Shown here: one piece after another, positions 1 to 64,000 of the stretch
Layout of the letters: the number at the start of each line of letters is the position of its first letter
How positions within the stretch are numbered: position 1 is the first letter of the stretch
Source of the DNA: Acidobacteriota bacterium
GTDB lineage: Bacteria; Acidobacteriota; Terriglobia; Terriglobales; Acidobacteriaceae
DNA length: 64,000 nucleotides
Assembly: GCA_021804965.1 (NCBI GenBank)
Contig: JAJZGG010000003.1
Location: forward strand, 1-64,000
Reading direction: 5' to 3'
Notes under the pieces: generated by a model
Told to the model about the DNA's origin: nothing
The model's input: the letters and a program-made list of their open reading frames with translations, nothing else
Databases searched by the model: none
Made by a program: the position numbers and the translations under genes

Positions 1-1436
1 CGGAGATTGCGCGGATCACGCAGTCGGCGGGGCTGTTTCTGGCGGCGTGGGTGGTGACGGCGGCGATGACGATCATCGGCGCGCTGTGTTACGGCGAGCT
101 GGCGGCGATGATGCCTGCGGCAGGCGGGCAGTATGTGTATCTGCGCGAGGCGCTGGGGCCGCTGTGGGGATTTCTGTATGGGTGGACGCTGTTTCTGGTG
201 ATCCAGACGGGGACGATTGCCGCGGTCTGCGTGGGGTTTGGCAAGTTTCTGGGGGTGTTTTTCCCGGGCATTTCCAGCAGCCACTGGCTGTGGCACATTG
301 CGCATGTGCCGGTGGTGCAGGTGGGGCCGGTGGCGCTGGGGAATATGGAGATTGGCGTGAACACGGCCAATCTGGCCGGATTGCTGCTGGTGATTCTGCT
401 GGCGGCGATCAATGCGCTGGGCGTGCGGCTGGGTGCGCTGGTACAGAACGTGTTTACGACGGCCAAGGGATTGTCCCTGCTGGCGATGGTCGCGCTGGGG
501 TTGACGGTGGGCCGGCATGCGGCGGCGATGAAGGCCAACTTTGGCGCAGGGATGGAGGCCGGCTGGACGAAGCTGCATCCGCTGGTGACCGGGGCCAACG
601 GTGCGACGACGATGGTCTCCGTGGTGGTGCTGCTGGCCGTGGTGCAGGTGGGCTCGCTGTTCTCAGCCGACGCGTGGAACAACGTAACGTTCACGGCCGG
701 CGAGGTGAAGAATCCGCAGCGGAATCTGCCGCTGTCGCTGGCGCTGGGGACCGGTTCGGTGCTGACGCTGTATTTCCTGATCTCGCTGGCGTATCTGCTG
801 GTGCTGCCGCTGCATGGGGATCCGCATGGGACGACGGTGATGGCACGCGGGATTGCCTATGCGACCGATGATCGGGTGGGGACGGCGGTGCTGGAGGCGA
901 TTTTCCCAGGCGTGGGCACGGCGCTGATGGCGCTGGCGATCCTGATCTCGGGATTCGGATGCGCGAACGGAATGACGCTGGCAGGGGCGCGCGTGTACTA
1001 TGCGATGAGTCAGGACGGTTTGTTCTTTCGGTCGGTGGGAAGACTGCACCGCAGGACCAAAACGCCGGTGGCAGGACTGGCGGTGCAGGCGGCGTGGACG
1101 GTGCTGCTATGCATCTCCGGCTCGTTTGGCCAGCTGCTGGACTACGTGATTTTTGCGGTGCTGGTCTTCTACATTCTGACGATTGCCGGGCTGATGGTGC
1201 TGCGCGTGAAGCGGCCGGATGCGGAAAGACCGTATCGGGCGGTGGGTTACCCGGTGTTGCCGGTGATCTACATCGTGATGGCCACGTGGATCTGTATCGT
1301 ATTATTGCGGTACAAGCCACAGTACACATGGCCGGGACTGGGGATCGTACTGCTGGGGATTCCTGTGTATTTTTTCTGGACGCGACGCGGCAGGGGGTTG
1401 CCGCCGAGGGAGCATCCATTGCTGGAAAATTGTTGA
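1..1436 (+). CDS. APC-superfamily amino acid permease, 5' end outside window
   Basis: Predicted inner-membrane amino acid (or amine) transporter. The reading frame is already open at base 3, before the first internal Met codon at 51, so the true start lies upstream of the window and the N-terminal helices are incomplete. The visible part is almost wholly hydrophobic, with about ten membrane helices. It carries the family-typical 'PxxGGxYVYLREALG' stretch near the left edge and 'AREVKNPQRNLP'-like text (GEVKNPQRNLP) in the middle, where APC permeases have a conserved E..NP.R.iP loop. It ends 18 bp before a second permease of the same superfamily, and a GAGGAGG ribosome-binding site lies in that gap, so the two are probably cotranscribed. 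The substrate cannot be told from sequence. The family call is firm; the exact substrate is unknown. Confidence 0.9.
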   Translation, partial: EIARITQSAGLFLAAWVVTAAMTIIGALCYGELAAMMPAAGGQYVYLREALGPLWGFLYGWTLFLVIQTGTIAAVCVGFGKFLGVFFPGISSSHWLWHIAHVPVVQVGPVALGNMEIGVNTANLAGLLLVILLAAINALGVRLGALVQNVFTTAKGLSLLAMVALGLTVGRHAAAMKANFGAGMEAGWTKLHPLVTGANGATTMVSVVVLLAVVQVGSLFSADAWNNVTFTAGEVKNPQRNLPLSLALGTGSVLTLYFLISLAYLLVLPLHGDPHGTTVMARGIAYATDDRVGTAVLEAIFPGVGTALMALAILISGFGCANGMTLAGARVYYAMSQDGLFFRSVGRLHRRTKTPVAGLAVQAAWTVLLCISGSFGQLLDYVIFAVLVFYILTIAGLMVLRVKRPDAERPYRAVGYPVLPVIYIVMATWICIVLLRYKPQYTWPGLGIVLLGIPVYFFWTRRGRGLPPREHPLLENC

Positions 1437-1454
1437 GGAGGAACTGACTCATCT

Positions 1455-2969
1455 ATGGCGAGTCTGTGGAAGATCAAGCCGCTTGCGCTGCTGCACCAGG
1501 AGGCGCAGGAAGAAGGCGAACATACACTGAAGCGATCCCTGGGCGCACTGAACCTGATCATGCTGGGGATTGGCGCGATTATCGGGGCGGGCATCTTTGT
1601 GCTGACCGGCCAGGCCGCAGCCAGGCATGCCGGGCCGGCCGTGGCGCTGAGCTTTGTGCTGGCCGGGATCACCTGCGCGTTTGCCGGATTGTGCTACGCG
1701 GAGTTTGCCTCGATTATCCCGATTGCCGGCTCGGCCTACACCTATGGCTACGCGACGCTGGGCGAGTTTGTGGCGTGGATCATTGGCTGGGACCTGGTGC
1801 TGGAGTATGCCTTTGGCGCGGCAACCGTGGCCTCCGGATGGGCCGGGTACTTCAACAGCTTTCTGCAGCAGCTGCACATCTACATTCCGCCGCAACTGAC
1901 GGCAACCACCGGGACAGTGCTGGTCTTCTATCAACAGCAGTGGACCCCGCTGATGAGCCTGCCGCCGGGCGTGAGTGATGCGGGATTGCCGCATGTGACG
2001 GGCCTGTTCAACCTGATTGCGATTGTGGCCATTCTGCTGGTGACGACCATCCTGGTGGTGGGCATTCAGGAGTCGGCCTCGCTGAATACGATAATCGTGA
2101 TCGTGAAGCTGGCCATTGTGGGCGTGTTCATCGTGGTTGGTGTCTACTTCCTGATGAAGCATCCGCAGGTGGCGCATGCGAACTGGCATCCGTTCATTCC
2201 GCCACGCGATTCCCACGGGAACTTTGGCGTGATGGGCATTGCAGCCGGTGCGGCCTCGATCTTTTTCTCCTACATCGGATTCGATGCGGTATCGACGGCG
2301 GCACAGGAGGCGAAGAATCCGCAGCGGGATATGCCGATCGGCATTCTGGGATCGCTGGTCATCTGCACGCTGCTCTACATTGTGGTGTCCACGATTCTGA
2401 CCGGGCTGGTGAACTACCGCTCGCTGGATGTGGCCGCTCCGGTGGCGTTTGGCATTGATGCAACCGGAGTCTCCTGGGGGTCGATGCTGGTGAAGATTGG
2501 CGCGATCTTTGGGCTGGGCACGGTGATGCTGGTGATGTTGCTGGGCCAGTCGCGGGTCTTCTTCTCGATGTCGCGGGATGGTCTGCTGCCGAAGTGGGCC
2601 TCGGAGATTCATCCCAAGTTCCGTACGCCGTGGAAGTCCACGATCATTGTGGGGCTGGTGGTTGCCCTGATGCCGGCGTTTCTGCCGATTGATCGGCTGA
2701 GCGAGCTGGTGAATATCGGCACGCTGCTTGCCTTCATGATCGTCTGCACCGGTGTGTGGATTCTGCGGGTGCGGCATCCGGAGATGCATCGGCCGTTCAA
2801 GACGCCGCTGGTGCCGTTTGTGCCGATCATGGGCATTCTGACGGCGCTTTTCCTGATGGTGCAACTGCCGCGGATCACGTGGATTGTGATGCTGAGCTGG
2901 CTGGTGGTGGGACTGGTGATCTACTTCAGCTACTCCATCAAGCACAGCCGCGTGCAGAAGATGGGCTAG
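1455..2969 (+). CDS. APC-superfamily cationic amino acid transporter-like permease
   Basis: 504-residue inner-membrane permease with about 12 hydrophobic segments, the usual length of the CAT/YfnA-like branch of the APC superfamily. Recognisable motifs are the first-helix 'GIGAIIGAGIFVLTG' (substrate-binding unwound helix, residues ~36-50), 'AFAGLCYAEFASIIPIAGSAYTY' split over helices 2-3, and 'FSYIGFDAVSTAAQEAKNPQRD' around helix 6-7. The cytoplasmic N-terminus (residues 1-30) is charged. It follows the upstream permease by 18 bp and is followed by a strong hairpin terminator at 2989-3030, so it closes that transcription unit. It probably imports or exchanges amino acids; CAT-like members often take cationic amino acids, but that is family knowledge and not visible here. 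Confidence 0.93.
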   Translation: MASLWKIKPLALLHQEAQEEGEHTLKRSLGALNLIMLGIGAIIGAGIFVLTGQAAARHAGPAVALSFVLAGITCAFAGLCYAEFASIIPIAGSAYTYGYATLGEFVAWIIGWDLVLEYAFGAATVASGWAGYFNSFLQQLHIYIPPQLTATTGTVLVFYQQQWTPLMSLPPGVSDAGLPHVTGLFNLIAIVAILLVTTILVVGIQESASLNTIIVIVKLAIVGVFIVVGVYFLMKHPQVAHANWHPFIPPRDSHGNFGVMGIAAGAASIFFSYIGFDAVSTAAQEAKNPQRDMPIGILGSLVICTLLYIVVSTILTGLVNYRSLDVAAPVAFGIDATGVSWGSMLVKIGAIFGLGTVMLVMLLGQSRVFFSMSRDGLLPKWASEIHPKFRTPWKSTIIVGLVVALMPAFLPIDRLSELVNIGTLLAFMIVCTGVWILRVRHPEMHRPFKTPLVPFVPIMGILTALFLMVQLPRITWIVMLSWLVVGLVIYFSYSIKHSRVQKMG

Positions 2970-2988
2970 CGGGACTGAGTCCCGAGAC

Positions 2989-3030
2989 AGCGAAGGCCGC
3001 GGAGCAATCTCCGCGGCCTTCGCTCTTTGG
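2989..3030 (+). terminator. Rho-independent-type terminator after the permease pair
   Basis: A perfect 16-bp stem (2989-3004 pairs with 3009-3024) closes on the tetraloop CAAT and starts 19 bp after the stop codon of the second permease. The stem is GC-rich (core GGCCGCGGAG). The trailing T-run is weak (CTTT). The hairpin is certain; its use as terminator is inferred from its place. Confidence 0.85.
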
Positions 3031-3043
3031 ACTGGGAATCACT

Positions 3044-3330
3044 CTAGGGCCTGTTCACACTTCTGGGATGGCGGCGACGGGAGGCCATTTTGCCCAGATC
3101 AAGCAGCGAGGAGTGACAGATACCGGGCGTAGTCCATTTCCAGGCTATGGGGCGACGAGCGACGCAGAGATGGGGAAAATGGCCCCCGTCCCTTCGGGTT
3201 GCGGGGAAAATCCGACCATACTTCGTTGTCGTCCTCAGCAGTGGGGCCGCCACAGCCTTCGGACTCCGCCTCGTCTGGCCGGATTTTCCCTCGCAACGCC
3301 GTCCACCCCAGAAGTGTTAACAGGCCCTAG
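3044..3330. mobile_element. MITE-like non-autonomous element with 24-bp terminal inverted repeats
   Basis: Bases 3044-3067 and 3307-3330 are inverted copies of each other over 24 bp with one mismatch. Each begins CTAGGGCCTGTT and continues ACACTTCTGGG. The 287-bp interval has no credible gene. Its inside is itself built of inverted segments: GGCCATTTTGCCC near 3083 pairs with GGGGAAAATGGCC near 3172, and GGGGAAAATCCG near 3203 pairs with CCGGATTTTCCC near 3280, so the RNA or single strand could fold into two large arms. The CTAG ends suggest a TA-type or CTAG target. No transposase is present, so any movement would need one from elsewhere. Bases 3331-3427, between the element and the next gene, show nothing notable. 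Confidence 0.75.
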
Positions 3331-3427
3331 GATGACGAGTAATAGAGTGTAGCCATTTTCATAATGACTTCGGGCGCACAGGACCTGGGATGCGGCGGAT
3401 AAGTGATGTTAGGGGGAGAATTCCGCG

Positions 3428-3934
3428 TTATTTCTGAAGAAGTGTGTGAATTTGCTGGTCCAGAAGAGTAGCCGTGAGCTCACCACGATAGATCTCGCGT
3501 ACAATTCCGCGCTGATCCACAAAGATGGTCAATGGAAGTCCACGCTGAACATCAAAAGCCTCTTCCATGTCTTCGGGAACAAAATACTGCGGATAGCTTG
3601 CGTTTTCCAGCGCAAGGTCACGACGAACAATCTCTTTGCGCGGAGTGTCGACAATCATGCCGAGGACCTTGACTCCCTGCTTCCGATAACGCTGAGATGC
3701 TCGATCCAGCACGCTCATGTCCTCCAGACAGGGCGTGCACCAGGTGGCCCAGAAACTGAGGATGAGGGGGTGGCCGTGGAGGGTTGCAGCACGAAGTTTT
3801 GCACCTTCGGTGGAAGTGACCATGAAGTGCGGCATGGGTTCACCTACCGTGCATGTTTGCGCCTCCCGCACGGCTCCCTGAGAACAGAGAGCCATGCTGA
3901 AGGCAGTGAGGACTGCGATGAGTGTTTTGAACAT
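3428..3934 (-). CDS. TlpA/ResA-type thiol-disulfide oxidoreductase, exported
   Basis: 168-residue thioredoxin-fold protein that should act outside the cytoplasmic membrane in thiol reduction, often linked to cytochrome c or copper-site assembly. Residues 1-20 form a signal peptide (MFKTLIAVLTAFSMALCSQG). The active site is WCTPC (Cys66, Cys69) in the context FWATWCTPC, and the cis-proline region is 'GLPLTIFVDQRG'. The start chosen is the ATG at 3934, preceded by AGGA that overlaps the stop codon of the upstream gene; a longer reading frame to 3982 would overlap that gene and spoil the signal peptide. It is the last gene of the multicopper oxidase/SCO cluster, 4 bp behind its neighbour, so a role in maintaining copper-binding cysteines is plausible. 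The fold is sure; its redox partner is unknown. Confidence 0.87.
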   Translation of the reverse strand: MFKTLIAVLTAFSMALCSQGAVREAQTCTVGEPMPHFMVTSTEGAKLRAATLHGHPLILSFWATWCTPCLEDMSVLDRASQRYRKQGVKVLGMIVDTPRKEIVRRDLALENASYPQYFVPEDMEEAFDVQRGLPLTIFVDQRGIVREIYRGELTATLLDQQIHTLLQK

Positions 3935-3938
3935 GATC

Positions 3939-5540
3939 CTAGTGAATGGAAAAGATGTTGAGTTCGTGATGCAGTGGATCAAACTGATAGATTTTCAGTC
4001 TTGCTGACGGATCCAGGTTCAGCGTGAGAGCAACCTTGTGCAAGCCCGGCGTTCCGTTGGATGCAACAGGAGGAACATTAATCAATCCCCAGGGACCACC
4101 CGCGTTGATCCACCACCAGTTTCTTCCAAAGGAGAAGGTACACCCGTCGCTGGCCGCCTTGGTTGGATCGGGATCGTAGCCGGACTGGAACTGATTTTCC
4201 CAACCACGTGACCCACCAAAGTCCACGTTCATGTAACTGTGCATGAAGTGGTCGCCATTGAGAAGTGTGATGTGGAGTGTCTGTCCCCGCTTGGTCCACT
4301 GCGGAAGCTTGGTGACATTACCGTAGATTTCATTGTTCACATAGAACAGCGTAACGTCAGCATTGGGATCAGCCTGTACGCCACGCGGCAGATGGGTGCG
4401 ATCCTGAAAATCATCTTCCGAAAGCAGTGCATCCTTCATGAGTGCCACGATTTGCTTCCCACTGGTTGCAGTCAAGGCAGCTTTCAGATCCGACCACATG
4501 ATCTTCTCCGGAGCCAGTTCTCCAAGCTGAGCAATGGCTGTTGCCTGTGCCTGGGGATTAATGCGTGGCGCAGCACCGAAGGTTGAAATCTCCCACTGGG
4601 CAAGGCTTTGTCCTGCGAGGACTTTGCGCGCATTCTCATTGACCTGGACCCGGGGCGGATGGACGCGCCAGCCCCAGGTATAGACAAGATTGAAGTACTT
4701 GGGGGAAGACATCTTGATGCTGAATACGTAGCGGTTGCCCTCCTTCATGGGATAAAAGGTTCCATCCATTCCCACATTTGGCGAACCGTAGCCGGTGCCT
4801 GTTGGAGGCGGAGTATCGAAATACATGATGTAATTGGAAAAATCATCCTCGCCACCATGCAGCACATCCACGGTATACGTGATGGTCCACGTAATGTCTG
4901 CGGGGGCTGAGGATGTGTAGCGATAGTCGATTGCACTGGGATCAATCAGAGCTGTATCGGACATGATATGGCTGTCAAACCAGATCTGATGCACATTCAC
5001 ATTGCCACCAATCATCTTGCCATTTGCATCATAGATGGGCTGCACGGCCTTGATGCGCTCCGGGGCGGTGTAATTCAGGAGCGAGAATCCGTTATAGGTT
5101 GGACTGTCCGACAGTGGATCGCCCTCAAGGATGGAAATTCCTCGCTGAATCAAGGCCGGATTTTTCCTTTTCCCCTTTGAGGCATCCCGCATGACCGTCT
5201 TGAAGATATGGTCAAGTTCCTGGCTTGGAGAGTTTGGATCAATGTGACTGACAACCGGAGGCGTCATAAGATTGAACGGAATTCCGGGCATGGATGGCAG
5301 AGTATTTGGCATCATCGTACCAGTGCTGTCAAACGCATTGGAGAACTGGGTCATCAGAAAGTTTTGTCCCGGAGGTAATGGACTAGGCTTGGTAACCACA
5401 GTCGTCGTTATTCCGTCCGGAGAAAGAGTCTGAATGGAAGGTCCAGGCAGCGGTTGCGGATGCGGATCCTGAGCATAAGCGCAGGTGGCCAATAGCAGCA
5501 ACGCCGCGGTAGCAGCGCATTTCATGAAATGACTCCTCAT
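3939..5540 (-). CDS. Large secreted protein of unknown function in copper/redox cluster
   Basis: 533 residues. I do not recognise the family. A clear signal peptide (residues 1-24, ending CAYAQ) is followed by a proline-rich stretch (DPHPQPLPGPS). The body is rich in aromatic residues and looks like beta-structure; Trp/His/Tyr-rich segments include VHQIWFDSH, YTWGWRVHPP, NGDHFMHSYMNVDFGG and FGRNWWWINAGG. The last 130 residues recall a cupredoxin-like or carbohydrate-binding beta-sandwich, but no copper-ligand motif is complete. The start at 5540 has a strong AAGGAG 8 bases upstream; the longer frame to 5609 overlaps the SCO gene and was rejected. It lies 4 bp after the SCO gene and 4 bp before the TlpA gene, so it belongs to that operon and probably works with the exported oxidase as an extracytoplasmic partner. 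That role is inference from position only. Confidence 0.85.
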   Translation of the reverse strand: MRSHFMKCAATAALLLLATCAYAQDPHPQPLPGPSIQTLSPDGITTTVVTKPSPLPPGQNFLMTQFSNAFDSTGTMMPNTLPSMPGIPFNLMTPPVVSHIDPNSPSQELDHIFKTVMRDASKGKRKNPALIQRGISILEGDPLSDSPTYNGFSLLNYTAPERIKAVQPIYDANGKMIGGNVNVHQIWFDSHIMSDTALIDPSAIDYRYTSSAPADITWTITYTVDVLHGGEDDFSNYIMYFDTPPPTGTGYGSPNVGMDGTFYPMKEGNRYVFSIKMSSPKYFNLVYTWGWRVHPPRVQVNENARKVLAGQSLAQWEISTFGAAPRINPQAQATAIAQLGELAPEKIMWSDLKAALTATSGKQIVALMKDALLSEDDFQDRTHLPRGVQADPNADVTLFYVNNEIYGNVTKLPQWTKRGQTLHITLLNGDHFMHSYMNVDFGGSRGWENQFQSGYDPDPTKAASDGCTFSFGRNWWWINAGGPWGLINVPPVASNGTPGLHKVALTLNLDPSARLKIYQFDPLHHELNIFSIH

Positions 5541-5544
5541 CTGT

Positions 5545-6207
5545 TCAGCTCCTTTTCGCAGTCGGATTCGGCAGGATTGGACTTCCCTGCGGGTGACGTG
5601 GGGGCTCAAGGAAACTCATCCGACGCAGGATTTCTTCTGGACGCGTGATTCCCGGACAGCCTGCCCAGCGATTCAGCCGCTCGTTGCCATAGCGCAAGAG
5701 GCCGGTGTGCGCGCTCTTCAGCTTGTCGAGAACCGGATCCGGATCCGTGAATTTCAACTGCTTGCGGAGCTTCTCCATGGTTGCAGCATCGGAGGTGAGC
5801 AGTTGCCATCCTGTGCCGACTCCCATTCGTTCGGCATAGGCACGCAGGACGCGTGGCGTGTCATGATCGGCATCCAGCGTGAGGGAGTACATGAAGATAT
5901 CCTTGCCCACACGTGGTCCAAGCATGGTGTGCAGCTTGACGAGGTTCCCCATGAGGATGGGGCACAACTCGTCACAACTGGTGTAGAAGAAGTTGATGGT
6001 GACGATCTTGCCTTTGACCAGATCGTTATACAAGCGCTGCCGCTCACCAAACTGATTCATCACAACCGTATCGGGAATCAGCTGTGCGGAAGGCCCTGCT
6101 GGAGCGTGCGAGCAGACAGCCTGCCTGCTGGCTGCTCCTGCTGCCACAGTTGGCAGAAATGCCGCACCGGCTCCGATTGACTTCAAGAGTTCTCTGCGAG
6201 TTGCCAT
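5545..6207 (-). CDS. SCO1/SenC-family copper chaperone-like protein, Tat signal
   Basis: 220 residues. Family role: periplasmic thioredoxin-fold copper carrier for cuproenzyme maturation. The N-terminus has a Tat-like signal (TRRELLKSIGAGAAF, residues 3-17). The SCO copper motif CxxxC is present as FFYTSCDELCPIL (Cys78, Cys82), and a candidate third ligand His167 sits in KSAHTGLL. The 'LDADHDTPRVL' segment (residues ~111-121) matches the SCO 'D.xxDTP' loop. It lies between the multicopper oxidase (37 bp upstream) and the 533-residue unknown secreted protein (4 bp downstream), which supports a role in loading copper into that oxidase. After His167 the sequence departs from classical SCO proteins, with a proline-rich tail. 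I am fairly sure of the family; the client enzyme is inferred. Confidence 0.88.
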   Translation of the reverse strand: MATRRELLKSIGAGAAFLPTVAAGAASRQAVCSHAPAGPSAQLIPDTVVMNQFGERQRLYNDLVKGKIVTINFFYTSCDELCPILMGNLVKLHTMLGPRVGKDIFMYSLTLDADHDTPRVLRAYAERMGVGTGWQLLTSDAATMEKLRKQLKFTDPDPVLDKLKSAHTGLLRYGNERLNRWAGCPGITRPEEILRRMSFLEPPRHPQGSPILPNPTAKRS

Positions 6208-6243
6208 TGCTGACGAAATCCTTTCTCTGGGGGCGAAGCCCGC

Positions 6244-7887
6244 TTAGTCGTTGCCCTGGTCACTGTCATCAAATTCATTGGCCACCGAATCCCAGCGGAT
6301 CATCATGGCGTGATCTTCGTGAACAATGTTGTGGCAGTGCATGACGTAGTGACCCTGGAAGTCGCGAAATTGCATGAAGATCTGAATTTCATCCTTCGGG
6401 CCGAGCCAGACGACATCCTTGCGGCCGTAATCATTGCTTCCCGGCTGGATGGGCTGGCCATTGCGGCGGAGAATACGATGCTCTTCCATGTGGATGTGGA
6501 TCGGATGCGACCATCCGGTGCCCATATTGCGCAGTGTCCAAATCTCGGCAGAGTTCATCAGCGGCGCAGCATCCACACGATCCTTGTCGTAGACCTTGTC
6601 GTTGATCAGCCAGCTGCCATTGAAATAGTCAAACTCAAACAGGCGATGCCGTCGCACCGAGTTGGGATCAATCTCGGGCAGTGGAATCATGGTGGCAGGG
6701 ATCACGCTGAGATCCGGCTTGCGAAGCGTCTTGACGACATCGAAGCGCATGACCGGATCGCCCGGATTCATGTACTGTATGGGGATCTCCGGCCCGCGTC
6801 CGCTGATCTGGTAGAGGATATTGGTGAGCGTGACCGAGGAGCCGAAAGGAACCTGTGAAAAGTCCACGATCACATCCACACGCTGCGCCATGGCAAGCGG
6901 AATGTTGGTTGGGGAATAGGGCTCCGGCAGGAGATTTCCGTCACTGGAAAGCACGACCGGCTGCACGTTATCGAACTGCAGCGTGAGGAAGCGCGAGGGG
7001 CAGCTGTTTACGAACCGCAACCTGTACTTTCTCGGCTCAACCTGAAAGTACGGTGTGACGATGCCATTAACGGTCATCTTGTCGCCTAGAACGCCATCGG
7101 TGTTAAAAATGTCCAAGTACAGCTCGCCATTGCTGTCGAAGGCTCGATCCATCAACAGAAGCGGAACGTCGTAGTCACCGCTTGGCAGATGGAATGCATT
7201 TGGATTCGGATCGTGTTCATCGCCGGAGTCAAACTCGTTATAGAGGATGTAGGAACCGTACAGACCCTTGTATACATTGGCGGCCGTGTAGTCATCCATG
7301 TGGTCGTGATACCAGAGCGTGGCCAGCATCTCTCGCCAGTCATTGCCGGCGGGAAAGTTTGCATAGTGATGATCGTGGTAGTAGCCGGAATCGACGTAGT
7401 CGTCGGGAAATCCGTCACTTTCCGCTGCGGCATGCATGTTATGCAGGTGGGTCGTAATGGATGGCGTAGCAAATCCGGAGTGGTTTGCCGGCAGTTTGTT
7501 GTTCATGCGAACAAGGATGGGTTCGCCATAGCGGGCAACAATCATGGGGCCGGGACTGCTGCCCTGATATCCCCAGACCAGGCTCTTGGGCAACTGGGGA
7601 TGAAACTGCCAGGGGAATTCCGTGATTTCGAAGTTATAAAACTTCTTTGGCGGGTACTGGTTATACAACTGATGGTTAGCCGGAATTGGCGGCGGATAGA
7701 GTTTCGATACAGGCTGCGCTTTGGGAAGGATGTACAGCGGGCTCACGAAGGGCGTGGTCGCTGGGCTGGTGGTGGGGAGCGGATCAATTTCTGCAGTACA
7801 GATCTGGGCATGCGCAGCATAGGGCTTGAGTGCAAGCCCGCTGCCTCCAAGCGCAACAAACTTTAACACCTCGCGGCGTCGAGTCAT
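6244..7887 (-). CDS. Tat-exported multicopper oxidase (CotA/bilirubin-oxidase-like)
   Basis: 547 residues, typical length of a three-cupredoxin-domain multicopper oxidase that couples one-electron oxidation of a substrate to O2 reduction to water. A Tat signal occupies residues 1-27 (TRRREVLKF... ending AHA). All four copper-ligand blocks are visible: HLHNMH (~147-152), WYHDHMD (~192-198), HPIHIHMEEH (~455) and HCHNIVHEDHAMM (~520), the last giving the type-1 copper Cys, His and an axial Met. It resembles bilirubin oxidase/CotA more than CueO because no Met-rich insert is seen. It heads the cluster SCO, unknown secreted protein, TlpA on the same strand, and an AraC-type regulator gene lies just upstream, also on the same strand. 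Substrate could be metal ions, phenolics or bilirubin-like compounds; sequence does not decide. Confidence 0.94.
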   Translation of the reverse strand: MTRRREVLKFVALGGSGLALKPYAAHAQICTAEIDPLPTTSPATTPFVSPLYILPKAQPVSKLYPPPIPANHQLYNQYPPKKFYNFEITEFPWQFHPQLPKSLVWGYQGSSPGPMIVARYGEPILVRMNNKLPANHSGFATPSITTHLHNMHAAAESDGFPDDYVDSGYYHDHHYANFPAGNDWREMLATLWYHDHMDDYTAANVYKGLYGSYILYNEFDSGDEHDPNPNAFHLPSGDYDVPLLLMDRAFDSNGELYLDIFNTDGVLGDKMTVNGIVTPYFQVEPRKYRLRFVNSCPSRFLTLQFDNVQPVVLSSDGNLLPEPYSPTNIPLAMAQRVDVIVDFSQVPFGSSVTLTNILYQISGRGPEIPIQYMNPGDPVMRFDVVKTLRKPDLSVIPATMIPLPEIDPNSVRRHRLFEFDYFNGSWLINDKVYDKDRVDAAPLMNSAEIWTLRNMGTGWSHPIHIHMEEHRILRRNGQPIQPGSNDYGRKDVVWLGPKDEIQIFMQFRDFQGHYVMHCHNIVHEDHAMMIRWDSVANEFDDSDQGND

Positions 7888-8071
7888 ACAACCTCCAGTG
7901 AATCGGGCAAAGGGAATACTGTTGTTCCATCAAAGCTTCGAGTGGGGATCTCGATCGATGACAGAATGATGGGAGCCAGAGCACAGTTATCCGCGGAACG
8001 GAAAATAGAAGCATGAAATTCCAGGCTGCGGATGACTGCAGAGAATTGTGACATGCAGTGGGAGCAAATGC

Positions 8072-8101
8072 TATTGGCGAAATCTGCTATTTATTGGCGA
8101 A
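8072..8101. repeat. Direct repeat TATTGGCGAA, 20-bp spacing, upstream of oxidase operon
   Basis: TATTGGCGAA occurs at 8072 and again at 8092, exactly 20 bp (two helical turns) apart, between the AraC-type gene and the multicopper oxidase. The second copy runs into the last codons of the AraC gene. Direct repeats on one face of the helix are the usual form of AraC-family sites, so this could be the regulator's operator. Sequence is seen; the role is inferred. Confidence 0.4.
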
Positions 8102-8533
8102 TTTAACTTTGCGCTGAAGTTGACGATGGCGGCAGGGAGCTACTCCATAGAAACGTCTGTAATCCCTCACAAAATGACTCACATCGGGAGCTCCGACTAA
8201 GGCAGCCACTTCCTTGATGCGCAGCAGACTCCCTGTGATCAGATCGTGGGCCCGCTGCATTCGACGTATGCGGATATAGGTGTGGAAAGGCATGGCCGTA
8301 CCCTGCTTGAAGAGATGACGCAAACGGGAGACGGACAGGTTCACCTTTTCTGCAGCAGCTTCAATGGTCACCTCCTGCGGAGTTGCATGATCGATGAACT
8401 CAAGAACTGCGAGAATTCTCGGATCGGGATCATAGGACAACTTGCAGATTTCCAGCGGATCGCAAGGCGACACTGCAGCATCCGCTTCTGACTTCCGCCG
8501 ATTATCGATCTCGGATTCCAGTACAGTTTGCAC
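8087..8533 (-). CDS. AraC-family transcriptional regulator (DNA-binding domain only)
   Basis: 148 residues. The last ~100 residues form an AraC/XylS double helix-turn-helix: first helix set 'VTIEAAAEKVNLSVSRLRHLFKQ', then 'IRRMQRAHDLITGSLLRIKEVAALVGAPDVSHFVRDYRRFYGVAP'. The final HTH and GxxP..hR signature are normal. The N-terminal ~48 residues are too short for a cupin or other sensing domain, so ligand sensing, if any, needs a different mechanism or partner. Upstream of the multicopper oxidase operon and transcribed toward it (199-bp gap), it is the natural candidate regulator of that operon. The start at 8533 is the only reasonable Met before the conserved part; the initiation signal is weak. 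Confidence 0.86.
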   Translation of the reverse strand: MQTVLESEIDNRRKSEADAAVSPCDPLEICKLSYDPDPRILAVLEFIDHATPQEVTIEAAAEKVNLSVSRLRHLFKQGTAMPFHTYIRIRRMQRAHDLITGSLLRIKEVAALVGAPDVSHFVRDYRRFYGVAPCRHRQLQRKVKFANK

Positions 8534-8654
8534 GATCCCTCTTTTGACTGAACCAGGGTTGTGTCCCCGGCAAGCATTTGCAGGATTACCATTGACACCG
8601 TATGCTCACCCCATTCCGGCTGGCGGACAATTCCGCTTGCAGAAGCTGGCATCC

Positions 8655-9050
8655 ATGAGCCCAAAAACCGCGAATCATTCGATCCGTATTCTGCTGGTCA
8701 GTCCGCAGCAGGAGATCGGTATAAAGCGAGATCAGTTATTGGTTGCCGCCGGCTATACCACGCGTACTGCAACCACGGTTGACGATGCCATTGCCCTTCT
8801 GGAATCTGAGGTGTTCGACGCCGTGGTTGCCGGACAGATGTTACCTTTGCGCGATAAAAATCGTTTGATCCACGCAGCCTATGAGCACGGTGTACCCACC
8901 ATTGCCCTTCATGTTCTCCCAACCGATGAAAGCATTCAGGCTGAAGCCTATGTTCGAGTCACGGAAGGTGCGGACGGATTGTTGGCTGCAATTGCAAAGA
9001 CAACCCAAAGAAGAAAAATCCGGGCACTGTGTCGCCCTGCCTCAGACTGA
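8655..9050 (+). CDS. Degenerate response-regulator receiver-like protein
   Basis: 131 residues with the length and pattern of a stand-alone receiver domain: IRILLVSPQQE (first beta strand), ATTVDDAIALLES, FDAVVAGQMLPL, VPTIALHVLP. The acidic pair after strand 1 is replaced by Ser-Pro, and at the usual phospho-acceptor Asp position (end of strand 3, ~residues 59-60) there are Ala-Gly. It therefore should not be phosphorylated in the normal way, and may be a pseudo-receiver used for protein binding. There is no output domain. It is divergent from the AraC-type gene and convergent with the next gene (6 bp between stops). Start chosen at the ATG 8655 because the receiver begins immediately after; upstream in-frame sequence (from 8442) is antisense to the AraC gene. 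Confidence 0.72.
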   Translation: MSPKTANHSIRILLVSPQQEIGIKRDQLLVAAGYTTRTATTVDDAIALLESEVFDAVVAGQMLPLRDKNRLIHAAYEHGVPTIALHVLPTDESIQAEAYVRVTEGADGLLAAIAKTTQRRKIRALCRPASD

Positions 9051-9056
9051 GCAACT

Positions 9057-9572
9057 TCACTGTGTCTGCGGTGGATTGCCTGTGGATGAACTGCCGGCTG
9101 CAGGGCTATTGTCTGTCTTGGTTGGCGACGGCGAGTTCGGTCCAGAAGCCGGGGTTGAAGGACTGGCATCCGCTCCTGCTCCATTCGTCGACGCTGGATC
9201 GGGTGGAATTGGCTGTTGCGTCGCAGTGGAGGATGGCTTGGGTGGAGCAGTGGGAAATATCCGCACTTCGGGTGAGTCTTCCGAATAGGAACGGGCGGAT
9301 TTTGCCGTATCGGCATTGCCTTTCCACAGAGGCTTTCTGTGCCCATCGGCAAAGACTTCCACGGGAATTCCCCACTCATATTCGACCGTGCCACCAGGCT
9401 CCGGCTTCAATGTGGGGTTGGTGGAATGCTTGTCTGCTGCACTGGCAGGCTTGGTTACAGCCACGGCAGCCGTCGGTGCAACGGTTTTGGCGAGTGGGGA
9501 TGAGACTTGCTGTGCACGAACGAGAGCAGGCAGGAACAGCAGGGCAATGGATAACCAGTATGCGTGTTTCAT
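9057..9572 (-). CDS. Proline/serine-rich exported protein, unknown function
   Basis: 171 residues. Signal peptide at residues 1-21 (KHAYWLSIALLFLPALVRAQ). A short ordered segment, VEYEWGIPVEVFADGHRKPLWKG (residues ~62-84, quoted from two adjoining parts), is followed by a long low-complexity tail rich in Pro, Ser, Thr, Ala, Asn and Gly that is likely disordered. The start at 9572 is fixed by GAGGAG four bases upstream; a longer frame to 9764 lacks both. I do not recognise it. It ends 6 bp from the receiver-like gene on the other strand. An extracytoplasmic location is well supported, but function is not. Confidence 0.75.
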   Translation of the reverse strand: MKHAYWLSIALLFLPALVRAQQVSSPLAKTVAPTAAVAVTKPASAADKHSTNPTLKPEPGGTVEYEWGIPVEVFADGHRKPLWKGNADTAKSARSYSEDSPEVRIFPTAPPKPSSTATQQPIPPDPASTNGAGADASPSTPASGPNSPSPTKTDNSPAAGSSSTGNPPQTQ

Positions 9573-9776
9573 CTTTCTCCTCGAAGGCAGCGAATCTCCG
9601 CGATTGAGATTCGTTTGGGGGATATGTCGGAGACGAGTGAAGTATAGGGAAACTGAATCGGGATAGCAAGAAGTCTGCAATTCCCAAGCGCAATTTTTCA
9701 TATCCCCCACTTTCTCCGGCACGGTGTTGAGCCTTGTTCCCTTCTGGCTGATGACCGGAAGCATGATTCTTCTCTC

Positions 9777-10487
9777 CTATACCAGGGATTCGATTTCTGC
9801 ATCCAGATCAATGGCGACCTCGGAGAGTATCTCCAGTCGTTGATCCTCCAGAACGCCAGGACGGCTTCGTTTGGCAAGCATCTGATCGCGCCGCGCAAGC
9901 ACAGCATGAACCTGACGGGAACAGAGCGCAATCACAGACTCGATAACGGTATCGATCTGCGGATTACGGGTGCGCAAACGCATACCATGCAGCAGCTCCA
10001 GCGTCAGCTCAGCGCTGAGCATCGCGTCTCCGGTCACCCAGCTGTTGACGGTGAAAAGCGAGATCGGAAGCCCATTGGCATTGAGACCGATGGAAAGGAG
10101 ATGCCGGGTGCTGGATCGGGAAAGACGGGCGCAGGTGAGTTTACGGAATTCTTTCTCGCGCGCAGTGGCTGATGCAGAACCCCACAGTGATCGGCGCGCA
10201 AACAGATGGATGTGTCCATGCTCGATCGCATCCGGACGATCCTCCGGGGAATGCGAATGGTAAAACCACTGATACCCGCGAGTAACATCGACGGCATCGT
10301 TCTCCGGATAATGCTCCCACTGACGAGGCGCTTTCCCCTGCAACAACCGGGTCAGCAGATGTTCCCGCCTGGCGGCAAGCCCGGAATAGACCTTTTGAAT
10401 GCGCACGGCTGCAGACAATCGGCGCCGAGGAGTTGCGCCGATTGCTGCAGTTCCAGCAAAGTCCGAAGTTACATCTTGGGCGCGCAT
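9777..10487 (-). CDS. Cytoplasmic protein of poorly known family, coupled to Cys-rich peptide gene
   Basis: 236 residues, no signal peptide or membrane segment. The conserved-looking core is GYQWFYHSHSPED (residues ~70-82) followed by IEHGHIHLFARR (~87-98), giving five His within 25 residues, and later HLLSIGLNANGLPISLFTVNSW. From memory this resembles a family listed as DUF6969, but I could not check. The His-rich block suggests metal binding or metal-dependent chemistry. Start set at the ATG 10487, which lies inside the last codons of the upstream Cys-rich gene (19-bp overlap) with GGAG five bases upstream, so translation is probably coupled. The longer frame to 10619 reads antisensically meaningless text out of frame across the Cys-rich gene and was rejected. 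Likely acts on, or is co-regulated with, the secreted peptide. Confidence 0.78.
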   Translation of the reverse strand: MRAQDVTSDFAGTAAIGATPRRRLSAAVRIQKVYSGLAARREHLLTRLLQGKAPRQWEHYPENDAVDVTRGYQWFYHSHSPEDRPDAIEHGHIHLFARRSLWGSASATAREKEFRKLTCARLSRSSTRHLLSIGLNANGLPISLFTVNSWVTGDAMLSAELTLELLHGMRLRTRNPQIDTVIESVIALCSRQVHAVLARRDQMLAKRSRPGVLEDQRLEILSEVAIDLDAEIESLV

Positions 10488-10714
10488 TTGGCTCCGCACT
10501 TGGCCGCGCACTTCTGCATCTTCCGGGACTTCTTCATCTTCTTGGACTTCTTCATCTTTGCCATGCACTTGGAAGCGCACTTGCCGGCACACTTGGAGCT
10601 GCTGGCAGCCGGACGACACTGCGGTTGACCGCTATAGGCCGACACTGCAGCGGCAGGAAGGGTGATGGCAGCAGTGAGTGCAGCCAGGGAAGCCACTTTG
10701 AGGACGTTCTTCAT
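10469..10714 (-). CDS. Small secreted Cys/Lys/Met-rich protein with KC repeats
   Basis: 81 residues. Residues 1-26 are a signal peptide (ends AAAVSA). The mature part has seven Cys. Six form two clusters of C-x3-C-x3-C (Cys42/46/50 and Cys69/73/77), each Cys preceded by Lys: KCAGKCASKC and KCAAKCGAKC. Between them is a Lys/Met/Ser linker with Met at 51, 54, 60 and 66, and the last residue is Met81. Such Cys/Met density outside the cytoplasm points to soft-metal (Cu, Ag, Zn) binding, or to a precursor that is chemically modified. The start at 10714 has GGAG nearby and gives a perfect signal peptide. It overlaps the start of the His-rich partner gene by 19 bp. It could be a bufferin-like or metallothionein-like peptide, but it lacks a neighbouring DUF692/MNIO gene. 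Function is inferred. Confidence 0.82.
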   Translation of the reverse strand: MKNVLKVASLAALTAAITLPAAAVSAYSGQPQCRPAASSSKCAGKCASKCMAKMKKSKKMKKSRKMQKCAAKCGAKCAPKM

Positions 10715-11105
10715 CGGAAATCTCCATTCTGGATTGTTGGAAAGGATCGCGAGGCGTAACGGCCTCACTGGGAACGAGCATGGAACGGAAGGAAGGTTAC
10801 ACAAAAAATCTCACAGAATTTCCAGATGCGACGGAGTCTCCCCCAAACAGACAACGATACTCGCCGCCTGCAACTACGCAATAGCTGGATGCCTCACCTG
10901 ACCCTGCACCCTCAGTAGCTCGACTCTGGAAGTGCACACTCGGCTTGTTACCCGGAAATAGCAAATGATGGTGACATTCAGCGGCAAAGACACGCCACTG
11001 CACCACACGCAGAGCGCATGAAGTTCCAATTTGTCCGGAACAGGAAGCTTTGTGGCGAATCGCAGCGACCGCTGCGAGTGAGAGGGATTAAAAGGGTAGG
11101 GTTGC
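10715..11105. other. 391-bp gene-free stretch upstream of Cys-rich gene
   Basis: No credible gene on either strand; short open frames here lack codon bias and ribosome-binding sites. It holds the promoter region of the Cys-rich peptide gene and the downstream flank of the tRNA. The one structural element is a perfect 8-bp inverted repeat with a 2-base loop (TCGCAGCG-AC-CGCTGCGA, 11060-11077), about 30 bp past the tRNA 3' end, which could help end the tRNA transcript. Confidence 0.6.
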
Positions 11106-11198
11106 TGGCGGAGAGAGAGGGATTCGAACCCTCGATAGAGCTTTTGACCCTATAACGGTTTAGCAAACCGCCGCCTTCAGCCTCTCGGCCATCTCTCC
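11106..11198 (-). tRNA. tRNA-Ser, anticodon GCU
   Basis: Read on the minus strand, the sequence begins GGAGAGATGGCCGAG and ends in the pairing acceptor strand TCTCTCC followed by G and an encoded CCA (11106-11109). It has the class-II long variable arm (TATAGGGTCAAAAGCTCTATC region), the T-loop GGTTCGAATCC, and the anticodon loop TTTGCTAAA with anticodon GCT, reading AGC/AGU serine codons. All stems pair. Without CCA the gene is 11109-11198. Confidence 0.97.
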
Positions 11199-11420
11199 GC
11201 GGGGTTATGAACAGATTAGCATGGCGGCGGGGGTTACCGGGATTGCAGATTGGACCGGTGGTGCCGGGTTGCACCCTGTGCCTTCGGCTGCATACCGGCC
11301 AGGATGTGCACGATCCGGGCTCTGTGGACTGCGATCGACGGGTTAGGCGGCTGTCTGCGGAGTTGCGCCGGGGCGATTTTTCGCTTGGGACGCCGGGCAA
11401 AGGTTGGTACATTCACATGC

Positions 11421-12761
11421 ATGCGCCTTCCACGCCAGACAACCCGACGCAAGCTGCGGATTATTCCGCTGATTGCGGCCACGTATTTCATGGTCTCCGG
11501 CGGGCCTTATGGGATTGAGGACATTCTGGGTGGTGCGGGATTTGCCAAGGCGATTGTGATCCTGCTGCTGCTGCCCTTTTTGTGGAGCCTGCCGACGACG
11601 CTGATGATTGGCGAGCTGGCCAGTGCGATTCCAGCCGAAGGCGGATTCTACGTCTGGGTACGGCGTGGGCTGGGCCCGTTCTGGGGCTACCAGGAGGGAT
11701 GGCTGTCACTGGCGGCCAGCGTCTTCGACATGGCGATCTATCCCACGATTTTTGTCGAGTATCTGGGACGCTTTGATCCTGCGCTGACGGCCGGAGTGCG
11801 GGGATACTTGTGGTCGCTGCTGGTGGTGGTGGTCTGCTGCGCGTGGAATCTGCGTGGTGCGCCGGCAGTGGGTGAAGGGACGGTGGGGCTGTTTGTTCTG
11901 CTGTTGGCGCCGTTCGTGGTGTTTATCGGCATTGGACTATGGCACGGGCTGCGGATGCATGGGGCCATTGCCTGGGGCCATGCCGGAGCAGGCGCCAGCC
12001 TGAGCACGGCGGTGCTGGTGGCGATGTGGAATTACATGGGCTGGGACAATGCCTCCACGGTGGCCCAGGAGGTGGAAGAGCCGCAGAAGAATTATCCACG
12101 GGCGATGCTGGCCTCTGCGATGCTGGTGGCGCTCACCTATATTCTGCCGCTGGCGGCGGTGGCGGCGGCGGGGATTTCGGTGGCCAACTTTTCCACCGGC
12201 TCCTGGGCGGACGCGGCGCGGATGCTGGGCGGCCCGTTGCTGGGCATTGCGGTGGTGGCAGGCGGGGCAATCAACGGCTTTGGCATGTTCAATGCGCTGA
12301 TGATGAGCTATACGCGGCTGCCGGTGGCCATGGCTGAGGACGGCATGCTGCCACGGATGCTGACGCGTCGCAATCGCCGGGGCGTACCGATGGTCTCCGT
12401 GGCGCTGTGCGGGCTGGCATGGGCACTGGCGCTGAATCTGAAGTTTGAGCGGCTGATCTCGATTGATCTGGTGCTGTATGGAGCCAGCCTGGTGCTGGAG
12501 TTTGCCGCGCTGGTGATGCTGCGGCTGCGGGAGCCGGAGTTGGAGCGCCCGTTCCGGGCGGGAAATCTTGCCTTTGCCATTGCGCTGGGCGTGGGTCCCA
12601 CGGCGCTGATCGGCTATGCGCTGTATGCGGCGCGCAGCGAAGAGCTGGGACGCTTTCCGGCGCTGGGCTTTGCTCTGGTGGTGGCGCTGCTGGGTCCGGT
12701 GTTTTACTGGCTGACGAGCCGACTGCGGGAACGCCGACCGGCGCTGGCCACCGGAGACTGA
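11421..12761 (+). CDS. APC-superfamily amino acid permease
   Basis: 446-residue inner-membrane transporter with about 12 helices. First helix contains TYFMVSGGPYGIEDI, matching the unwound substrate-binding helix of APC permeases. Other family features are IGELASAIPAEGGFYVW (helix 3) and GWDNASTVAQEVEEPQKNYPRAM, where the E..xP...P loop sits. It is distinct from the two permeases at the left edge and closer to the LAT/AGT-like or YjeM-like branches. The start at 11421 is the Met directly before the cytoplasmic arginine-rich N-terminus (RLPRQTTRRK); the ribosome-binding signal is weak. It ends 6 bp before the stop codon of a convergent gene. Substrate unknown. Confidence 0.9.
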   Translation: MRLPRQTTRRKLRIIPLIAATYFMVSGGPYGIEDILGGAGFAKAIVILLLLPFLWSLPTTLMIGELASAIPAEGGFYVWVRRGLGPFWGYQEGWLSLAASVFDMAIYPTIFVEYLGRFDPALTAGVRGYLWSLLVVVVCCAWNLRGAPAVGEGTVGLFVLLLAPFVVFIGIGLWHGLRMHGAIAWGHAGAGASLSTAVLVAMWNYMGWDNASTVAQEVEEPQKNYPRAMLASAMLVALTYILPLAAVAAAGISVANFSTGSWADAARMLGGPLLGIAVVAGGAINGFGMFNALMMSYTRLPVAMAEDGMLPRMLTRRNRRGVPMVSVALCGLAWALALNLKFERLISIDLVLYGASLVLEFAALVMLRLREPELERPFRAGNLAFAIALGVGPTALIGYALYAARSEELGRFPALGFALVVALLGPVFYWLTSRLRERRPALATGD

Positions 12762-12767
12762 TGGCGG

Positions 12768-14822
12768 CTAGCGGCCGGCTGGGACGGGAACGGTTTTGAG
12801 CTGCTTGACGTGGATGGATGCGTCGGTCTCCGGGATGGTGCCATCGTTGACGCGGACCTCCGTGGGCTGGCCCTGCAGCAGGATGCGGAGGGTGGCCTTG
12901 CCGCGACCCGGCACGACGACCCGCTGCGTGACGGTGGACAGGTCGCTGATGACCTGCACGGGAACCTCGGCACCGGCGTAGCCGTTGTTGGAGACGCTGA
13001 CGGCGGTCAGATAGCTGCCGTTGAGCGCGGTGGGCGTGGTGTAGACGTTGTCGAGCGCAAAGTCCGGCAGGCCCTGGTCATGATAGACCCAGTCATGGAA
13101 GAACCACTGGAGGTCACGGCGCTGACCGGCACTTTCCAGCAGATGCTCGAAGTAGTCGGGCGTGCGATCGGCATCGGGATTGTAGGCGCGCAGGGCTGCG
13201 GAGAGCGTTTCATCGCTGACCATGGAGCGCAGCATCCACAGGACATAGGCGGCCTTGGTGCGGTAGTAGACCGGGGATGTGGCGGTGAGCAGGGGCTGAC
13301 CATCACCTTCGCCGGGGCTTGCTGGCTCGGCCAGTGCCAGCGCCTGGCGTGAGTCTGCCAGCATGGCCAATGCCTGCTCGCGTCCCCGCTGCTTCTCCAT
13401 CCAGAGGGTACCCATGAAGTGGGCCACACCCTCGGAGAGCCAGGCGCGACGGGACATCATCCAGGCATGGGTGAGGGAGTGGGCAAAGATGTTGTCGAGC
13501 ACGTCGGACGAGGCTGCGCGCACGGGGGTGGCGAGCATGGCCCCGGTTTCAAAGGGAATATCGGCGGTCTCCGGCAGCTCGAGAATGGTGAGCTGGGCGT
13601 GGGGAGTCTGGCCCAGCCATCCGCGTACAAAGGGCAGCACGGCGGAGGCGGCATCGGACCAGGCATCGACATTCGGCGCAGAAGCCGCAGTGGCCCAGAG
13701 CGTTGTCTCCGGCAGGGTGTGCGCCGTGCGCGAGGCAACGAAGAGGCTCAAGGTTTCAAAGCCAAGGGTGGCATCGTCCAGCCGACCGATGGCGAGGCTG
13801 GGAATGGAGGGATCGCTGGACTGGGTGATGGAAAGCGGCAGCGGCTGGCCGTCCACCAGCGCGATGTTCGGCGTCTGGCCGGCGGCGCTTTCCGTTGCGG
13901 AGGTTTCCACGGTGAGCGCCAATTTGAGATGGGCTCCGGAAAGCTGGAGTTTGTGGCGGCCAATCTCGTCAAAGACGCGCGCACCATCGCCGAGAATTGC
14001 CGGGGCGGAAGAGACCGGAACCCAGACGACGTTGCCGAATCCGCGCAGGCCGGTAAAGCCGCTGGCGATGCGATCCCAGTCGGAAGAGGCGGCCACATTG
14101 TCCGGAGTGCCGATGGCAAGCAGACGCTTGGCCGACTGCTCGATGCGACCGGCGTAGGTGACATCGACCTGCAGCGAGGCGCCAGGCGCCAACGGCTCGG
14201 GGAGGGTGACGGTGGCCTCATTCAGCTGGCCGGTATGGTCTGTGTCGGAGTTGAGCAGCGACTGCGCGAAGGGAAGATCGTGGCCGGCGATATGAATCTG
14301 CTGCCAGGCAAGCGTGGAGGATAGCTGCATGGGCAGATGGCGAAGCGGTGCGTTGCCGGCATTGCGAATGTCGAGGATCGCGCGCACGGCGAGGTAGTGC
14401 TGTGCCGGGCGGAGATGCACGTCGAGATCGAGGCTGGTGTAGGCCACGGCGCGGCGCTCGGCATCGGTGGCCAGCGGCGGCAGGGCAGCATGGTTGCCGG
14501 TTGCCCCAGAAGTGGCAGAGCCGGAGATGACCGAGCCGGTGGCCACCGAATCGACGGCGCGGCCGGTGGTGATGGTCTGCCCATCGTCGGTGACGTGGCG
14601 GGAAAAGAGCACAGTTCCCTGCCCTGCGGACGAACCGCTCTGGGAGCCGGAGGATGGGACTGCCGCAGGCGCAGTGCCGGGCTGCGCAGCCTGCCCGCTT
14701 TGCACTGCCTGCGCGGTCGGCTGCGCCTGCAGGGACGGAAGCGCGAGCCAGACCGCCGTAAGACATGCGGCGGTCGTGCAGATGGCTCGAAACCGGCCGC
14801 GAGCGGCAGGGATGCGGATCAT
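12768..14822 (-). CDS. M1-like peptidase homologue with degenerate zinc motif, exported
   Basis: 684 residues with a signal peptide (residues 1-33) and a low-complexity Ala/Gln/Ser linker. The body follows the M1/M61 layout: N-terminal beta-rich domain with 'TSLDLDVHLRPAQHYLAVRAILDIRN', and a catalytic-like domain with FAHSLTHAW near residue 448 and WLSEGVAHFMGTLW near 460. In active gluzincins the first motif is HExxH; here Glu is replaced by Ser (HSLTH), and the gap to the WLxEG Glu is about 11 residues rather than 18. The zinc ligands may survive but the catalytic base is missing, so it is probably a non-catalytic or altered member. Its ATG overlaps the stop of rlmB (ATGA, 14819-14822), so the two are translationally coupled. 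Outer function is unknown. Confidence 0.82.
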   Translation of the reverse strand: MIRIPAARGRFRAICTTAACLTAVWLALPSLQAQPTAQAVQSGQAAQPGTAPAAVPSSGSQSGSSAGQGTVLFSRHVTDDGQTITTGRAVDSVATGSVISGSATSGATGNHAALPPLATDAERRAVAYTSLDLDVHLRPAQHYLAVRAILDIRNAGNAPLRHLPMQLSSTLAWQQIHIAGHDLPFAQSLLNSDTDHTGQLNEATVTLPEPLAPGASLQVDVTYAGRIEQSAKRLLAIGTPDNVAASSDWDRIASGFTGLRGFGNVVWVPVSSAPAILGDGARVFDEIGRHKLQLSGAHLKLALTVETSATESAAGQTPNIALVDGQPLPLSITQSSDPSIPSLAIGRLDDATLGFETLSLFVASRTAHTLPETTLWATAASAPNVDAWSDAASAVLPFVRGWLGQTPHAQLTILELPETADIPFETGAMLATPVRAASSDVLDNIFAHSLTHAWMMSRRAWLSEGVAHFMGTLWMEKQRGREQALAMLADSRQALALAEPASPGEGDGQPLLTATSPVYYRTKAAYVLWMLRSMVSDETLSAALRAYNPDADRTPDYFEHLLESAGQRRDLQWFFHDWVYHDQGLPDFALDNVYTTPTALNGSYLTAVSVSNNGYAGAEVPVQVISDLSTVTQRVVVPGRGKATLRILLQGQPTEVRVNDGTIPETDASIHVKQLKTVPVPAGR

Positions 14823-15610
14823 GATCCCAGACCTTTCTGCTTTTTGCGACGGCCAGGACCATCCGATTTTTCCTGCCCACGCTGGGCCAGACGACGCTGA
14901 CGGGCTGCCTCAAAGAGAACCACAGAAGCCGCAGCCGAGACGTTCAGCGAGGAGACGCCACCGGCCATCGGAATGCGGAGCAGATGGTCGCAGGTGCGCC
15001 GCACGAGTTCATGCAGGCCGTCGCCTTCACTGCCCATCACCAGGACACAGTCGCCGCTGAAGTCAAACTGGTCATAGTCGGTGGTGCCGCGCTCGTCCAG
15101 GCCAATGACCCACAGGTTGTTGCGCTTCAGGTCTTCCAGGGCACGGACAAGATTGACGACCCGGGCAATCCGCAGATGCTCCTGGGCACCGGCGGCAGCC
15201 TTGGCTGCGACGGCACTCAGCGGGGCGGAGCGACGCTCGGGCATGACCACGGCATCGACACCGGCTCCATCGGCAGAGCGCAGCAGGGCGCCAAGGTTCT
15301 GAGGATCTTCCACACCGTCGAGGGCTAGCACCAGTCGCGCGGTGCCGGTGGGTTCCAGGATGTCCTCAATGGACAGGAACTCCTGCGCGCGGACGATGGC
15401 GACGACCCCCTGATGGGCTGGGGTTCGGGCAATGTCATTGAGGGATTCGCGAGGCTCGGCGCGCACCCGGATCTTGAGCGTACGACAGAGGGTGACAATC
15501 GCCTCGAGCCGCTCGTCACGCCGCTCGCGCGCCACCAGGACATGGTCAAAGCGGCGACGACCGGCCCGGAGCGCCTCTTCCACCGGGTGAATTCCATAGA
15601 GAATCTGCAT
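14819..15610 (-). CDS. rlmB: 23S rRNA 2'-O-ribose methyltransferase, TrmH/SpoU family (RlmB-like)
   Basis: 263-residue SPOUT methyltransferase that would use S-adenosylmethionine to methylate a ribose in 23S rRNA. The N-terminal substrate-binding domain begins at MQILYGIHPVEEAL. The three SpoU motifs are all present: motif 1 DPQNLGALLRSADGAG, motif 2 LVMGSEGDGLH and motif 3 VSSLNVSAAASVVLFEA. The tail is Lys/Arg-rich (GPGRRKKQKG). Length matches RlmB. Start is the first Met of the conserved 'YGxHPVxEAL' block. The downstream M1-like gene overlaps it by ATGA. Position-specific activity (G2251) is assumed from the family and could be a related site. Confidence 0.92.
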   Translation of the reverse strand: MQILYGIHPVEEALRAGRRRFDHVLVARERRDERLEAIVTLCRTLKIRVRAEPRESLNDIARTPAHQGVVAIVRAQEFLSIEDILEPTGTARLVLALDGVEDPQNLGALLRSADGAGVDAVVMPERRSAPLSAVAAKAAAGAQEHLRIARVVNLVRALEDLKRNNLWVIGLDERGTTDYDQFDFSGDCVLVMGSEGDGLHELVRRTCDHLLRIPMAGGVSSLNVSAAASVVLFEAARQRRLAQRGQEKSDGPGRRKKQKGLGS

Positions 15611-15897
15611 CTGTTCAGTGTAACGGTTCTCTTATCAGACGTTGCGGAATCAGGAGAGCAACCAGGAGCCGGCCAGTTATCAGACCTTCCGGAACCATAA
15701 TCTGCGACAGCCGGACTGCAACCGATTGGAATTGCTGGGTTTGGCGAATTTCAAAGTCCGAGGGGTTGTGGCCATTCAGCCGGTCTTTTCTGCTGGAAAT
15801 CCTGATGGGTGGCACCTGCGGCGGAATACGGAGGCAGGAAAACGAAAAAAACTTCGTCCCGGGAACCGGTTTCCGCGTCTATACGTTCAGGATGAGT

Positions 15898-16527
15898 ATG
15901 TTCTCCACGTTGTTTGCCGCGCGCTCGCTTCCGGCCTCACAGGCCGCAGAACGCGAGCTGGTGCGCCAGGAAAATCTGGCCATTGCGGCAGGACTGCGAC
16001 GTCAGGACCCCGGGCTGCTGGATCAGTTGATCGTGCGGCATCAGCATCGGCTCATGCGCTATCTGCTGTATTTGACGGGGAACCGCGAGGAATCTGAAGA
16101 CCTGTTTCAGGAGGTCTGGATGCGGGTGCTGGTCCGCGGCGGGCAGTATGACGCAAAGGCGCGTTTTGATACATGGCTGCTGACGATTGCCCGGAACCTG
16201 GTGATTGATCAGAGGCGCAAGCGGACGGTGCAAAGCCTGGACGCGATGATCGAAAGCGCCCACAATGACGAACATTCGCCGGAGTTTGAGCTGGCAGCCG
16301 ACGGGCCCAGCCCGCTGGAGGAGTACACCGGAGTTGAGGACAGGACGCGACTGGCTGCTGCCATGATGCAACTGGAACCGAACTACCGCGAGGTGCTTGT
16401 CCTGCGCTTCCATGAGGAACTTTCTCTGGAAGAAATCGCAAGTGTGACAAAATCCCCCCTTTCCACTGTAAAATCCCGCTTGTACCGTGGCCTGGCTTTG
16501 ATGAAGCCCGCTCTGGCCAAGGTTTAG
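15898..16527 (+). CDS. Sigma-70 family RNA polymerase factor (ECF/SigW-like)
   Basis: About 210 residues with sigma region 2 (DQLIVRHQHRLMRYLLYLTGNREESEDLFQEVWMRV and TWLLTIARNLVIDQRRKR) and region 4 (MQLEPNYREVLVLRFHEELSLEEIASVTKSPLSTVKSRLYRGL). No region 1.1 or 3 is seen, so it is an ECF-type factor. Start: AGGA at 15889-15892 is placed correctly for the ATG at 15898; an ATG at 15892 would overlap it, and the frame runs open to 15766 without better signals. The 287-bp upstream region has no gene. Two small membrane-protein genes follow, but no typical zinc-binding anti-sigma (HxxxCxxC) is encoded by the next gene. Its target regulon is unknown. Confidence 0.9.
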   Translation: MFSTLFAARSLPASQAAERELVRQENLAIAAGLRRQDPGLLDQLIVRHQHRLMRYLLYLTGNREESEDLFQEVWMRVLVRGGQYDAKARFDTWLLTIARNLVIDQRRKRTVQSLDAMIESAHNDEHSPEFELAADGPSPLEEYTGVEDRTRLAAAMMQLEPNYREVLVLRFHEELSLEEIASVTKSPLSTVKSRLYRGLALMKPALAKV

Positions 16528-16580
16528 TTCGACACGTCGGCTGAGTGGCGTTACCGCTCGGCATGACCCAAGGAGTGGCT

Positions 16581-16988
16581 GTGTCTCCGGTCGACAAGGG
16601 CGCGCCATCGAATCCGACCCCCGAATCTGCTGCCCCCGCAACAGGGGTACATGCTGCTGCCGACGCCAAACTGCTGTCTGCGCTGGCGGGGCTGGATGCT
16701 GCGCAGAGCCGCGAGGCCGCGATCCATACCCGACGGGTGGTAACGGGGTCTGCAGCCAACCTGCGGCAACGAAGGCTGAGCAGCGGACGCAGCCGGAACC
16801 TGGCGATTGCCGGGGTGGTGCTTGTGCTGCTGCTGATTACACCCCTGATCTGGTCTTCGGTGGACAGCCTGATGGGCGACCAGCACATTACGGACACGGC
16901 CAGCGAGCTGAGCCTGCTGGGGCTGCTGGTCGGCTCAACGCTGATTGCCGCCATGCTGGTGGCCGGATGGTTGAGAAATCGACGATAA
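16581..16988 (+). CDS. Small two-helix membrane protein next to sigma factor
   Basis: 135 residues. Residues 1-70 are hydrophilic and Ala/Pro-rich, followed by two membrane helices: NLAIAGVVLVLLLITPLIW and LSLLGLLVGSTLIAAMLVAGW. A GTG start at 16581 is favoured because AAGGAG sits five bases before it; ATG codons at 16545 and 16563 lack such a site. It lies 53 bp after the sigma factor gene and on the same strand, the place where anti-sigma factors are often encoded. A cytoplasmic N-terminus with membrane anchor fits that idea, but no anti-sigma motif is seen. Function not assigned. Confidence 0.7.
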   Translation: MSPVDKGAPSNPTPESAAPATGVHAAADAKLLSALAGLDAAQSREAAIHTRRVVTGSAANLRQRRLSSGRSRNLAIAGVVLVLLLITPLIWSSVDSLMGDQHITDTASELSLLGLLVGSTLIAAMLVAGWLRNRR

Positions 16989-17118
16989 ATGTCGGTCCGG
17001 CACGCAACTTCCCTGCCCGGAAAATCGTCAGAAAGAGTGTGGAAGGATACGTCGGTTTGAGGTATCCTTTGGCATCGGTTGCAACAGGCTGCAGCAGGGG
17101 CTGAATACCAAGAGTTGA

Positions 17119-17649
17119 ATGATGCGTAATCCAAACTCCATCCCGTTTGAAGATGAAGCCCGGCTGATTCCCGTCTGGTCGATGATCGCGGCTGCTGTGG
17201 CGTTTCTGCTGGTGGAGCATTATTTCTGGTTTGTGCTCCCGGCGCATCGGCATCACCCTGGTCCGCCGATTCCACTGCGCACCTACTTCAATCTTTCCTG
17301 GGGACTGCTGGCTGCGGTCTATTGCCTGATGGTGGGTTATGTGAGCAAGGATGCTCCCCGGCGGGCGATGGATGCGCGGTTCTGGATTCTGGTCTGCCTG
17401 GTGCTGCCGGGCGGAATTGGCACCGTGATCTACTTCCTGCTGCGGCTGCCGTTGACGGCAAGCTGCCCGGCCTGCGGCACCCATATCCAGAGCGATTTCC
17501 ACTTCTGCCCCCAGTGCGCCTGGCAGGTGACGGCAAGCTGCGGAAACTGCCATCGGACAGTGCTGGCCACCGATCAGTACTGCACCCGCTGCGGCCATGA
17601 ACTGGCCCGGGACCATATGCCGGCACGGCTGCGCATGGTGGTGGACTGA
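17119..17649 (+). CDS. Membrane protein with C-terminal double zinc ribbon
   Basis: 176 residues. Three hydrophobic segments (PVWSMIAAAVAFLLVEHYFW, FNLSWGLLAAVYCLMVGYV, FWILVCLVLPGGIGTVIYFLL) are followed by a zinc-ribbon pair with four CxxC units: CPACGTH, CPQCAW, CGNCHRT and CTRCGHE. The final 60 residues are likely cytoplasmic or otherwise soluble. This layout is common in uncharacterised acidobacterial proteins near regulators. Start at ATG 17119 (the next codon is also ATG). The gene ends 12 bp before the LytTR regulator, so both may be in one transcript. Function unknown; zinc binding is well supported by the eight Cys. Confidence 0.82.
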   Translation: MMRNPNSIPFEDEARLIPVWSMIAAAVAFLLVEHYFWFVLPAHRHHPGPPIPLRTYFNLSWGLLAAVYCLMVGYVSKDAPRRAMDARFWILVCLVLPGGIGTVIYFLLRLPLTASCPACGTHIQSDFHFCPQCAWQVTASCGNCHRTVLATDQYCTRCGHELARDHMPARLRMVVD

Positions 17650-17661
17650 TTCCGGTACCGC

Positions 17662-18579
17662 ATGAGTGTTCGTTCCCAGACTCGTGCCGCAATAACTTCC
17701 CTGCATCCCAGCCAGGATCAACCGAATCCCATATCCATGGTCACGCCCCTGAGTGATTCTCCGTCCGCCATTGCTGCGACACCGCTGCGCGCGATGATTC
17801 TGGACGATGAAAAGCTGGCACGGGAAGAGTTGCGTTATCTGCTGGAGTCGACCGGCACCGTGCAGGTGATCGACGAGGCATCCAACGGAATTGAGGGCTT
17901 GGACAAGATTGTCCAGCATCAGCCGGATCTGCTGTTTCTGGACGTGCAGATGCCGGGGCTGGACGGTTTTGCCCTGATTCGACACCTGATTGAGCACGCC
18001 CAGCTGCCGCAGTTGCCGCAGATCATCTTCGCCACGGCCTACGACCAGTACGCGGTGCGGGCCTTTGACGTGAATGCGGTGGATTATCTGCTGAAGCCGT
18101 TTGATCCGCACCGGATTGCCCAGGCACTGGAAAAGGCACGGGCGCGGATGGCTGAGCAGCGGATCGAGGACGGGCCGAGCAAGCCCGAGATGACCGCTCT
18201 ACTGGAGCTGCTGGAACGGCATCGCTCGGCGCCGACGCCGCGAACCAGCAAGCTGATTGTGCAGGTGCAGAATCGCCTGCTGCTGGTGGACCAGTCGGAG
18301 ATATGCTTTGCCTCGATTGACGAGGGGGCGATCCGGGTGGTGACACCGACGCTGGAGGGGCAGTCAAAGTGCCGCACGCTGGAGGACCTGCTGGAGCTGC
18401 TGGACACGCAACAGTTCTGGCGGGCACATCGCGGATTTGTGGTGAACATCAACCATATCCGGGAGGTGGTGCCGTGGTTCAAGTCCAGCTATCAGCTGCG
18501 CATGAATGATCGCGCCCGGACAGAGATTCCGGTAAGCCGCGCGCAGACGCGACGGCTGCGCGAACTTTTCCGGTTGTAA
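17662..18579 (+). CDS. LytTR-family response regulator (AlgR/LytR type)
   Basis: 305 residues. N-terminal receiver domain (from ~residue 42): DDEKLAREELRYLLE, phospho-acceptor Asp in LLFLDVQMPGLDG, and the signal-transmission Thr/Lys in FATAYDQYAV and YLLKPFD. C-terminal LytTR DNA-binding domain (from ~195): LIVQVQNRLLLVDQSEICF to FWRAHRGFVVNINHIREVVPWF. Unlike the degenerate receiver at 8655, all phosphorylation residues are intact. No histidine kinase gene is adjacent. Start uncertain: ATG 17662 or ATG 17737, both with weak ribosome-binding signals; residues before 42 look disordered. It follows the zinc-ribbon protein gene by 12 bp. Confidence 0.92.
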   Translation: MSVRSQTRAAITSLHPSQDQPNPISMVTPLSDSPSAIAATPLRAMILDDEKLAREELRYLLESTGTVQVIDEASNGIEGLDKIVQHQPDLLFLDVQMPGLDGFALIRHLIEHAQLPQLPQIIFATAYDQYAVRAFDVNAVDYLLKPFDPHRIAQALEKARARMAEQRIEDGPSKPEMTALLELLERHRSAPTPRTSKLIVQVQNRLLLVDQSEICFASIDEGAIRVVTPTLEGQSKCRTLEDLLELLDTQQFWRAHRGFVVNINHIREVVPWFKSSYQLRMNDRARTEIPVSRAQTRRLRELFRL

Positions 18580-18680
18580 TGCCGTTCCCGAAAAGCTCAG
18601 CCTCACCGCATGCAATGATCAAGCGCGAGTGGCACGGAAAGGGCGGGAACGGTTAGGCTATCCAGAGAGGCACCCAAGCC

Positions 18681-18851
18681 ATGAAGCTGCTCGATTATCT
18701 TGCGAATGGATTTATTGATACCTTTGGCATTACGCGCCCGGATGCCAATGAGAAAAATACGGCTGCCCGCGTCATTGTGCTGATGATTCTGGGCGTTGTG
18801 GTCTTTGTGGCGGCAATCTTTGGCATCGTGGTTCTCGTAATCAGTCGCTGA
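18681..18851 (+). CDS. Small single-helix membrane protein (56 aa)
   Basis: 56 residues beginning MKLLDYLANGFIDTFGITRP, with one membrane helix (VIVLMILGVVVFVAAIFGIVV) and a short C-terminus. Codon use matches its neighbours and an AGAGAGG-like site lies before the ATG at 18681, so it looks real in spite of its size. It lies 101 bp after the LytTR regulator, on the same strand, and 21 bp from the convergent lipA stop. I know no function; I believe similar small proteins are found in other acidobacteria, but that is unchecked. Confidence 0.7.
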   Translation: MKLLDYLANGFIDTFGITRPDANEKNTAARVIVLMILGVVVFVAAIFGIVVLVISR

Positions 18852-18872
18852 AGCGGCAGCCGGGAACCGGTC

Positions 18873-19775
18873 TTAGAGTACGCGAAGTCCGGTGGAGGCC
18901 GCCTGCTCGTGCGCATGGTAGCTGGACCGGACCAGCGGACCGGACTCCACATGGCGGAAGCCCATGGTGAGTGCCTCTTTGCGGAGATCGGCAAACTCGG
19001 CAGGGGTATAGATGCGGGTCATCGGAAGATGGTCGCGCGAGGGACGCAGATACTGGCCGATGGTCAGGATGTCGCAGCCAACCCCAGCCAGATCGCGGAA
19101 GACCTGCAGGAGTTCATGCGTCTGTTCGCCCAGACCCACCATGACGCCGGACTTCGTGACCCCCGCCGGATTCACTTCCTTCGCATACTGGAGCAGGCGC
19201 AGAGTCCGCTCATAGCGGGCGCCGGAGCGGACCACGCGATAGAGCCGGGGGACGGACTCCGTGTTGTGATTCAGCACCTCAGGGCGGGCCTCGACAACGA
19301 TTCGGATTGCCTCTTCACTGCCCTGAAAGTCGGGGATGAGAACCTCCACCTGGCAGCCGGGCGCAGTGCGACGAATCTCTTCGATGACCATGGCGAAGAT
19401 ACGGGCTCCGCCCAGCAGATCATCGTCGCGGTTCACGCTGGTGATGACGGCATGCTGCAGGCCGAGGGTGGCCACAGCCTCGGCGACGCGGCGCGGCTCA
19501 TCCCAGTCAAGCGGCTCGGGGCGACCCTTGGGAACAGCGCAAAAGCCGCAGCGACGGGTGCAGAGATTGCCCAGCATCATGAAGGTGGCGGTCTTGTGCT
19601 GCCAGCATTCGCCGATGTTGGGGCAATGCGCGCTTTCGCAGACGGTGTGCAGATTCAGGGAGCGGGCCAGGCGCTTGAGGTCGTGATAGTTCTCGCCCAT
19701 GGGCGCAGGCGCGCGCAGCCACTCCGGTTTGGGAGCGGCTACACGACGCGCCGGTTCAATCTGGACGAGCTCCAT
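18873..19775 (-). CDS. lipA: Lipoyl synthase
   Basis: 300-residue radical-SAM enzyme that inserts two sulfurs into protein-bound octanoyl groups to make lipoate. The auxiliary cluster ligands are in CESAHCPNIGECW, and the radical-SAM motif CxxxCxxC in NLCTRRCGFCAV. The conserved C-terminal RSSYHA (Ser ligand of the auxiliary cluster) is also present. Length is normal. Start at 19775, where 'MELVQIEPARRV' leads into the conserved P.WL part. No lipB is adjacent. The small membrane-protein gene is convergent, with 21 bp between stops. Very sure. Confidence 0.97.
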   Translation of the reverse strand: MELVQIEPARRVAAPKPEWLRAPAPMGENYHDLKRLARSLNLHTVCESAHCPNIGECWQHKTATFMMLGNLCTRRCGFCAVPKGRPEPLDWDEPRRVAEAVATLGLQHAVITSVNRDDDLLGGARIFAMVIEEIRRTAPGCQVEVLIPDFQGSEEAIRIVVEARPEVLNHNTESVPRLYRVVRSGARYERTLRLLQYAKEVNPAGVTKSGVMVGLGEQTHELLQVFRDLAGVGCDILTIGQYLRPSRDHLPMTRIYTPAEFADLRKEALTMGFRHVESGPLVRSSYHAHEQAASTGLRVL

Positions 19776-19881
19776 GTCTTCATTCTAGCCCGTAGCCCCA
19801 TGGACAGGACCGTGCCGGCCGGAAGTTAGACCGGAAGCGAGTTTGACGCGATCGAGTTTGCGCGTCCAACCCGGCTGCCTC

Positions 19882-21999
19882 CTATTTGCCCTCGAAACCG
19901 GCCGGGATCTTGGCCGGAAGCGTCGCAGGCGTGCTGAGTCCCTTCACGTAATGGTTGTACCAGGCCAGCCAGCGCTCGTAGCGGTCCACGATAAAGCTGG
20001 GACGGGTGAAGCCGTGGAACTGATCGGGGTAGACGACCAGTTCGGTGGGAATGTGGAGTTCCTGCAGGGTCTGATACATCTGCTCGCCACCGACGAGGGG
20101 AACGTTGAAGTCGCGCGTGCCGCCCATGTACATGGTGGGCGTGTGAATGCGTTTGTCTGCCTCAAGCAGCGGGTAGCTGAGCTTGATGTAGAGGTCGCGG
20201 GCCTTCCACGGGTCGCCGAGTTCGTAGTGATACTGGAGGATGTACTCATCAACGCCGAAGAAGGAAAAGGGCATGGCCATGCCGGCACCGCTGATGGCAG
20301 CCTTGAACCGATCCGTGGAGGCAGAGGTGTAGTCGGTGAGGATGCCGCCGTAGCTCCAGCCACCGATGCCGAGGTGATTGGGATCGGCGATGCCTTGTGC
20401 GACAGCCTGATCGACGGCGGCGAGCAGATCCATGACCTCCAGATGCCCCCAGTCTCCGGCGATGGCCTTGGCGTAGTCCTGCCCGCGGCCGGCGCTGCCA
20501 CGATAATTGACGTTCAGTTCCGCAAAGCCGTTGGCGGCAAGCCACTGGCGCAGGAAGTCAAAGGAGTGCTGGTCCTGCGCGTTGGGGCCGCCGTGGATGA
20601 AGAGGATCATGGGAGCCGGATGGCCAGCCTGCCAGCCCAGAGGACGGGTGATGAGGCCATGCACCTCGGTGCCGTCCTTGCTGTGCGCGGTCAGATCTTC
20701 CGTGGGAGAAAGCTGCAGTTCGGCCATCAGACTGTCATTGACATGCGTCAGAGCGCGCAGACTGCTGCCTTCCAGGGCGAAGATTTCTCCCGGATGCGCG
20801 TCGTCTGTGTGAATGACGGCGATTTTACCTGCCTTGCAGACCATCGACGCGGTCACGCCTTCGCCGGGCAACAGTCGTTGTGCGCCGCTGGCATCCACCA
20901 CAGCCGGATAGGCGGAGCGATCATCGGTGATGAGATAGATCAGCCTGCCGTCAGCGGTGTAGCAGGGCTGGCGCGCGCTGCGATCCAGTTTGGGCGCAGG
21001 ATAGCTGATCTTGCCCTGCAGCGTGACGATGGCCGGACGCGCCTGGCTGTAGAGTGCCAGCCGGGGCTCGGCTCCCTGCGTGTAGGCGATGGACTGCCCA
21101 TCCGGAGACCAGGCAAGACCGCCGTAGCCGCCATCCGGCCCGGTCCAGGTGGTGAGCTTGGTCGCCGCGGAGCCGGGCTTGGCATCGACGACGAAGACAT
21201 CCGTGTTGTAGGTGCGGTCCGGGTCCGCATCATGATTGCTGACAAAGGCGATCCGGCTTCCGTCGGGCGACCAGGCGGGACTGCGCTCATCGACACCGTG
21301 GTCGGTGGTGAGCTTGGCGATCTTGCCGGTGGCCAGATCGTCCAGATAGAGCGCCTGATGCTCGTCATCCCGCAGGTAGCCTTCCACGTCCTCCTTGAAG
21401 TGATAGCGGTCGAGGACGAATGGGAGGGGCTTGTCGGACTTGCCATCCTTGGCGTCGGGCTGCGCCTTGGGTGCCAGCGGCTCCAGGGTGAGCAGAAGCC
21501 GCTTGCTGTCCGGCGACCAGGCATAGCCGTCCAACTGCTGATCGGTGATGGAGGTCAACTGCTCCGGCTCGCCCCCCATGCGATTCATGGCCCACACCTG
21601 CGTGCCCTTGGTCTTGCCAGGGCGCGAGGAGAGAAAGGTGATGTATTTGCCATCGGGACTGAAGGCCGGCGAACTGGCCGGTTCCAGTCCGGAGGTGAGC
21701 GGAATCGGCGTACCACCCTCCCAGGAGACCATCCACAGCTGCGTGGGGTGCTTGTCCTCCTTCGGGTCCATGCGGCTGACCGAATAGAGCACCCATTTGC
21801 CGTCCGGCGAGAGGACCGGATTGCTGACCCGGCCAATGCGGGACAGGTCGTCGAGCGTGATGGGGCGCGGCGTGGCGGCGTGTGCCATAGCGGCAGGCAG
21901 GGCCAATGAGGCAAGCAGGCCCGCAGCAAGCAGGGCCGCGTCAGGCAGCCCGAACAGGCTGCCGCGTTTTGCGATGGAAAACTTCGGATGGAACAACAT
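19882..21999 (-). CDS. S9-family (prolyl oligopeptidase/DPP-type) serine peptidase, exported
   Basis: 705 residues. Signal peptide-like N-terminus (AALLAAGLLASLALPAAMAHA, residues ~27-47). A WD40/TolB-like beta-propeller follows, with repeated 'SPDGKWVLYS', 'SPDGKYITFLSSR', 'WSPDGSRIAFVSNHD' blades (residues ~50-430). The alpha/beta-hydrolase domain (last ~260 residues) carries the nucleophile GGWSYGG, the Asp in GGTRDFNVPLVGG and the His in QFHGFTRP. It would cleave small peptides outside the cytoplasm. Start set at ATG 21999; the frame stays open to 22176 but overlaps the divergent DsbA-like gene's region and lacks a signal there. Substrate range cannot be read from sequence. Confidence 0.94.
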   Translation of the reverse strand: MLFHPKFSIAKRGSLFGLPDAALLAAGLLASLALPAAMAHAATPRPITLDDLSRIGRVSNPVLSPDGKWVLYSVSRMDPKEDKHPTQLWMVSWEGGTPIPLTSGLEPASSPAFSPDGKYITFLSSRPGKTKGTQVWAMNRMGGEPEQLTSITDQQLDGYAWSPDSKRLLLTLEPLAPKAQPDAKDGKSDKPLPFVLDRYHFKEDVEGYLRDDEHQALYLDDLATGKIAKLTTDHGVDERSPAWSPDGSRIAFVSNHDADPDRTYNTDVFVVDAKPGSAATKLTTWTGPDGGYGGLAWSPDGQSIAYTQGAEPRLALYSQARPAIVTLQGKISYPAPKLDRSARQPCYTADGRLIYLITDDRSAYPAVVDASGAQRLLPGEGVTASMVCKAGKIAVIHTDDAHPGEIFALEGSSLRALTHVNDSLMAELQLSPTEDLTAHSKDGTEVHGLITRPLGWQAGHPAPMILFIHGGPNAQDQHSFDFLRQWLAANGFAELNVNYRGSAGRGQDYAKAIAGDWGHLEVMDLLAAVDQAVAQGIADPNHLGIGGWSYGGILTDYTSASTDRFKAAISGAGMAMPFSFFGVDEYILQYHYELGDPWKARDLYIKLSYPLLEADKRIHTPTMYMGGTRDFNVPLVGGEQMYQTLQELHIPTELVVYPDQFHGFTRPSFIVDRYERWLAWYNHYVKGLSTPATLPAKIPAGFEGK

Positions 22000-22084
22000 G
22001 CGGCAAGGGTACAACGGGGACTTGGATTTGCAAATGGAAAAAACCGGGGCCGATGCCGGATCAAAGTGGAATACCGTACACTCA

Positions 22085-23089
22085 ATGTCAGGAAGGCAGG
22101 TACTTTTGCGTCTCATCTCCTCTCGTATTGCATGTATGGCCATCGTTGCCCTGGCAGTGGCTTCTGCCGGCTGCAAGGCCCAGAATTCTGCGGCACCCTC
22201 GACGATTCAGGATCCTGCGCTGGCGCGCAGCATTGAAGTCATGGTCCGCTCCCAGTTCAACGTTCCGCCGAACTTTGAGATCACGCTCGGCGCGCGAACC
22301 CCCAGCGAGATTCCCGGCTATGACAAGCTGCAGGTGACGCTGGGCCGCAATGGACGCACGACGTCGACGAGCTTCCTTCTCTCCAAGGACAACAAGACAC
22401 TGGCACGGCTGGAGACATTTGATCTGGCCGGCATGCCGACGCGGAATATTCCGATCAGCGGCCGCCCGGTGCGGGGCAACGCCGATGCAAAGGTGACCGT
22501 GATCAGCTTTGATGATCTGGAATGCCCGTTCTGTGCGGCAATGCATCGCGAGCTGTTTCCCGAAACGATGAACCACTACGGCAACCTGGTGCGCTTCGTG
22601 TACAAGGACGACCCTCTGGTCGAGATTCATCCCTGGGCCATGCATGCGGCCGTGGATGCCAACTGCCTGGCAGCGCAGAACGGCAAGGCCTACTGGAGCT
22701 TTGTGGACTATCTGCACGCGCATGGCGACGAGGTGACCGGCACGGAACACAACCTGCAGAAGAGCTTTGCAACGCTCGATCGGATTGCGCGCGACCAGGT
22801 GGCTCCCTACAAGCTGCAGTCTGCGACGCTGGATGCCTGCCTCAGCAAGCAGGATGAGACGACGATCCGCGAGTCCATGCACGAAGCCGATGCGCTGGGC
22901 GTGGATGGAACACCGTCCCTGTTCATCGATGGCGAACACATCAATGGTGCCGTTCCGACTTCGCAGGTCTGGCTGGTGATTGATCGCGCACTGCGCGCGG
23001 CCGGAGTGCAGCCGCCGCCGGAACCGGCAGCGTCAGGGCCGGCAGCGTCGGGTTCGGCCGCAGCGGGTCCGGCACCCTCGGGACGTTGA
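22085..23089 (+). CDS. DsbA/thioredoxin-fold disulfide protein, membrane-anchored or lipoprotein
   Basis: 334 residues. Residues 1-30 form an export signal ending VASAGCKA, which looks like a near-lipobox with acylatable Cys. A small N-terminal domain (residues ~45-125) precedes a DsbA-type domain with the redox motif DDLECPFCAAMHRE (CPFC) and cis-Pro segment DGTPSLFIDGEHINGAVP. The tail is Pro/Ala-rich. It should act in disulfide formation or isomerisation outside the membrane. It is divergent from the S9 peptidase and 57 bp before a parvulin gene on the same strand, so a folding operon is likely. Start is the ATG 22085; a TTG eight codons in, preceded by AGGAAGG, is an alternative. Confidence 0.9.
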   Translation: MSGRQVLLRLISSRIACMAIVALAVASAGCKAQNSAAPSTIQDPALARSIEVMVRSQFNVPPNFEITLGARTPSEIPGYDKLQVTLGRNGRTTSTSFLLSKDNKTLARLETFDLAGMPTRNIPISGRPVRGNADAKVTVISFDDLECPFCAAMHRELFPETMNHYGNLVRFVYKDDPLVEIHPWAMHAAVDANCLAAQNGKAYWSFVDYLHAHGDEVTGTEHNLQKSFATLDRIARDQVAPYKLQSATLDACLSKQDETTIRESMHEADALGVDGTPSLFIDGEHINGAVPTSQVWLVIDRALRAAGVQPPPEPAASGPAASGSAAAGPAPSGR

Positions 23090-23146
23090 TCGCGGGTTTA
23101 TCCTGAATGGACGGGGGGTTGGCGATCCGGGCTGGAGCGCCAACCG

Positions 23147-24238
23147 ATGCTGCGATTGCAGCCTGGGGGTACTGAGTTGTCCGGAATTCGACTTCGATTC
23201 TTTCCCTGTTGCGTGTCGATGCTCGCCCTGCTTGCGGTGGCTGGCTGCAACCAGACCCACTCACCGGATGTGCTGGCCACAGTGAATGGCAAGCGGATTC
23301 TGGCCTCCGACGTGGACCGGGTCTACAAGCAGACGGTGGGAGACACCTCGCAGACACCCTCCAACGAACAGGTGCAGATTGTGCGCCTGAATATTCTGCA
23401 CAGCCTGATCGATGACGAAATCCTGCAGCAGCGGGCAGCCAAGCTGAATCTGGTGGCCACCGACGAGGAGGTGAACGCCAAGCTCACCGACTACAAGGCT
23501 CCGTATACGGAAGAGGAGTTCAACCGCAAGCTGAAGGAAAAAGGGCTGACGCTGGAGGAATTCAAGAAGGATATCCGCCGGACACTGACCCGCAACAAGC
23601 TGATCAACAAGGAAATCGAGTCCAAAATTACCATCACGGACGCGGAGATCAAGCGGTACTACGATCAGCACAAAAGCGAGTTCAACCTGATTGAGCCGCA
23701 GTATCACCTGGCGGAGATTGTGGTGACGAACCAGCCGGCCGGGCAGGTGAACAACCTGCAGAACAGCAAGGCGACGAACGACGCCGAGGCGCGGAAGAAG
23801 ATGCAGATGATCCGCAATCATCTGGACAGCGGCGAGGAGTTTTCCTCGGTGGCCATGAGCTACTCGGAAGATCCATCCACCAGCAGCAACGGTGGGGATC
23901 TGGGCTTCATTCTGGAGACACCTCTGAAGACGGCGCATCCGGATGTGTACGCCGCCGTGAGCAAGCTGAAGTCCGGCGAAACCACCGAGGCAATGCCGAT
24001 CACCATGGGCGAAGGCAAAAACTCGAAGGTGGTCGGATACGCCATCTATGAGCTGATTGAACGGCGACCCGCCGGACAAGGCCAGCTCAGTGATCCGCGC
24101 GTGCAGCAGAGCATTCGCCAGCAGCTACGCGACAGCCATGCCCAGCTGCTGCAACTGGCCTATGACGAGATGCTGCATGACGAAGCCAAGGTGCATAACT
24201 ACCTGGCCGAGGACATTCTGAAAAAGGGCGTTCAGTAG
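23147..24238 (+). CDS. Parvulin-type peptidyl-prolyl isomerase lipoprotein (SurA/PpiC-like)
   Basis: 363 residues. The N-terminus (CCVSMLALLAVAGCNQ) looks like a lipoprotein signal with Cys at AGC. A SurA N-type domain (VNGKRILASDVDRVYK... KKDIRRTLTRNKLINKEIE) comes first, and then the parvulin domain (YHLAEIVV...SGEEFSSVAMSYSEDPSTSSNGGDLGFI). Such proteins help fold outer-membrane and periplasmic proteins. The start at 23147 has GGAG nine bases upstream. It follows the DsbA-like gene by 57 bp. Its stop overlaps that of the convergent TauE gene by 7 bp. Confidence 0.93.
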   Translation: MLRLQPGGTELSGIRLRFFPCCVSMLALLAVAGCNQTHSPDVLATVNGKRILASDVDRVYKQTVGDTSQTPSNEQVQIVRLNILHSLIDDEILQQRAAKLNLVATDEEVNAKLTDYKAPYTEEEFNRKLKEKGLTLEEFKKDIRRTLTRNKLINKEIESKITITDAEIKRYYDQHKSEFNLIEPQYHLAEIVVTNQPAGQVNNLQNSKATNDAEARKKMQMIRNHLDSGEEFSSVAMSYSEDPSTSSNGGDLGFILETPLKTAHPDVYAAVSKLKSGETTEAMPITMGEGKNSKVVGYAIYELIERRPAGQGQLSDPRVQQSIRQQLRDSHAQLLQLAYDEMLHDEAKVHNYLAEDILKKGVQ

Positions 24239-25110
24239 CTCTTCCAGAAGAAGTATGCCGCCAGCGTGAAGCCCAGCACAACGACCATGGAGCGGAGCAT
24301 GCGCGGATTCAGCCGTTTGGCGGATCGCGAGGCCACATAACCGCCCATGGCACAGGTGAGCATGGCTGCAAGGCAGTATTGCCAAACGACCTTTCCACCC
24401 AGAATGAAGAGCAGACAGGCGACCCCGTTGGCCATGGTGGTTGCCACCACCTTCAGGGCATTCATCTGGTGCAGATCCTCCAGTCCAAACAGCGTCATCA
24501 TGGCGATGAGCAGGAAGCCCGCACCGGCACCGAAGTAACCGATGTAGAAGCAGATCAGCATGGTCATCAGCACCATCCAGAAGGCATGGCCGGATGGATG
24601 TGCGGCGGGGGAATGCGTCTGCTTCCGCTGCTGGAAATGCCGCTGCCAGGGTCCGCTGAAGGCAAAGATGAGCGCCGCAGTCAGCAACAGCCAGGGCACC
24701 AGCTTCATGAAGATGCCCGCTGGCGTACGCAGCAGAAGCGTGGCACCGATGGCGCCGCCCAACAGCCCGGCAAGCCCCATCCACACGGCCATCGATTTCA
24801 GCTTGCGGATCTCGCCCCAGTATCCGGCGATGGAGGCAAACTGCCCCGGCCACAAAGCCAGGGTGTTGGTGGCATTGGCCTCGATTGGGCCCAGCCCAAT
24901 GCCCAACATCGCGGGAAAACTGAGCAGTGAGCCGCCGCCAGCGACGGCATTCATCATTCCAGCCACAAAGGCTACGACTGTAATCCAGACCAGACGCCAG
25001 TTGACCGCATGCATCGTGCCGTTTTGCATCCAGACAATCTGAGCAGATTCAGGCCGAATCCAGCTCAACCGCATCCAGCCTTCCAGGCTGGCACTCCACA
25101 AGGCATGCAT
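24232..25110 (-). CDS. TauE/SafE-family membrane exporter (YfcA-like)
   Basis: 292 residues with 7-8 membrane helices. Two family repeats are visible: VAFVAGMMNAVAGGGSLLSFP near the start and YFGAGAGFLLIAMM in the second half. The family exports or imports sulfonates, sulfite or organic acids; no substrate can be chosen. Start at ATG 25110 (GGAAAAG upstream); ATG 25029 and 25014 are later options just before the first helix. The frame runs open to 25341 but that part has no signal. The stop codon region overlaps the parvulin stop by 7 bp on the other strand. Confidence 0.88.
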   Translation of the reverse strand: MHALWSASLEGWMRLSWIRPESAQIVWMQNGTMHAVNWRLVWITVVAFVAGMMNAVAGGGSLLSFPAMLGIGLGPIEANATNTLALWPGQFASIAGYWGEIRKLKSMAVWMGLAGLLGGAIGATLLLRTPAGIFMKLVPWLLLTAALIFAFSGPWQRHFQQRKQTHSPAAHPSGHAFWMVLMTMLICFYIGYFGAGAGFLLIAMMTLFGLEDLHQMNALKVVATTMANGVACLLFILGGKVVWQYCLAAMLTCAMGGYVASRSAKRLNPRMLRSMVVVLGFTLAAYFFWKSY

Positions 25111-25198
25111 CTTTTCCAGTGTAAGCGCTGCATGCAGGAGGATGCTCCGGGAGCAAGGTCCTTGCACCGTTGCGGCCGTGATCGGGTAGAGTTTGAGG

Positions 25199-25828
25199 AT
25201 GCGCAATTCTGTCTTACAAATTCCGATTTTCCGGGCCGTCGTGCAGCGATCGATCCGCCTGCTGCTCCCCTGCCTGCTGGCAGCAACAGCGTTTGGACAG
25301 GCGCAGAATGCGCCCCAGGCCAGCGTCGGGATTCCGCCCACGCAGGCTGCCGTGCAGACGGCCTATGCGATGCGCTTCCAGGAGATTCGCCCCGGAACCG
25401 GACCCATGGCCACGCCCGGCATGCTGCTGACCGTGCAGTACACGGGCTGGCTGGCTGCCGATGGCACCAAATTCGACTCCTCGCGCGACCGCGCCAGCGC
25501 GCAGTATCCGGAGGGAGAACCATTCCAGTTCCTGCTGGGCGGCCGGCAGGTGATTCCCGGCTGGGATACCGGACTGGTGGGCATGCGGGTGGGCGGCATC
25601 CGACGGCTGCTGATTCCCTGGCAGCTTGCCTACGGCGAACGCGGACGGCCACCGGTGATTCCGCCGGAGGCGGATCTGGTCTTTGACGTGGAGCTGCTGC
25701 AGGCCGCGACGCCGGACAGCGGCATGCCCGGAGATCCGGGATCAGGCCAGCCCGCGGGACAGCCAGCCAATACCCCACCCACTCCGCCAACACCGCCGAC
25801 ACCACCGACGCCGCCCGGCTCCCGATAG
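25199..25828 (+). CDS. FKBP-type peptidyl-prolyl cis-trans isomerase, exported
   Basis: 209 residues. An N-terminal signal (residues ~8-32, [12 protein letters not shown]) is followed by a single FKBP domain: [59 protein letters not shown] and VFDVELLQ. The usual active-site aromatic and Asp residues are there (Y, F-D-S, F, VIPGW). The C-terminal tail is Pro/Thr-rich with a TPP repeat ([17 protein letters not shown]), likely disordered. Start is the ATG 25199 (an in-frame TTG lies six bases earlier). It is the second proline isomerase in 2 kb, with the parvulin. A long palindrome starts 5 bp after the stop. Confidence 0.93.
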
Positions 25829-25833
25829 GCACC

Positions 25834-25867
25834 GGCGTGATGTAAGACAACTGTCTTACATCACGCC
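25834..25867. repeat. Perfect 16-bp palindrome with TGTAAGACA arms
   Basis: GGCGTGATGTAAGACA (25834-25849) is mirrored exactly at 25852-25867 with only AC between. It begins 5 bp after the FKBP stop and lies 106 bp before the coaD start. A T-tract is missing, so it is unlike a standard terminator though it could act as one. Its TGTAAGACA core recurs in the gene-free stretch behind coaD. Confidence 0.85.
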
Positions 25868-25972
25868 AGCATCCGCCAGAGAGTGAGCAGAATAGCGTCT
25901 GGGCGCGGGGCTGCATCCGAAGGCAGACAGGCGGCCATGCACTACAATGAGCATCGGCAGGAGGCCGAAGCC

Positions 25973-26464
25973 ATGGCAGTACGCGCGATCTATCCCGGAA
26001 CCTTTGATCCACCCACCAACGGGCATCTGGACCTGATTGCGCGCGGGTCCAAGCTCTTCGAGCACCTGACGGTGGCCATCCTGAACAATCCCATTAAAAA
26101 CCCCCTGTTCACGGTGGCCGAGCGGGTGGAGATGATGCGTGAGGCAACGCGGCAGATGGAGACCGTGGAGGTGGAGACCTTCGACGGGCTGATGGTTGAC
26201 TTTGCCCGCCAGAAGCAGGCCACTGCGGTGCTGCGCGGCATACGCGCCATCAGCGACTACGAGTACGAGTTCCAGATGGCGCTGATGAACCGGCGGCTGG
26301 CACCGGAGGTGGAGACGGTCTTTCTGCAGCCGGCCGGGCGCTACTCGTTTGTGAGCTCGCGGATGGTGAAGGAAGTCTTCAGCTTTGGCGGGGATATCAC
26401 GGGACTGGTGCCGGGCAATGTGCTGAAGCGGCTGCGTCGCCAGGCGCGGCAGTCGGCGGGCTGA
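25973..26464 (+). CDS. coaD: Phosphopantetheine adenylyltransferase
   Basis: 163 residues, normal length. It would transfer AMP from ATP to 4'-phosphopantetheine in coenzyme A synthesis. The nucleotidyl-transferase motif is YPGTFDPPTNGHLD (TxGH), and other family blocks are EMMREATR, LRGIRAISDYEYEFQMALMNR and SFVSSRMVKEV. Start at ATG 25973 with AGGAGG eight bases upstream; the frame is open to 25883 but the family begins here. Its last codon and stop lie in the first copy of a 15-bp tandem repeat (26461-26490). Confidence 0.96.
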   Translation: MAVRAIYPGTFDPPTNGHLDLIARGSKLFEHLTVAILNNPIKNPLFTVAERVEMMREATRQMETVEVETFDGLMVDFARQKQATAVLRGIRAISDYEYEFQMALMNRRLAPEVETVFLQPAGRYSFVSSRMVKEVFSFGGDITGLVPGNVLKRLRRQARQSAG

Positions 26465-26495
26465 GACGAGGCAGGCTGAGATGAGGCAGGCTGAG
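26461..26495. repeat. Tandem repeat, 15-bp unit, two copies plus
   Basis: CTGAGACGAGGCAGG (26461-26475) is followed by CTGAGATGAGGCAGG (26476-26490) and the start of a third. The first copy contains the coaD stop codon, so slippage here could change the 3' end of coaD. Confidence 0.8.
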
Positions 26496-26599
26496 GCCCA
26501 TCGCAGACAAGTGCATGCAGGCGGGGAAAACGGGCCTGGCCGGGAAACGACAAGCGTCGGGCCTGCAAACTGGCCGTGTCCGACAGAATCGAAGACATT

Positions 26600-26681
26600 T
26601 GTAAGACACGCGTAAGACCGATGTAAGACACGTCCTACAAATGTCTTACATCGGTAGGACAGGTGTAATACGTGTCTTACA
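26600..26681. repeat. Cluster of TGTAAGACA/TGTCTTACA palindromic motifs
   Basis: Exact TGTAAGACA at 26600-26608 and 26622-26630, and its complement at 26642-26650 and 26673-26681, plus near-copies (CGTAAGACC, 26610). CCGATGTAAGACA (26618-26630) pairs perfectly with TGTCTTACATCGG (26642-26654) over an 11-base loop; GGTGTAA...TTACACC (26662-26683) makes a second hairpin. Confidence 0.8.
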
Positions 26682-26728
26682 CCTTGTAAACCCACCCCGG
26701 CACCTCGTAAACCCACCCCGGCACCTCG
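26682..26728. repeat. Tandem repeat, 21-bp unit, two copies
   Basis: Units at 26682-26702 and 26703-26723 differ at one base (CCTTGTAAACCCACC versus CCTCGTAAACCCACC, both ending CCGGCA), and a third begins (CCTCG). Non-coding. Confidence 0.8.
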
Positions 26729-26837
26729 CATCCCCCATCCGAATGCCGGAGGAAATGGCCCTGCTCGCCAAACAGGGATGGCCCGCCCGGGCCCGAAACT
26801 GGCCCGCAGCCAGCGAAATCGGTACACTGGAACCACT

Positions 26838-28034
26838 ATGTCCGTATCCGCACCCGCTAAAGTTTTCGCTGACCGTATCGGTCGTATTGAAGTCTCCGCC
26901 ACGATGGCAGTGGCGGCCGAAGCCACCAAGCTGCGCAGCCAGGGCATCTCCCTGATCGACTTTGGGGCTGGAGAACCGCATTTTCCCACGCCGCAGCACA
27001 TCAAGGATGCGGCAATTGATGCGATTCAGGCCAACTTTACCCGCTACACGGTGGTTCCCGGCATCGCCGATGTTCGCAAGGCGATTGTGGAGCGCCATGC
27101 CGCCGATTTTGGCTCCGATTATGGCCTGGATGAGGCGATCTTCACGGCCGGAGGTAAGCTGGCTCTGTTCAATACGATTCAGGTGCTGGTGGACCATGGG
27201 GACGAGGTGATTCTGCCGGTTCCCTACTGGGTCAGCTTCAAGGACATCATCCAGTACGCCGGCGGGAAGGTGGTCTTTCTCGAGACCGAGGAGTCGGAGG
27301 GCTTCCGCATCACGGCCGATGCGATTGAGGCGGCGATTACACCGCGTACCAAGGCCATTATTTTGAATTCACCGTCGAATCCGGCCGGGAGCGTGGTTTC
27401 GGCCAGCGATCTGGAGCGGATTGTGCGGCTGGCGCACGAGCGGGGCATCTACCTGCTGCTGGACGAGTGCTACGTGTACCTGAACTATGAAGGCAAGCCG
27501 GTCTCGGGTGGGAGCTTTTCCTGGGCCAAGGACCACATCATCGTTCTGGGCTCGCTCTCGAAGACCTATTCGATGACGGGATGGCGTGCCGGCTATGCGC
27601 TGGGACCGAAGGCTGTGATTGCCAACCTCTCCAAACTGCAGTCGCAATCCACCTCGAACGCGACCAGCTTTGTGCAGAAGGGTGCGATTGCGGCGCTGGC
27701 AGGCTCGCAGGAGTGTGTCAGCGAATTCCGGGCTGAGTTCCTGGAGCTGCGGGACTACATTCTGGCCAAGGTGCGGACGATTCCCCACGTCACCTGCACG
27801 ACGCCGGGTGGCGCGTTTTACGTCTACCCGAACTTCTCCCATTACATTGGCCGCAACGGAATTCGTTCGGCCACGGAGCTGGCCACGCGGCTGCTGCATG
27901 AAGGGCATGTGGTGGCGGTTCCTGGAGAAGCCTTTGGAACACCGCATCATCTGCGTTTCTCCTACCCGGTCACGCGGGAGACGATTGATGAGGGTGTGCG
28001 GCGCATCCAGCAATTCCTGGCTAAGCTGGGCTAA
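26838..28034 (+). CDS. Class I/II PLP aminotransferase (aspartate aminotransferase-like)
   Basis: 398 residues. PLP lysine in SLSKTYSMTGWRAGYALGP, substrate-binding region 'IDFGAGEPHFPTPQHIKDAA', the Asn in NSPSNPAG, the Tyr-binding Asp in LLLDECYVYLNY and the carboxylate-binding Arg in HHLRFSYP. It fits the Ib aspartate/prephenate aminotransferase group, moving amino groups between aspartate (or a similar donor) and 2-oxoglutarate. Start at ATG 26838; the longer frame runs into the repeat region. It lies 63 bp before manC on the same strand. Exact substrate not provable by eye. Confidence 0.93.
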   Translation: MSVSAPAKVFADRIGRIEVSATMAVAAEATKLRSQGISLIDFGAGEPHFPTPQHIKDAAIDAIQANFTRYTVVPGIADVRKAIVERHAADFGSDYGLDEAIFTAGGKLALFNTIQVLVDHGDEVILPVPYWVSFKDIIQYAGGKVVFLETEESEGFRITADAIEAAITPRTKAIILNSPSNPAGSVVSASDLERIVRLAHERGIYLLLDECYVYLNYEGKPVSGGSFSWAKDHIIVLGSLSKTYSMTGWRAGYALGPKAVIANLSKLQSQSTSNATSFVQKGAIAALAGSQECVSEFRAEFLELRDYILAKVRTIPHVTCTTPGGAFYVYPNFSHYIGRNGIRSATELATRLLHEGHVVAVPGEAFGTPHHLRFSYPVTRETIDEGVRRIQQFLAKLG

Positions 28035-28097
28035 CGCGGGCTGCCGACGGTCGCTGCAGTTGCCAGTCACCTGTCGGCAGGCTATGATGGCTTTTCC

Positions 28098-29225
28098 ATG
28101 TTGAATACTGTAGATTTCCGACCTGTGATTCTGGCCGGGGGGAGCGGTACGCGCTTCTGGCCACGCTCTCGACGTGCCCATGCCAAGCAGGTGCTTGCGC
28201 TGGACGGCGACCGATCGATGCTGCAGCAGACGGTGGAGCGGCTGAGCCAGATGACGGCTCCGGAGAAGATCTGGGTCATCACGAATGAGCTGCTCTCGGC
28301 TGAGATTCAGTCCCAGCTGGAGGATGTCCCTGCGGCGCAGATCATCGAGGAGCCGGTGGCGCGCAACACGGCTCCGGCCTGTGGACTGGCGGCTTTTCTG
28401 ATTGAGCGGGAGAATCCCCAGGCCATTCTCGGGATCTTCCCTTCCGATCACGTGATCGGGGACGAGCCGCGTTTCCTCAAGCGTATTGAGCAGGGGATTC
28501 GTCTTGCGGCCTCCGGCGACGTGATGGTGGTGCTGGGCATTGAGCCCTCACGGCCGGAAACCGGCTACGGATACATTGAAACCGGCGAAGCTGTGCGTGG
28601 CGCAGAGAGCGAAGGCGCGCTGCATGTGCGGCGCTTTATGGAAAAGCCCAGCCTGCATCGTGCCGAGGAGTTTCTGGCGGCCGGCGGCTACTACTGGAAC
28701 TCGGGGATGTTTTTGTGGTCGGCGCGAACGCTGGCCAATGCGGTGCGCGAGCATATGCCGGAGACGGCACCGATGCTGGAGGAGATTGCCCAGTCCTGGG
28801 GCACACCACGCTTTGCCCAGACCTTCAGCAATCTGTATCCCAAATGCGAGAACATTTCGGTGGATTATGCGATTCTGGAGCCGCGCTCGGCCAAGGGTCA
28901 GCATCTGTCCGGGCTATTCTGCCTGCCTTCCGAGTTTGGCTGGAACGATCTTGGCTCCTGGGAGTCGCTCTACGAGTTCCAGCGCGATACGCGGCTGCGT
29001 GGCGACGAAAATGGCAATGTGGCCGAGACGGCAGGCGTGCTGACGATTGATGCCGAGAACAACTACATCTTCAGTCCGCGCAAGCATGTGGCACTGGTGG
29101 GCGTCAGCGATCTGGTGATTGTGGAAACCGACGATGCCATTCTGGTGGCGCAACGGTCACAGTCACAGGATGTGGGCAAGATCGTCAAGGAGCTGACGGC
29201 CGAGGGCAAGTCCGAGCTGATCTGA
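28098..29225 (+). CDS. manC: Mannose-1-phosphate guanylyltransferase
   Basis: 375 residues. It makes GDP-mannose from mannose-1-phosphate and GTP for polysaccharide or glycan synthesis. Nucleotide-binding signature VILAGGSGTRFWPRSRRAHAKQ (split over residues 9-30), the metal Asp in FPSDHVIGD and substrate blocks GYGYIETGE, FMEKP and NSGMFLW are typical. Length fits the single-domain GMP form, without the phosphomannose isomerase extension. It lies 63 bp after the aminotransferase; an 8-bp stem with a 24-base loop (28041-28080) fills the gap. Start at the first Met before the signature. Confidence 0.94.
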   Translation: MLNTVDFRPVILAGGSGTRFWPRSRRAHAKQVLALDGDRSMLQQTVERLSQMTAPEKIWVITNELLSAEIQSQLEDVPAAQIIEEPVARNTAPACGLAAFLIERENPQAILGIFPSDHVIGDEPRFLKRIEQGIRLAASGDVMVVLGIEPSRPETGYGYIETGEAVRGAESEGALHVRRFMEKPSLHRAEEFLAAGGYYWNSGMFLWSARTLANAVREHMPETAPMLEEIAQSWGTPRFAQTFSNLYPKCENISVDYAILEPRSAKGQHLSGLFCLPSEFGWNDLGSWESLYEFQRDTRLRGDENGNVAETAGVLTIDAENNYIFSPRKHVALVGVSDLVIVETDDAILVAQRSQSQDVGKIVKELTAEGKSELI

Positions 29226-29302
29226 CGCGGATGCGGAACGATGCAGGACGCAGAACTGCCGATAGCCTGCTGCGGCTCGGCTGGAATTCCTGAACAAAAT
29301 AC

Positions 29303-30667
29303 CTAAGAAGCAGCCGTGTGCGACGGATCGTCCGGACCAGGCGAGGTTGGAGCCACCTGCGCCTGCCCAGCCTCCACCACCGCCTGTGCGCGCTGTGCCA
29401 GCCGCTCTGCGGCAACGCGGCCAATGCCTCGCAGAATGGCTTTGCGGTTCCATGGGGAGGGCGCTGAGCCTTCGGAATCTCCCGACGGGTGCGGTTCCAG
29501 CATTTCCGGAAGCGTGGCAAAGAAAATCTCTCCGCCGCGCTGCTGGGCTGGCCGATGGTACCAGCGGGAGAGCAGGGCCAGATCCCCGATACGGCGGACT
29601 GCGGAGGCATGCTCGGCCTGCTGCAGATGCTCAAGTGCCGCATCCAGCCGGGCTGCGAGGGCGTCGCGGGAAGTTGTGCGGGCAGGTGTCGGCTGCTCGG
29701 GAACCGGCTCAAGCAGCATCGGCTGGGCAAAGAGCGAGCTGGAGCCTGAGGCTTCATTCTGAATCCGCATGCCGAGGGTGGAAAATAGCTCCGGCCCGCG
29801 CAGGGTACCACCGGTGAAGAGAAAGAGTGCGACGGCATCGGGCTGGGCTGCCGGAAGCACCAGACAGGCCTGCAGCCGGGCGAGCGGGCGCACCATCTCC
29901 CCTGCCAGTGTATGCACGGAGTCCACCTGCCGCACGGCGGCATGCAGGACAGCGGCGCGCTCGAATTCCAGCGCAGCCGAGGCGGCATCGCGCTCGGCGC
30001 TGAGCACATGCAGACGGCTTTGACCGGAGGTGGCAAGAAACTGCTCCACGGCAGCCGCCTCCTCGGCATAGCGCGGGTCGGAGCAGCCCTGGAAGCAGGG
30101 CGCGAGGCACTTTTTCATCTCCGAATACACGCAGCCGGGATGCGAGGGGTCGGGATGGAGATTCTCCTCGCAGCGGCGCAGCAGAAAGAGCTTGAGCACT
30201 TCCTCCGAGTAGCGCTCGGCGGCCGCTCGCGAGGCAAAGGGTCCGTAGAGCCACTCGGCATGGTCGCGCGGCAGTCGCGTGACCACGCTGAGGCGGGGGT
30301 AGGCGTTGCTGCCATGGAAGCGAATAAAGGCCGGCGACCGCAGATGCATGCGCTCAAGCGCCCGCTCGCCGTAGGCCTGCTCCAGCAGACGAAACTGCAG
30401 GAATTGCGCCTCGAGGCGCGATCCGGTGAGGCACCAGTCGATGCGGCGGACACGCGCAGCCAGCTGCAGTCGGCGGGGATGCGCCGGATCGGCAAGCAGC
30501 AGGCGTGCGAGCCTTCGTCGCAGATCGGCGGCAATGCCGATATACGGCTCCTGCCCCGGCTCACCGAAAAGGGCGAAGACGGCCGACTGTCGCGCGGGCA
30601 GCTGCTGGAGGATGGAAGCAGCCTCAGCGGCATCGAACGGCAGCGAATCTGGCAGCAGCGGTTGCAT
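29303..30667 (-). CDS. Short UvrC-like protein with degenerate GIY-YIG and Cys cluster
   Basis: 454 residues. The N-terminal part resembles the GIY-YIG nuclease of UvrC/Cho (AVFALFGEPGQEPYIGIAADLRRRL), but the GIY half is degraded to VFAL. A Cys cluster, GCVYSEMKKCLAPCFQGC (residues ~180-197), matches the iron-sulfur-type Cys pattern of UvrC, and a UvrB-binding-like helix pair (LSAERDAASAALEFERAAVLHAAV) follows. The C-terminal RNase H and HhH domains of UvrC are missing; the last part is Ala/Pro-rich. So it may be a Cho-like nuclease or an inactive relative. Its ATG overlaps the tldE stop (TGATG), showing coupling. DNA-repair role is inferred. Confidence 0.8.
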   Translation of the reverse strand: MQPLLPDSLPFDAAEAASILQQLPARQSAVFALFGEPGQEPYIGIAADLRRRLARLLLADPAHPRRLQLAARVRRIDWCLTGSRLEAQFLQFRLLEQAYGERALERMHLRSPAFIRFHGSNAYPRLSVVTRLPRDHAEWLYGPFASRAAAERYSEEVLKLFLLRRCEENLHPDPSHPGCVYSEMKKCLAPCFQGCSDPRYAEEAAAVEQFLATSGQSRLHVLSAERDAASAALEFERAAVLHAAVRQVDSVHTLAGEMVRPLARLQACLVLPAAQPDAVALFLFTGGTLRGPELFSTLGMRIQNEASGSSSLFAQPMLLEPVPEQPTPARTTSRDALAARLDAALEHLQQAEHASAVRRIGDLALLSRWYHRPAQQRGGEIFFATLPEMLEPHPSGDSEGSAPSPWNRKAILRGIGRVAAERLAQRAQAVVEAGQAQVAPTSPGPDDPSHTAAS

Positions 30668-32055
30668 CAGGCGCCTGCGATGGTCATGCCTTCCACGCAG
30701 AGCGTGGGGCAGGCAACGGAGCCGCGAAACTCCAGATCATTGCCGACGGCCACCACGTTGCGAAAGATCTCCCGGAGATTGCCGGCGATGGTGATCTCCT
30801 CCACCGCATGGGTAAGCTGGCCATCTTCGATCCAAAGTCCGGAGGCGCCGCGGGAGTAGTCGCCGGTGACAAGATTAACGCCGAATCCCATGACGCTGGT
30901 GACATAGAGCCCACGCGGGACGGAGCGCAGAATCTCCTGCGGAGACCGGGTGCCGGCTGCGAGGTAGAGATTGCCGGCTCCGATGCCGCCTCCGGAGGCA
31001 TTGGCCGTGGAGCGCAGCCCGAGCTTGCGTGCGGCATAGACGTTGAGCAGCCAGGTCTCGAGCACGCCGTCGGCAACCAGGGTGGTGCGGCGGGTGGGCA
31101 GCCCGTCGCCATCGAATGGGCGCGAGCCCAGACCCCCACTGCCGCTGGGCAGGACCAGCGTATGGTCATCGTGAATGGTCAGCGCAGGTGCGGCGATGGT
31201 CTCTCCCAGCTGGCCGACCAGAAATGAGGCCGAACGCCAGATGGCATCGCCACTGGCCGCTTCAAAGAGATGACCCAGCAGGGTGCGGGCAGCCTCCGGT
31301 GAAAAGACGATGGGAACCTGCTGCGTGGCGACGCGGCGCGCTCCAAGCATGCGCAGGGTGCGGCGGGCGGCCTCCTGACCGACGCTTTCCGGTGAGTCGA
31401 GTTCGCCCATGCGACGGGCGCTGGACCACCAGCTGTCACGCTGCATGCCGCCGTCTTCGTCAATGGCGATGGGCACAACCGAGATGCCACAGTGGCTGGC
31501 GCGATACTCGCCGGAAAAGCCGCGCGAGTTGGCCAGAATCCGTCGCGCCGTCGCCGCGCTGAAGCTGGCTCCGGCAGAGTTGCGGATGCGGGCATCCGAG
31601 GCAAGGGCAGCGGCTTCGGCACGGCGGGCCAGCTCAATGCGCTCGGCAACCGGAAGCGCGTAGACATCCTCAAAGTAAAGCGCGAGATCGCCGGGGTAGA
31701 TGCCCATTTCGGCAGCATCGGCCAGTCCGGCGCAGGGATCGGGCTCGGTGATCCGGACCAGATCCATGACGCTGGACAGCAGCTGGCTCAGACCGTCCGG
31801 GGTAAGGTCACTGGTGGAGGCAGAGGCCGAACGTTGCCCCTGGTAGACGCGCAGACCCAGACTGCGCGAGCCGGACTCCTCGAGCGTCTCCACCTGCCCC
31901 ATGCGCACGGTGACGGAAAACTCATCGCCTTCCGAGATGCCCGCAACGGCGTCACTGGCGCCGGCCTTCAGGGCGCGCTGCACCAGTTCTTCTGCCATGC
32001 TGCGCAATGGATCGGCATCTGCGATGGAGGTGCCTGATGCGTGAGAATTTGCCAT
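30667..32055 (-). CDS. pmbA: TldE/PmbA-family protein
   Basis: 462 residues. TldE is the non-metal half of the TldD/TldE peptidase that matures modified peptides and removes proteins such as CcdA. Family blocks are GASDAVAGISEGDEFSVTVRMG, LGLRVYQGQRSASASTSDLTP, PVVFSPEAARTLLGHLFEAASGDAIW-like (IVFSPEAARTLLGHLFEA) and the C-terminal 'DYSRGASGLWIEDGQLTHAVEEITIAGNL' region. No tldD lies in the window. The upstream region has an 11-bp tandem repeat (32073-32105). Its stop shares a base with the start of the UvrC-like gene. Start at 32055 is the only early Met in frame. Confidence 0.91.
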   Translation of the reverse strand: MANSHASGTSIADADPLRSMAEELVQRALKAGASDAVAGISEGDEFSVTVRMGQVETLEESGSRSLGLRVYQGQRSASASTSDLTPDGLSQLLSSVMDLVRITEPDPCAGLADAAEMGIYPGDLALYFEDVYALPVAERIELARRAEAAALASDARIRNSAGASFSAATARRILANSRGFSGEYRASHCGISVVPIAIDEDGGMQRDSWWSSARRMGELDSPESVGQEAARRTLRMLGARRVATQQVPIVFSPEAARTLLGHLFEAASGDAIWRSASFLVGQLGETIAAPALTIHDDHTLVLPSGSGGLGSRPFDGDGLPTRRTTLVADGVLETWLLNVYAARKLGLRSTANASGGGIGAGNLYLAAGTRSPQEILRSVPRGLYVTSVMGFGVNLVTGDYSRGASGLWIEDGQLTHAVEEITIAGNLREIFRNVVAVGNDLEFRGSVACPTLCVEGMTIAGA

Positions 32056-32072
32056 GCCTTTACGGTATCAAA

Positions 32073-32105
32073 GCCGGTGTGGCGCCGGTGTGGCGCCGGT
32101 GTTGC
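32073..32105. repeat. 11-bp tandem repeat upstream of tldE/pmbA
   Basis: GCCGGTGTGGC occurs at 32073 and 32084, and GCCGGTGTTGC at 32095. It lies between the divergent pmbA and propeller-protein genes, so changes in copy number would alter that promoter region. Confidence 0.75.
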
Positions 32106-32263
32106 GCTGGATTGGCGCTGGCTGCCGGACTGGCTGCAGGGCTGCTCTGTGCGAGGCCAGATGCGGACAGGCAAGATGACGGATTCTTTGCGTGTCAGAG
32201 CAGGAGGCCATGTGGTACTTTGACCTTGTTCCTCCTGCTGATCCTCACATATCGGAGCTTGCG

Positions 32264-35200
32264 ATGACCGCGCTATCCCCCCTTTCGATGGTCGCTGCCG
32301 CACCGCAAGCATCGTTGCCTGTCCCAGTGGCCAGGCTTGCGATGCTTCGCAGTCGGCATGGACTTTTTCTTGTGCTCTTTGCGATGGCTTTGCTGCTTTC
32401 CAGCCCGGCTCGGGCCGTGGCGCAGACGAACCTGGGAGCGGTGAATACCGGCACCACGAGCACAGCACAGAGCGTCACGGTCACCGCAACGACGGCCGGA
32501 CAGGTGGGCGCGGTGAACGTGCTTACGCTGGGGCAGAGCGGGCTGGATTATGCGCCCGCCTCCACGGGCACCTGCGCCAATGCGCATCTGCTGGTGGGCA
32601 ATACCTGCACGGTTTCCGTCACGTTTGCGCCCACGGCACCGGGAGTGCGTCCGGGAGCAGTGGTGCTGGCAGACAGCAGTGGCAACACGCTGGGGGTTGC
32701 CTATCTGACGGGGACAGGATTAGGCGGGCTGGGCGTCTTCCTGCCGGGCACCATGCAGACGATCGCAGGCCAATTCAACAACTACATCCCGGTACTGGAC
32801 GGAGGCAGTGCAACCAACGCCGGACTCTATCTGCCGGAGAGCATTGCACTGGATGGGGCCGGGAATCTCTACATCGCCGATAGCAACCACAATCGCATTC
32901 GTGAGGTGAATGCCACCACGAATACGATCTCGACCATTGTCGGGACAGGGAGTGCCTCCTACACCGGCGATGGGGGACTGGCTACCCAGGCAACGCTGAA
33001 TATCCCGGCCGGTGTAGCCGTTGACGGAGCCGGAAATCTCTATATCGCCGACAGTGGCAACAGTGTGATCCGCAAGGTGACGCTCTCCACCGGGATCATC
33101 ACAACCGTTGCCGGCAATGGGACACCGGGAAGCGCAGGAGACAACGGACAGGCAACCGCTGCAAATCTCGACAATCCGCAGGGCATCACGGTGGATGCCG
33201 CCGGGAATCTGTATATCGCAGACACCTACAACGAAAAGATTCGCAAGGTCTCCACGTCGGGGATCATCACGACGGTTGCCGGCAATGGCACCCGGCAGAG
33301 CAGTGGTGTCGGCACCTACAGTGGAGACAATGGTCCCGCGACGGCTGCAGGGCTGAATTCCCCCTACGCTGTGGCCTTTGACGGCGCGGGAAACATGTAT
33401 ATTCCGGACTCCGGCAACAATCGCATCCGGGAGGTGAATGCGGGCACGCAGATCATCACGACATATGCCGGGGTTGGCACGGTGGGCTTTTCAGGAGATG
33501 GGGGTCCGGCAGTTAAGGCTCAACTTGATGCGCCTTCGGGGATTGCCTTTGACCCGGCAGGAAATCTGTACATCGCAGACACGCAGAACGCCGTCATCCG
33601 CAAGGTAAGCGCAACCAACGCCAACATCGTCACCTTTGCCGGCAACGGCACGGGAAAATACGGCGGCGATGGGCACAGCGCGTTGCAGGCAGGCCTGTAT
33701 GCACCCTATGGGCTGGCCTTCAGCCCCACCGGCAATCTGCTGATCGCAGATTATCTGGACAATGTGATCCGCAGCGTGCAGGCCAACCTGGCCACGTTTA
33801 CGCTGCCGGCATCGTCTCCGGTGCGTCAGGGTAGCAAGTCTCCGACGCAGGATCAGACCCTGGAAAATGATGGTACGGCTGCCCTGAATCTGACGGCCAT
33901 CACCCCGGACAGCAACTCCGCACTGGACCCCAATGTGACCACGTGCGCCACAAGCACGCCACTGGCCGCAAATACGGATTGCGTCTATGGCGCGCAGTTT
34001 GCGCCGACTGTGGCGGCGAATCCGCTGACGGCCACGATCACCACCCAGGCCAGCTCCGACAACTCTCCGCTGCTGATCCAGATCACCGGCGTTGCGACTG
34101 CCGTGAACTCCACGACCACCGTGCTGCAGGCCACGCCCAACCCGGCGGACTTTGGACAGACCGTGGTGCTGCAGGCCACCGTGACGACCGGAACCGGAAC
34201 ACTGACCGGAACCGTGACCTTCAGCGACGGCGCCACCGTGCTGGCCAGCAAGGTCCCGCTGAACACCTCCGGGGTGGCCAGTTATACCACCACGGCACTG
34301 GCCGTGGGGCTCCATTCGCTGACGGCAGCCTATGTTCCCGATCCGGCGCATTTCGCCAGCACGTCACCAGTGGTGTCCCTGCCGGTGAATGAACCCACCA
34401 ACACGACTCTCAGCTCCAGCCAGCTCAATGCCAGCGTGGGTGCGGCGGTGACCTTTACCGCCACGGTGAACCCCAGCAATGGGGGCGGTGTGGTTCCGGA
34501 CGGGACGGTGAACTTTCTGGACGGCGGGATTGTGATTGGCACCGGAACCCTGACGGCAAATGGCAACGGCTCGGCGACGAAAACCTTAAACAACTCCACG
34601 CTTGCCAATGGCACCCATACCATCACTGCAGTCTATGGCGGAGATGCGGCCAAGTATGTGCTGAGCAGCAACTCCAATGCGGTGACGCAGAATATCGATG
34701 CGCCCACAACGACTGCGGTGATCGCGACGCCCAACCCCTCGAGCTATGGGACCGCCGTGACGTTTACGGCCACGGTGATGCCAAGCGGAACCGTGACACC
34801 GACAGGGACGGTTCAGTTCCTGGACGGTAATCAGCAGATTGGCAGCGCGCAGCTCAGCGGATCGCCCACAACGGCTTCCTTCACAACCTCGGCTCTGGCT
34901 GCCGGGCAGCACACGATTACGGCCAGCTATTCCGGCGGCGCAGGCAGTGGAGCCAGCACCGGCAGCACCGTGCTGACGGTGGCCGCAGTGCAGACGGCGA
35001 CCGTGGTCAACGCCAGTCCGAACCCCGGCATTGGCGGACGCGGCACAAGCCTGACGGCGACGGTGAAGGTGCTGCAGGGCAACACGATTCCAACCGGCAA
35101 CGTCAGCTTTGCCGACGGCGCAACGCCGCTGGGCACGGCCGTGCTGAATGGCTCCGGGACGGCGGCACTGACGGCGAATCTGGCCGTGGGCACTCACTCG

Positions 35201-36379
35201 ATCACGGCAACGTATGCGCCGGGCACGGCAAATGACGGTCCCAGCGCATCGGCAGCGCTGCCGCTGACGGTGAATCTGGCCACCACGCAGACGGCGCTGA
35301 CGGTTGCCCCCAATCCGGCTCTGGTGCTGTCTCCCGTGGTCTTCACGATGAAGGTCACCGGCAATGGCGGCATTCCCAGCGGCCCGGTGACGCTGACCGT
35401 GGATGGCAGGACAGCCACCACGGCCACACTGGACGCATCGGGAACCGCCACCGTGACCCTGGCGACGCTGGGCGTGGGCACCCATGCCGTGACGGCAACC
35501 TATGGGGGCGACAGCAATGATGCCGGCAGCACCTCTGCGGCAACGAGCGAGGTGATCCAGCCGATTCCGACCGCAACCGCGCTGGGCACCACAACGGCGG
35601 GAACCAACTCCCAGCAGAGCATTCTGGTGGCAACCGTGGTGGGCAACAGCGGCCCCACGCCGACCGGAACCGTACAGTTCCTGAACGGCAGCAGCGTGAT
35701 TGGCAGCAGTGCGCTGGATGCAACCGGGGTGGCATCGCTGGTGCCGAATCTGCCCACAGGGACCTACGCCATCGTGGCGCAATACAGCGGGGATGCGCTG
35801 CACAGTCCCTCAACCTCGCAGCCGACTTCGCTGTCCACGGCGCCTGCCACCTTCAGCCTGTCGACCAATCCGCCTTCGCTGACTTTGACCACGGGGCAGA
35901 ATGGAACCATCACGGTGAATCTGGCGTCTGTGAACAAGGCTGCGGACACGGTGACCCTGGGCTGTGCGAATCTGCCCGCTGCGGTGAACTGCCACTTTGC
36001 CAGCAGCAGCCTGGTGCTGGCGGCGGGCGGCCAGGTGAGCACGCAGCTGACGATTGACACCAACAATCCGCTGAGCGGAGGCACGACGGTGGCTGCCGTG
36101 AGCGGCGGCTCTCCGACAGCTCCGCTGGCCGCAGGCTGGTGGCTGCCCCTGGCTGGACTCTTCGGATGGATGCTGTTGCGCTTCCGCCGGCGTGCCCAGA
36201 AATGGATGGTGGTGCTGCTGGTATGCGTGGCAGGAGCGGCCAGCCTGGCGCTGTCCGGCTGTGGTGGCTTCTCCCAGAAGACTGCGACACCGGGGACCTA
36301 CACGATTGAGATTACCGGCGTGGGCACTCAAAGCAACCAGACGCACTACGTCAACTTCACACTGACGATCAACAAGTAG
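32264..36379 (+). CDS. Giant secreted NHL beta-propeller / Ig-like repeat protein
   Basis: 1371 residues. Export signal up to residue ~54 (LFAMALLLSSPARAVAQ). After a small beta domain (~55-160) come about six NHL-type propeller blades of the form 'SIALDGAGNLYIADSNHNRIREV' (residues ~180-510), then six Ig-like Big_3-type repeats of ~90-100 residues, each with a TPNP-type opening, e.g. TTTVLQATPNPADFGQ, TTTAVIATPNPSSYGT (~600-1200). A beta-sandwich tail leads to two hydrophobic helices (~1290-1340) and LSGCGGFSQ. It is a surface or secreted adhesion-like protein. Start at ATG 32264 with GGAG six bases upstream; an in-frame ATG at 32192 is worse. A small beta-barrel protein gene follows 13 bp after it. 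Binding partner is unknown. Confidence 0.9.
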   Translation: MTALSPLSMVAAAPQASLPVPVARLAMLRSRHGLFLVLFAMALLLSSPARAVAQTNLGAVNTGTTSTAQSVTVTATTAGQVGAVNVLTLGQSGLDYAPASTGTCANAHLLVGNTCTVSVTFAPTAPGVRPGAVVLADSSGNTLGVAYLTGTGLGGLGVFLPGTMQTIAGQFNNYIPVLDGGSATNAGLYLPESIALDGAGNLYIADSNHNRIREVNATTNTISTIVGTGSASYTGDGGLATQATLNIPAGVAVDGAGNLYIADSGNSVIRKVTLSTGIITTVAGNGTPGSAGDNGQATAANLDNPQGITVDAAGNLYIADTYNEKIRKVSTSGIITTVAGNGTRQSSGVGTYSGDNGPATAAGLNSPYAVAFDGAGNMYIPDSGNNRIREVNAGTQIITTYAGVGTVGFSGDGGPAVKAQLDAPSGIAFDPAGNLYIADTQNAVIRKVSATNANIVTFAGNGTGKYGGDGHSALQAGLYAPYGLAFSPTGNLLIADYLDNVIRSVQANLATFTLPASSPVRQGSKSPTQDQTLENDGTAALNLTAITPDSNSALDPNVTTCATSTPLAANTDCVYGAQFAPTVAANPLTATITTQASSDNSPLLIQITGVATAVNSTTTVLQATPNPADFGQTVVLQATVTTGTGTLTGTVTFSDGATVLASKVPLNTSGVASYTTTALAVGLHSLTAAYVPDPAHFASTSPVVSLPVNEPTNTTLSSSQLNASVGAAVTFTATVNPSNGGGVVPDGTVNFLDGGIVIGTGTLTANGNGSATKTLNNSTLANGTHTITAVYGGDAAKYVLSSNSNAVTQNIDAPTTTAVIATPNPSSYGTAVTFTATVMPSGTVTPTGTVQFLDGNQQIGSAQLSGSPTTASFTTSALAAGQHTITASYSGGAGSGASTGSTVLTVAAVQTATVVNASPNPGIGGRGTSLTATVKVLQGNTIPTGNVSFADGATPLGTAVLNGSGTAALTANLAVGTHSITATYAPGTANDGPSASAALPLTVNLATTQTALTVAPNPALVLSPVVFTMKVTGNGGIPSGPVTLTVDGRTATTATLDASGTATVTLATLGVGTHAVTATYGGDSNDAGSTSAATSEVIQPIPTATALGTTTAGTNSQQSILVATVVGNSGPTPTGTVQFLNGSSVIGSSALDATGVASLVPNLPTGTYAIVAQYSGDALHSPSTSQPTSLSTAPATFSLSTNPPSLTLTTGQNGTITVNLASVNKAADTVTLGCANLPAAVNCHFASSSLVLAAGGQVSTQLTIDTNNPLSGGTTVAAVSGGSPTAPLAAGWWLPLAGLFGWMLLRFRRRAQKWMVVLLVCVAGAASLALSGCGGFSQKTATPGTYTIEITGVGTQSNQTHYVNFTLTINK

Positions 36380-36392
36380 AATCGGAGAGAAT

Positions 36393-36926
36393 ATGCGTCG
36401 GTATCTGCTGCTTCTCATTCTTGTTGCCCTTGGCGGCCTGGGCGCACGCGCCCAGGTGGCCGAGTCCGCCGACGTGGGCGGTGTGGTGGTGACTGTGGGC
36501 GCGTTTGGCTCCTACTACGGGGTTGGCTATGGCGCGCGCCAGATGTCCGGCTTTGGAGCCTTTGTGGATGCGGAGCCGAAGGGAAGGCCCGGCGTGGAGG
36601 CGGAATACCGCAACCTGCGCTGGCAGCAGACCGCCGATGTCCACCTGTCCACGTATCTGATTGGACCGCGCTACGGCTTCCACGACTTTCATCGCTTCCA
36701 GGCCTATGTGAAGGTGCTGGTGGGCGACGGCGAGTTTTCCTTCCCGTATGGACTGGCGCATGGAAGCTATTTTGTGGTGGCGCCCGGCGGCGGCGTGGAT
36801 TACCACCTGAACCACCGCATCTCCTTCCGCGTGGCGGACCTGGAGTATCAGGACTGGCCGCAGTTCACCTTCGGCAACATGAGCTCGTTTGGAGTCAGCT
36901 CCGGGATTCGCATCCGCGTGTACTAG
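36393..36926 (+). CDS. Small outer-membrane beta-barrel-like protein
   Basis: 177 residues. Signal peptide at residues 1-20 (YLLLLILVALGGLGARAQ). The rest alternates polar and aromatic residues in strands (AFVDAEPKGRPGVEAEYRNLRW, YFVVAPGGGVDYHLNHRISFRV) and ends in a strand with C-terminal aromatic residue (SGIRIRVY), typical of outer-membrane barrels of the OmpA/OmpW-like 8-strand size. It is 13 bp after the giant propeller protein gene, so likely cotranscribed, and could anchor or help display it. Convergent with the next gene (14 bp between stops). Confidence 0.85.
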   Translation: MRRYLLLLILVALGGLGARAQVAESADVGGVVVTVGAFGSYYGVGYGARQMSGFGAFVDAEPKGRPGVEAEYRNLRWQQTADVHLSTYLIGPRYGFHDFHRFQAYVKVLVGDGEFSFPYGLAHGSYFVVAPGGGVDYHLNHRISFRVADLEYQDWPQFTFGNMSSFGVSSGIRIRVY

Positions 36927-36940
36927 GGCAGCAGCCGCCC

Positions 36941-37843
36941 TCAGGCAGGCCAAAGCTGCGCCGGGTAGGCGCCAGCCTGCACCAGCGCTGCGATTCGCGC
37001 CACGACACTCTCCCGGTCCTCGCGATACGTCACGCCAAACCACGCATCCGGCGATGAAAGCACGCGCACGCGGGCGTCTCCATTGGCCACCAGGGTGTTG
37101 ACGGAGTTGGGCAGGTAGCACTCGGACTTGAGCTGGCTCCCGGAGGATTGCAGGAAGCGCTGAAAGTCCCGAGCGAGCGGGTCAAAGATCGCCGGTGTGA
37201 AGCCCCACATATTCATCGAGACCAGTTCGTCTCCGCTGAGCGGCAGGGCGGATCCATCGGGCTGGGTGCTGCAGGCTGCCTGCCCGTCGGGCGTGATCTG
37301 CGTATGCTCCACGACACTCTGCAGCATGCCCGCTGTATCCACCTGGCAGATGCCGCGCGCAACCGAGCCATAGGCCGACAGCGTGCGACGCAGCACGAAG
37401 CCGACCATGGCGAAGTCCGGACTGCCGGATTGCAGATGCTGGGCCAGTACGCGATAGCTGGCAGCGCCGTAGAAATCATCGGCGTTGATGACGGCAAACG
37501 GCCCCGGCAGCGAACGGGCGGCGCAGAGGACGGCATGCGTGGTGCCCCAGGGTTTTTCCCGTCCCTCGGGCAGGGAAAATCCGGCGGGAAGATCTTCCAG
37601 CTCCTGAAAGGCATACTCCACGGGAAGACTGCCCTGATAGCGGGAGCCCACCGAGGCGCGAAAGGCATCTTCAATCGAGCGCCGGATCAAAAAAACGACC
37701 CGGCCGAAGCCGGCACGCATGGCGTCATAGACGGAGTAATCGAGGATGGCTTCGCCGTGCGGACCGACGGGATCAATCTGTTTCAATCCGCCGTAGCGGC
37801 TACCCATGCCGGCGGCAAGTACGAGAAGCGTAGGAGCACTCAT
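36941..37843 (-). CDS. Sugar-nucleotidyltransferase-like protein
   Basis: 300 residues. NTP-transferase fold: LLVLAAGMGSRYGGLKQIDPVG (residues ~5-26), with GxGxR and K as nucleotide-binding residues, then GTTHAVLCAA and the metal Asp in NADDFYG. These are family features of glucose-1-phosphate or related sugar-phosphate nucleotidyltransferases; the exact sugar is not clear. A Cys/Gln-rich middle insert (QVDTAGMLQSVVEHTQI) is unusual compared with short RmlA forms. It is 105 bp downstream of the MFS gene on the same strand and may belong to that operon. Start at 37843 is the Met before the P-loop-like strand. Confidence 0.88.
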   Translation of the reverse strand: MSAPTLLVLAAGMGSRYGGLKQIDPVGPHGEAILDYSVYDAMRAGFGRVVFLIRRSIEDAFRASVGSRYQGSLPVEYAFQELEDLPAGFSLPEGREKPWGTTHAVLCAARSLPGPFAVINADDFYGAASYRVLAQHLQSGSPDFAMVGFVLRRTLSAYGSVARGICQVDTAGMLQSVVEHTQITPDGQAACSTQPDGSALPLSGDELVSMNMWGFTPAIFDPLARDFQRFLQSSGSQLKSECYLPNSVNTLVANGDARVRVLSSPDAWFGVTYREDRESVVARIAALVQAGAYPAQLWPA

Positions 37844-37948
37844 GCAATCCTTATCCCTTTGTGGAATTGGCGTTTTCCGCGTGTGGAAGTCGAGCGGGGA
37901 CGAACGGAAACAGCCATGTAAACGCTATCATAATTCTCGGCCGCATGC

Positions 37949-39103
37949 TCAGGAACGGATGTCCGATGCCGGGGCGACCACCGGCACAGCCAGACCGCTG
38001 ACCACCAGCACCACCGCTGCAGCGAGCGGAACCAGCAGGCCGAGACGCAGGGAGTGCCCAAGAGACGAGGCCATGCCGGTGATCCACGGCAACAGGGCCG
38101 AACCCAGGCCGGCGATCCAGAAGATGCCCGGATGATCCCGATGGCGCAGAGCCAGCGCCAGGGCCAGCGGATACACCGGCCCCAGGCCGAAGCCGACCAA
38201 CGCATTGCCGCAGAGAATGCCGAACTGGTTGGGCAACATCACCAGCAGCAGCACCCCGGCAAGAATGGTCCAGACACTCTGCAGCAGCACCTTGTGCTCG
38301 GTTCGCCAGGCCAGCAGGCGCGTGGCGCTGCAGGCGCGGCTGACCAGAATGCCGCCCCAGAACAGGCTTCCGGCAGCCACGGAGGTGGCAATGCTCTGCT
38401 GCTGCCGCTGTGCGTATTCGGTGACCCAGCCCCCCATGGTGCTTTCAATTCCCGTGGGCAGAAAGGCAAGCAGAACCAGGGCAAGCGGCCACATGCTCCG
38501 CCAGCCGGAGGTGGCACCTGGGACAGGAGACGTCCAAGGCTGCCCCACTTCAGCCGCGGCAGGGCGCAGCGCCAGCAGCCCCAGCAAGGCAAAGACCGCT
38601 GCAAGCCCACCGCAAATGGCACGCGGACTGGCAACGCGAAGCGAATGCGCCGCAAGCACCGGGCAGACCACGGCACCGAGGGCCCAGATCATGTTCAGCC
38701 GGTTCATCTCACGGCCGCTGTCGTGGGCGTGCCGCTCGGCCTGCACCAGGCTGATGGCGGTCATGGCTGCGCCGAGGCCAAGCCCGTAGACAAACATCTC
38801 CACAAAGCGCAGTTGCGCCGAGCCCATCGCCATGGCTGCCAGCGCAGCGGCCACGGCAAGGCAGCCACCTGCGGTCACGCTGCGTCGATGGCTTCCCGCC
38901 GCAAGCGCTCCGGTGGAGGATCCCAGCCAGGCCAGAAACAGCAGCAGCCCGGCACCGCTGTCTTCCAGCGACCACTGGCGCATGAGTGCCGGAAGGATGG
39001 CTCCCGGAAGCGCCATGCCGGCTCCGGTTGCCGCAAAAATGGTGGAAAGAAGCCACGCATCGCGCAGGCTGTCCTGCGTGCGTGCTGCGCCTGTGGCCGG
39101 CAT
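37949..39103 (-). CDS. MFS transporter next to LacI regulator
   Basis: 384 residues with about 12 membrane helices, close to sugar:proton symporters of the FucP-like group in length. Signature-like features are GSSTGALAAGSHRRSV between helices 2 and 3, ERHAHDSGREMNRLN in the middle and GFGLGPVYPLALALALRHRD in helix 8-9. It is 6 bp after the LacI-type gene on the same strand, so the regulator and transporter form one unit, probably for a sugar released by the GH16 enzyme nearby. The substrate is not identified. Confidence 0.88.
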   Translation of the reverse strand: MPATGAARTQDSLRDAWLLSTIFAATGAGMALPGAILPALMRQWSLEDSGAGLLLFLAWLGSSTGALAAGSHRRSVTAGGCLAVAAALAAMAMGSAQLRFVEMFVYGLGLGAAMTAISLVQAERHAHDSGREMNRLNMIWALGAVVCPVLAAHSLRVASPRAICGGLAAVFALLGLLALRPAAAEVGQPWTSPVPGATSGWRSMWPLALVLLAFLPTGIESTMGGWVTEYAQRQQQSIATSVAAGSLFWGGILVSRACSATRLLAWRTEHKVLLQSVWTILAGVLLLVMLPNQFGILCGNALVGFGLGPVYPLALALALRHRDHPGIFWIAGLGSALLPWITGMASSLGHSLRLGLLVPLAAAVVLVVSGLAVPVVAPASDIRS

Positions 39104-39109
39104 AGGCTG

Positions 39110-40171
39110 CTACTTTCCCTGTCTGCCGGAAACGGCTCCTGTGGATTCGCGTACCACGAGCTCCGGCGCGACCATGACCTCGGCCTTCGGCTCACCCTGG
39201 CCACTCAGCTGGTCCATCAGCAGACGGGCAGCCAGAGCGCCCATGGCATGCAGGGGCTGCCGGATGGTGGTCAGTCGCGGTGAGTGAAAGGCGGCGTAGG
39301 GCACGTCATCAAAACCGAGGATGGATACATCCTGCGGCACCCGAATCTGCACATCGTGCAGGGCGCGGATGACACCGATGGCAGCCACGTCATTGAAACA
39401 GACCATGGCCGTGAACCGACGCTTCTGGCGGAGCAGCCGCTCGACAACGGGATAGCCCAGCTCGGGCGTGGTGCGGTCCTCGTCGATGTGCACCGTGAGC
39501 GCAGGATCGATGGCAATTCCAAGCTGCTGCGCGGCGGCCTGCAGCGCCTCCCAGCGGGATTCGGAGTCGGAGCTGTCGGGGTGGCCGTGCATGAAGGCAA
39601 TGCTGCGATGGCCGAGCGCATGCAGATGCTCGAGGGCAAGCCGCGCAGCCGCTGTATGGTCAAGCAGAACATTGGTGACGCCGGGAATGGCGGTGTGTCC
39701 TGCGATGGAAACCGCAGGAACTGGAAGCGGGCCGTCCAGGTGCGTGTCAATGGCCAGAATGCCTTCGGCACCCCGGCTTTGCATCATGCCCGGATACTTG
39801 GCCACCAGATCGGCGCGATGCCGATGCGTGGCAATGAAGTTGAAGTAGTCCTGCTCGATCAGCTGCTCGAAGATGCCATTCATGACCTCGGAGTGGTAGC
39901 CCTCTGAGAGCACGGGGGTCAGAATTCCGACCATCATGGTGCGCCGGTTGCGCAGCGAACGCGCGATGAAACTGGGGTGGTAGTTGAGCTCGCGCGCCAT
40001 GGCACGAATCCGTTCCCGCGTGGACTCCGGAATGGACCGGCCGGGGACGTTATTGAGCACCACGGAGACGGTGGCAGGATCCAGATTCAGCCGGGCCGCC
40101 AGCACCTTCAGCGTAACCGGGGAAGAGGAATCCTTGGTGCCTGTGCGCGCGGAAGTCTTGCTTTGCGCCAT
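39110..40171 (-). CDS. LacI-family transcriptional regulator
   Basis: 353 residues. The N-terminal helix-turn-helix reads VTLKVLAARLNLDPATVSVVLNN (residues ~20-42), with the hinge-helix 'RSIPESTRERIRAMARELNYHPSFIARSLR'. The periplasmic-binding-protein-like sugar domain follows (VGILTPVLSEGYHSEVMNGIF, ILGFDDVPYAAFHSPRLTTIRQP). It should repress a carbohydrate gene set and be released by a sugar ligand. Start at ATG 40171 (AGGCG upstream); the frame runs open to 40321 but lacks signals there. It precedes the MFS gene by 6 bp. Another sugar-related gene, GH16, lies 154 bp upstream on the same strand. Confidence 0.93.
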   Translation of the reverse strand: MAQSKTSARTGTKDSSSPVTLKVLAARLNLDPATVSVVLNNVPGRSIPESTRERIRAMARELNYHPSFIARSLRNRRTMMVGILTPVLSEGYHSEVMNGIFEQLIEQDYFNFIATHRHRADLVAKYPGMMQSRGAEGILAIDTHLDGPLPVPAVSIAGHTAIPGVTNVLLDHTAAARLALEHLHALGHRSIAFMHGHPDSSDSESRWEALQAAAQQLGIAIDPALTVHIDEDRTTPELGYPVVERLLRQKRRFTAMVCFNDVAAIGVIRALHDVQIRVPQDVSILGFDDVPYAAFHSPRLTTIRQPLHAMGALAARLLMDQLSGQGEPKAEVMVAPELVVRESTGAVSGRQGK

Positions 40172-40324
40172 AAACTTGCGCCTCGTTTCTGATTCGCAGA
40201 TGCGTGCCCGGAGGCCTGATGGGCATGGATCTGCTGGACGGCCTGAAGCTTGGCAAAGTCTAGCAGTCGGGCAATTCCGAATACAAATGGAAAATCCTTG
40301 ACGATTCGAAAATCCGAACAAGAC

Positions 40325-41476
40325 TCAGTTGGTGTAGATCCTCACATAATCGACGACGATCTGCGCCGGAAACGTCGTGGATGCCGTGGGTGCGCCGGGC
40401 CAGTTCCCTCCCACGGCCAGGTTCAGGATGAAGAAGGATGGTCCGGAATCAAAGGGCCAGACGGAGCCGCTGAGGGAGCTGATGCTGGAAGGCGTAAAGG
40501 TGGCATAGGGATGCGTGGGATCGTCGATGTAGTAGGCCACCGATCCCGGCTTCCAGATCATGCCGTAGGTGTGCCAGCCGGCGGCGGTTTGGCCGGAGGG
40601 GAAGTTGTAATTCAACCCGAGGTTGGTGCCGGTGAATCCTGTGCCGTGCACCGAGCCCTTGTTGTAATCCGGAGTGGTTGCCGCATCCACGCGCTCGGCG
40701 ATGTCCATCTCACCGCAGGCCGGCCAGTTGACGGTGGCAATGTTGTTGCCCAGCATCCAGAAGGCAGGCCAGAAGCCCTGCTGCTCGGGCAGCTGGATGC
40801 GCGCTTCCACGCGTCCGTACTGGAAGCTGAAAAGCCCCTGTGACTTGAGCCGCGCCGAGGTGTAGGTTCCCGGAGCCGGCTGCTGGGCAACGATGTGCAG
40901 TGCGCTGTCCGTGCCGACATAGGCATTGGGCGCGGCAGCATTGCACGGCGAAGCATTCGATCCCCATGCGCAGTAGTCTTCGAGCTCGTTGTTTCCCCAG
41001 CCGCTGTTGCCTGTGTCATAGGTCCAGACGGCGGGATTGGGCTGTGCATTGGCGCTGCCCGCGTTGCTGAACTCGTCGCTCCAGACCAGCGTGCCGGAGG
41101 CTATTTTTACTGTGTAGTTCTGGCTGGAGACGGTGCTGGGGGCATCTCCACTGGCCGTTGCCAGCGCCTTGACGGTGAGGCTGGAATCGACAAGGAACGG
41201 AGCCTGGTACAGCGTGGAGGCGGTGGTGGGCGTGGAGCCATCCAGAGTGTAGTAGATGGCTGCGCCGGGCGTCGCGCTCTGAAGGGTGACAATCTGCGCT
41301 CCGCCGAGCGCCGCTGCTGCAGAGAAAGTGGGTGCCTGCGCCGGCGTGGCTCCGGCCGTTGTGCCGCTGCCCGTCCCTGCGGCAGCTCCGGAGCCGCCAC
41401 AACTGAGCATCAGCGGCGCTGCAAGAAGAATTGCCGCCGCCTTCAGGGATTTTCTGCTCCATGGTTCGCGCTGCAT
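40325..41476 (-). CDS. GH16 beta-glucanase/laminarinase-type lipoprotein
   Basis: 383 residues. Lipoprotein signal with Cys at LLAAPLMLSCGGSG (residues ~14-27). A chitobiase-type C-terminal-like (CHB_HEX) beta domain occupies ~50-125 (YYTLDGSTPTTASTLYQAP), then GH16 proper. The catalytic motif ExDxxE reads GEMDIAERVD (near residue 256), and other family features are WSDEFSNAG, EARIQLPEQQGFWPAFWML and WHTYGMIWKPGSVAYYID. It would cut beta-1,3 or mixed-linkage glucans outside the cell. Start at ATG 41476 with AGGTG before it; the frame to 41548 lacks the signal peptide. Divergent from the MFS transporter gene, 184 bp away, with likely shared control. Confidence 0.92.
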   Translation of the reverse strand: MQREPWSRKSLKAAAILLAAPLMLSCGGSGAAAGTGSGTTAGATPAQAPTFSAAAALGGAQIVTLQSATPGAAIYYTLDGSTPTTASTLYQAPFLVDSSLTVKALATASGDAPSTVSSQNYTVKIASGTLVWSDEFSNAGSANAQPNPAVWTYDTGNSGWGNNELEDYCAWGSNASPCNAAAPNAYVGTDSALHIVAQQPAPGTYTSARLKSQGLFSFQYGRVEARIQLPEQQGFWPAFWMLGNNIATVNWPACGEMDIAERVDAATTPDYNKGSVHGTGFTGTNLGLNYNFPSGQTAAGWHTYGMIWKPGSVAYYIDDPTHPYATFTPSSISSLSGSVWPFDSGPSFFILNLAVGGNWPGAPTASTTFPAQIVVDYVRIYTN

Positions 41477-41660
41477 TTTCACCTGTGTGCACCTCCGTGC
41501 AGCCACCTTGATATCACCCGCCGCGCACACAGTCAAACGTTTTCCCAAAGCCGACGGACGAGATCCTGCCCTGTGCCGGCTGCTGTACTATGGTTAGGCT
41601 TGAGGATTTGAGCTGCAGAGCAGACCAAACCTCAGGCACAGCACCGCAACCTTCTCACTC

Positions 41661-42980
41661 ATGTCCTTTCAGGAACAGGTCCATTCCGCGCCCACCGGAC
41701 GGCAGAACCGCCGTCGCTGGCGCATTGCGTGGCTGCTGGGTATCGGTGTTCTGGTCAACTACTTCGATCGGGTGAACCTGTCGATTTCGCAGGCTGCCCT
41801 GCATCGCGACTTTGGCATTGATGCGATTGTTTTCGGCTACCTGCTGGGTGCCTACAACTGGACCTATGCCAGCCTGCAGCTGCCGATTGGGGTGATTCTG
41901 GATCGATTCGGAGTGCGACGCACCGGACGGATCAGCATCTTTGTATGGAGCATTGCGTCGTTTGCCTCGGGACTGAGTCGCGGCATTCCCTCCTTCTTTG
42001 CTGCGCGTCTGCTGCTCGGAGTGGGCGAGGCACCCACATTCCCCGCCAACGCAAAGGCGGTTGGGCGCTGGTTCCCGCGCGCTGAACGCACCACGGCGAC
42101 CTCCATTTTCGATGCGGCAGCCAAGTTTGCCTCCGCCATCGGAGTGCCGCTGCTGGGGGTGGCGCTGCTGGCCATCGGGTGGCGTTGGAGCTTTGCGCTG
42201 ACCGGAGCCATCAGCCTGCTGTATCTCGTCTACTTCTGGCGCGTGTATCGCGATCCGGAGGACGATCCGCTGCTGAGCGAGGAGGAACGGCAATATATTT
42301 CCACGGCCACCGAGGAGGTCCATGCCTCGCATAAGCCGATCCCGCTGCTGCGACTGGCCCGTGAGCCCAAGGTGCTGGGCGTTGCCATCGGTTTCGGCTC
42401 GTATAACTACGTCTTCTATCTGCTGCTTACCTGGCTGCCGAGCTATCTGTCCACGGCGCTGCACATTGATCTGCTGCACTCGTTTCTATACACCGGCGTG
42501 CCCTGGCTGTTTGCCACGGTCTGCGAGCTTTCGATTGGCGGCTGGCTGACGGGATATCTGATTCACCGAGGATGGGATGCCAGCCGCGTCCGGCAGACCG
42601 TTCTGCTGGGCGGCATGGCCTGCGGATTGGGAATTTTTGGCGCAGCCGGAGCGCACACGCCGCTTGCAGCACTGGCCTGGATCAGCCTGTCGATTGGAGG
42701 ACTGTCTGCGGCGGCACCCGTGGGCTGGTCGGTTCCCTCCCTGATTGCGCCTCGCAGCAGCGTGGGTTCGGTGGGTGGAATTCTGAACTTCTCCAACCAG
42801 ATTTCGGCGATTGTGGCGCCGGTGCTGACCGGCTATGTGGTGGCGATCACGCACTCCTTCCGCTGGGCCTTTGCCGCTGCCGCCATCTACCTGGTGCTGG
42901 GCATCCTTGCCTATCTGGTGCTGCTCGGGCGCATCGAACCCATGCCCCCGGTGGCGGTCGAACTGCCGGCAGCTTTGTAG
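41661..42980 (+). CDS. MFS transporter, ACS-type (sugar acid symporter-like)
   Basis: 439 residues with 12 predicted helices. The opening (WLLGIGVLVNYFDRVNLSIS) and DRFGVRRTGRISIFVW loop match the anion:cation symporter family, which carries hexuronates, glucarate or similar acids. 'GEAPTFPANAKAVGRWFPRAERTTATSIFD' (helix 4-5) is also typical. Its 3' end overlaps the convergent esterase gene by 70 bp (42911-42980). Start at ATG 41661. It lies between GH16 (divergent) and the dehydrogenase/SDR/esterase operon, so uptake of a sugar acid or glycan product is likely, but the substrate is inferred. Confidence 0.92.
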   Translation: MSFQEQVHSAPTGRQNRRRWRIAWLLGIGVLVNYFDRVNLSISQAALHRDFGIDAIVFGYLLGAYNWTYASLQLPIGVILDRFGVRRTGRISIFVWSIASFASGLSRGIPSFFAARLLLGVGEAPTFPANAKAVGRWFPRAERTTATSIFDAAAKFASAIGVPLLGVALLAIGWRWSFALTGAISLLYLVYFWRVYRDPEDDPLLSEEERQYISTATEEVHASHKPIPLLRLAREPKVLGVAIGFGSYNYVFYLLLTWLPSYLSTALHIDLLHSFLYTGVPWLFATVCELSIGGWLTGYLIHRGWDASRVRQTVLLGGMACGLGIFGAAGAHTPLAALAWISLSIGGLSAAAPVGWSVPSLIAPRSSVGSVGGILNFSNQISAIVAPVLTGYVVAITHSFRWAFAAAAIYLVLGILAYLVLLGRIEPMPPVAVELPAAL

Positions 42981-44071
42981 CCTCGCCAGAGCCAGGTCAG
43001 CGCCTCGGGCAGCGTCTGCTCCCGCACGCTGCGATCCACATGCCCGGCATTGCGCGCGAAGACAAACTGACAGGCATAGCCTTTGGCCGCAAGCACCCTG
43101 GCCATGCGTTCGTTGGCCTCCACCCAGTCGTGCATTCCGTCGTGCATGGCATTCGGGTTGTAGAGATCGCGATCCCCCACCTCCAGCCACAGCCGCAACG
43201 GCTTCTTCGGCGCGGCAGCAATCCAATGCTCATGGAACTCCCAGGCACCGTGCGGAGAATCCGGATTCCACGGCCACTGCTGGTTCACATACGTTCCCGA
43301 GTAGGTGAGCACGCGGCGATACCACTCCGGATGAAACCATGCCATTGCCAGCGCAGCCGATCCGCCGGAACTGCCGCCCATCGTCGCCCGTCCTTCGGGA
43401 TTGCGCGTGAAGCGCACGTCGCAATGCGACGCCGCTGCGGGCAGCACCTCCTGCTGCACGAACTCGGCATAGCGGCCGGACATCGTGTCATACTCCAGCC
43501 CGCGCTCGCTGCCCTGCGCATCCCCGCCGCCGTTGCCGATGGAGACAAAGACCAGCGCTGGAATCTTTCCTTCCGCAATCAGCGCGTCGAGGATCGGGAA
43601 AAGCATCCGGTCCGGCCCGTCGGCTCCCACCAGCAGCGGCGCAGCCACCCCTGCCTGGTATCCCGCAGGTCGATAGACCGTTACCGTACGCACATACGGG
43701 GCTGGATGCGTCGTGACCAGCATCCGATCCGGATGCTGCGGATCGATGCGGTTGAAGGTGCCCGGATCCTGCGCAACGCCCGGGTAGAGCTTGCTGTCCG
43801 CCGAGCGCATGGTGAACTCGCAGACGCTTCCGCGCGGCACATCCGACGCCGGATGCAGCTCCGGAGCCGCAGGATGCGTCGGTCCCAGAATGAAGTTTCC
43901 ATTGCGATTCACCGGAGGAACCGTACCATCCGGCAGCTCGATCGCATGCACAAATCCGGGCGTGTGCGGATCGCGCACGGGCATCTGCGGTCGCCCTGCC
44001 TGCGCGACGGCCAGGCCGGCGGCGGCAAGACCGAGAGAAAGAAGCGATCCGATCAGAGCTTTGATCTTCAT
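42911..44071 (-). CDS. Exported esterase-family alpha/beta hydrolase
   Basis: 386 residues. A signal peptide at 1-23 (LIGSLLSLGLAAAGLAVAQ) is followed by a beta-rich part, then an alpha/beta-hydrolase of the enterochelin-esterase/feruloyl-esterase type. The nucleophile lies in ATMGGSSGGSAALAMAWF and the probable His in RNAGHVDRSV; the Asp may be in EVGDRDLYNP. It would split ester links outside the cytoplasm. Its ATG overlaps the SDR stop by ATGA. The C-terminal 23 residues overlap the MFS gene on the other strand; this tail is low-complexity (SSTATGGMGSM), so the real protein may be shorter in relatives. Confidence 0.87.
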   Translation of the reverse strand: MKIKALIGSLLSLGLAAAGLAVAQAGRPQMPVRDPHTPGFVHAIELPDGTVPPVNRNGNFILGPTHPAAPELHPASDVPRGSVCEFTMRSADSKLYPGVAQDPGTFNRIDPQHPDRMLVTTHPAPYVRTVTVYRPAGYQAGVAAPLLVGADGPDRMLFPILDALIAEGKIPALVFVSIGNGGGDAQGSERGLEYDTMSGRYAEFVQQEVLPAAASHCDVRFTRNPEGRATMGGSSGGSAALAMAWFHPEWYRRVLTYSGTYVNQQWPWNPDSPHGAWEFHEHWIAAAPKKPLRLWLEVGDRDLYNPNAMHDGMHDWVEANERMARVLAAKGYACQFVFARNAGHVDRSVREQTLPEALTWLWRGYKAAGSSTATGGMGSMRPSSTR

Positions 44072-44898
44072 TGTTGGACTCCCTGCCGGGATGCGGCGCG
44101 GCGCGTGGCGCGAACCGCACCGGTTGAAATGCCACCATCGACCAGCAGTGTTTGCCCGGTGACGTAGCGACTGGCCTCCGAGGCAAGAAAAACCACTGCC
44201 CCATCCAGATCATTCGGCAGGCCCGGCCGCTTCATCGGAATGCGATCCGTCAGATACTCCACCCATTCCGGATCCTCATACAAGACCGCGTTCTGCGCGG
44301 TTTGGAACCAGCCCGGCGCCAGACAGTTGACGGTGATGCCGAAGTGTCCCCAATCATCCGCAAGACTCATGGTGAGCTGACGGATGCCTCCGCGACTGGC
44401 GCAATAGGGTCCCAGACCGGCGTAACCGGCAACGCTGGTCACCGAGCCGATGTTCACAATGCGCCCATAGCGATGCTGGACCATGTTCCGCGCAATCTGC
44501 TGGGCCACGAAAAAGCTTCCGCGAAGATTCGTGTCCAGCACGAGGTTCCAGTCCTCCCAGCGCACGTCCAGCGCCGGTTTGCGCACGTTACATCCGGCAT
44601 TGTTCACCAGGATGTGCACCTGTCTTCCCAGGGCTTCCACCTGTTGGCCCATCTGCTCCATGCTGGACTGCTCGCGCACATCCAGATCCACCAGAAAGAC
44701 CTCCCGACCCAGGGCTCGCATCTGCTCGGCAAAGGGCGCAATCTCGGCACTGCGTCGGCTGGTCAGGATCAGATCCGCTCCCGCGCGGGCCAGTGCGCGG
44801 GCAAAATATTGCCCCAGTCCACGACTGGCACCGGTGACCATGGCCAACTGCCCGCTGAGATCGAAGAGATTTTCAGCTTTTGCTGCCGGCTGACTCAT
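44068..44898 (-). CDS. SDR-family oxidoreductase with Arg in place of catalytic Lys
   Basis: 276 residues. Rossmann NAD(P) motif TGASRGLGQYFARAL (TGxxxGxG), NNAG as LVNNAGCN, and catalytic Ser in NIGSVTSVAG. The active-site Tyr is in GPYCASRGGI, where YxxxK of normal SDRs has become YxxxR; this may lower or change activity. Otherwise it looks like gluconate 5-dehydrogenase or 3-oxoacyl reductase-like proteins. Start at ATG 44898; it overlaps the dehydrogenase stop by ATGA, and its own stop overlaps the esterase start by ATGA. Role in sugar or sugar-acid oxidation is inferred from context. Confidence 0.88.
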   Translation of the reverse strand: MSQPAAKAENLFDLSGQLAMVTGASRGLGQYFARALARAGADLILTSRRSAEIAPFAEQMRALGREVFLVDLDVREQSSMEQMGQQVEALGRQVHILVNNAGCNVRKPALDVRWEDWNLVLDTNLRGSFFVAQQIARNMVQHRYGRIVNIGSVTSVAGYAGLGPYCASRGGIRQLTMSLADDWGHFGITVNCLAPGWFQTAQNAVLYEDPEWVEYLTDRIPMKRPGLPNDLDGAVVFLASEASRYVTGQTLLVDGGISTGAVRATRRAASRQGVQQ

Positions 44899-45956
44899 GG
44901 CATGCGCTCCTTCCGGCTGGGCAGGCGCGGATCGAGCACGATCTTCATCAGGTTGGGTTCGCGCGCATGCAGGCGGGTGAACCAATCCGCACCCTCCTCC
45001 AGCGGAGCGACAGCGGTAATGAGCGACCGCACACGAATGCGTCCCTCGGCAACCAGCCGAATTGCCTCGGGATATTCTCCACAGGAGGCACAGGAGCCCT
45101 GCAAACGAATTTGGCGGGAGACCACGCGCTGCAGCGGCAGCGTGACCGAAGGCGTGATGTTGCCGACCAGCGTGACCGTCCCGCCTTTTTTGACGGCATC
45201 GATGGCGGTGCGGATCGTCTCATCCCGCCCCACCGCCTCCAGCACGGCATCCACTCCGCGGCCCTCGGTCTGCTGGTGCACCGCATCGATCAACGGCGCG
45301 CCCGAGGCGCAGAGGGTGTGTTCGGCACCCAACTCCCGCGCCAGGCGCAGACGCGTCTCATCCACATCGGCTACCAGAATCCGCCTGCAGCCCAGCGCCT
45401 GCAGCGACTGCACAATCAGCAGACCAATCATCCCGGCCCCGATCACCAGTACGGAGCTGTCCGGCGCCAGGGCGGTCAGATGCACGGCATGGAGCGCAAC
45501 GGCGACAGCCTCCAGCATGGCCGCTTCGGCAAACTCCAGGCTCTCGGGAAGTGCATAGACAATGCGTTCGGGAACTGTGACAAGCTCGGCAAAGGCTCCG
45601 TGACGGCGAAACTCCTGGCAGGAGACTCCCACCACCTCCCGATGGTCGCAGAGGTTGACCTCTCCCCGGGTGCAGAAAAAACAGTTGCCGCAGTAGACCG
45701 TCGAGTCGAAGGTGACACGATCTCCGGGAGCAAAGCGGGCGACGCCTGGGCCGACGGCTGCGACGATGCCGGCAGCCTCATGCCCCATGACCAGCGGAGG
45801 AATCCGCCTGCCCGAAGAACCATCATAGCCATGGACATCACTGCCGCAGATCCCACATGCGGCCACACGAATCAAAACCTCTCCCGGTCCTGCCACCGGC
45901 TCCTGCATCTGCCGGAGGGCAAGCGAGGCCGGAGCCTCCAGTAACAGAGCTTTCAT
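44895..45956 (-). CDS. Zinc-dependent medium-chain alcohol/sugar dehydrogenase
   Basis: 353 residues. Zinc-type MDR dehydrogenase: catalytic Zn site in CGICGSDVHGYDG and MGHEAAGIV, structural Zn site with four Cys in CGNCFFCTRGEVNLC, and NAD-binding VLVIGAGMIGLLIV. The best family match is the sorbitol/L-iditol/threonine-dehydrogenase-type group acting on polyols or sugars. Start at ATG 45956 gives a normal N-terminus (MKALLLEAPASLALRQ); the frame to 46043 is not used. It is the first gene of a three-gene operon (dehydrogenase, SDR, esterase) with ATGA overlaps. Confidence 0.92.
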   Translation of the reverse strand: MKALLLEAPASLALRQMQEPVAGPGEVLIRVAACGICGSDVHGYDGSSGRRIPPLVMGHEAAGIVAAVGPGVARFAPGDRVTFDSTVYCGNCFFCTRGEVNLCDHREVVGVSCQEFRRHGAFAELVTVPERIVYALPESLEFAEAAMLEAVAVALHAVHLTALAPDSSVLVIGAGMIGLLIVQSLQALGCRRILVADVDETRLRLARELGAEHTLCASGAPLIDAVHQQTEGRGVDAVLEAVGRDETIRTAIDAVKKGGTVTLVGNITPSVTLPLQRVVSRQIRLQGSCASCGEYPEAIRLVAEGRIRVRSLITAVAPLEEGADWFTRLHAREPNLMKIVLDPRLPSRKERMP

Positions 45957-46062
45957 GCCTGCAAATCCCTCTGCACAACAATCTACTCGTCCTGACCGGG
46001 CGGGCGATAGCCTGCGCGGCGGCAGACTCGACGATTTCCGCAAACTTCGCTAACGTAATGGC

Positions 46063-46281
46063 ATGCCCGTTGAGACCATTGTTCGAATGCTGGATGAAGA
46101 ACTCACGCGACTGCAGCAGGTGCGCAGCCTGCTGGCAGCCACCGGAAAGCTGGCTCCCACGATCACTCGAACGCTGCAGAGCCGGCCAGCCCGCCGCAAG
46201 CGGGCGCTAAGCGCCGAGGCACGGCGAGCCATTGCCGAAGCCCAGCGCAGGCGATGGGCCGCGCAGAAGGCCAAAGCCTGA
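46063..46281 (+). CDS. Small Arg/Lys/Ala-rich protein of acidobacterial type (72 aa)
   Basis: 72 residues. The N-terminal half is a likely amphipathic helix (VETIVRMLDEELTRLQQVRSLLAA), the C-terminal half is basic (RPARRKRALSAEARRAIAEAQRRRWAAQKAKA). The last stretch resembles the 'LSxEARxxIAxAQxxRWA' motif of small DNA- or RNA-binding-like proteins of acidobacteria; that comparison is from memory. Basic charge and helix suggest nucleic-acid binding, unproven. It lies between the dehydrogenase operon (divergent) and a terminator-like hairpin. Confidence 0.72.
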   Translation: MPVETIVRMLDEELTRLQQVRSLLAATGKLAPTITRTLQSRPARRKRALSAEARRAIAEAQRRRWAAQKAKA

Positions 46282-46287
46282 AACACA

Positions 46288-46322
46288 GCGCTGGAGGACT
46301 CCCATGCCGGGAGCTTCAGCGC
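46288..46322. terminator. Hairpin between convergent genes
   Basis: GCGCTGGAG (46288-46296) pairs with CTTCAGCGC (46314-46322) with one mismatch, and an inner CTCCC/GGGAG stem stacks on it. It lies just after the stop of the 72-residue protein gene and 41 bp before the stop of the Asd-like gene on the other strand, so it could end either transcript. No T-run. Confidence 0.5.
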
Positions 46323-46362
46323 AGCAACATCCGGAGCCCGAGAAACCGGCTTGTGCCGCGAG

Positions 46363-47403
46363 CTACTGCACCTGTCCGCGCGGCCGCAACCGCCGCATCT
46401 CCAGGGCACAATCCACAGCATTGCGAGCAGCCAGGCGCAGATTGTCGCAGGCAGCCCAAAGCCAGAAGTGGCGAACGTCGTCCTGCCGGGCGGCTTCCCC
46501 TCTGCCCATATCCGGCGGTGCAAGCCGAAGCAGAATAAGATCCTGACCAATCGCTTCCTGATTGGATGGGGCAGGCTCGCCGGCCGGGACAAGCTGCAGC
46601 GGTTCGCTGTTCAAAGCCTGCTCCAGAGCACTGCGTGGCACGGCGCGCGTCAACTCCACCCAGATGGACAGACAGATGCCGTGAAAGACCGGCGCCTGCA
46701 CCATCTGCATGCTGACATCGGCTCCGCGCAGCATGGTGGCCAGATGATGGCGCAACCTGCCATCCGCATCGTGCAGACTGGCCCGCGCCGCATCCCCAAG
46801 CTCGACCATCTGATTGAAGGCCACCTGAGCCCCAAAGACATCCTGCGGAAGATTCTGAAAGTTGAGTACGCTCACCGTCTGGCGATGCAGCTCCTCCAGT
46901 GCTGCCGTGCCAAACTCGGAGGCAGGATGCAGCACCGTGACCGCCGCCGTACGCAGCAGTCCGGGGACATGCAGTCGATTCAGGATGGCGGCAATGGCAA
47001 GCGCTCCGGCATGGGCAGGCACCATGGCACGCGTCAACAGATCCGGCTCATTCTCTGCAGAACGCAGCCATGGACTGCCAATGACCACGCCTGGTTCGGC
47101 ATCCAGTACACCCGTCATATCCAGGACTGCGGCTCCGGCATCGGCTGCCCGACGCCACCAGCGACGCGTCTGTTCGCTGCTGCCGGCAAAGAAGACAAAA
47201 TCAAGCCCGTCGAAGGCTTCCTCGCCCAGTCCCAGCACGATCGCGGCTTCGTCGCCGACCTGATCGAGTGTTCCCTGAGCCTCCGCATCGTCCAGCAGAA
47301 CGAAGGTCGCTCCTGCCAGTGCAGACTCGGCCAGTGCTTCCTTCAACTCACCGCTCAGCGGGGACGTCGCCCCCACAATTCCAATACGTAATTGTTCCGT
47401 CAT
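46363..47403 (-). CDS. Aspartate-semialdehyde dehydrogenase-like protein lacking catalytic Cys
   Basis: 346 residues. The N-terminal NAD(P)-binding start IGIVGATSPLSGELKEAL and later 'HPASEFGTAALEELHRQTVSVLNFQNLPQDVFGAQVAFN' follow the Asd/USG-1 layout. Real Asd enzymes have the catalytic Cys in a loop of the SGxGxxC type; here it is VTVLHPASEFG with no Cys, as in USG-1-type homologues. It probably does not catalyse the normal reaction. The start at 47403 overlaps the pssA stop by ATGA and has AAGGGA before it, so it is the third gene of a psd-pssA unit, even though it is not a lipid enzyme by family. Function unknown. Confidence 0.83.
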   Translation of the reverse strand: MTEQLRIGIVGATSPLSGELKEALAESALAGATFVLLDDAEAQGTLDQVGDEAAIVLGLGEEAFDGLDFVFFAGSSEQTRRWWRRAADAGAAVLDMTGVLDAEPGVVIGSPWLRSAENEPDLLTRAMVPAHAGALAIAAILNRLHVPGLLRTAAVTVLHPASEFGTAALEELHRQTVSVLNFQNLPQDVFGAQVAFNQMVELGDAARASLHDADGRLRHHLATMLRGADVSMQMVQAPVFHGICLSIWVELTRAVPRSALEQALNSEPLQLVPAGEPAPSNQEAIGQDLILLRLAPPDMGRGEAARQDDVRHFWLWAACDNLRLAARNAVDCALEMRRLRPRGQVQ

Positions 47404-48323
47404 TCCCTTGCCGACTCCACTGGATGATCTGCCGCACCCGATGCAGCAGCGGATGCAGGATCGGACGCGCCCGCACCCAGCAGCCTGGCACGGTGCCTGC
47501 GCCGCCGCGACCAGGAGTAGGCCGCCCGCGCCCAGATTCCGGAAAACATGTAGACCAGCGCGATGAGAAACAGGACTCCGCGCGAGAAACGGATCAGGAT
47601 AAAGATGCCGATTGCCAGCAGCATGAGCAGCTGAAACGGCTGCGTCCGCGCCAGGTTGATCTCCTTGCCCGACCAGAACCGCCATCGGCTCACCATCAGG
47701 AAGCCGGCCAGCCCGACCAGCCCGATCCAGAGTAGGGCCAGCCACCAATAGGGAATGGGAATCCCGTAAAAACAATGCACCGAGGAGGCGACCAGACCGG
47801 CAGCGGCGGGAATCGGCATTCCGACAAAATACTTGCGGTCCATGCGCCCCGGATTCTGCGGCTGCGGATCGTGACTGATGTTGAACCGTGCCAGCCGCGA
47901 AACCCCGCAGAGCAGATACAGAAAGCAGACAAAGGCACCCACCTGCACGATGGGATGCGCCATTCCCTGCCCCACGGCATCCGGAAGGAAATGAAATCCC
48001 CAGACCAGCGCAAGCAACGCCGGAGCCACGCCGAAGGTGATGGCATCGGCAAGGGAATCCAGTTCCCGCCCAAAGTCACTGGCGGTATTGGTCATGCGCG
48101 CAATTCTTCCGTCCAGCGCATCAAAGGGAATGGCAAAGCAGATGGCAAGCGCGGCCCAGTCCAGTTTCTGCGCAGCATCCACCCCGGACTGCACCGCTTC
48201 CATCGTTTGCAGGATGGCAAAGAATCCGGCACCGATGCCCGCCGCAGTAAACAACGACGGCAGCACGAACATTCCGCGACGTCGCCTCTGCGTACGCGGC
48301 GCATGTGTCCGCATCGGGTTCAC
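47400..48323 (-). CDS. pssA: CDP-diacylglycerol-serine O-phosphatidyltransferase
   Basis: 307 residues, integral membrane protein. The CDP-alcohol phosphatidyltransferase motif is present: [26 protein letters not shown] (D-G-x2-A-R-x8-G-x3-D-x3-D), residues ~68-93. About seven hydrophobic segments follow, longer than the small bacterial PssA of 160-260 residues. It makes phosphatidylserine. It overlaps psd by ATGA at its start and the Asd-like gene by ATGA at its stop. The Arg-rich N-terminus (RTQRRRRG) is cytoplasmic. Confidence 0.94.
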
Positions 48324-48955
48324 CCCTGGACTCCACGCAGCCGGGCCAGTACACTGCTGCCGCCGCGCACCCGCATGCCCTTCTGCACCGTCACTGTGGC
48401 GTCGGCCGGAAGGACCACATCCACCCGCGAGCCAAACTTGATGAGGCCAACCCGCTGTCCTCGCTCGACCGCATCCCCCACCCGGCCATGAAAGACAATC
48501 CGGCGCGCCAGCAGTCCGGCAATCTGTCGGAAGGTCACTTCCTGCCCGTCTGTGCCGCGAATGGTGACGCTGTTCTGCTCGTTCTTCACCGCCGAATCCG
48601 GGTTCATCGCATTCAGGTAGAGGCCCTTGCGATAGTCAACCGCAAGGATCGTTCCCGCAATCGGAGCCCGATTCACATGCACGTTGAAGACGCTGAGGAA
48701 GATGCTGATGCGCTGCTGCTCGCCGCTGGCAGTCTGGATCCGGGCGCACTCGGTGACCACACCGTCTCCGGGAGAAACCACCAGTCCTGCATCCTGAGGG
48801 ATGGTCCGCTGTGGGTCGCGAAAGAACCACAGGAAAAAGGCCGCAAGCAGCACACAGGGCAACGCCAGCCACATCGTGGCAAACCAGCCCAGTACCGCAG
48901 CTGCAGCCAGAAAACCCGCACCGTAAAAATAACCGTCTTTGACCATGATCCCCAA
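48320..48955 (-). CDS. psd: Phosphatidylserine decarboxylase (pyruvoyl-type)
   Basis: 211 residues, the short PSD-A type with one or two N-terminal membrane helices ([22 protein letters not shown] and [14 protein letters not shown] region). The self-cleavage Ser that becomes the pyruvoyl group is in [12 protein letters not shown] near residue 183, and earlier conserved blocks are [10 protein letters not shown] and [11 protein letters not shown]. It turns phosphatidylserine into phosphatidylethanolamine, the step after PssA, whose gene overlaps it by ATGA. Two Met codons (48955, 48946) are possible starts. Confidence 0.95.
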
Positions 48956-49052
48956 CGATTATACGGCGCAGGGATTTCCTGACAGAGGTGAAATCGCTCT
49001 GGGATGCCGCCAAATTCCCGCTGCCGCCCCGCAAACAGTTCTGTTTCAGCCG

Positions 49053-49262
49053 TCAGGCAACCGCAGAATAGCTTCGCTCGAGAGCCGCAATCAGATCTTT
49101 GGTGTGCAGCTTCAGCTTCTTGAGCCGCACCTCTTCCATCTGCTCCTCGGCAGTCTGATAGGGCTTGGACATTAACTGCTCCAGACGCTGAGCGTATCGC
49201 CGATGCTCGGCCATCAGTCGTTCCAACTCAGCGCCACGATGCTCTTCCAGAAGTTCCGCCAT
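49053..49262 (-). CDS. YdcH/DUF465-family small helical protein
   Basis: 69 residues, all helix, rich in Glu, Lys, Leu, with 'LERLMAEHRRYAQRLEQLMSKPYQTAEEQMEEVRLKKLKL' (residues ~13-52) as the family heart. DUF465 proteins are a hairpin of two helices of unknown function. Codon use and the good GAGGTGAACC before the ATG make it real. It is alone between psd and rimI on the same strand. Confidence 0.83.
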   Translation of the reverse strand: MAELLEEHRGAELERLMAEHRRYAQRLEQLMSKPYQTAEEQMEEVRLKKLKLHTKDLIAALERSYSAVA

Positions 49263-49439
49263 GGTTCACCTCGCAAGAAAGGAGACTCTTCTGTATACGC
49301 CGAATCCGCAGCGGCTGCAACCGCAAAAATGACTTTCCAGCATGGGATTCGTTTTCCGTTGGCAACCGTGCGGGCACCCTGCGGAAAGATGCCCTGTTTC
49401 TGCGGCAATTCGACTCTGTACTTGGGAAGTAGGTCCCGG

Positions 49440-49943
49440 CTATCGGGCGGGGATTCCGGCCACCGTCTCCGCATCCAGACGGCATTCCATGCAGATCGCA
49501 TCCTCTTTCGGATCAGAGTAATAGCCGGGGCGACGGCCCACAGTCCGAAAGCCTGCCTGCGCATACAGGTGCTGCGCGGCCTGGTTGGACGCCCGGACTT
49601 CCAGAAGCATGCGTCTGGCTCCGGAGTGCCTGCTGGCCTCCATGGCCGCCTGAAGAAGCCTGCGCCCCAGGCCAAGCCGCTGCATGGCAGGATCGACGGC
49701 AATCGACTCCAGTTCGGCCTCGTCCACGCCATGCACGACCACACAGAAACCAAAGATCTGCTGCTCACGCGCAGCCACAAGGATGCAGCGCGAGGGACCG
49801 GTATTCTCCAGCATCTGCCGCCAGACGGAATCCGGCCATTGCGGGGCTGCGGGAACCCGTTGCGCCAGAGCCATCACGAGCGGCAGGTCCGGATGCTCCA
49901 GGCTGCGCACGCGGATGGTCTCTGCAGCGGCTGGCAAGCTCAC
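49440..49943 (-). CDS. rimI: GNAT N-acetyltransferase, RimI-like
   Basis: 167 residues. GNAT fold with acetyl-CoA motif 'IAVDPAMQRLGLGRRLLQAAMEASRH' (R/QxxGxG/A) and 'LEVRASNQAAQHLYAQAGFRTVGRRPGYY', as in ribosomal-protein-alanine acetyltransferases. It would acetylate an N-terminal alanine, likely of S18 or the partner TsaD/TsaB chain. Its start overlaps the tsaB stop by ATGA, the classic tsaB-rimI pair, which supports the gene name. Start at 49943. Confidence 0.91.
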   Translation of the reverse strand: MSLPAAAETIRVRSLEHPDLPLVMALAQRVPAAPQWPDSVWRQMLENTGPSRCILVAAREQQIFGFCVVVHGVDEAELESIAVDPAMQRLGLGRRLLQAAMEASRHSGARRMLLEVRASNQAAQHLYAQAGFRTVGRRPGYYSDPKEDAICMECRLDAETVAGIPAR

Positions 49944-50665
49944 GACGGCACCGAACTCGATGGCACCGAACTCAACGGGGGAGTTGCCTCCGTGCCGCGC
50001 AGATAGTGCCCGTCAAGCGCGGCCGCATCCTCAGCGTCGCCACGCAGCCATCGGTCAAGCACCGCATCCAGTGCCTGCGCGGCGCCGGGCGGGGCCATGC
50101 GCAGCACTTCCAGTTCCTCGGCAAGCATCTCGAGCAACTGCGCCACGGTCTCCTCGCAAACGGCCACGCGCTGCGGAATGGGAAGGCCCTGTGCTCCAGT
50201 CGTGAATTCGCCGGCAGTGACCAGTCGCTCCGTCCAGTCCAACCCGGCCGTGCGCATGCCCACAAACATCTGCCCGCGCCAGGCATCCAGCGCGACGCAA
50301 CCCACAGCCGCCCGATGCTCCATCACCTGAAGGCGCGAAACGGCCAGGAGCGGAATTTGCCGCGCATCCACCAGTCCCTTCGCCGTGGCCAGGCCCACGC
50401 GAATGCCGGTATAACTGCCCGGACCGGAAACCACCACCACCCCGTCCAGCTGGTCCGCGCTGCTGCCTGCATCCTGCAGCAAGCTGCGTGCCGCCACCAG
50501 GATGCCGGCTGCAAACTCCCCGGCCGGAAGCGTAGCCTCACCCAGCAGATGCAGCCTGCCATCCTGCACGCGGGCCAGCGCAACGCTTCCCGTTGCTCCG
50601 CAGGTATCGATCCCCAGCAGCAGCGCATTGCGCCGATCCGTACTTATGCCCTGCACTTCACTCAT
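49940..50665 (-). CDS. tsaB: tRNA threonylcarbamoyladenosine biosynthesis protein TsaB
   Basis: 241 residues. TsaB is the inactive ASKHA partner of TsaD in t6A synthesis. The start of the fold LLLGIDTCGATGSVAL and VVVVSGPGSYTGIRVGLATAKGL are typical. The N-terminus has a short duplicated string (EVQGMSEVQGIS) because the DNA repeats an 18-bp unit at 50646-50680, so the exact start (50665 chosen) is uncertain; the previous frame runs far upstream inside the MeaB fusion gene. It follows that gene by 13 bp and overlaps rimI by ATGA. Confidence 0.93.
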   Translation of the reverse strand: MSEVQGISTDRRNALLLGIDTCGATGSVALARVQDGRLHLLGEATLPAGEFAAGILVAARSLLQDAGSSADQLDGVVVVSGPGSYTGIRVGLATAKGLVDARQIPLLAVSRLQVMEHRAAVGCVALDAWRGQMFVGMRTAGLDWTERLVTAGEFTTGAQGLPIPQRVAVCEETVAQLLEMLAEELEVLRMAPPGAAQALDAVLDRWLRGDAEDAAALDGHYLRGTEATPPLSSVPSSSVPS

Positions 50666-50678
50666 GCCCTGCACTTCC

Positions 50679-51920
50679 TCATGCCTTCTCCACCAGCTCC
50701 AGCAGAACGCCATGGGCAGAGGCCGGATGGATGAAGACGTAACGATGCCCTCCCGCTCCGATCTGAATCTCATCCCTGACCAGGCGAATGCCCCGGGCGC
50801 GCAGCCGCTCCACCACTTTATCCAGCTCCTGAACACGCAAGGCGACATGGTGCAGCCCCTCGCCGCGTCGCGCGATGAAACGGGCAATGGTGGCCTCGTC
50901 ATCGGTCGCCTCGAGCAGTTCCATTCGACTCTCTCCGGCGGCGAACATGGCAACGCGGACCCGCTCTCCCGCGACGGTTTCACGGCCCAAATTCGTCATG
51001 CCAAGCAGCTGATAGAAGCCTTCAGCCTGCTCGATGGAGCGCACGGCGATGCCCAGATGATCCAGCACGGGCGGATGCATCACCTCCCGGTTGCGACGTT
51101 CGGAAGTGCTTCCGGACTGTGCCATCTCCAGCAGTGTGGACAGCAGCGCCTCGACGCCTTCCCCGCGAGCGGCCACCGTCCTGTGCACCTGTCTGGGAGG
51201 CCTGCCGGATACCGCCTCGTTCAGCATCTCCATCGACGCAATATCCTGCTCCAGATCCTCGATTCCAACCAGATCCGCCTTGTTCAGAACAAGAACGTCG
51301 GCAATCTCCAGCACGCCGGCCTTCATCGCCTGCACTCCATCGCCCATCCCCGGAGCCAGAACCACAGCCACCGCATCGGCACAGCGGGCAATTTCCACCT
51401 CACCCTGGCCCACCCCTGTGGTTTCAATCAGCAGCAGATCCCATCCGGCAGCCTCCATCACCAGCAATGCATCCTCGGCTGCCGCCGCCAGACCGCCCAG
51501 ATGGCCACGCGTCGCCATGGAGCGAATGAATACGCCGGGGTCGGCTGCCATCTCCCGCATGCGAATACGGTCGCCGAGCACGGCGCCTCCGCTCAGCGGG
51601 CTGGATGGATCGACGGCCAGCACGGCCACTGTCTTGTTCTGCGCACGCAGCTGCCGGGTGAGCGCCTCGAGCAGGGTACTTTTGCCAGCTCCGGGAGATC
51701 CGGTCAGCCCAAGGCGAAAGGCACGCCTTCCCTTCTGCTGCCGCTGGCACGCAACATGCGCACGACAGCGGGCCAACAGAGCTGCGGATTCCCTGCCCCC
51801 ACCTTCGACACGCGTCAGGGCTCGCGCCAGTGCGCGCCTGTCTCCCCGAATCAACCCGGGGATGAGCTCGGCTGCCAGCTCTTCGCCTGTCCTGTCCCAT
51901 GCCTGCTGGTCTTCGTCCAT
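50679..51920 (-). CDS. meaB: MeaB-type GTPase fused to methylmalonyl-CoA epimerase
   Basis: 413 residues, one open frame holding two enzymes. Residues ~1-275 are the MeaB/ArgK G3E-type GTPase that protects and loads methylmalonyl-CoA mutase with cobalamin: Walker A GLTGSPGAGKST (~72-83), Walker B region LLLIETTGVGQGE, base-recognition NKAD. Residues ~280-413 are a vicinal-oxygen-chelate epimerase: VLDHLGIAVRSIEQAEGFYQLLGM, EGLHHVALRV and the last-strand Glu in VLLELVEKA. The linker is short (SGSTSERRNREV). Both activities belong to the methylmalonyl-CoA pathway, so the fusion is functionally sensible. Start at ATG 51920 with GGAG five bases before it. No mutase gene is in the window. Next gene is tsaB. 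Confidence 0.92.
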   Translation of the reverse strand: MDEDQQAWDRTGEELAAELIPGLIRGDRRALARALTRVEGGGRESAALLARCRAHVACQRQQKGRRAFRLGLTGSPGAGKSTLLEALTRQLRAQNKTVAVLAVDPSSPLSGGAVLGDRIRMREMAADPGVFIRSMATRGHLGGLAAAAEDALLVMEAAGWDLLLIETTGVGQGEVEIARCADAVAVVLAPGMGDGVQAMKAGVLEIADVLVLNKADLVGIEDLEQDIASMEMLNEAVSGRPPRQVHRTVAARGEGVEALLSTLLEMAQSGSTSERRNREVMHPPVLDHLGIAVRSIEQAEGFYQLLGMTNLGRETVAGERVRVAMFAAGESRMELLEATDDEATIARFIARRGEGLHHVALRVQELDKVVERLRARGIRLVRDEIQIGAGGHRYVFIHPASAHGVLLELVEKA

Positions 51921-52104
51921 CACCACTCCGCCAGCCCAAGCATACTGGAGAGGCATCGATGCGGTCACCGCCAACGTGCACCCTCGCAGCGCGATTTGCC
52001 TATTTCGAGCAAACCTGTTCCACTTGTTGCGCATTCCCGGGTGCGGAGTTCCGCAGTCTCTGTGCAGCTCCTGCTCATATCCTTCCGCTACAGGAGACAT
52101 GCGT

Positions 52105-54831
52105 ATGTCTTATCATTTCCGCAGCACGGCCGCGCTCGCCGCCGCCGCGCTGCTCTGCCTGCTTCCAACGACTCCGATTCTGGCTCAGTCGGCACCGGTG
52201 GTCACCGGCGATCTTCGCGTGGACAAGCTGCTGCAACAGATGACCTTTCAGGAAAAAATGGCGCTGATTCGCGGTGCCTCCGAAGATCCGGCCACCAATC
52301 AGGGACAGGCTGGCTATCTGACCGGCGTGCCCCGCCTGCACATTCCTCCGCTGCGCTTCTCGGACGGGCCTCCTGGAATTCTGACGCGTTATCCTTCGCA
52401 GGCCGAGACGGCCACCATGGGTCTGGCGGCCACGTTCAGCGCAGCCGATGCACGGGCCAACGGTCAGGTGGTGGCGCGTGAGGCCAAAGCGCTCGGCATC
52501 GATGTTGTTCTGCAGCCGTTCATCAACATCGATCGGGACATCACGTTTGCACGCGGCTACAACACCTACGGCGAAGATCCGGTCCTGACGGGCAATATCG
52601 GCGCGGCCTTCATTCGCGGCGTGCAGGGCGAGGATGTGATGACGCAGGCCAAGCACTACGTTGCCTATGACACCGACGGTGGAAACGTCTGGGTGGGCCA
52701 GCAGGCGCTGCATGAGATCTATGTCTCGCCCTTCATCGATGCGGTGCGTGCCGGTGTTGCCTCCATCATGTGCTCCTACAACAAGGTCAACGGCATCTCC
52801 GCCTGCGGCAATCCCCAGACGCTGATCACGATTCTGCGCGATCAGGTGGGCTTCAAGGGTTTTGTCACCTCGGACTGGGGAGCGGTGCACTCGCCGGACT
52901 TCATCAACCAGGGACTGACGATGGAGATGCCCGGCCCGGGTCCCAAGGGAAGCCCCATGGGCTCGATGATCTTCTCCTTCTTTACGACGGACAAGCCGGA
53001 GCCACCCAAGCCGCTCAAATTCAACACAGCCTTGCTGGCCGGCTTCTTTGGGCGTCCGCTGCCGGAAGAGCCGGCAATGCGCCCATTCGATGCAGGAACC
53101 TTTGGCACGCGTCAGGATGCGCACGTCAACTTCTGGAATCTCCAGCAGGAGGGCAAGCTTTCCGACGCAACGGTGACGCGCGCTGCTGGATACGTCCTCT
53201 ATGAAATGGACAAGTTCGGCTATCTGGATCACCCCACACCGGGGCAACTGGCTCCGAAAGACCCGCCCGTTCATGCCGTGGAGGCCAATGCGCGGGTGAT
53301 TCGTAAAACTGCGGACGATGCTGCTGTTCTGCTCAAAAACGCGGACAACATTCTGCCGCTGAAACCTGCCGATCTCGCCTCGGTGGCGATGATTGGCCCC
53401 GGTGCAGGGCAGACGGTTGCGATTGGAACCGCCGGGGAGCGATCCATCGGCTTTCCGTGGCGCCAGATCGGTGCCGTGCAGGCGATGCGCACGCTTGATC
53501 CGGCGGCAAAGATTCACTACGCCGTGGAAGATGACATGACCGGCAAGCCGATTCCGGCCGCGCTGTGGACCAATGCCGACAGCAAGCCCGGACTGCTGCG
53601 CACCCTGAAGGATGGCAGCAAATCCACCGATGCGACGATCGACTTTACCCAGACCAACCACAAGGCACTTCCAGCCAACACCGACGCAACCTGGACCGGA
53701 ACCCTGCATATCGCCAGGACGGGCTCCTACTGGATCTATCTGCAACTGCTTGGCGCTGCAGGCAGCCTGCAGATTGATGGCAAGTCGGTGGCCGGTGCCA
53801 ATGGCCTGCGGGGCGGCGTCCACGGCGACACGGTGCTGGGCGGCAAGGATGGTCTGATGCCCACCACCGACGGGCTGGACAATATTCGCGTTGCGCTGGA
53901 CCTGACGGCTGGCAGCCATGCCGTCACGCTCAGCGTAACCGGAGACACCTCCAACCATCCGGAACAGGTGCGCCTGAACTGGATGACGCCGGATGCCCGA
54001 CAGGCCGATCACGATGCAGCCATTGCCGCCGCAAAGGCAGCCAAGGTTGCCGTTGTCTTCGCCTGGACGCGCGGCCATCCGGACTTTGCCCTGCCCGGCG
54101 ATCAGGACAAGCTGATTGAAGAAGTGGCAGCCGTGAACCCGAACACCATCGTGGTCCTGAATGTTTCGCAGCCGGTGGCCCTGCCCTGGCTGAATCAGGT
54201 AAAGGCCGTGCTGCAGATGTGGTGGCCCGGCGATGAAGGCGGATGGTCCACGGCAGATCTCCTGCTGGGGCATGTGAGCCCGGCGGGTCGCCTGCCTTTC
54301 ACCTGGGCCAGAAAGCTGACAGACTATCCGGCAACCGATCCGGCCCATCCCGAGCGTAGCGCCAAGGGTGTGGACGGAAAGACCACATTCTCCGAAGGCA
54401 TCTTTGTGGGCTATCGCTGGTTTGACCAGCAGAAGATTGCCCCGCTGTTTCCCTTTGGCTATGGCCTGAGCTACACCCGCTTTGCCTACTCCGGCCTGCA
54501 TGTGGAGCCTGCTGCGAACGGTGGTCTGACGGTCAGCTTCACGCTGAAAAACAACGGCTCCATGGCCGGCGATGAGGTGCCGCAAATCTACCTGGGCAAG
54601 CCGCAGGAGCCGCAGTCCGGAGACTTTGCCGTGCACACGCTGGTCGCCTTTGATCGCGTCCATCTGGCGGCCGGGGAATCGCGCACGGTTACGATTGCGG
54701 TTCCAGCGCGCCGGCTTGCCTACTGGTCGGAGTCGGCGGGCAAATGGACACGCGCCACCGGAGCTCGACCGGTTCTGGTCGGTGGCTCCTCGCGCGATCT
54801 GCCGCTGGAGGCCATGGCGCAGATTCCATAG
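52105..54831 (+). CDS. GH3 beta-glucosidase with PA14 insert, exported
   Basis: 908 residues. Signal peptide at 1-28 (LAAAALLCLLPTTPILAQ). GH3 N-domain with the nucleophile Asp in GFVTSDWGAVHSPDF (near residue 257) and family blocks EAKALGIDVVLQPFINIDRD and MTQAKHYVAYDTD. A PA14-like beta-barrel insert occupies ~472-614 (TGTLHIARTGSYWIYLQL...), followed by the GH3 C-domain (VVFAWTRGHPDFALPGDQDKLI, MWWPGDEGGWSTADLLLG) and an Fn3-like tail (SGLHVEPAANGGLTVSFTLKNNGSMAGDEVPQIYLG). It removes terminal beta-glucose-type residues outside the cytoplasm. Start at ATG 52105 with AGGAG eight bases upstream; ATG 52099 is an alternative. A terminator follows. Confidence 0.95.
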   Translation: MSYHFRSTAALAAAALLCLLPTTPILAQSAPVVTGDLRVDKLLQQMTFQEKMALIRGASEDPATNQGQAGYLTGVPRLHIPPLRFSDGPPGILTRYPSQAETATMGLAATFSAADARANGQVVAREAKALGIDVVLQPFINIDRDITFARGYNTYGEDPVLTGNIGAAFIRGVQGEDVMTQAKHYVAYDTDGGNVWVGQQALHEIYVSPFIDAVRAGVASIMCSYNKVNGISACGNPQTLITILRDQVGFKGFVTSDWGAVHSPDFINQGLTMEMPGPGPKGSPMGSMIFSFFTTDKPEPPKPLKFNTALLAGFFGRPLPEEPAMRPFDAGTFGTRQDAHVNFWNLQQEGKLSDATVTRAAGYVLYEMDKFGYLDHPTPGQLAPKDPPVHAVEANARVIRKTADDAAVLLKNADNILPLKPADLASVAMIGPGAGQTVAIGTAGERSIGFPWRQIGAVQAMRTLDPAAKIHYAVEDDMTGKPIPAALWTNADSKPGLLRTLKDGSKSTDATIDFTQTNHKALPANTDATWTGTLHIARTGSYWIYLQLLGAAGSLQIDGKSVAGANGLRGGVHGDTVLGGKDGLMPTTDGLDNIRVALDLTAGSHAVTLSVTGDTSNHPEQVRLNWMTPDARQADHDAAIAAAKAAKVAVVFAWTRGHPDFALPGDQDKLIEEVAAVNPNTIVVLNVSQPVALPWLNQVKAVLQMWWPGDEGGWSTADLLLGHVSPAGRLPFTWARKLTDYPATDPAHPERSAKGVDGKTTFSEGIFVGYRWFDQQKIAPLFPFGYGLSYTRFAYSGLHVEPAANGGLTVSFTLKNNGSMAGDEVPQIYLGKPQEPQSGDFAVHTLVAFDRVHLAAGESRTVTIAVPARRLAYWSESAGKWTRATGARPVLVGGSSRDLPLEAMAQIP

Positions 54832-54848
54832 CCGAAAGGCCTAAACCC

Positions 54849-54890
54849 AAAAGCCCGTGTCGCTCCCTGCGGCGCGGGCTTTTGCATTTC
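54849..54890 (+). terminator. Hairpin terminator after GH3 gene
   Basis: AAAAGCCCGTG (54849-54859) pairs with CGCGGGCTTTT (54873-54883) with one mismatch over an internal loop. The 3' arm ends in TTTT, and it starts 17 bp past the stop codon, giving the form of an intrinsic terminator. Confidence 0.8.
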
Positions 54891-55006
54891 CTGCTGCGGC
54901 AATTGCCAGCCTTGCTGCCGGCGTCTGATTCTACTTCGGGTGTCTGGATTCAGACCACTTGCGCGACGGAGTTGGCTGCAGCCGTATCGACGAATCCCCT
55001 CCCGGG

Positions 55007-56053
55007 CTACCGCCGCATCGGCACCAGCGCGTCTTCCAGAATCCGTTCCGCTTCATCCCAACTCATCGCCTCGGCATATTCGCGGCAGCGCTGGCGTGAG
55101 CAGCCAAGCGCATGGGAAACGGCTCTGCCCAGATCCTCGTCAAGCCCCGCCACCGAGGCATCGTTCACCACATCCACCGGCCCGGTGACCGGATAGCAGG
55201 CAACCGGGGTTCCCGAGGCCAGCGACTCCAGCAGCACAAGCCCAAAGGTATCCGTGCGGCTGGGAAAGACGAAGACATCGGCGCTGGCAAAGAGCTGCGC
55301 CAGTTCGGCGCCCTCGCGCACACCCAGAAAATGCGCCCCCGGGTAGCGTGCCTCCAGATCGGCGCGAGCCGGACCGTCCCCGACGACGAGCTTGGTTCCG
55401 GCCATCTGCAAGGACAAAAACGGCTCCAGATTTTTCTCCACAGAGACCCGCCCCACGTAGAGGGCAATCGGACGCGGCCACGGCAGCTCCGTGCGCAGAG
55501 AAGGATGAAAGCGCTGCGTATCCACGCCATGCGTCCATGGCACACAGCGGCGAAATCCCCGGGCCTGCAGCGTGCGCATCAGGCTGGGTGTCGGCACCAG
55601 CGTCCGGTCGGCACGATTGTGGAACCAGCGGGCCAGCGCATAGGTGCCCAACAGCGGGATTCCCATGCGCTCCTGAATGAATTCGGGAAAGCGGGTGTGG
55701 TACGAGCTGGTGAATCGGTAGCCGTGCAGCCCGCACCAGATGCGCGCCGTCATTCCCAGCGGGCCTTCCGTGACCAGATGCAGGGCATCCGGCTGCAACG
55801 CACGGAGTCTGCGGGGCAGCTCCGGCCACACATTCCAGGCATAGGCAATCTCCGGATCACTGGGGAGCGGACGGCAGCGAAACTGCCCGGGATGGATGAC
55901 CGAAACGCGCCACCCGCGCCGCTCCAGACGCACAACCATCTCCTGCCAGGTGCGAACCACTCCATTCACCTGCGGCTCCCAGGCATCGGTCACCAGCACG
56001 AGATGTCGTTGCTGTCCTGCGCCCATGCAGTCGATCCCCGTCCTGTCGGTCAT
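55007..56053 (-). CDS. GT4-family glycosyltransferase (mannosyltransferase-like)
   Basis: 348 residues. GT-B fold: VTDAWEPQVNGVVRTWQEMV at the start, 'SSYHTRFPEFIQERMGIPL' in the acceptor domain, and the donor-site block FPSRTDTFGLVLLESLASGTPV with the Glu of the EX7E-like motif. It resembles GDP-mannose-dependent alpha-mannosyltransferases of the MgtA/PimB type, so it could use the GDP-mannose made by manC earlier in the window; that link is inference. Starts at 56053 or 56026 are possible. It ends the fabI-side group 13 bp downstream of fabI on the same strand. Confidence 0.92.
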   Translation of the reverse strand: MTDRTGIDCMGAGQQRHLVLVTDAWEPQVNGVVRTWQEMVVRLERRGWRVSVIHPGQFRCRPLPSDPEIAYAWNVWPELPRRLRALQPDALHLVTEGPLGMTARIWCGLHGYRFTSSYHTRFPEFIQERMGIPLLGTYALARWFHNRADRTLVPTPSLMRTLQARGFRRCVPWTHGVDTQRFHPSLRTELPWPRPIALYVGRVSVEKNLEPFLSLQMAGTKLVVGDGPARADLEARYPGAHFLGVREGAELAQLFASADVFVFPSRTDTFGLVLLESLASGTPVACYPVTGPVDVVNDASVAGLDEDLGRAVSHALGCSRQRCREYAEAMSWDEAERILEDALVPMRR

Positions 56054-56065
56054 GCTGGAGGCAGG

Positions 56066-56842
56066 TCAGAAGCCCATGATGTTGTAGCCGCAGTCCACGT
56101 AGATCGTCTCTCCGGTGACGGCGCTGGACAGGCTGCTGGCCAGCCACAGGGCAGCTCCGCCCACCTCAAGCTGATCCACATTGCGCCGCAGCGGTGCCCG
56201 CTCGCTGTGCATCTTCAGCATGTCGCCCAACGCGCCCACGCCGCGCGCAGCCAGGGTCTTGATGGGGCCGGCAGAGATGGCATTGACGCGAATCCCCAGC
56301 GGACCGGTGCTGGAGGCCAGATAGCGCACGGTGGCTTCCAGCGAGGCCTTGGCAACTCCCATCACGTTGTAATGCGGAACCACCTTCTCAGCACCAAAGT
56401 AGGTCAGCGTGATCACGGACCCGCCTTCGGTCATCAGCGGAGCCGCAGCCCGGGTGACGGCAATCAGCGAGTACACACTCACATCATGCGCAATCCGGAA
56501 GCCGTCGCGACTGGTCTGCAGAAAATCGCAATGCATATCTGCGGCCGGAGCATAGGCAACGGCATGGACCAGCACGTCCAGCCTGCCGAAGCGCTGCTTG
56601 AGCTGCGCAAAGAGCGATTCGATCTCGGCGTCGCTGGAGACATCGCACTGGTAGCCCTCAGCACCGGGAAGCTCGGCAATCAGATCCCCGGCCTCGGCCT
56701 TCATCCGCTCATTCTGATAGCAGATGGCAAGCTTTGCTCCCGCTTCATGCAATCGCTGGGCAATTCCCCAGGCAATGGAACGCTTGTTTGCCAGCCCGAA
56801 GACCACCGCAGTCCTGCCACTCAGATTCCAAGCATCACTCAT
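56066..56842 (-). CDS. fabI: Enoyl-[acyl-carrier-protein] reductase (NADH)
   Basis: 258 residues. SDR-type FabI: start WNLSGRTAVVFGLANKRSIAWGIAQ, CDVSSDAEIESLF, and active-site Tyr-x6-Lys as HYNVMGVAKASLEAT, with conserved GPIKTLAARG. It reduces trans-2-enoyl-ACP in the last step of fatty-acid elongation. Start at ATG 56842, before the FabI fold; the frame from a TTG at 56884 is less likely. The GT4 gene follows 13 bp later. Confidence 0.96.
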   Translation of the reverse strand: MSDAWNLSGRTAVVFGLANKRSIAWGIAQRLHEAGAKLAICYQNERMKAEAGDLIAELPGAEGYQCDVSSDAEIESLFAQLKQRFGRLDVLVHAVAYAPAADMHCDFLQTSRDGFRIAHDVSVYSLIAVTRAAAPLMTEGGSVITLTYFGAEKVVPHYNVMGVAKASLEATVRYLASSTGPLGIRVNAISAGPIKTLAARGVGALGDMLKMHSERAPLRRNVDQLEVGGAALWLASSLSSAVTGETIYVDCGYNIMGF

Positions 56843-56927
56843 CGTACGCGCCTTTCGCTCCTTCGCTTGTGCCAATCCCGGCAATGTACATCAGTCTAGC
56901 AGTCCCGGACAGGAGATATCCCGCATC

Positions 56928-57791
56928 TCAGCCCCCGAGATCGACCAGCTCCACCCGTCCAACGGCATGGCCCAGAAAGCGCGAGCCCAGCCGCTCGAAC
57001 TTCGCCACGGAATCGGTGGCAAAGCAGCGAACCTTCGGCTCCGCCGGGCGCTGGCCACTCCCTGCCGCCCGCTCGGACATGGCGGCTGCCACCTGTTCCG
57101 CGGTTGCCTCGGCGGAATCAATCACGGCCACGCCCGGCGGCACGTTCCGCTCCAGCACACCCCGCAGCAGGGGATAGTGGGTGCAGCCAAGCACGAGCGC
57201 ATCGGGATTGCCGCCTCCGTTGCGGGCCTCGGCCAGCAGTTCCCGCAGGTAGATCTGCACCACCTGCTCGGTGACCGGATGCTCGATCCATCCCTCCTCC
57301 ACCAGCGGAACCAGCAGCGGACAGGCCTTTTCCAGGCCCAGCACTCCGCGACGCGCACAGGCTTCCGCATAGGCATGGCTGGCCACGGTGGCCTCGGTGG
57401 CAATGACCATCACCCGTCCGCTGCGCGTGGCTGCGGCAGCAGCTTCCGCCCCCGGCTCAATGACACCCATGACCGGCACGGAGACCGCCGCGGCAATGGC
57501 GTCAAGCGCCAGCGCACTGGCCGTATTGCAGGCGATGACGAGATATTCCGCTCCCTGCTCTTCGACGAGAAAACGCGCACTCTCCGCGGCATAGCGCGCG
57601 ATGGTCCGCTGCGACTTGGACCCGTAGGGCAGTCGCGCCGTATCCCCCAGAAAGACAAACTCGGCCTGCGGCAGCCGCTCCACCAGAGAGCGGAGCACGG
57701 TGAGCCCGCCAAAGCCCGAGTCGAAAACTCCAATCACAGGTTGGCTCATGGCTGTTTCCGGCTGGCTCATGGCTGTTTCCATCTGGCTCAT
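56928..57791 (-). CDS. murI: Glutamate racemase
   Basis: 287 residues. It makes D-glutamate for peptidoglycan. The two catalytic Cys are in VIACNTASALALD and VLGCTHYPLL; the first strand is VIGVFDSGFGGLTV. The N-terminus has a DNA-encoded repeat (MSQMETA-MSQPETA-MSQPV), three Met-Ser-Gln units from a 21-bp tandem, so translation may start at any of 57791, 57770 or 57749; the last gives the family-typical start. The ATG at 57791 overlaps the stop of the GerMN gene by ATGA. Confidence 0.95.
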   Translation of the reverse strand: MSQMETAMSQPETAMSQPVIGVFDSGFGGLTVLRSLVERLPQAEFVFLGDTARLPYGSKSQRTIARYAAESARFLVEEQGAEYLVIACNTASALALDAIAAAVSVPVMGVIEPGAEAAAAATRSGRVMVIATEATVASHAYAEACARRGVLGLEKACPLLVPLVEEGWIEHPVTEQVVQIYLRELLAEARNGGGNPDALVLGCTHYPLLRGVLERNVPPGVAVIDSAEATAEQVAAAMSERAAGSGQRPAEPKVRCFATDSVAKFERLGSRFLGHAVGRVELVDLGG

Positions 57792-57800
57792 GGCTGTGCT
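57743..57800. repeat. 21-bp tandem repeat carrying three murI start codons
   Basis: Read on the plus strand, GGCTCATGGCTGTTTCC is repeated with a 21-bp period at 57743, 57764 and (diverging) 57785. Each copy holds one candidate start codon (CAT at 57747, 57768 and 57789). Confidence 0.85.
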
Positions 57801-58474
57801 CCACTGGCTGCCGCACTGGCTGCCGTCAGATAGGTTTGGGTCAGATCGGCATGCCCGTTCAGCGTTGCCTGCTGCTGGCCGCCCACCAGGAAACGAACCT
57901 CGGCTACCCGGGGCAGGTTGGCATGGAGCGTGGCACAGATGGACAGTACCGTCAGCGTCTCCGTCTCCAGCCCGGATGGATGGGTAGCCGCAAAGCTCTG
58001 CGTCAGATCCACGATGGCAATCTGATTCCTGCGCGAAGCCGGCTCAGGGGAAGAGTGGATCTGCGTTGCCGGCTCCGATGCACTCCGATCCGACGGAGTG
58101 CCTGGAGCCGGATCGGACTCCGCCATCAGGTACACAGCCTCCACCGGGTCGGTTTCTGTCGGCAACGGATGCTGCGATTGTGGACTGGCGTACTGAGCCA
58201 GCAGCCGGTTGAGCACCGCCCGTGCCCGCGCTTCCGGCTCCACCGGCAACGGAAAAGCCATCGATTCCGCACGCAGGGTGCTGGTTCCATCATCGGCCAC
58301 CATGAACGTGACCGGCTCTGGAGGTGCGACGGCAGGAGCTGTTGTCCCCTGCTCCGTGATGCCCTGCAGCAACTGGTCATGCGCATGCTCGCGCAGCCGA
58401 ACGAGCACGGCCGTCATGAGAACAGACGTCAGGAACAGCACCGTGAAGAGGATTTTCTGGTAGCGGGGCGTCAT
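57788..58474 (-). CDS. GerMN-domain membrane-anchored protein
   Basis: 228 residues. One N-terminal membrane anchor (KILFTVLFLTSVLMTAVLV), a Pro/Ala linker, then a GerMN domain (TFMVADDGTSTLRAESMAFPLPVEPEARARAVLNRLLAQY ... IAIVDLTQSF...ETLTVLSICATLHANLPRVAEVRFLVGGQ). GerMN domains occur in GerM and in LpqB-like proteins at the cell wall; exact role is unclear. A long, Ser/Pro/Glu-rich loop splits the domain (residues ~115-145). It sits between the amidase and murI, all with ATGA overlaps, so peptidoglycan-related work is likely. Confidence 0.87.
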   Translation of the reverse strand: MTPRYQKILFTVLFLTSVLMTAVLVRLREHAHDQLLQGITEQGTTAPAVAPPEPVTFMVADDGTSTLRAESMAFPLPVEPEARARAVLNRLLAQYASPQSQHPLPTETDPVEAVYLMAESDPAPGTPSDRSASEPATQIHSSPEPASRRNQIAIVDLTQSFAATHPSGLETETLTVLSICATLHANLPRVAEVRFLVGGQQQATLNGHADLTQTYLTAASAAASGAQP

Positions 58475-59307
58475 GGCTGGCCAGCCTCGCTGCGCCAGGA
58501 CAGCAGTCCCGCAGCCACTGCCTGCAGGACGCGCGTCCTGTAATCCAGATCCGTCACATCCACGACTTCACTGCCGGCTCCGCCATGCCAGGGAGCTACT
58601 TCGACCGCCACCGCCGGGCAGGCCATGCTGTCGATGGCCGGCAGTGAGGTCCGGCCCATGGTGACTGGAATCTCGACATCGCTGCCACTCCCATTCCCGG
58701 TTGCAGTCAGCGAAGCATGCAGGGCACTGCTCAGTTTCAGGCTGGACTGGACCCAGCCGGCCTGCACCGTCTTCCATGGCATCAGTAGTGTCGGCTGCAG
58801 TTGCCCGAGCGAGGAGACAAAGAGATGCACTCCGGTGCCCGCCTCGGTTGCGTGCAGAGTCAGGCAGGCATCGGCATGAGCGCGGTTGGCTGCCACGGCC
58901 CTGGCATCGGCATCCACCAGCTGGTCGTTTTCCCTGGTTTCCACCACGGTGAAGCCGCGAGCCACGAGCAGGGCACGCAGCTGCTGGCTCATGGCCAGGG
59001 TCATCTCTTTTTCCAGAGTCTGCTTATCAAGAGTCTGCTTTTCAAGGGCCTGCTTATCAAGGGTCTGCTTTTCCAGGGCCTGCCTGTCGCCGCTCTGGCC
59101 GCCTGCGGTTCCGGCTGCAGACAACACTGCTCCGGTATCGGCTCCCCCATGCGCGGCATCCAGAACCACGACAAATCGCCGCGCCTGGGCCGGCACCGGC
59201 AGCACACACAGCATGAGGACCGCGAGTAGCTGCGTGGCTGTCCGGGCAGCTGTCCGGCCGCATAGGCTGCGGATATATCCCCCTGCACTGCGCGATGCTG
59301 CTGCCAT
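58471..59307 (-). CDS. N-acetylmuramoyl-L-alanine amidase (Amidase_3) with repeat insert
   Basis: 278 residues. Signal peptide at 1-42. Zinc-amidase of the Amidase_3 type that cuts the bond between muramic acid and L-Ala: His53 in VVLDAAHGGADTG, Glu101 in KEMTLAMSQQL, His152 in LTLHATEAG, and a late Glu in AVEVAPWHGG. Between the first His and the Glu, residues ~75-99 hold a pentapeptide repeat (RQALE, KQTLD, KQALE, KQTLD, KQTLE) encoded by a 15-bp DNA tandem. The gene is the first of the amidase-GerMN-murI operon; the stop overlaps the GerMN start by ATGA. Confidence 0.92.
   Translation of the reverse strand: MAAASRSAGGYIRSLCGRTAARTATQLLAVLMLCVLPVPAQARRFVVVLDAAHGGADTGAVLSAAGTAGGQSGDRQALEKQTLDKQALEKQTLDKQTLEKEMTLAMSQQLRALLVARGFTVVETRENDQLVDADARAVAANRAHADACLTLHATEAGTGVHLFVSSLGQLQPTLLMPWKTVQAGWVQSSLKLSSALHASLTATGNGSGSDVEIPVTMGRTSLPAIDSMACPAVAVEVAPWHGGAGSEVVDVTDLDYRTRVLQAVAAGLLSWRSEAGQP
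59011..59085. repeat. Coding minisatellite, 15-bp unit, five copies
   Basis: Five 15-bp units in phase (59011, 59026, 59041, 59056, 59071), each like TTCAAGGGCCTGCTT with a few changes, encode the pentapeptide repeat in the amidase. Because the unit is a whole number of codons, gain or loss of copies keeps the frame. Confidence 0.88.
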
Positions 59308-59477
59308 AACTCTGGTCGATTGTATCCCAGCATGGCATTTTCCTTTTCCGCATCGCCCTGCAGCCGGAGATTGCCTGTAACCCCGGCAATCCGAGCCGGC
59401 AAATTCCCTGCCTTCCCCCTGACGCTTCGGCTTTCCGTGGCGTAAAGTGAAGAGAGTCTGCCATATTCAGGAGCAAA

Positions 59478-60611
59478 TTGGTCTTGCATCGCGTCCAATC
59501 ATCAATGGCTTCGGTTTCCATCGTCCGATCGGTACTGGCTGACTCCTCCTTGCGACGATACGCGCAACTGTTCGCACTTCTGCTCCTGCTGGCTTTCTGC
59601 CCTGTGCTGCGAGCGCAGCAAACGACACCATCGGCAGCCACGCCAACGGCAGCCAGCCCGGCTGCGCCCACAGCCGACGTGGATCCGGTTCCTTCCCCGG
59701 ATGCTGCACCGGCACCTGCCACCGCATCCCAGGAGATTGCCCGCACCAAGACCGGATTTCTGCTGCAGCAGAATGTCGAGGAGGTTTCGCTCAATGTCAC
59801 CGTCATCGACAACAAGGGCCGCATTGTGCAGGATCTGCAGCAGCCCGACTTTCGCGTGCTGGAAAACGGCAAGCCGCAGACTCTGATCAGCTTCCAGCAC
59901 GCCGATGTTCCCGTCTCCATCGGCCTGATTGTGGACAATTCCGGATCGATGTACAAGAAGCGACCAGCCGTGAACAAGGCTGCTCTCGATCTGATCGAAG
60001 CCTCCAACCCCAAGGATGAAGCCTTCGTTGTCAATTTTGCCGATGAAGCCTACATCGACCAGGACTTTACCTCCAGCGTGAGCCAGCTGCACCAGGGGCT
60101 TTCCCACATTGAAGCCCGCGGCGGCACCGCACTCTATGACGCGGTTGTGGCCTCGGCCGACAAACTGGCAACCGACTCGAAGAATCCCAAGCAGGTCATC
60201 ATCCTGATCACAGACGGGGAAGACAACGCCTCCACGCTGAATCTGGAGCAGACCATTCGCCGCGTACAGCAGCTTTCCGGCCCCGTGATCTACTCCATCG
60301 GCCTGCTGTTCGGCGATGAGATGTCGCGCTCGGAGGCGCATCATGCCCAGCGTGCGCTGCAGTTGCTCTCCGACGAAACCGGAGGCATTGCCTACTTCCC
60401 GGGATCGCTGGAAGAGGTGGACCAGATTGCAGCCGAAGTTGCCCGGGACATTCGCAGCCAGTACACGCTCGGCTACCGCTCCACAACGCCGAGCAGCATC
60501 CCGGGCTTCCGCCGCATCGCCGTTACGGCCCAGGCCAAAGGACACGGCAAGCTCTTTGTGCGCACCCGCACGGGCTACTTCCCCAGCGAACACACCCCGA
60601 TCACGCACTGA
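59478..60611 (+). CDS. Acidobacterial VWFA-related-domain protein, exported
   Basis: 377 residues. Signal peptide ([18 protein letters not shown], residues ~31-48), Pro/Ala-rich linker, a small beta domain ([19 protein letters not shown]...[15 protein letters not shown]), then a von Willebrand A domain. The MIDAS motif DxSxS is [11 protein letters not shown], with the later Thr in GGTALYDAV and Asp in LITDGEDN. The design fits the acidobacterial VWFA-related family (TIGR03436 by memory), a strong phylum marker. Start uncertain: TTG 59478 with AGGAG four bases before it, TTG 59484, or ATG 59505 without such a site. It may bind proteins or metals at the cell surface. It is divergent from the amidase operon. 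Confidence 0.92.
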
Positions 60612-60699
60612 CGCCCTCATCGCCACCGTGCGTGGATTTGCATTGTGTACCACTTTGCGATACAGTGCGGAAATCTTCCCTTTCTGGCTGGAGAGTCCC

Positions 60700-61815
60700 A
60701 TGAGCAAGGTTCGCGTTCTGGTGGGTACGCGCAAGGGCGCATTTGTTCTGTCCTCGGACGGCGCGCGCAGGAACTGGTCCATCGCAGGTCCACATTTTCC
60801 GGGATGGGAGATCTATCACGTGAAAGGCTCGCCCGTAGAGCCCAACCGTATCTATGCCTCCCAGTGCTCCTCCTGGTTCGGACAAACCATGCAACGCTCC
60901 GACGATGGCGGGCTTACCTGGGCGGCGGTTGACAACAAATTTCTTTACGATGGCGTAGCCGGCACCCATGCCTGGTATGACGGGACACCCCATCCCTGGG
61001 AGTTCAAGCGCATCTGGCATCTGGAGCCATCCCTGCGCGATGCGGACTCCGTCTTTGCCGGTGCCGAAGATGCCGCGCTCTTTCACTCTGCCGATGGCGG
61101 CAGCACCTGGCGCGAGCTGAGCGGGCTGCGCAAGCACGGCACCGGACCCGCATGGCAGCCGGGTGCCGGCGGCCTTTGCCTGCACACCATCCTGCTCGAC
61201 CCCTCGAATCCGCAACGCATGTACATCGCGATCTCGGCTGCAGGAGCCTTTCGCACGGACGACGGCGGGCAGAGCTGGAAGCCCATCAACCGCGGCCTGC
61301 ATTCGGAGTTCATGCCCAATCCGACCGCCGAGGTCGGCCACTGCGTGCACCATATTGCGATGCATCCGTCTCGGCCGGAGACACTCTTCATGCAGAAGCA
61401 CTGGGACATCATGCGCACCGACAATGCCGGGGACGAATGGACGGAGGTCAGCGGCAACCTGCCGACCGACTTTGGCTTTGTGATTGATGTGCATGCCCAC
61501 GAACTGGAGACGCTGTATGTGGTGCCGATCAAAAGCGACTCGGAGCATTTTCCGCTCGATGGCCAGTTGCGCGTCTACCGCAGTCGAAGCGGCGGCCATG
61601 AGTGGGAGCCGCTGACCCGCGGCCTGCCGCAGTCCAACTGCTACGTCAATGTGCTGCGCGATGCCATGGCGGTCGATCATCTGGACGACTGCGGCATCTA
61701 CTTCGGGACAACCGGAGGCCAGGTGTATGTCTCGCCCGATGGTGGAGAGCACTGGCAGGCCATTGCAGAAAATCTTCCCTCCGTGCTCTCCGTCGAAGTG
61801 CAAACTCTGGCATAA
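60700..61815 (+). CDS. BNR/YCF48-type beta-propeller protein, cytoplasmic
   Basis: 371 residues with no signal peptide. Propeller blades have Asp-box motifs: [65 protein letters not shown] and [16 protein letters not shown]. The N-terminus [23 protein letters not shown] and '[32 protein letters not shown]' recall proteins annotated exo-alpha-sialidase or WD40/YCF48-like, but no sialidase Arg triad is visible, so that label is doubtful. Start at ATG 60700 with GGAGAG upstream. A small membrane protein and a MoaD/ThiS-like protein follow on the same strand. Function unknown. Confidence 0.86.
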
Positions 61816-61856
61816 TCGGTTCCATCCGAACCCGTTGGGGCACGAGGCAATCCGGC

Positions 61857-62225
61857 ATGGCAACCCTGTGGCGACCTGAATTCGCTCCGCATCAAGAGCG
61901 TGCGTACCGTCGTATGAAGCATTTCAATCGCGGCAAGCTGCTGCGCACTGCCCTCTGGATGGAATGCGTCCAGGTGCTTCTTTGCTTTGCGTTGGCGCAA
62001 GACCTCTTGCTGGCATATCATTTTGCCCGTTGGGAATCGATTCTGGGAGCGAGCCTGATCAGCTCCGTGCAGGTTCTACTGAGCACACTCTCCCTGCGTT
62101 CGAGCTCGATTTCCAACTCTGTCTGGGAAGACAAGCCGCCATCCTGGTTGCGTATCCGGTCGCTGCTCCCACTGCTGCTCATCATCCTTCTGGTCGTCCA
62201 TACGCAGGCTTGGCAACTGCCTTGA
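61857..62225 (+). CDS. Small hydrophobic membrane protein
   Basis: 122 residues from ATG 61857 (GAGG upstream) or 103 from ATG 61914. Three likely membrane helices: LLRTALWMECVQVLLCFALA, ILGASLISSVQVLLSTLSL and LLPLLLIILLVVHTQAW. No family recognised. It lies 41 bp after the propeller gene and 43 bp before the MoaD-like gene, all on one strand. The gene is probably real because the frame is well kept over the hydrophobic part. Confidence 0.55.
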   Translation: MATLWRPEFAPHQERAYRRMKHFNRGKLLRTALWMECVQVLLCFALAQDLLLAYHFARWESILGASLISSVQVLLSTLSLRSSSISNSVWEDKPPSWLRIRSLLPLLLIILLVVHTQAWQLP

Positions 62226-62268
62226 CGCTCCTGCAGACAAAGGAAAGTGAGCTTACAGAGCGGAATCC

Positions 62269-62586
62269 ATGACCCAGCCAACCACCATCCGGATTGAGTT
62301 ACCTGCCTCGCTTCGACTACTGGCCGGGATTCCCACGCGTGACGCGCTCCCACTTCCCGTGCCGCAGCCGGCCACAGTAAACGGCGCGATCAATGCGCTG
62401 GAGGCCGCGTATCCCGCGCTTGGCAATACGCTTCGCAACCCGGCAACCGGGCAGCGGCGTCCTCTTGTTCGCTTCTTTGCCTGCGGCCAGGACATCAGCC
62501 ATCAGCCACTCGACACCCCGCTGCCCGAGGCCATAGCCTGCGGCGCTGAGCCGCTGTTGATTCTGGGTGCCATCGCCGGCGGGTGA
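62269..62586 (+). CDS. MoaD/ThiS-type ubiquitin-like sulfur carrier protein
   Basis: 105 residues. The beta-grasp fold of MoaD/Thi[58 protein letters not shown] and a C-terminus [10 protein letters not shown] ending Gly-Gly, the residue pair adenylated by MoeB/ThiF-type E1 enzymes. The middle is longer than MoaD of E. coli. No moaE, thiF or moeB is nearby. Adjacent BNR-propeller and MoaD-like genes are, as I remember, a recurrent pair in bacteria. Sulfur carrier or protein-modifier role is inferred. Confidence 0.88.
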
Positions 62587-62672
62587 ATCCGCAGTGGCGG
62601 ATACGGCTGGCGACAGGCCCCGTGGCCCGGGCAATCGACGCGGCGAGGGCCGAGCAGTCCCATACATTTCGC

Positions 62673-63104
62673 TTATTCCCTGCCAGCCAGCCAGGCGTCC
62701 AGACTCCATTTCCCGGCGCCGGTGAAAAAGAGCGTGAGCGTGACGGCCATATAGAGCACGATCAGTTCCCCGTGGTCTGCCTGATGGCCGAAAAGCTCGA
62801 AGTGGTGCACCAGCGCCCAGGCCACGAAGAGATTCACGAAGATCACGGCTGCAGCCCAGCGCGTTGCAAGTCCTGCAAGGATCAACAGGGAGCAGATGCC
62901 GTCGGAAACCATGGCAAAGAACAGGCTGGGGATGGGACCGATGTGCAGCGGATCGGGGAAATGGGCTGCCATCTGCGAGAAGGTAAAGAGCTTTTCAATT
63001 CCGTGCTTGAGAAACAGCGGCAGAATCGCCGTGATCCGCAGCAGGAGCAGGCCGAGATCCGAGTTGGATGGAAGCGCGGATAACCGGATGAATCGGGAAA
63101 GCAT
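62673..63104 (-). CDS. DoxX-family membrane protein
   Basis: 143 residues with four membrane helices; family layout LGLLLLRITAILPLFLKHGIEKLF, GIPSLFFAMVSDGICSLLILAGLATRWAAAVIFVNL (from IPSLFFAM on), and LIVLYMAVTLTLFFTGAGKWSLDAWL. DoxX proteins are linked to redox chemistry or thiosulfate oxidation in some species, but most have no known role. Start at ATG 63104 with GAGGTG four bases upstream; the ORF runs open to 63590 without a signal. It is on the minus strand and convergent with the MoaD-like gene. Confidence 0.9.
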   Translation of the reverse strand: MLSRFIRLSALPSNSDLGLLLLRITAILPLFLKHGIEKLFTFSQMAAHFPDPLHIGPIPSLFFAMVSDGICSLLILAGLATRWAAAVIFVNLFVAWALVHHFELFGHQADHGELIVLYMAVTLTLFFTGAGKWSLDAWLAGRE

Positions 63105-63215
63105 GGGCACCTCGCATGGATGGACTGCCCTCATGAGCCGTGCATCAAGAGGGAGCTGTGCACCAAGGATACCCGGCAGCTTCGTAACTGCGAGACTTTT
63201 ATCGCTTCCAAACGC

Positions 63216-63247
63216 AGGAACGCCTGCGCAGTTGCGCAGGCGTTCCT
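63216..63247 (-). terminator. Perfect hairpin behind the 2-oxoacid oxidoreductase gene
   Basis: AGGAACGCCTGCGCA (63216-63230) pairs perfectly with 63233-63247 over a two-base loop. It begins 21 bp after the stop codon of the minus-strand gene at 63268 and is followed on that strand by GCGTTT, so it is likely a terminator with a short T-run. Confidence 0.75.
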
Positions 63248-63267
63248 GGTTGCTTTCCGGTTGTGCC

Positions 63268-64000
63268 TCAGGCGCGAGCGGGAACGGCTGCTCCCATCCG
63301 CTCTTCGAGCAGTTCGTGTGCATGCGCCAGGAACTCGTCCGTCGGAATCCTGCCGGCATCCAGATCCGCCAGCAGTGCCTTCTGGGCAAGATATTCCTTG
63401 TTCGCAATTCCTGCCTTGGACTGCAGCATGCGCCAGGCCTTGCGGCGCTCCACGCAGAAGAGCACCAGCTGACGGCTGATCGCACGATACTCCGGCTCTG
63501 CTCCAGCCTCGCCCGGCAGCTTGATGTACACGCCGAAGTCCGGGATGAAGGAGCGGTGCGCGGGGTCGAGATACCGGCGCCAGACTGCATCCTGCTGCGT
63601 GATGCGCACCAGCATGTTCTCGAGCGGAATCAGCTTGCCCAGAGCATCCTTCTTCACCTTCTTCAAGTGATTGCGGAAGCGGGCTTCGGTTGCGGCCCAG
63701 TGGGCCACGGTGTAGCGGTTGGTTTCCCCGCTCACCTTGTCCTTGGCCGAGTACCAGTCCATGTCGGGAGCCGGATTGCCCTTGACGTCGAGTGCCTCCT
63801 GATAGGTTTCGCCCAGCCTCGGATTGAAGACAAACTCCGGCACGCCGCGGGAGTCGCGAGCGCGCTGCGCCTGGGTGAGGGCCATGTCATCGGCCACGCC
63901 ATGCTCCGGCTGGCAGGTGGTGAAGGCCTGCAGGAACATCGTCCCGCGATACTCCAGTCCGTCAAGAATGGCGCGGTAGAGCTTCGGCGCGTTGGCCATG
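63268..64000 (-). CDS. C-terminal part of a large 2-oxoacid:acceptor oxidoreductase, 5' end outside window
   Basis: At least 243 residues, with the frame open to the window edge. The opening text YRGTMFLQAFTTCQPEHGVADDMALTQAQRARDSRGVPEFVFNPR matches the C-terminal (thiamine-diphosphate-side) end of multidomain pyruvate/2-oxoacid:ferredoxin oxidoreductases, where CQPEHG and SRxxPxFxxxP blocks occur. The Met at 63999 is probably internal. The Ala/Glu-rich end (EELLEERMGAAVPARA) is the true C-terminus. The enzyme would decarboxylate 2-oxoacids to acyl-CoA and reduce ferredoxin. Which 2-oxoacid cannot be seen. A perfect hairpin follows the stop. Confidence 0.78.
   Translation of the reverse strand, partial: MANAPKLYRAILDGLEYRGTMFLQAFTTCQPEHGVADDMALTQAQRARDSRGVPEFVFNPRLGETYQEALDVKGNPAPDMDWYSAKDKVSGETNRYTVAHWAATEARFRNHLKKVKKDALGKLIPLENMLVRITQQDAVWRRYLDPAHRSFIPDFGVYIKLPGEAGAEPEYRAISRQLVLFCVERRKAWRMLQSKAGIANKEYLAQKALLADLDAGRIPTDEFLAHAHELLEERMGAAVPARA

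Follow-up and report, generated by a model that had tools for sequence, protein, structure and literature searches.

The window, meaning the whole 64,000-nucleotide stretch of acidobacterial DNA analysed here, contains a pair of overlapping genes on its minus strand. The upstream gene (10469..10714) encodes an exported peptide of 81 amino acids. Its predicted Sec signal peptide (residues 1-26; 10637..10714, minus strand), MKNVLKVASLAALTAAITLPAAAVSA with an AxA end, was assigned by eye and by a hydrophobicity rule. The translated sequence contains seven cysteine residues, of which six are preceded by lysine in two KCxxKCxxKC clusters, KCAGKCASKC (10565..10594, minus strand) and KCAAKCGAKC (10484..10513, minus strand); the seventh, Cys33, is preceded by glutamine. 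There are 17 lysine and 2 arginine residues, and no aspartate or glutamate. The downstream gene (9777..10487, minus strand) encodes a protein of 236 amino acids lacking a signal peptide, and is a member of the DUF6969 family (PF22308, E = 4.6e-52; score 177 bits, cutoff 27). Its start at 10487 lies within the peptide gene, and the two translated frames share 19 bp (10469..10487, minus strand), so that translational coupling is likely. The initial annotation had described the signal peptide, the overlap, a His-rich YHSHS...EHGHIHLF motif in the partner and a resemblance to DUF6969, all of which are borne out. Its two C-x3-C-x3-C clusters with lysine before each cysteine are also present, but the additional Cys33 had been overlooked.

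The nearest relative of the DUF6969 protein is found in an Acidobacteria MAG (L002), with 82% identity to that of the window. The dN/dS ratio between the two genes is ~0.20, which indicates that the DUF6969 gene is under selection; given also that the two-gene layout recurs elsewhere, the pair does not consist of chance open reading frames. The next gene on the same strand (9057..9572, minus strand) encodes a Pro-rich secreted protein with no Pfam match, and this adjoins DUF6969 in L002 too. The same-strand neighbours further include a multicopper oxidase (6244-7887, minus strand) and SCO1/SenC (5545-6207, minus strand), identified by Pfam in the window and by eye in L002. A 556-amino acid secreted protein (3939-5609, minus strand) without a Pfam match adjoins these two genes, and is also present in L002. 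On the other side, upstream, a tRNA-Ser (gct) gene (11106-11198) is separated from the peptide gene by about 390 bp; tRNA genes are common landing sites for transferred DNA.

Scans of the partner protein against Pfam and NCBIfam matched DUF6969 alone, a sequence search of the PDB for the family (query A1) returned nothing at E<=1, and literature searches on DUF6969, PF22308 and the peptide repeat motifs gave no relevant paper. In an alignment covering 41 of the 49 loci described below (L014, where the frame is broken, is left out), H77, H79, H92, H94, H129, N148 and R200 are present in all 41 proteins, down to 21% identity to that of the window, and H59 and D64 in 39. Four of the invariant histidines fall within the YHSHS...EHGHIHLF motif (residues 76-96; 10200..10262, minus strand), and the codon of the fifth, His129, is at 10101..10103 (minus strand). 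An AlphaFold2 model of the window protein places H77, H92, H94 and H129 in predicted strands and H79 just past one, making it plausible that they form a shared metal site. This model (pLDDT 79, pTM 0.82) and a second model of DUF6969 (pLDDT 84.8, pTM 0.86) were built from shallow alignments of 5 and 6 sequences. A fold search of both against the PDB gave nothing at E<=0.001, a result that excludes no family, and the best Z-scores from a second structural aligner were 3.5 and 3.7; the second model found no fold match among viral models. With the start nearest to the domain taken, 48 of the 49 proteins show no hydrophobic stretch at the N-terminus, the sole exception being an 11-mer at a locus other than the window. 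DUF6969 is thus most likely located in the cytoplasm, where it would meet the peptide before export. MNIO enzymes are likewise understood to meet their peptide before export.

The peptide itself matches no family of Pfam or NCBIfam at E<=1, including the known metallothionein families of Pfam, although such profiles are weak for so short a sequence. Nor was it matched in plasmids by tblastn with the low-complexity filter on. The ASLAALTAA stretch of its signal peptide recurs exactly in three other KC peptides, those of L003, L065 and L071. Nine DUF6969-linked peptides were scanned, and none is recognized above cutoff by the Pfam or NCBIfam models. Below cutoff, the NPC peptide of L062 matches BufA2 (E = 0.056), the KC peptide of L011 matches a radical-SAM Cys-rich RiPP model (E = 0.044), and C_tripleX is matched by L065 (E = 0.025) and by L011; in genome G337, which has no DUF6969 match, residues 1-23 of an NPC peptide match the PtrA N-terminal model (E = 1.3e-4). 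The partner peptides are highly diverse, comprising KC, NPC, CGAK and PCVKTKAG types and acidic Cys lipoproteins; that of L094 has 2 basic and 15 acidic residues.

How general is the pairing? Of the 49 DUF6969 loci that we compared, 43 come from fetched regions (L056-L099, minus L082, which has a DUF6969 fragment at a contig edge) and four from plasmid records (L011-L014); the other two are those of the window and L002. Open reading frames were called by a simple longest-ORF rule, and a pair was counted where an exported ORF with at least four cysteines and a repeated Cys dipeptide ended between -400 and +100 of the DUF6969 domain, a criterion drawn up with the loci already in view. By this rule a Cys-repeat gene lies directly upstream of DUF6969 in 37 of the 49 loci, compared with 8 of 435 control genes of the same regions (Fisher p = 4e-37 with near-copies retained, many loci being close relatives and hence non-independent events). 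By eye none of the eight control matches resembles a Cys-repeat peptide. Four of the 37 are fusions of Cys repeats to a cytochrome (L060, L078, L088 and L091). The genes are forced to overlap in 8 of the 37 pairs, and the gap is within 40 bp in 24. Among the 12 loci that fail the rule, six have a Cys-repeat gene no more than 2 kb away but differently arranged (L056, L084, L085, L086, L087 and L090) and two are contig ends (L002 and L089). No Cys-repeat gene was found near DUF6969 at L012, L057, L083 and L092. Exported NPC-repeat proteins are encoded elsewhere in the genomes of L057, L083 and L089; a genome-wide search for an NPCAA or NPC-repeat peptide in that of L092 (G856) found none, and for L012 the search covered the plasmid alone. 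In L085, L086 and L087 the gene of an FGE-sulfatase-like protein (by Pfam for L087) separates DUF6969 from a divergent gene for an NPC-repeat peptide.

The reverse test was made on 399 genomes of the order of Paralcaligenes ureilyticus (G300), which we take to be Burkholderiales, using KC and NPC patterns at the DNA level. These were matched in 20 of the 25 genomes with DUF6969 and in 8 of the 374 without, six of the eight by chance. Since the patterns were built from peptides already viewed, the high rate in the DUF6969 genomes is partly built in, and the informative half of the test is the low rate in the others. The KC pattern occurs in 10 genomes, of which five carry DUF6969, with all of their matches falling at the locus of that gene; five are among the 374 without DUF6969, and there none of the matches is by eye an exported KC peptide. 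The NPC pattern occurs in 19 genomes, of which 16 have DUF6969 (counting G311, with a fragment only). By eye, two of the three without it contain a genuine peptide and G598 does not. One of the two (G658) has its NPC peptide next to a cytochrome with a short NPC stretch, and the other (G337) has it near an MNIO-DUF2063 operon, with a Buf1-like precursor in between. In the window's own genome a narrower NPC pattern, which misses the NPCAAKNPC type, gave a single match, and this is not a Cys-repeat peptide. The peptide and DUF6969 therefore constitute a real and recurrent two-gene module. The recurrence that the initial annotation had looked for is thus present, and the observation that would have counted against it, a partner regularly lacking a Cys-rich gene, is confined to four assessable loci among the 49, and two of these four genomes encode such a peptide elsewhere.

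The type of peptide follows the phylogeny of its partner. On a tree of 48 DUF6969 proteins (L014 again left out for its broken frame) the four peptide classes, labelled by eye, require 5 changes, compared with a mean of 18.0 on shuffling, where none of 200 was as low. One branch (87/87) has all 13 KC-labelled proteins on the same side, where the label includes L064 (CGAK), L078 (a fusion) and L002 (peptide cut off); L057 and L089 were labelled NPC from peptides elsewhere in their genomes, and L083 as none despite having one elsewhere. Thus partner and motif class, KC or NPC, are co-inherited. This is suggestive, though no more than that, of the relation between a RiPP-type precursor and its modifying enzyme.

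The distribution of DUF6969 is uneven. In the phylum of the window one genome out of 297 has it, namely the window's own. It is present in 25 of 399 genomes of the order of P. ureilyticus and in 20 of 398 of the phylum of that species (about 5-6%), and viral contigs gave one partial copy, at a contig end (L123). On the tree the window and L002 fall in a set of seven (100/99) with proteins of G298, G299, G300, G420 and G509, all five belonging to the order of P. ureilyticus or reached via Burkholderiales loci. The branching order inside this set is left undecided by the tree, and there is a long-branch warning for L097, L064, L011, L096 and L066. The single occurrence in the phylum and the membership of this set together make it likely that the window's pair was acquired by horizontal transfer.

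What, then, surrounds the module elsewhere? From 229 neighbouring ORFs (ten loci, mostly near-copies, having been left out beforehand) 140 were drawn, of which 20 were dropped by hand. Among the remaining 120 proteins the commonest families, as raw counts, are Sulf_transp (7) and Rhodanese (6); SoxA-TsdA cytochrome c occurs 3 times. A cluster that includes a rhodanese (L076) has one of its genes near DUF6969 in 10 loci, mostly just after it. In L056, L058, L060, L061, L078, L088 and L091, near DUF6969, NPC or KC repeats are fused to a haem-binding cytochrome c, of SoxA/TsdA type by Pfam in L061 and by eye in the rest. The copper neighbours of the window are not general. At the other loci no kind of neighbour is commoner than sulfur genes, and several of these loci indicate sulfur rather than metal chemistry. 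In a plasmid of Burkholderia glumae the genes next to the pair are those for thioredoxin, CcdA and arsenosugar functions; the region (L182, 43000-64000) contains ArsS, TIGR04282/TIGR04283 and MTA phosphorylase besides the KC peptide and DUF6969. All of these neighbourhoods are thiol-reactive, and the ligand of the peptide may differ by lineage.

The initial annotation had suggested that DUF6969 replaces the MNIO enzyme of bufferin-type systems. In favour of this, and of MNIO-INDEPENDENCE, 21 of 42 DUF6969 genomes (some of them incomplete) contain nothing that matches the MNIO family PF05114. Yet where MNIO is present it mostly has a precursor of its own. Of 27 MNIO loci, 19 have a Buf1- or Buf2-like precursor and seven have no clear precursor by eye, and in G337 and G623 MNIO likewise goes with Buf1. 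This weakens the notion of a replacement on the same substrate, and the DUF6969 pair looks instead like a system parallel to the MNIO bufferins. At the remaining one of the 27 MNIO loci (G298:C14, L178) the peptide encoded before MNIO has CSKK repeats and resembles neither Buf1 nor Buf2. The genome of the window has a single MNIO match, on another contig and with its own Buf2-like precursor, so the window pair is separate from the bufferin system of its own genome. That precursor matches the BufA2 model below cutoff (E = 1.6e-4) and no Pfam family. This separate bufferin-type cluster of the window's genome (L001, G000:C100:5369-9151) comprises a Buf2-like precursor and MNIO, together with a DoxX-like protein and a probable partner of DUF2063 type, the last two identified by eye. 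The two systems do occur close together in places. MNIO is found within 9 kb of DUF6969 in 3 of the 43 fetched regions (G623, G415 and G1038); in G623 a Buf1-MNIO-DUF2063-DoxX set is followed by a CGAK peptide and DUF6969, and in the B. glumae plasmid a distance of about 8 kb separates the KC pair from a bufferin set of DUF2282-DUF692 type. Such proximity hints that the DUF6969 pairs and the bufferins have related roles.

By analogy with MNIO, we propose with about even confidence that the two genes form one module, in which DUF6969 would be the cytoplasmic, metal-dependent maturation partner of exported thiol peptides, in a role like that of MNIO but from another family. We infer that DUF6969 would remain in the cytoplasm and act on the Cys-repeat precursor through a His/Asp metal site, recognizing it, perhaps through the conserved signal or leader, ahead of Sec export. 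It would either modify the Cys repeats or load and protect them. Once in the periplasm the mature peptide, with its many thiols, would soak up thiophilic species like a sponge, copper being the most likely ligand at the window's locus. A bolder version, which we advance tentatively and would put at appreciably less than even, is that DUF6969 is a hitherto unrecognized class of peptide-modifying enzymes that depend on a metal and have no relation to MNIO, radical SAM or YcaO enzymes. It would rewrite the Cys repeats of exported KC and NPC precursors (for example into thio-heterocycles or persulfides), founding a second family of exported thiol RiPPs, independent of MNIO, for copper and sulfur stress.

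The neighbourhoods bring in the possibility that the pair handles reactive sulfur such as sulfane sulfur or thiosulfate, the Cys repeats carrying or buffering sulfur in the periplasm and receiving it from sulfurtransferases and from cytochromes of SoxA/TsdA type. Such a role is compatible with a maturation partner, and we regard it as possible but doubtful. The leading neighbour families, the cytochrome fusions (with a Pfam assignment for L061 only) and the ten loci with a gene of the L076 type all speak for it, and metallothionein-3 is reported to bind sulfane sulfur (PMC12618007). The loci with a sulfur context are partly close relatives, however, and the counts from which they emerge are raw; moreover four pairs are near bufferin operons, and the window and L002 have copper proteins, with no sulfur transporter noticed beside the pair. 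Alternatively DUF6969 could be a metal-binding chaperone or holdase in the cytoplasm that keeps the precursor reduced and competent for export, or a metal sensor that tunes translation through the overlap, the peptide being an unmodified metallothionein-like thiol. The diversity of peptide sequences served by one partner family fits a general thiol chaperone as well as it does an enzyme, and the forced overlaps and short gaps are also in keeping with this. We nevertheless consider it rather unlikely, because the conserved set of histidines and the class-wise co-inheritance resemble an active site with substrate specificity, and the profile scans of the partner matched nothing but DUF6969 itself.

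Two further explanations have little to recommend them. With 19 Lys and Arg residues and no acidic ones, the window peptide might be taken for a secreted antimicrobial or toxin, with DUF6969 as its immunity or maturation protein. Yet other partner peptides are acidic (L094) or lipoproteins and no dedicated exporter is obvious among the neighbouring ORFs of the window, so that we find this very improbable. That peptide and DUF6969 are functionally unrelated neighbours is scarcely credible; the four loci of 49 with no Cys-repeat gene nearby would allow it, but it is contradicted by the association tests in both directions.

The maturation-partner reading gives a functional lead for an uncharacterized family that about 5-6% of the sampled genomes around Paralcaligenes encode, and the analysis brings to light a set of exported Cys-repeat peptides that the Pfam and NCBIfam models miss above cutoff. 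If DUF6969 does modify its peptides, exported thiol RiPPs would have evolved at least twice with different enzymes.

Several known systems share elements with the module. Bacterial metallothioneins and copper storage proteins have a similar density of cysteine for soft metals, while the window pair is distinguished by exported low-complexity repeats, a dedicated partner gene and the absence of a Pfam match. With the carriers of sulfur oxidation and the SoxT/YeeE modules some of the DUF6969 loci have in common that thiols of the periplasm occur together with transporters of YeeE type, rhodaneses and cytochromes of SoxA/TsdA type. Neither SoxY nor SoxZ was matched among the peptides scanned, however, and the terms searched in the SoxT/YeeE paper (PMC11582611) show no Cys-repeat peptide. 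The closest likeness is to the bufferins (Buf1/DUF2282 or Buf2, with MNIO PF05114, DUF2063 and DoxX), where a Sec-exported Cys precursor is also encoded directly before a cytoplasmic partner and the neighbourhood (DoxX, DUF2063, ECF sigma) is sometimes the same. The window peptide has the Sec signal peptide and the Cys motifs of a bufferin, and the pair is bufferin-like in its layout, but it is not a bufferin by membership. No MNIO gene lies beside the precursor, and the peptide does not match the DUF2282/Buf1 or BufA2 models, which is a weak test given that the Buf2-like peptide of the same genome is also below cutoff. The partner in bufferins is MNIO, whereas here DUF6969 accompanies KC repeats that no model matches. 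Bufferin precursors are rarely present without MNIO according to PMC12452194, in contrast to the DUF6969 genomes, half of which have no MNIO match. The same paper describes the Buf_EGKCG/oxazolin precursors, which are likewise exported and have repeated KC motifs; their EGKCG occurs in 17-residue repeats and goes with MNIO, whereas the cysteines here are mostly spaced by 4 or 6 residues and go with DUF6969.
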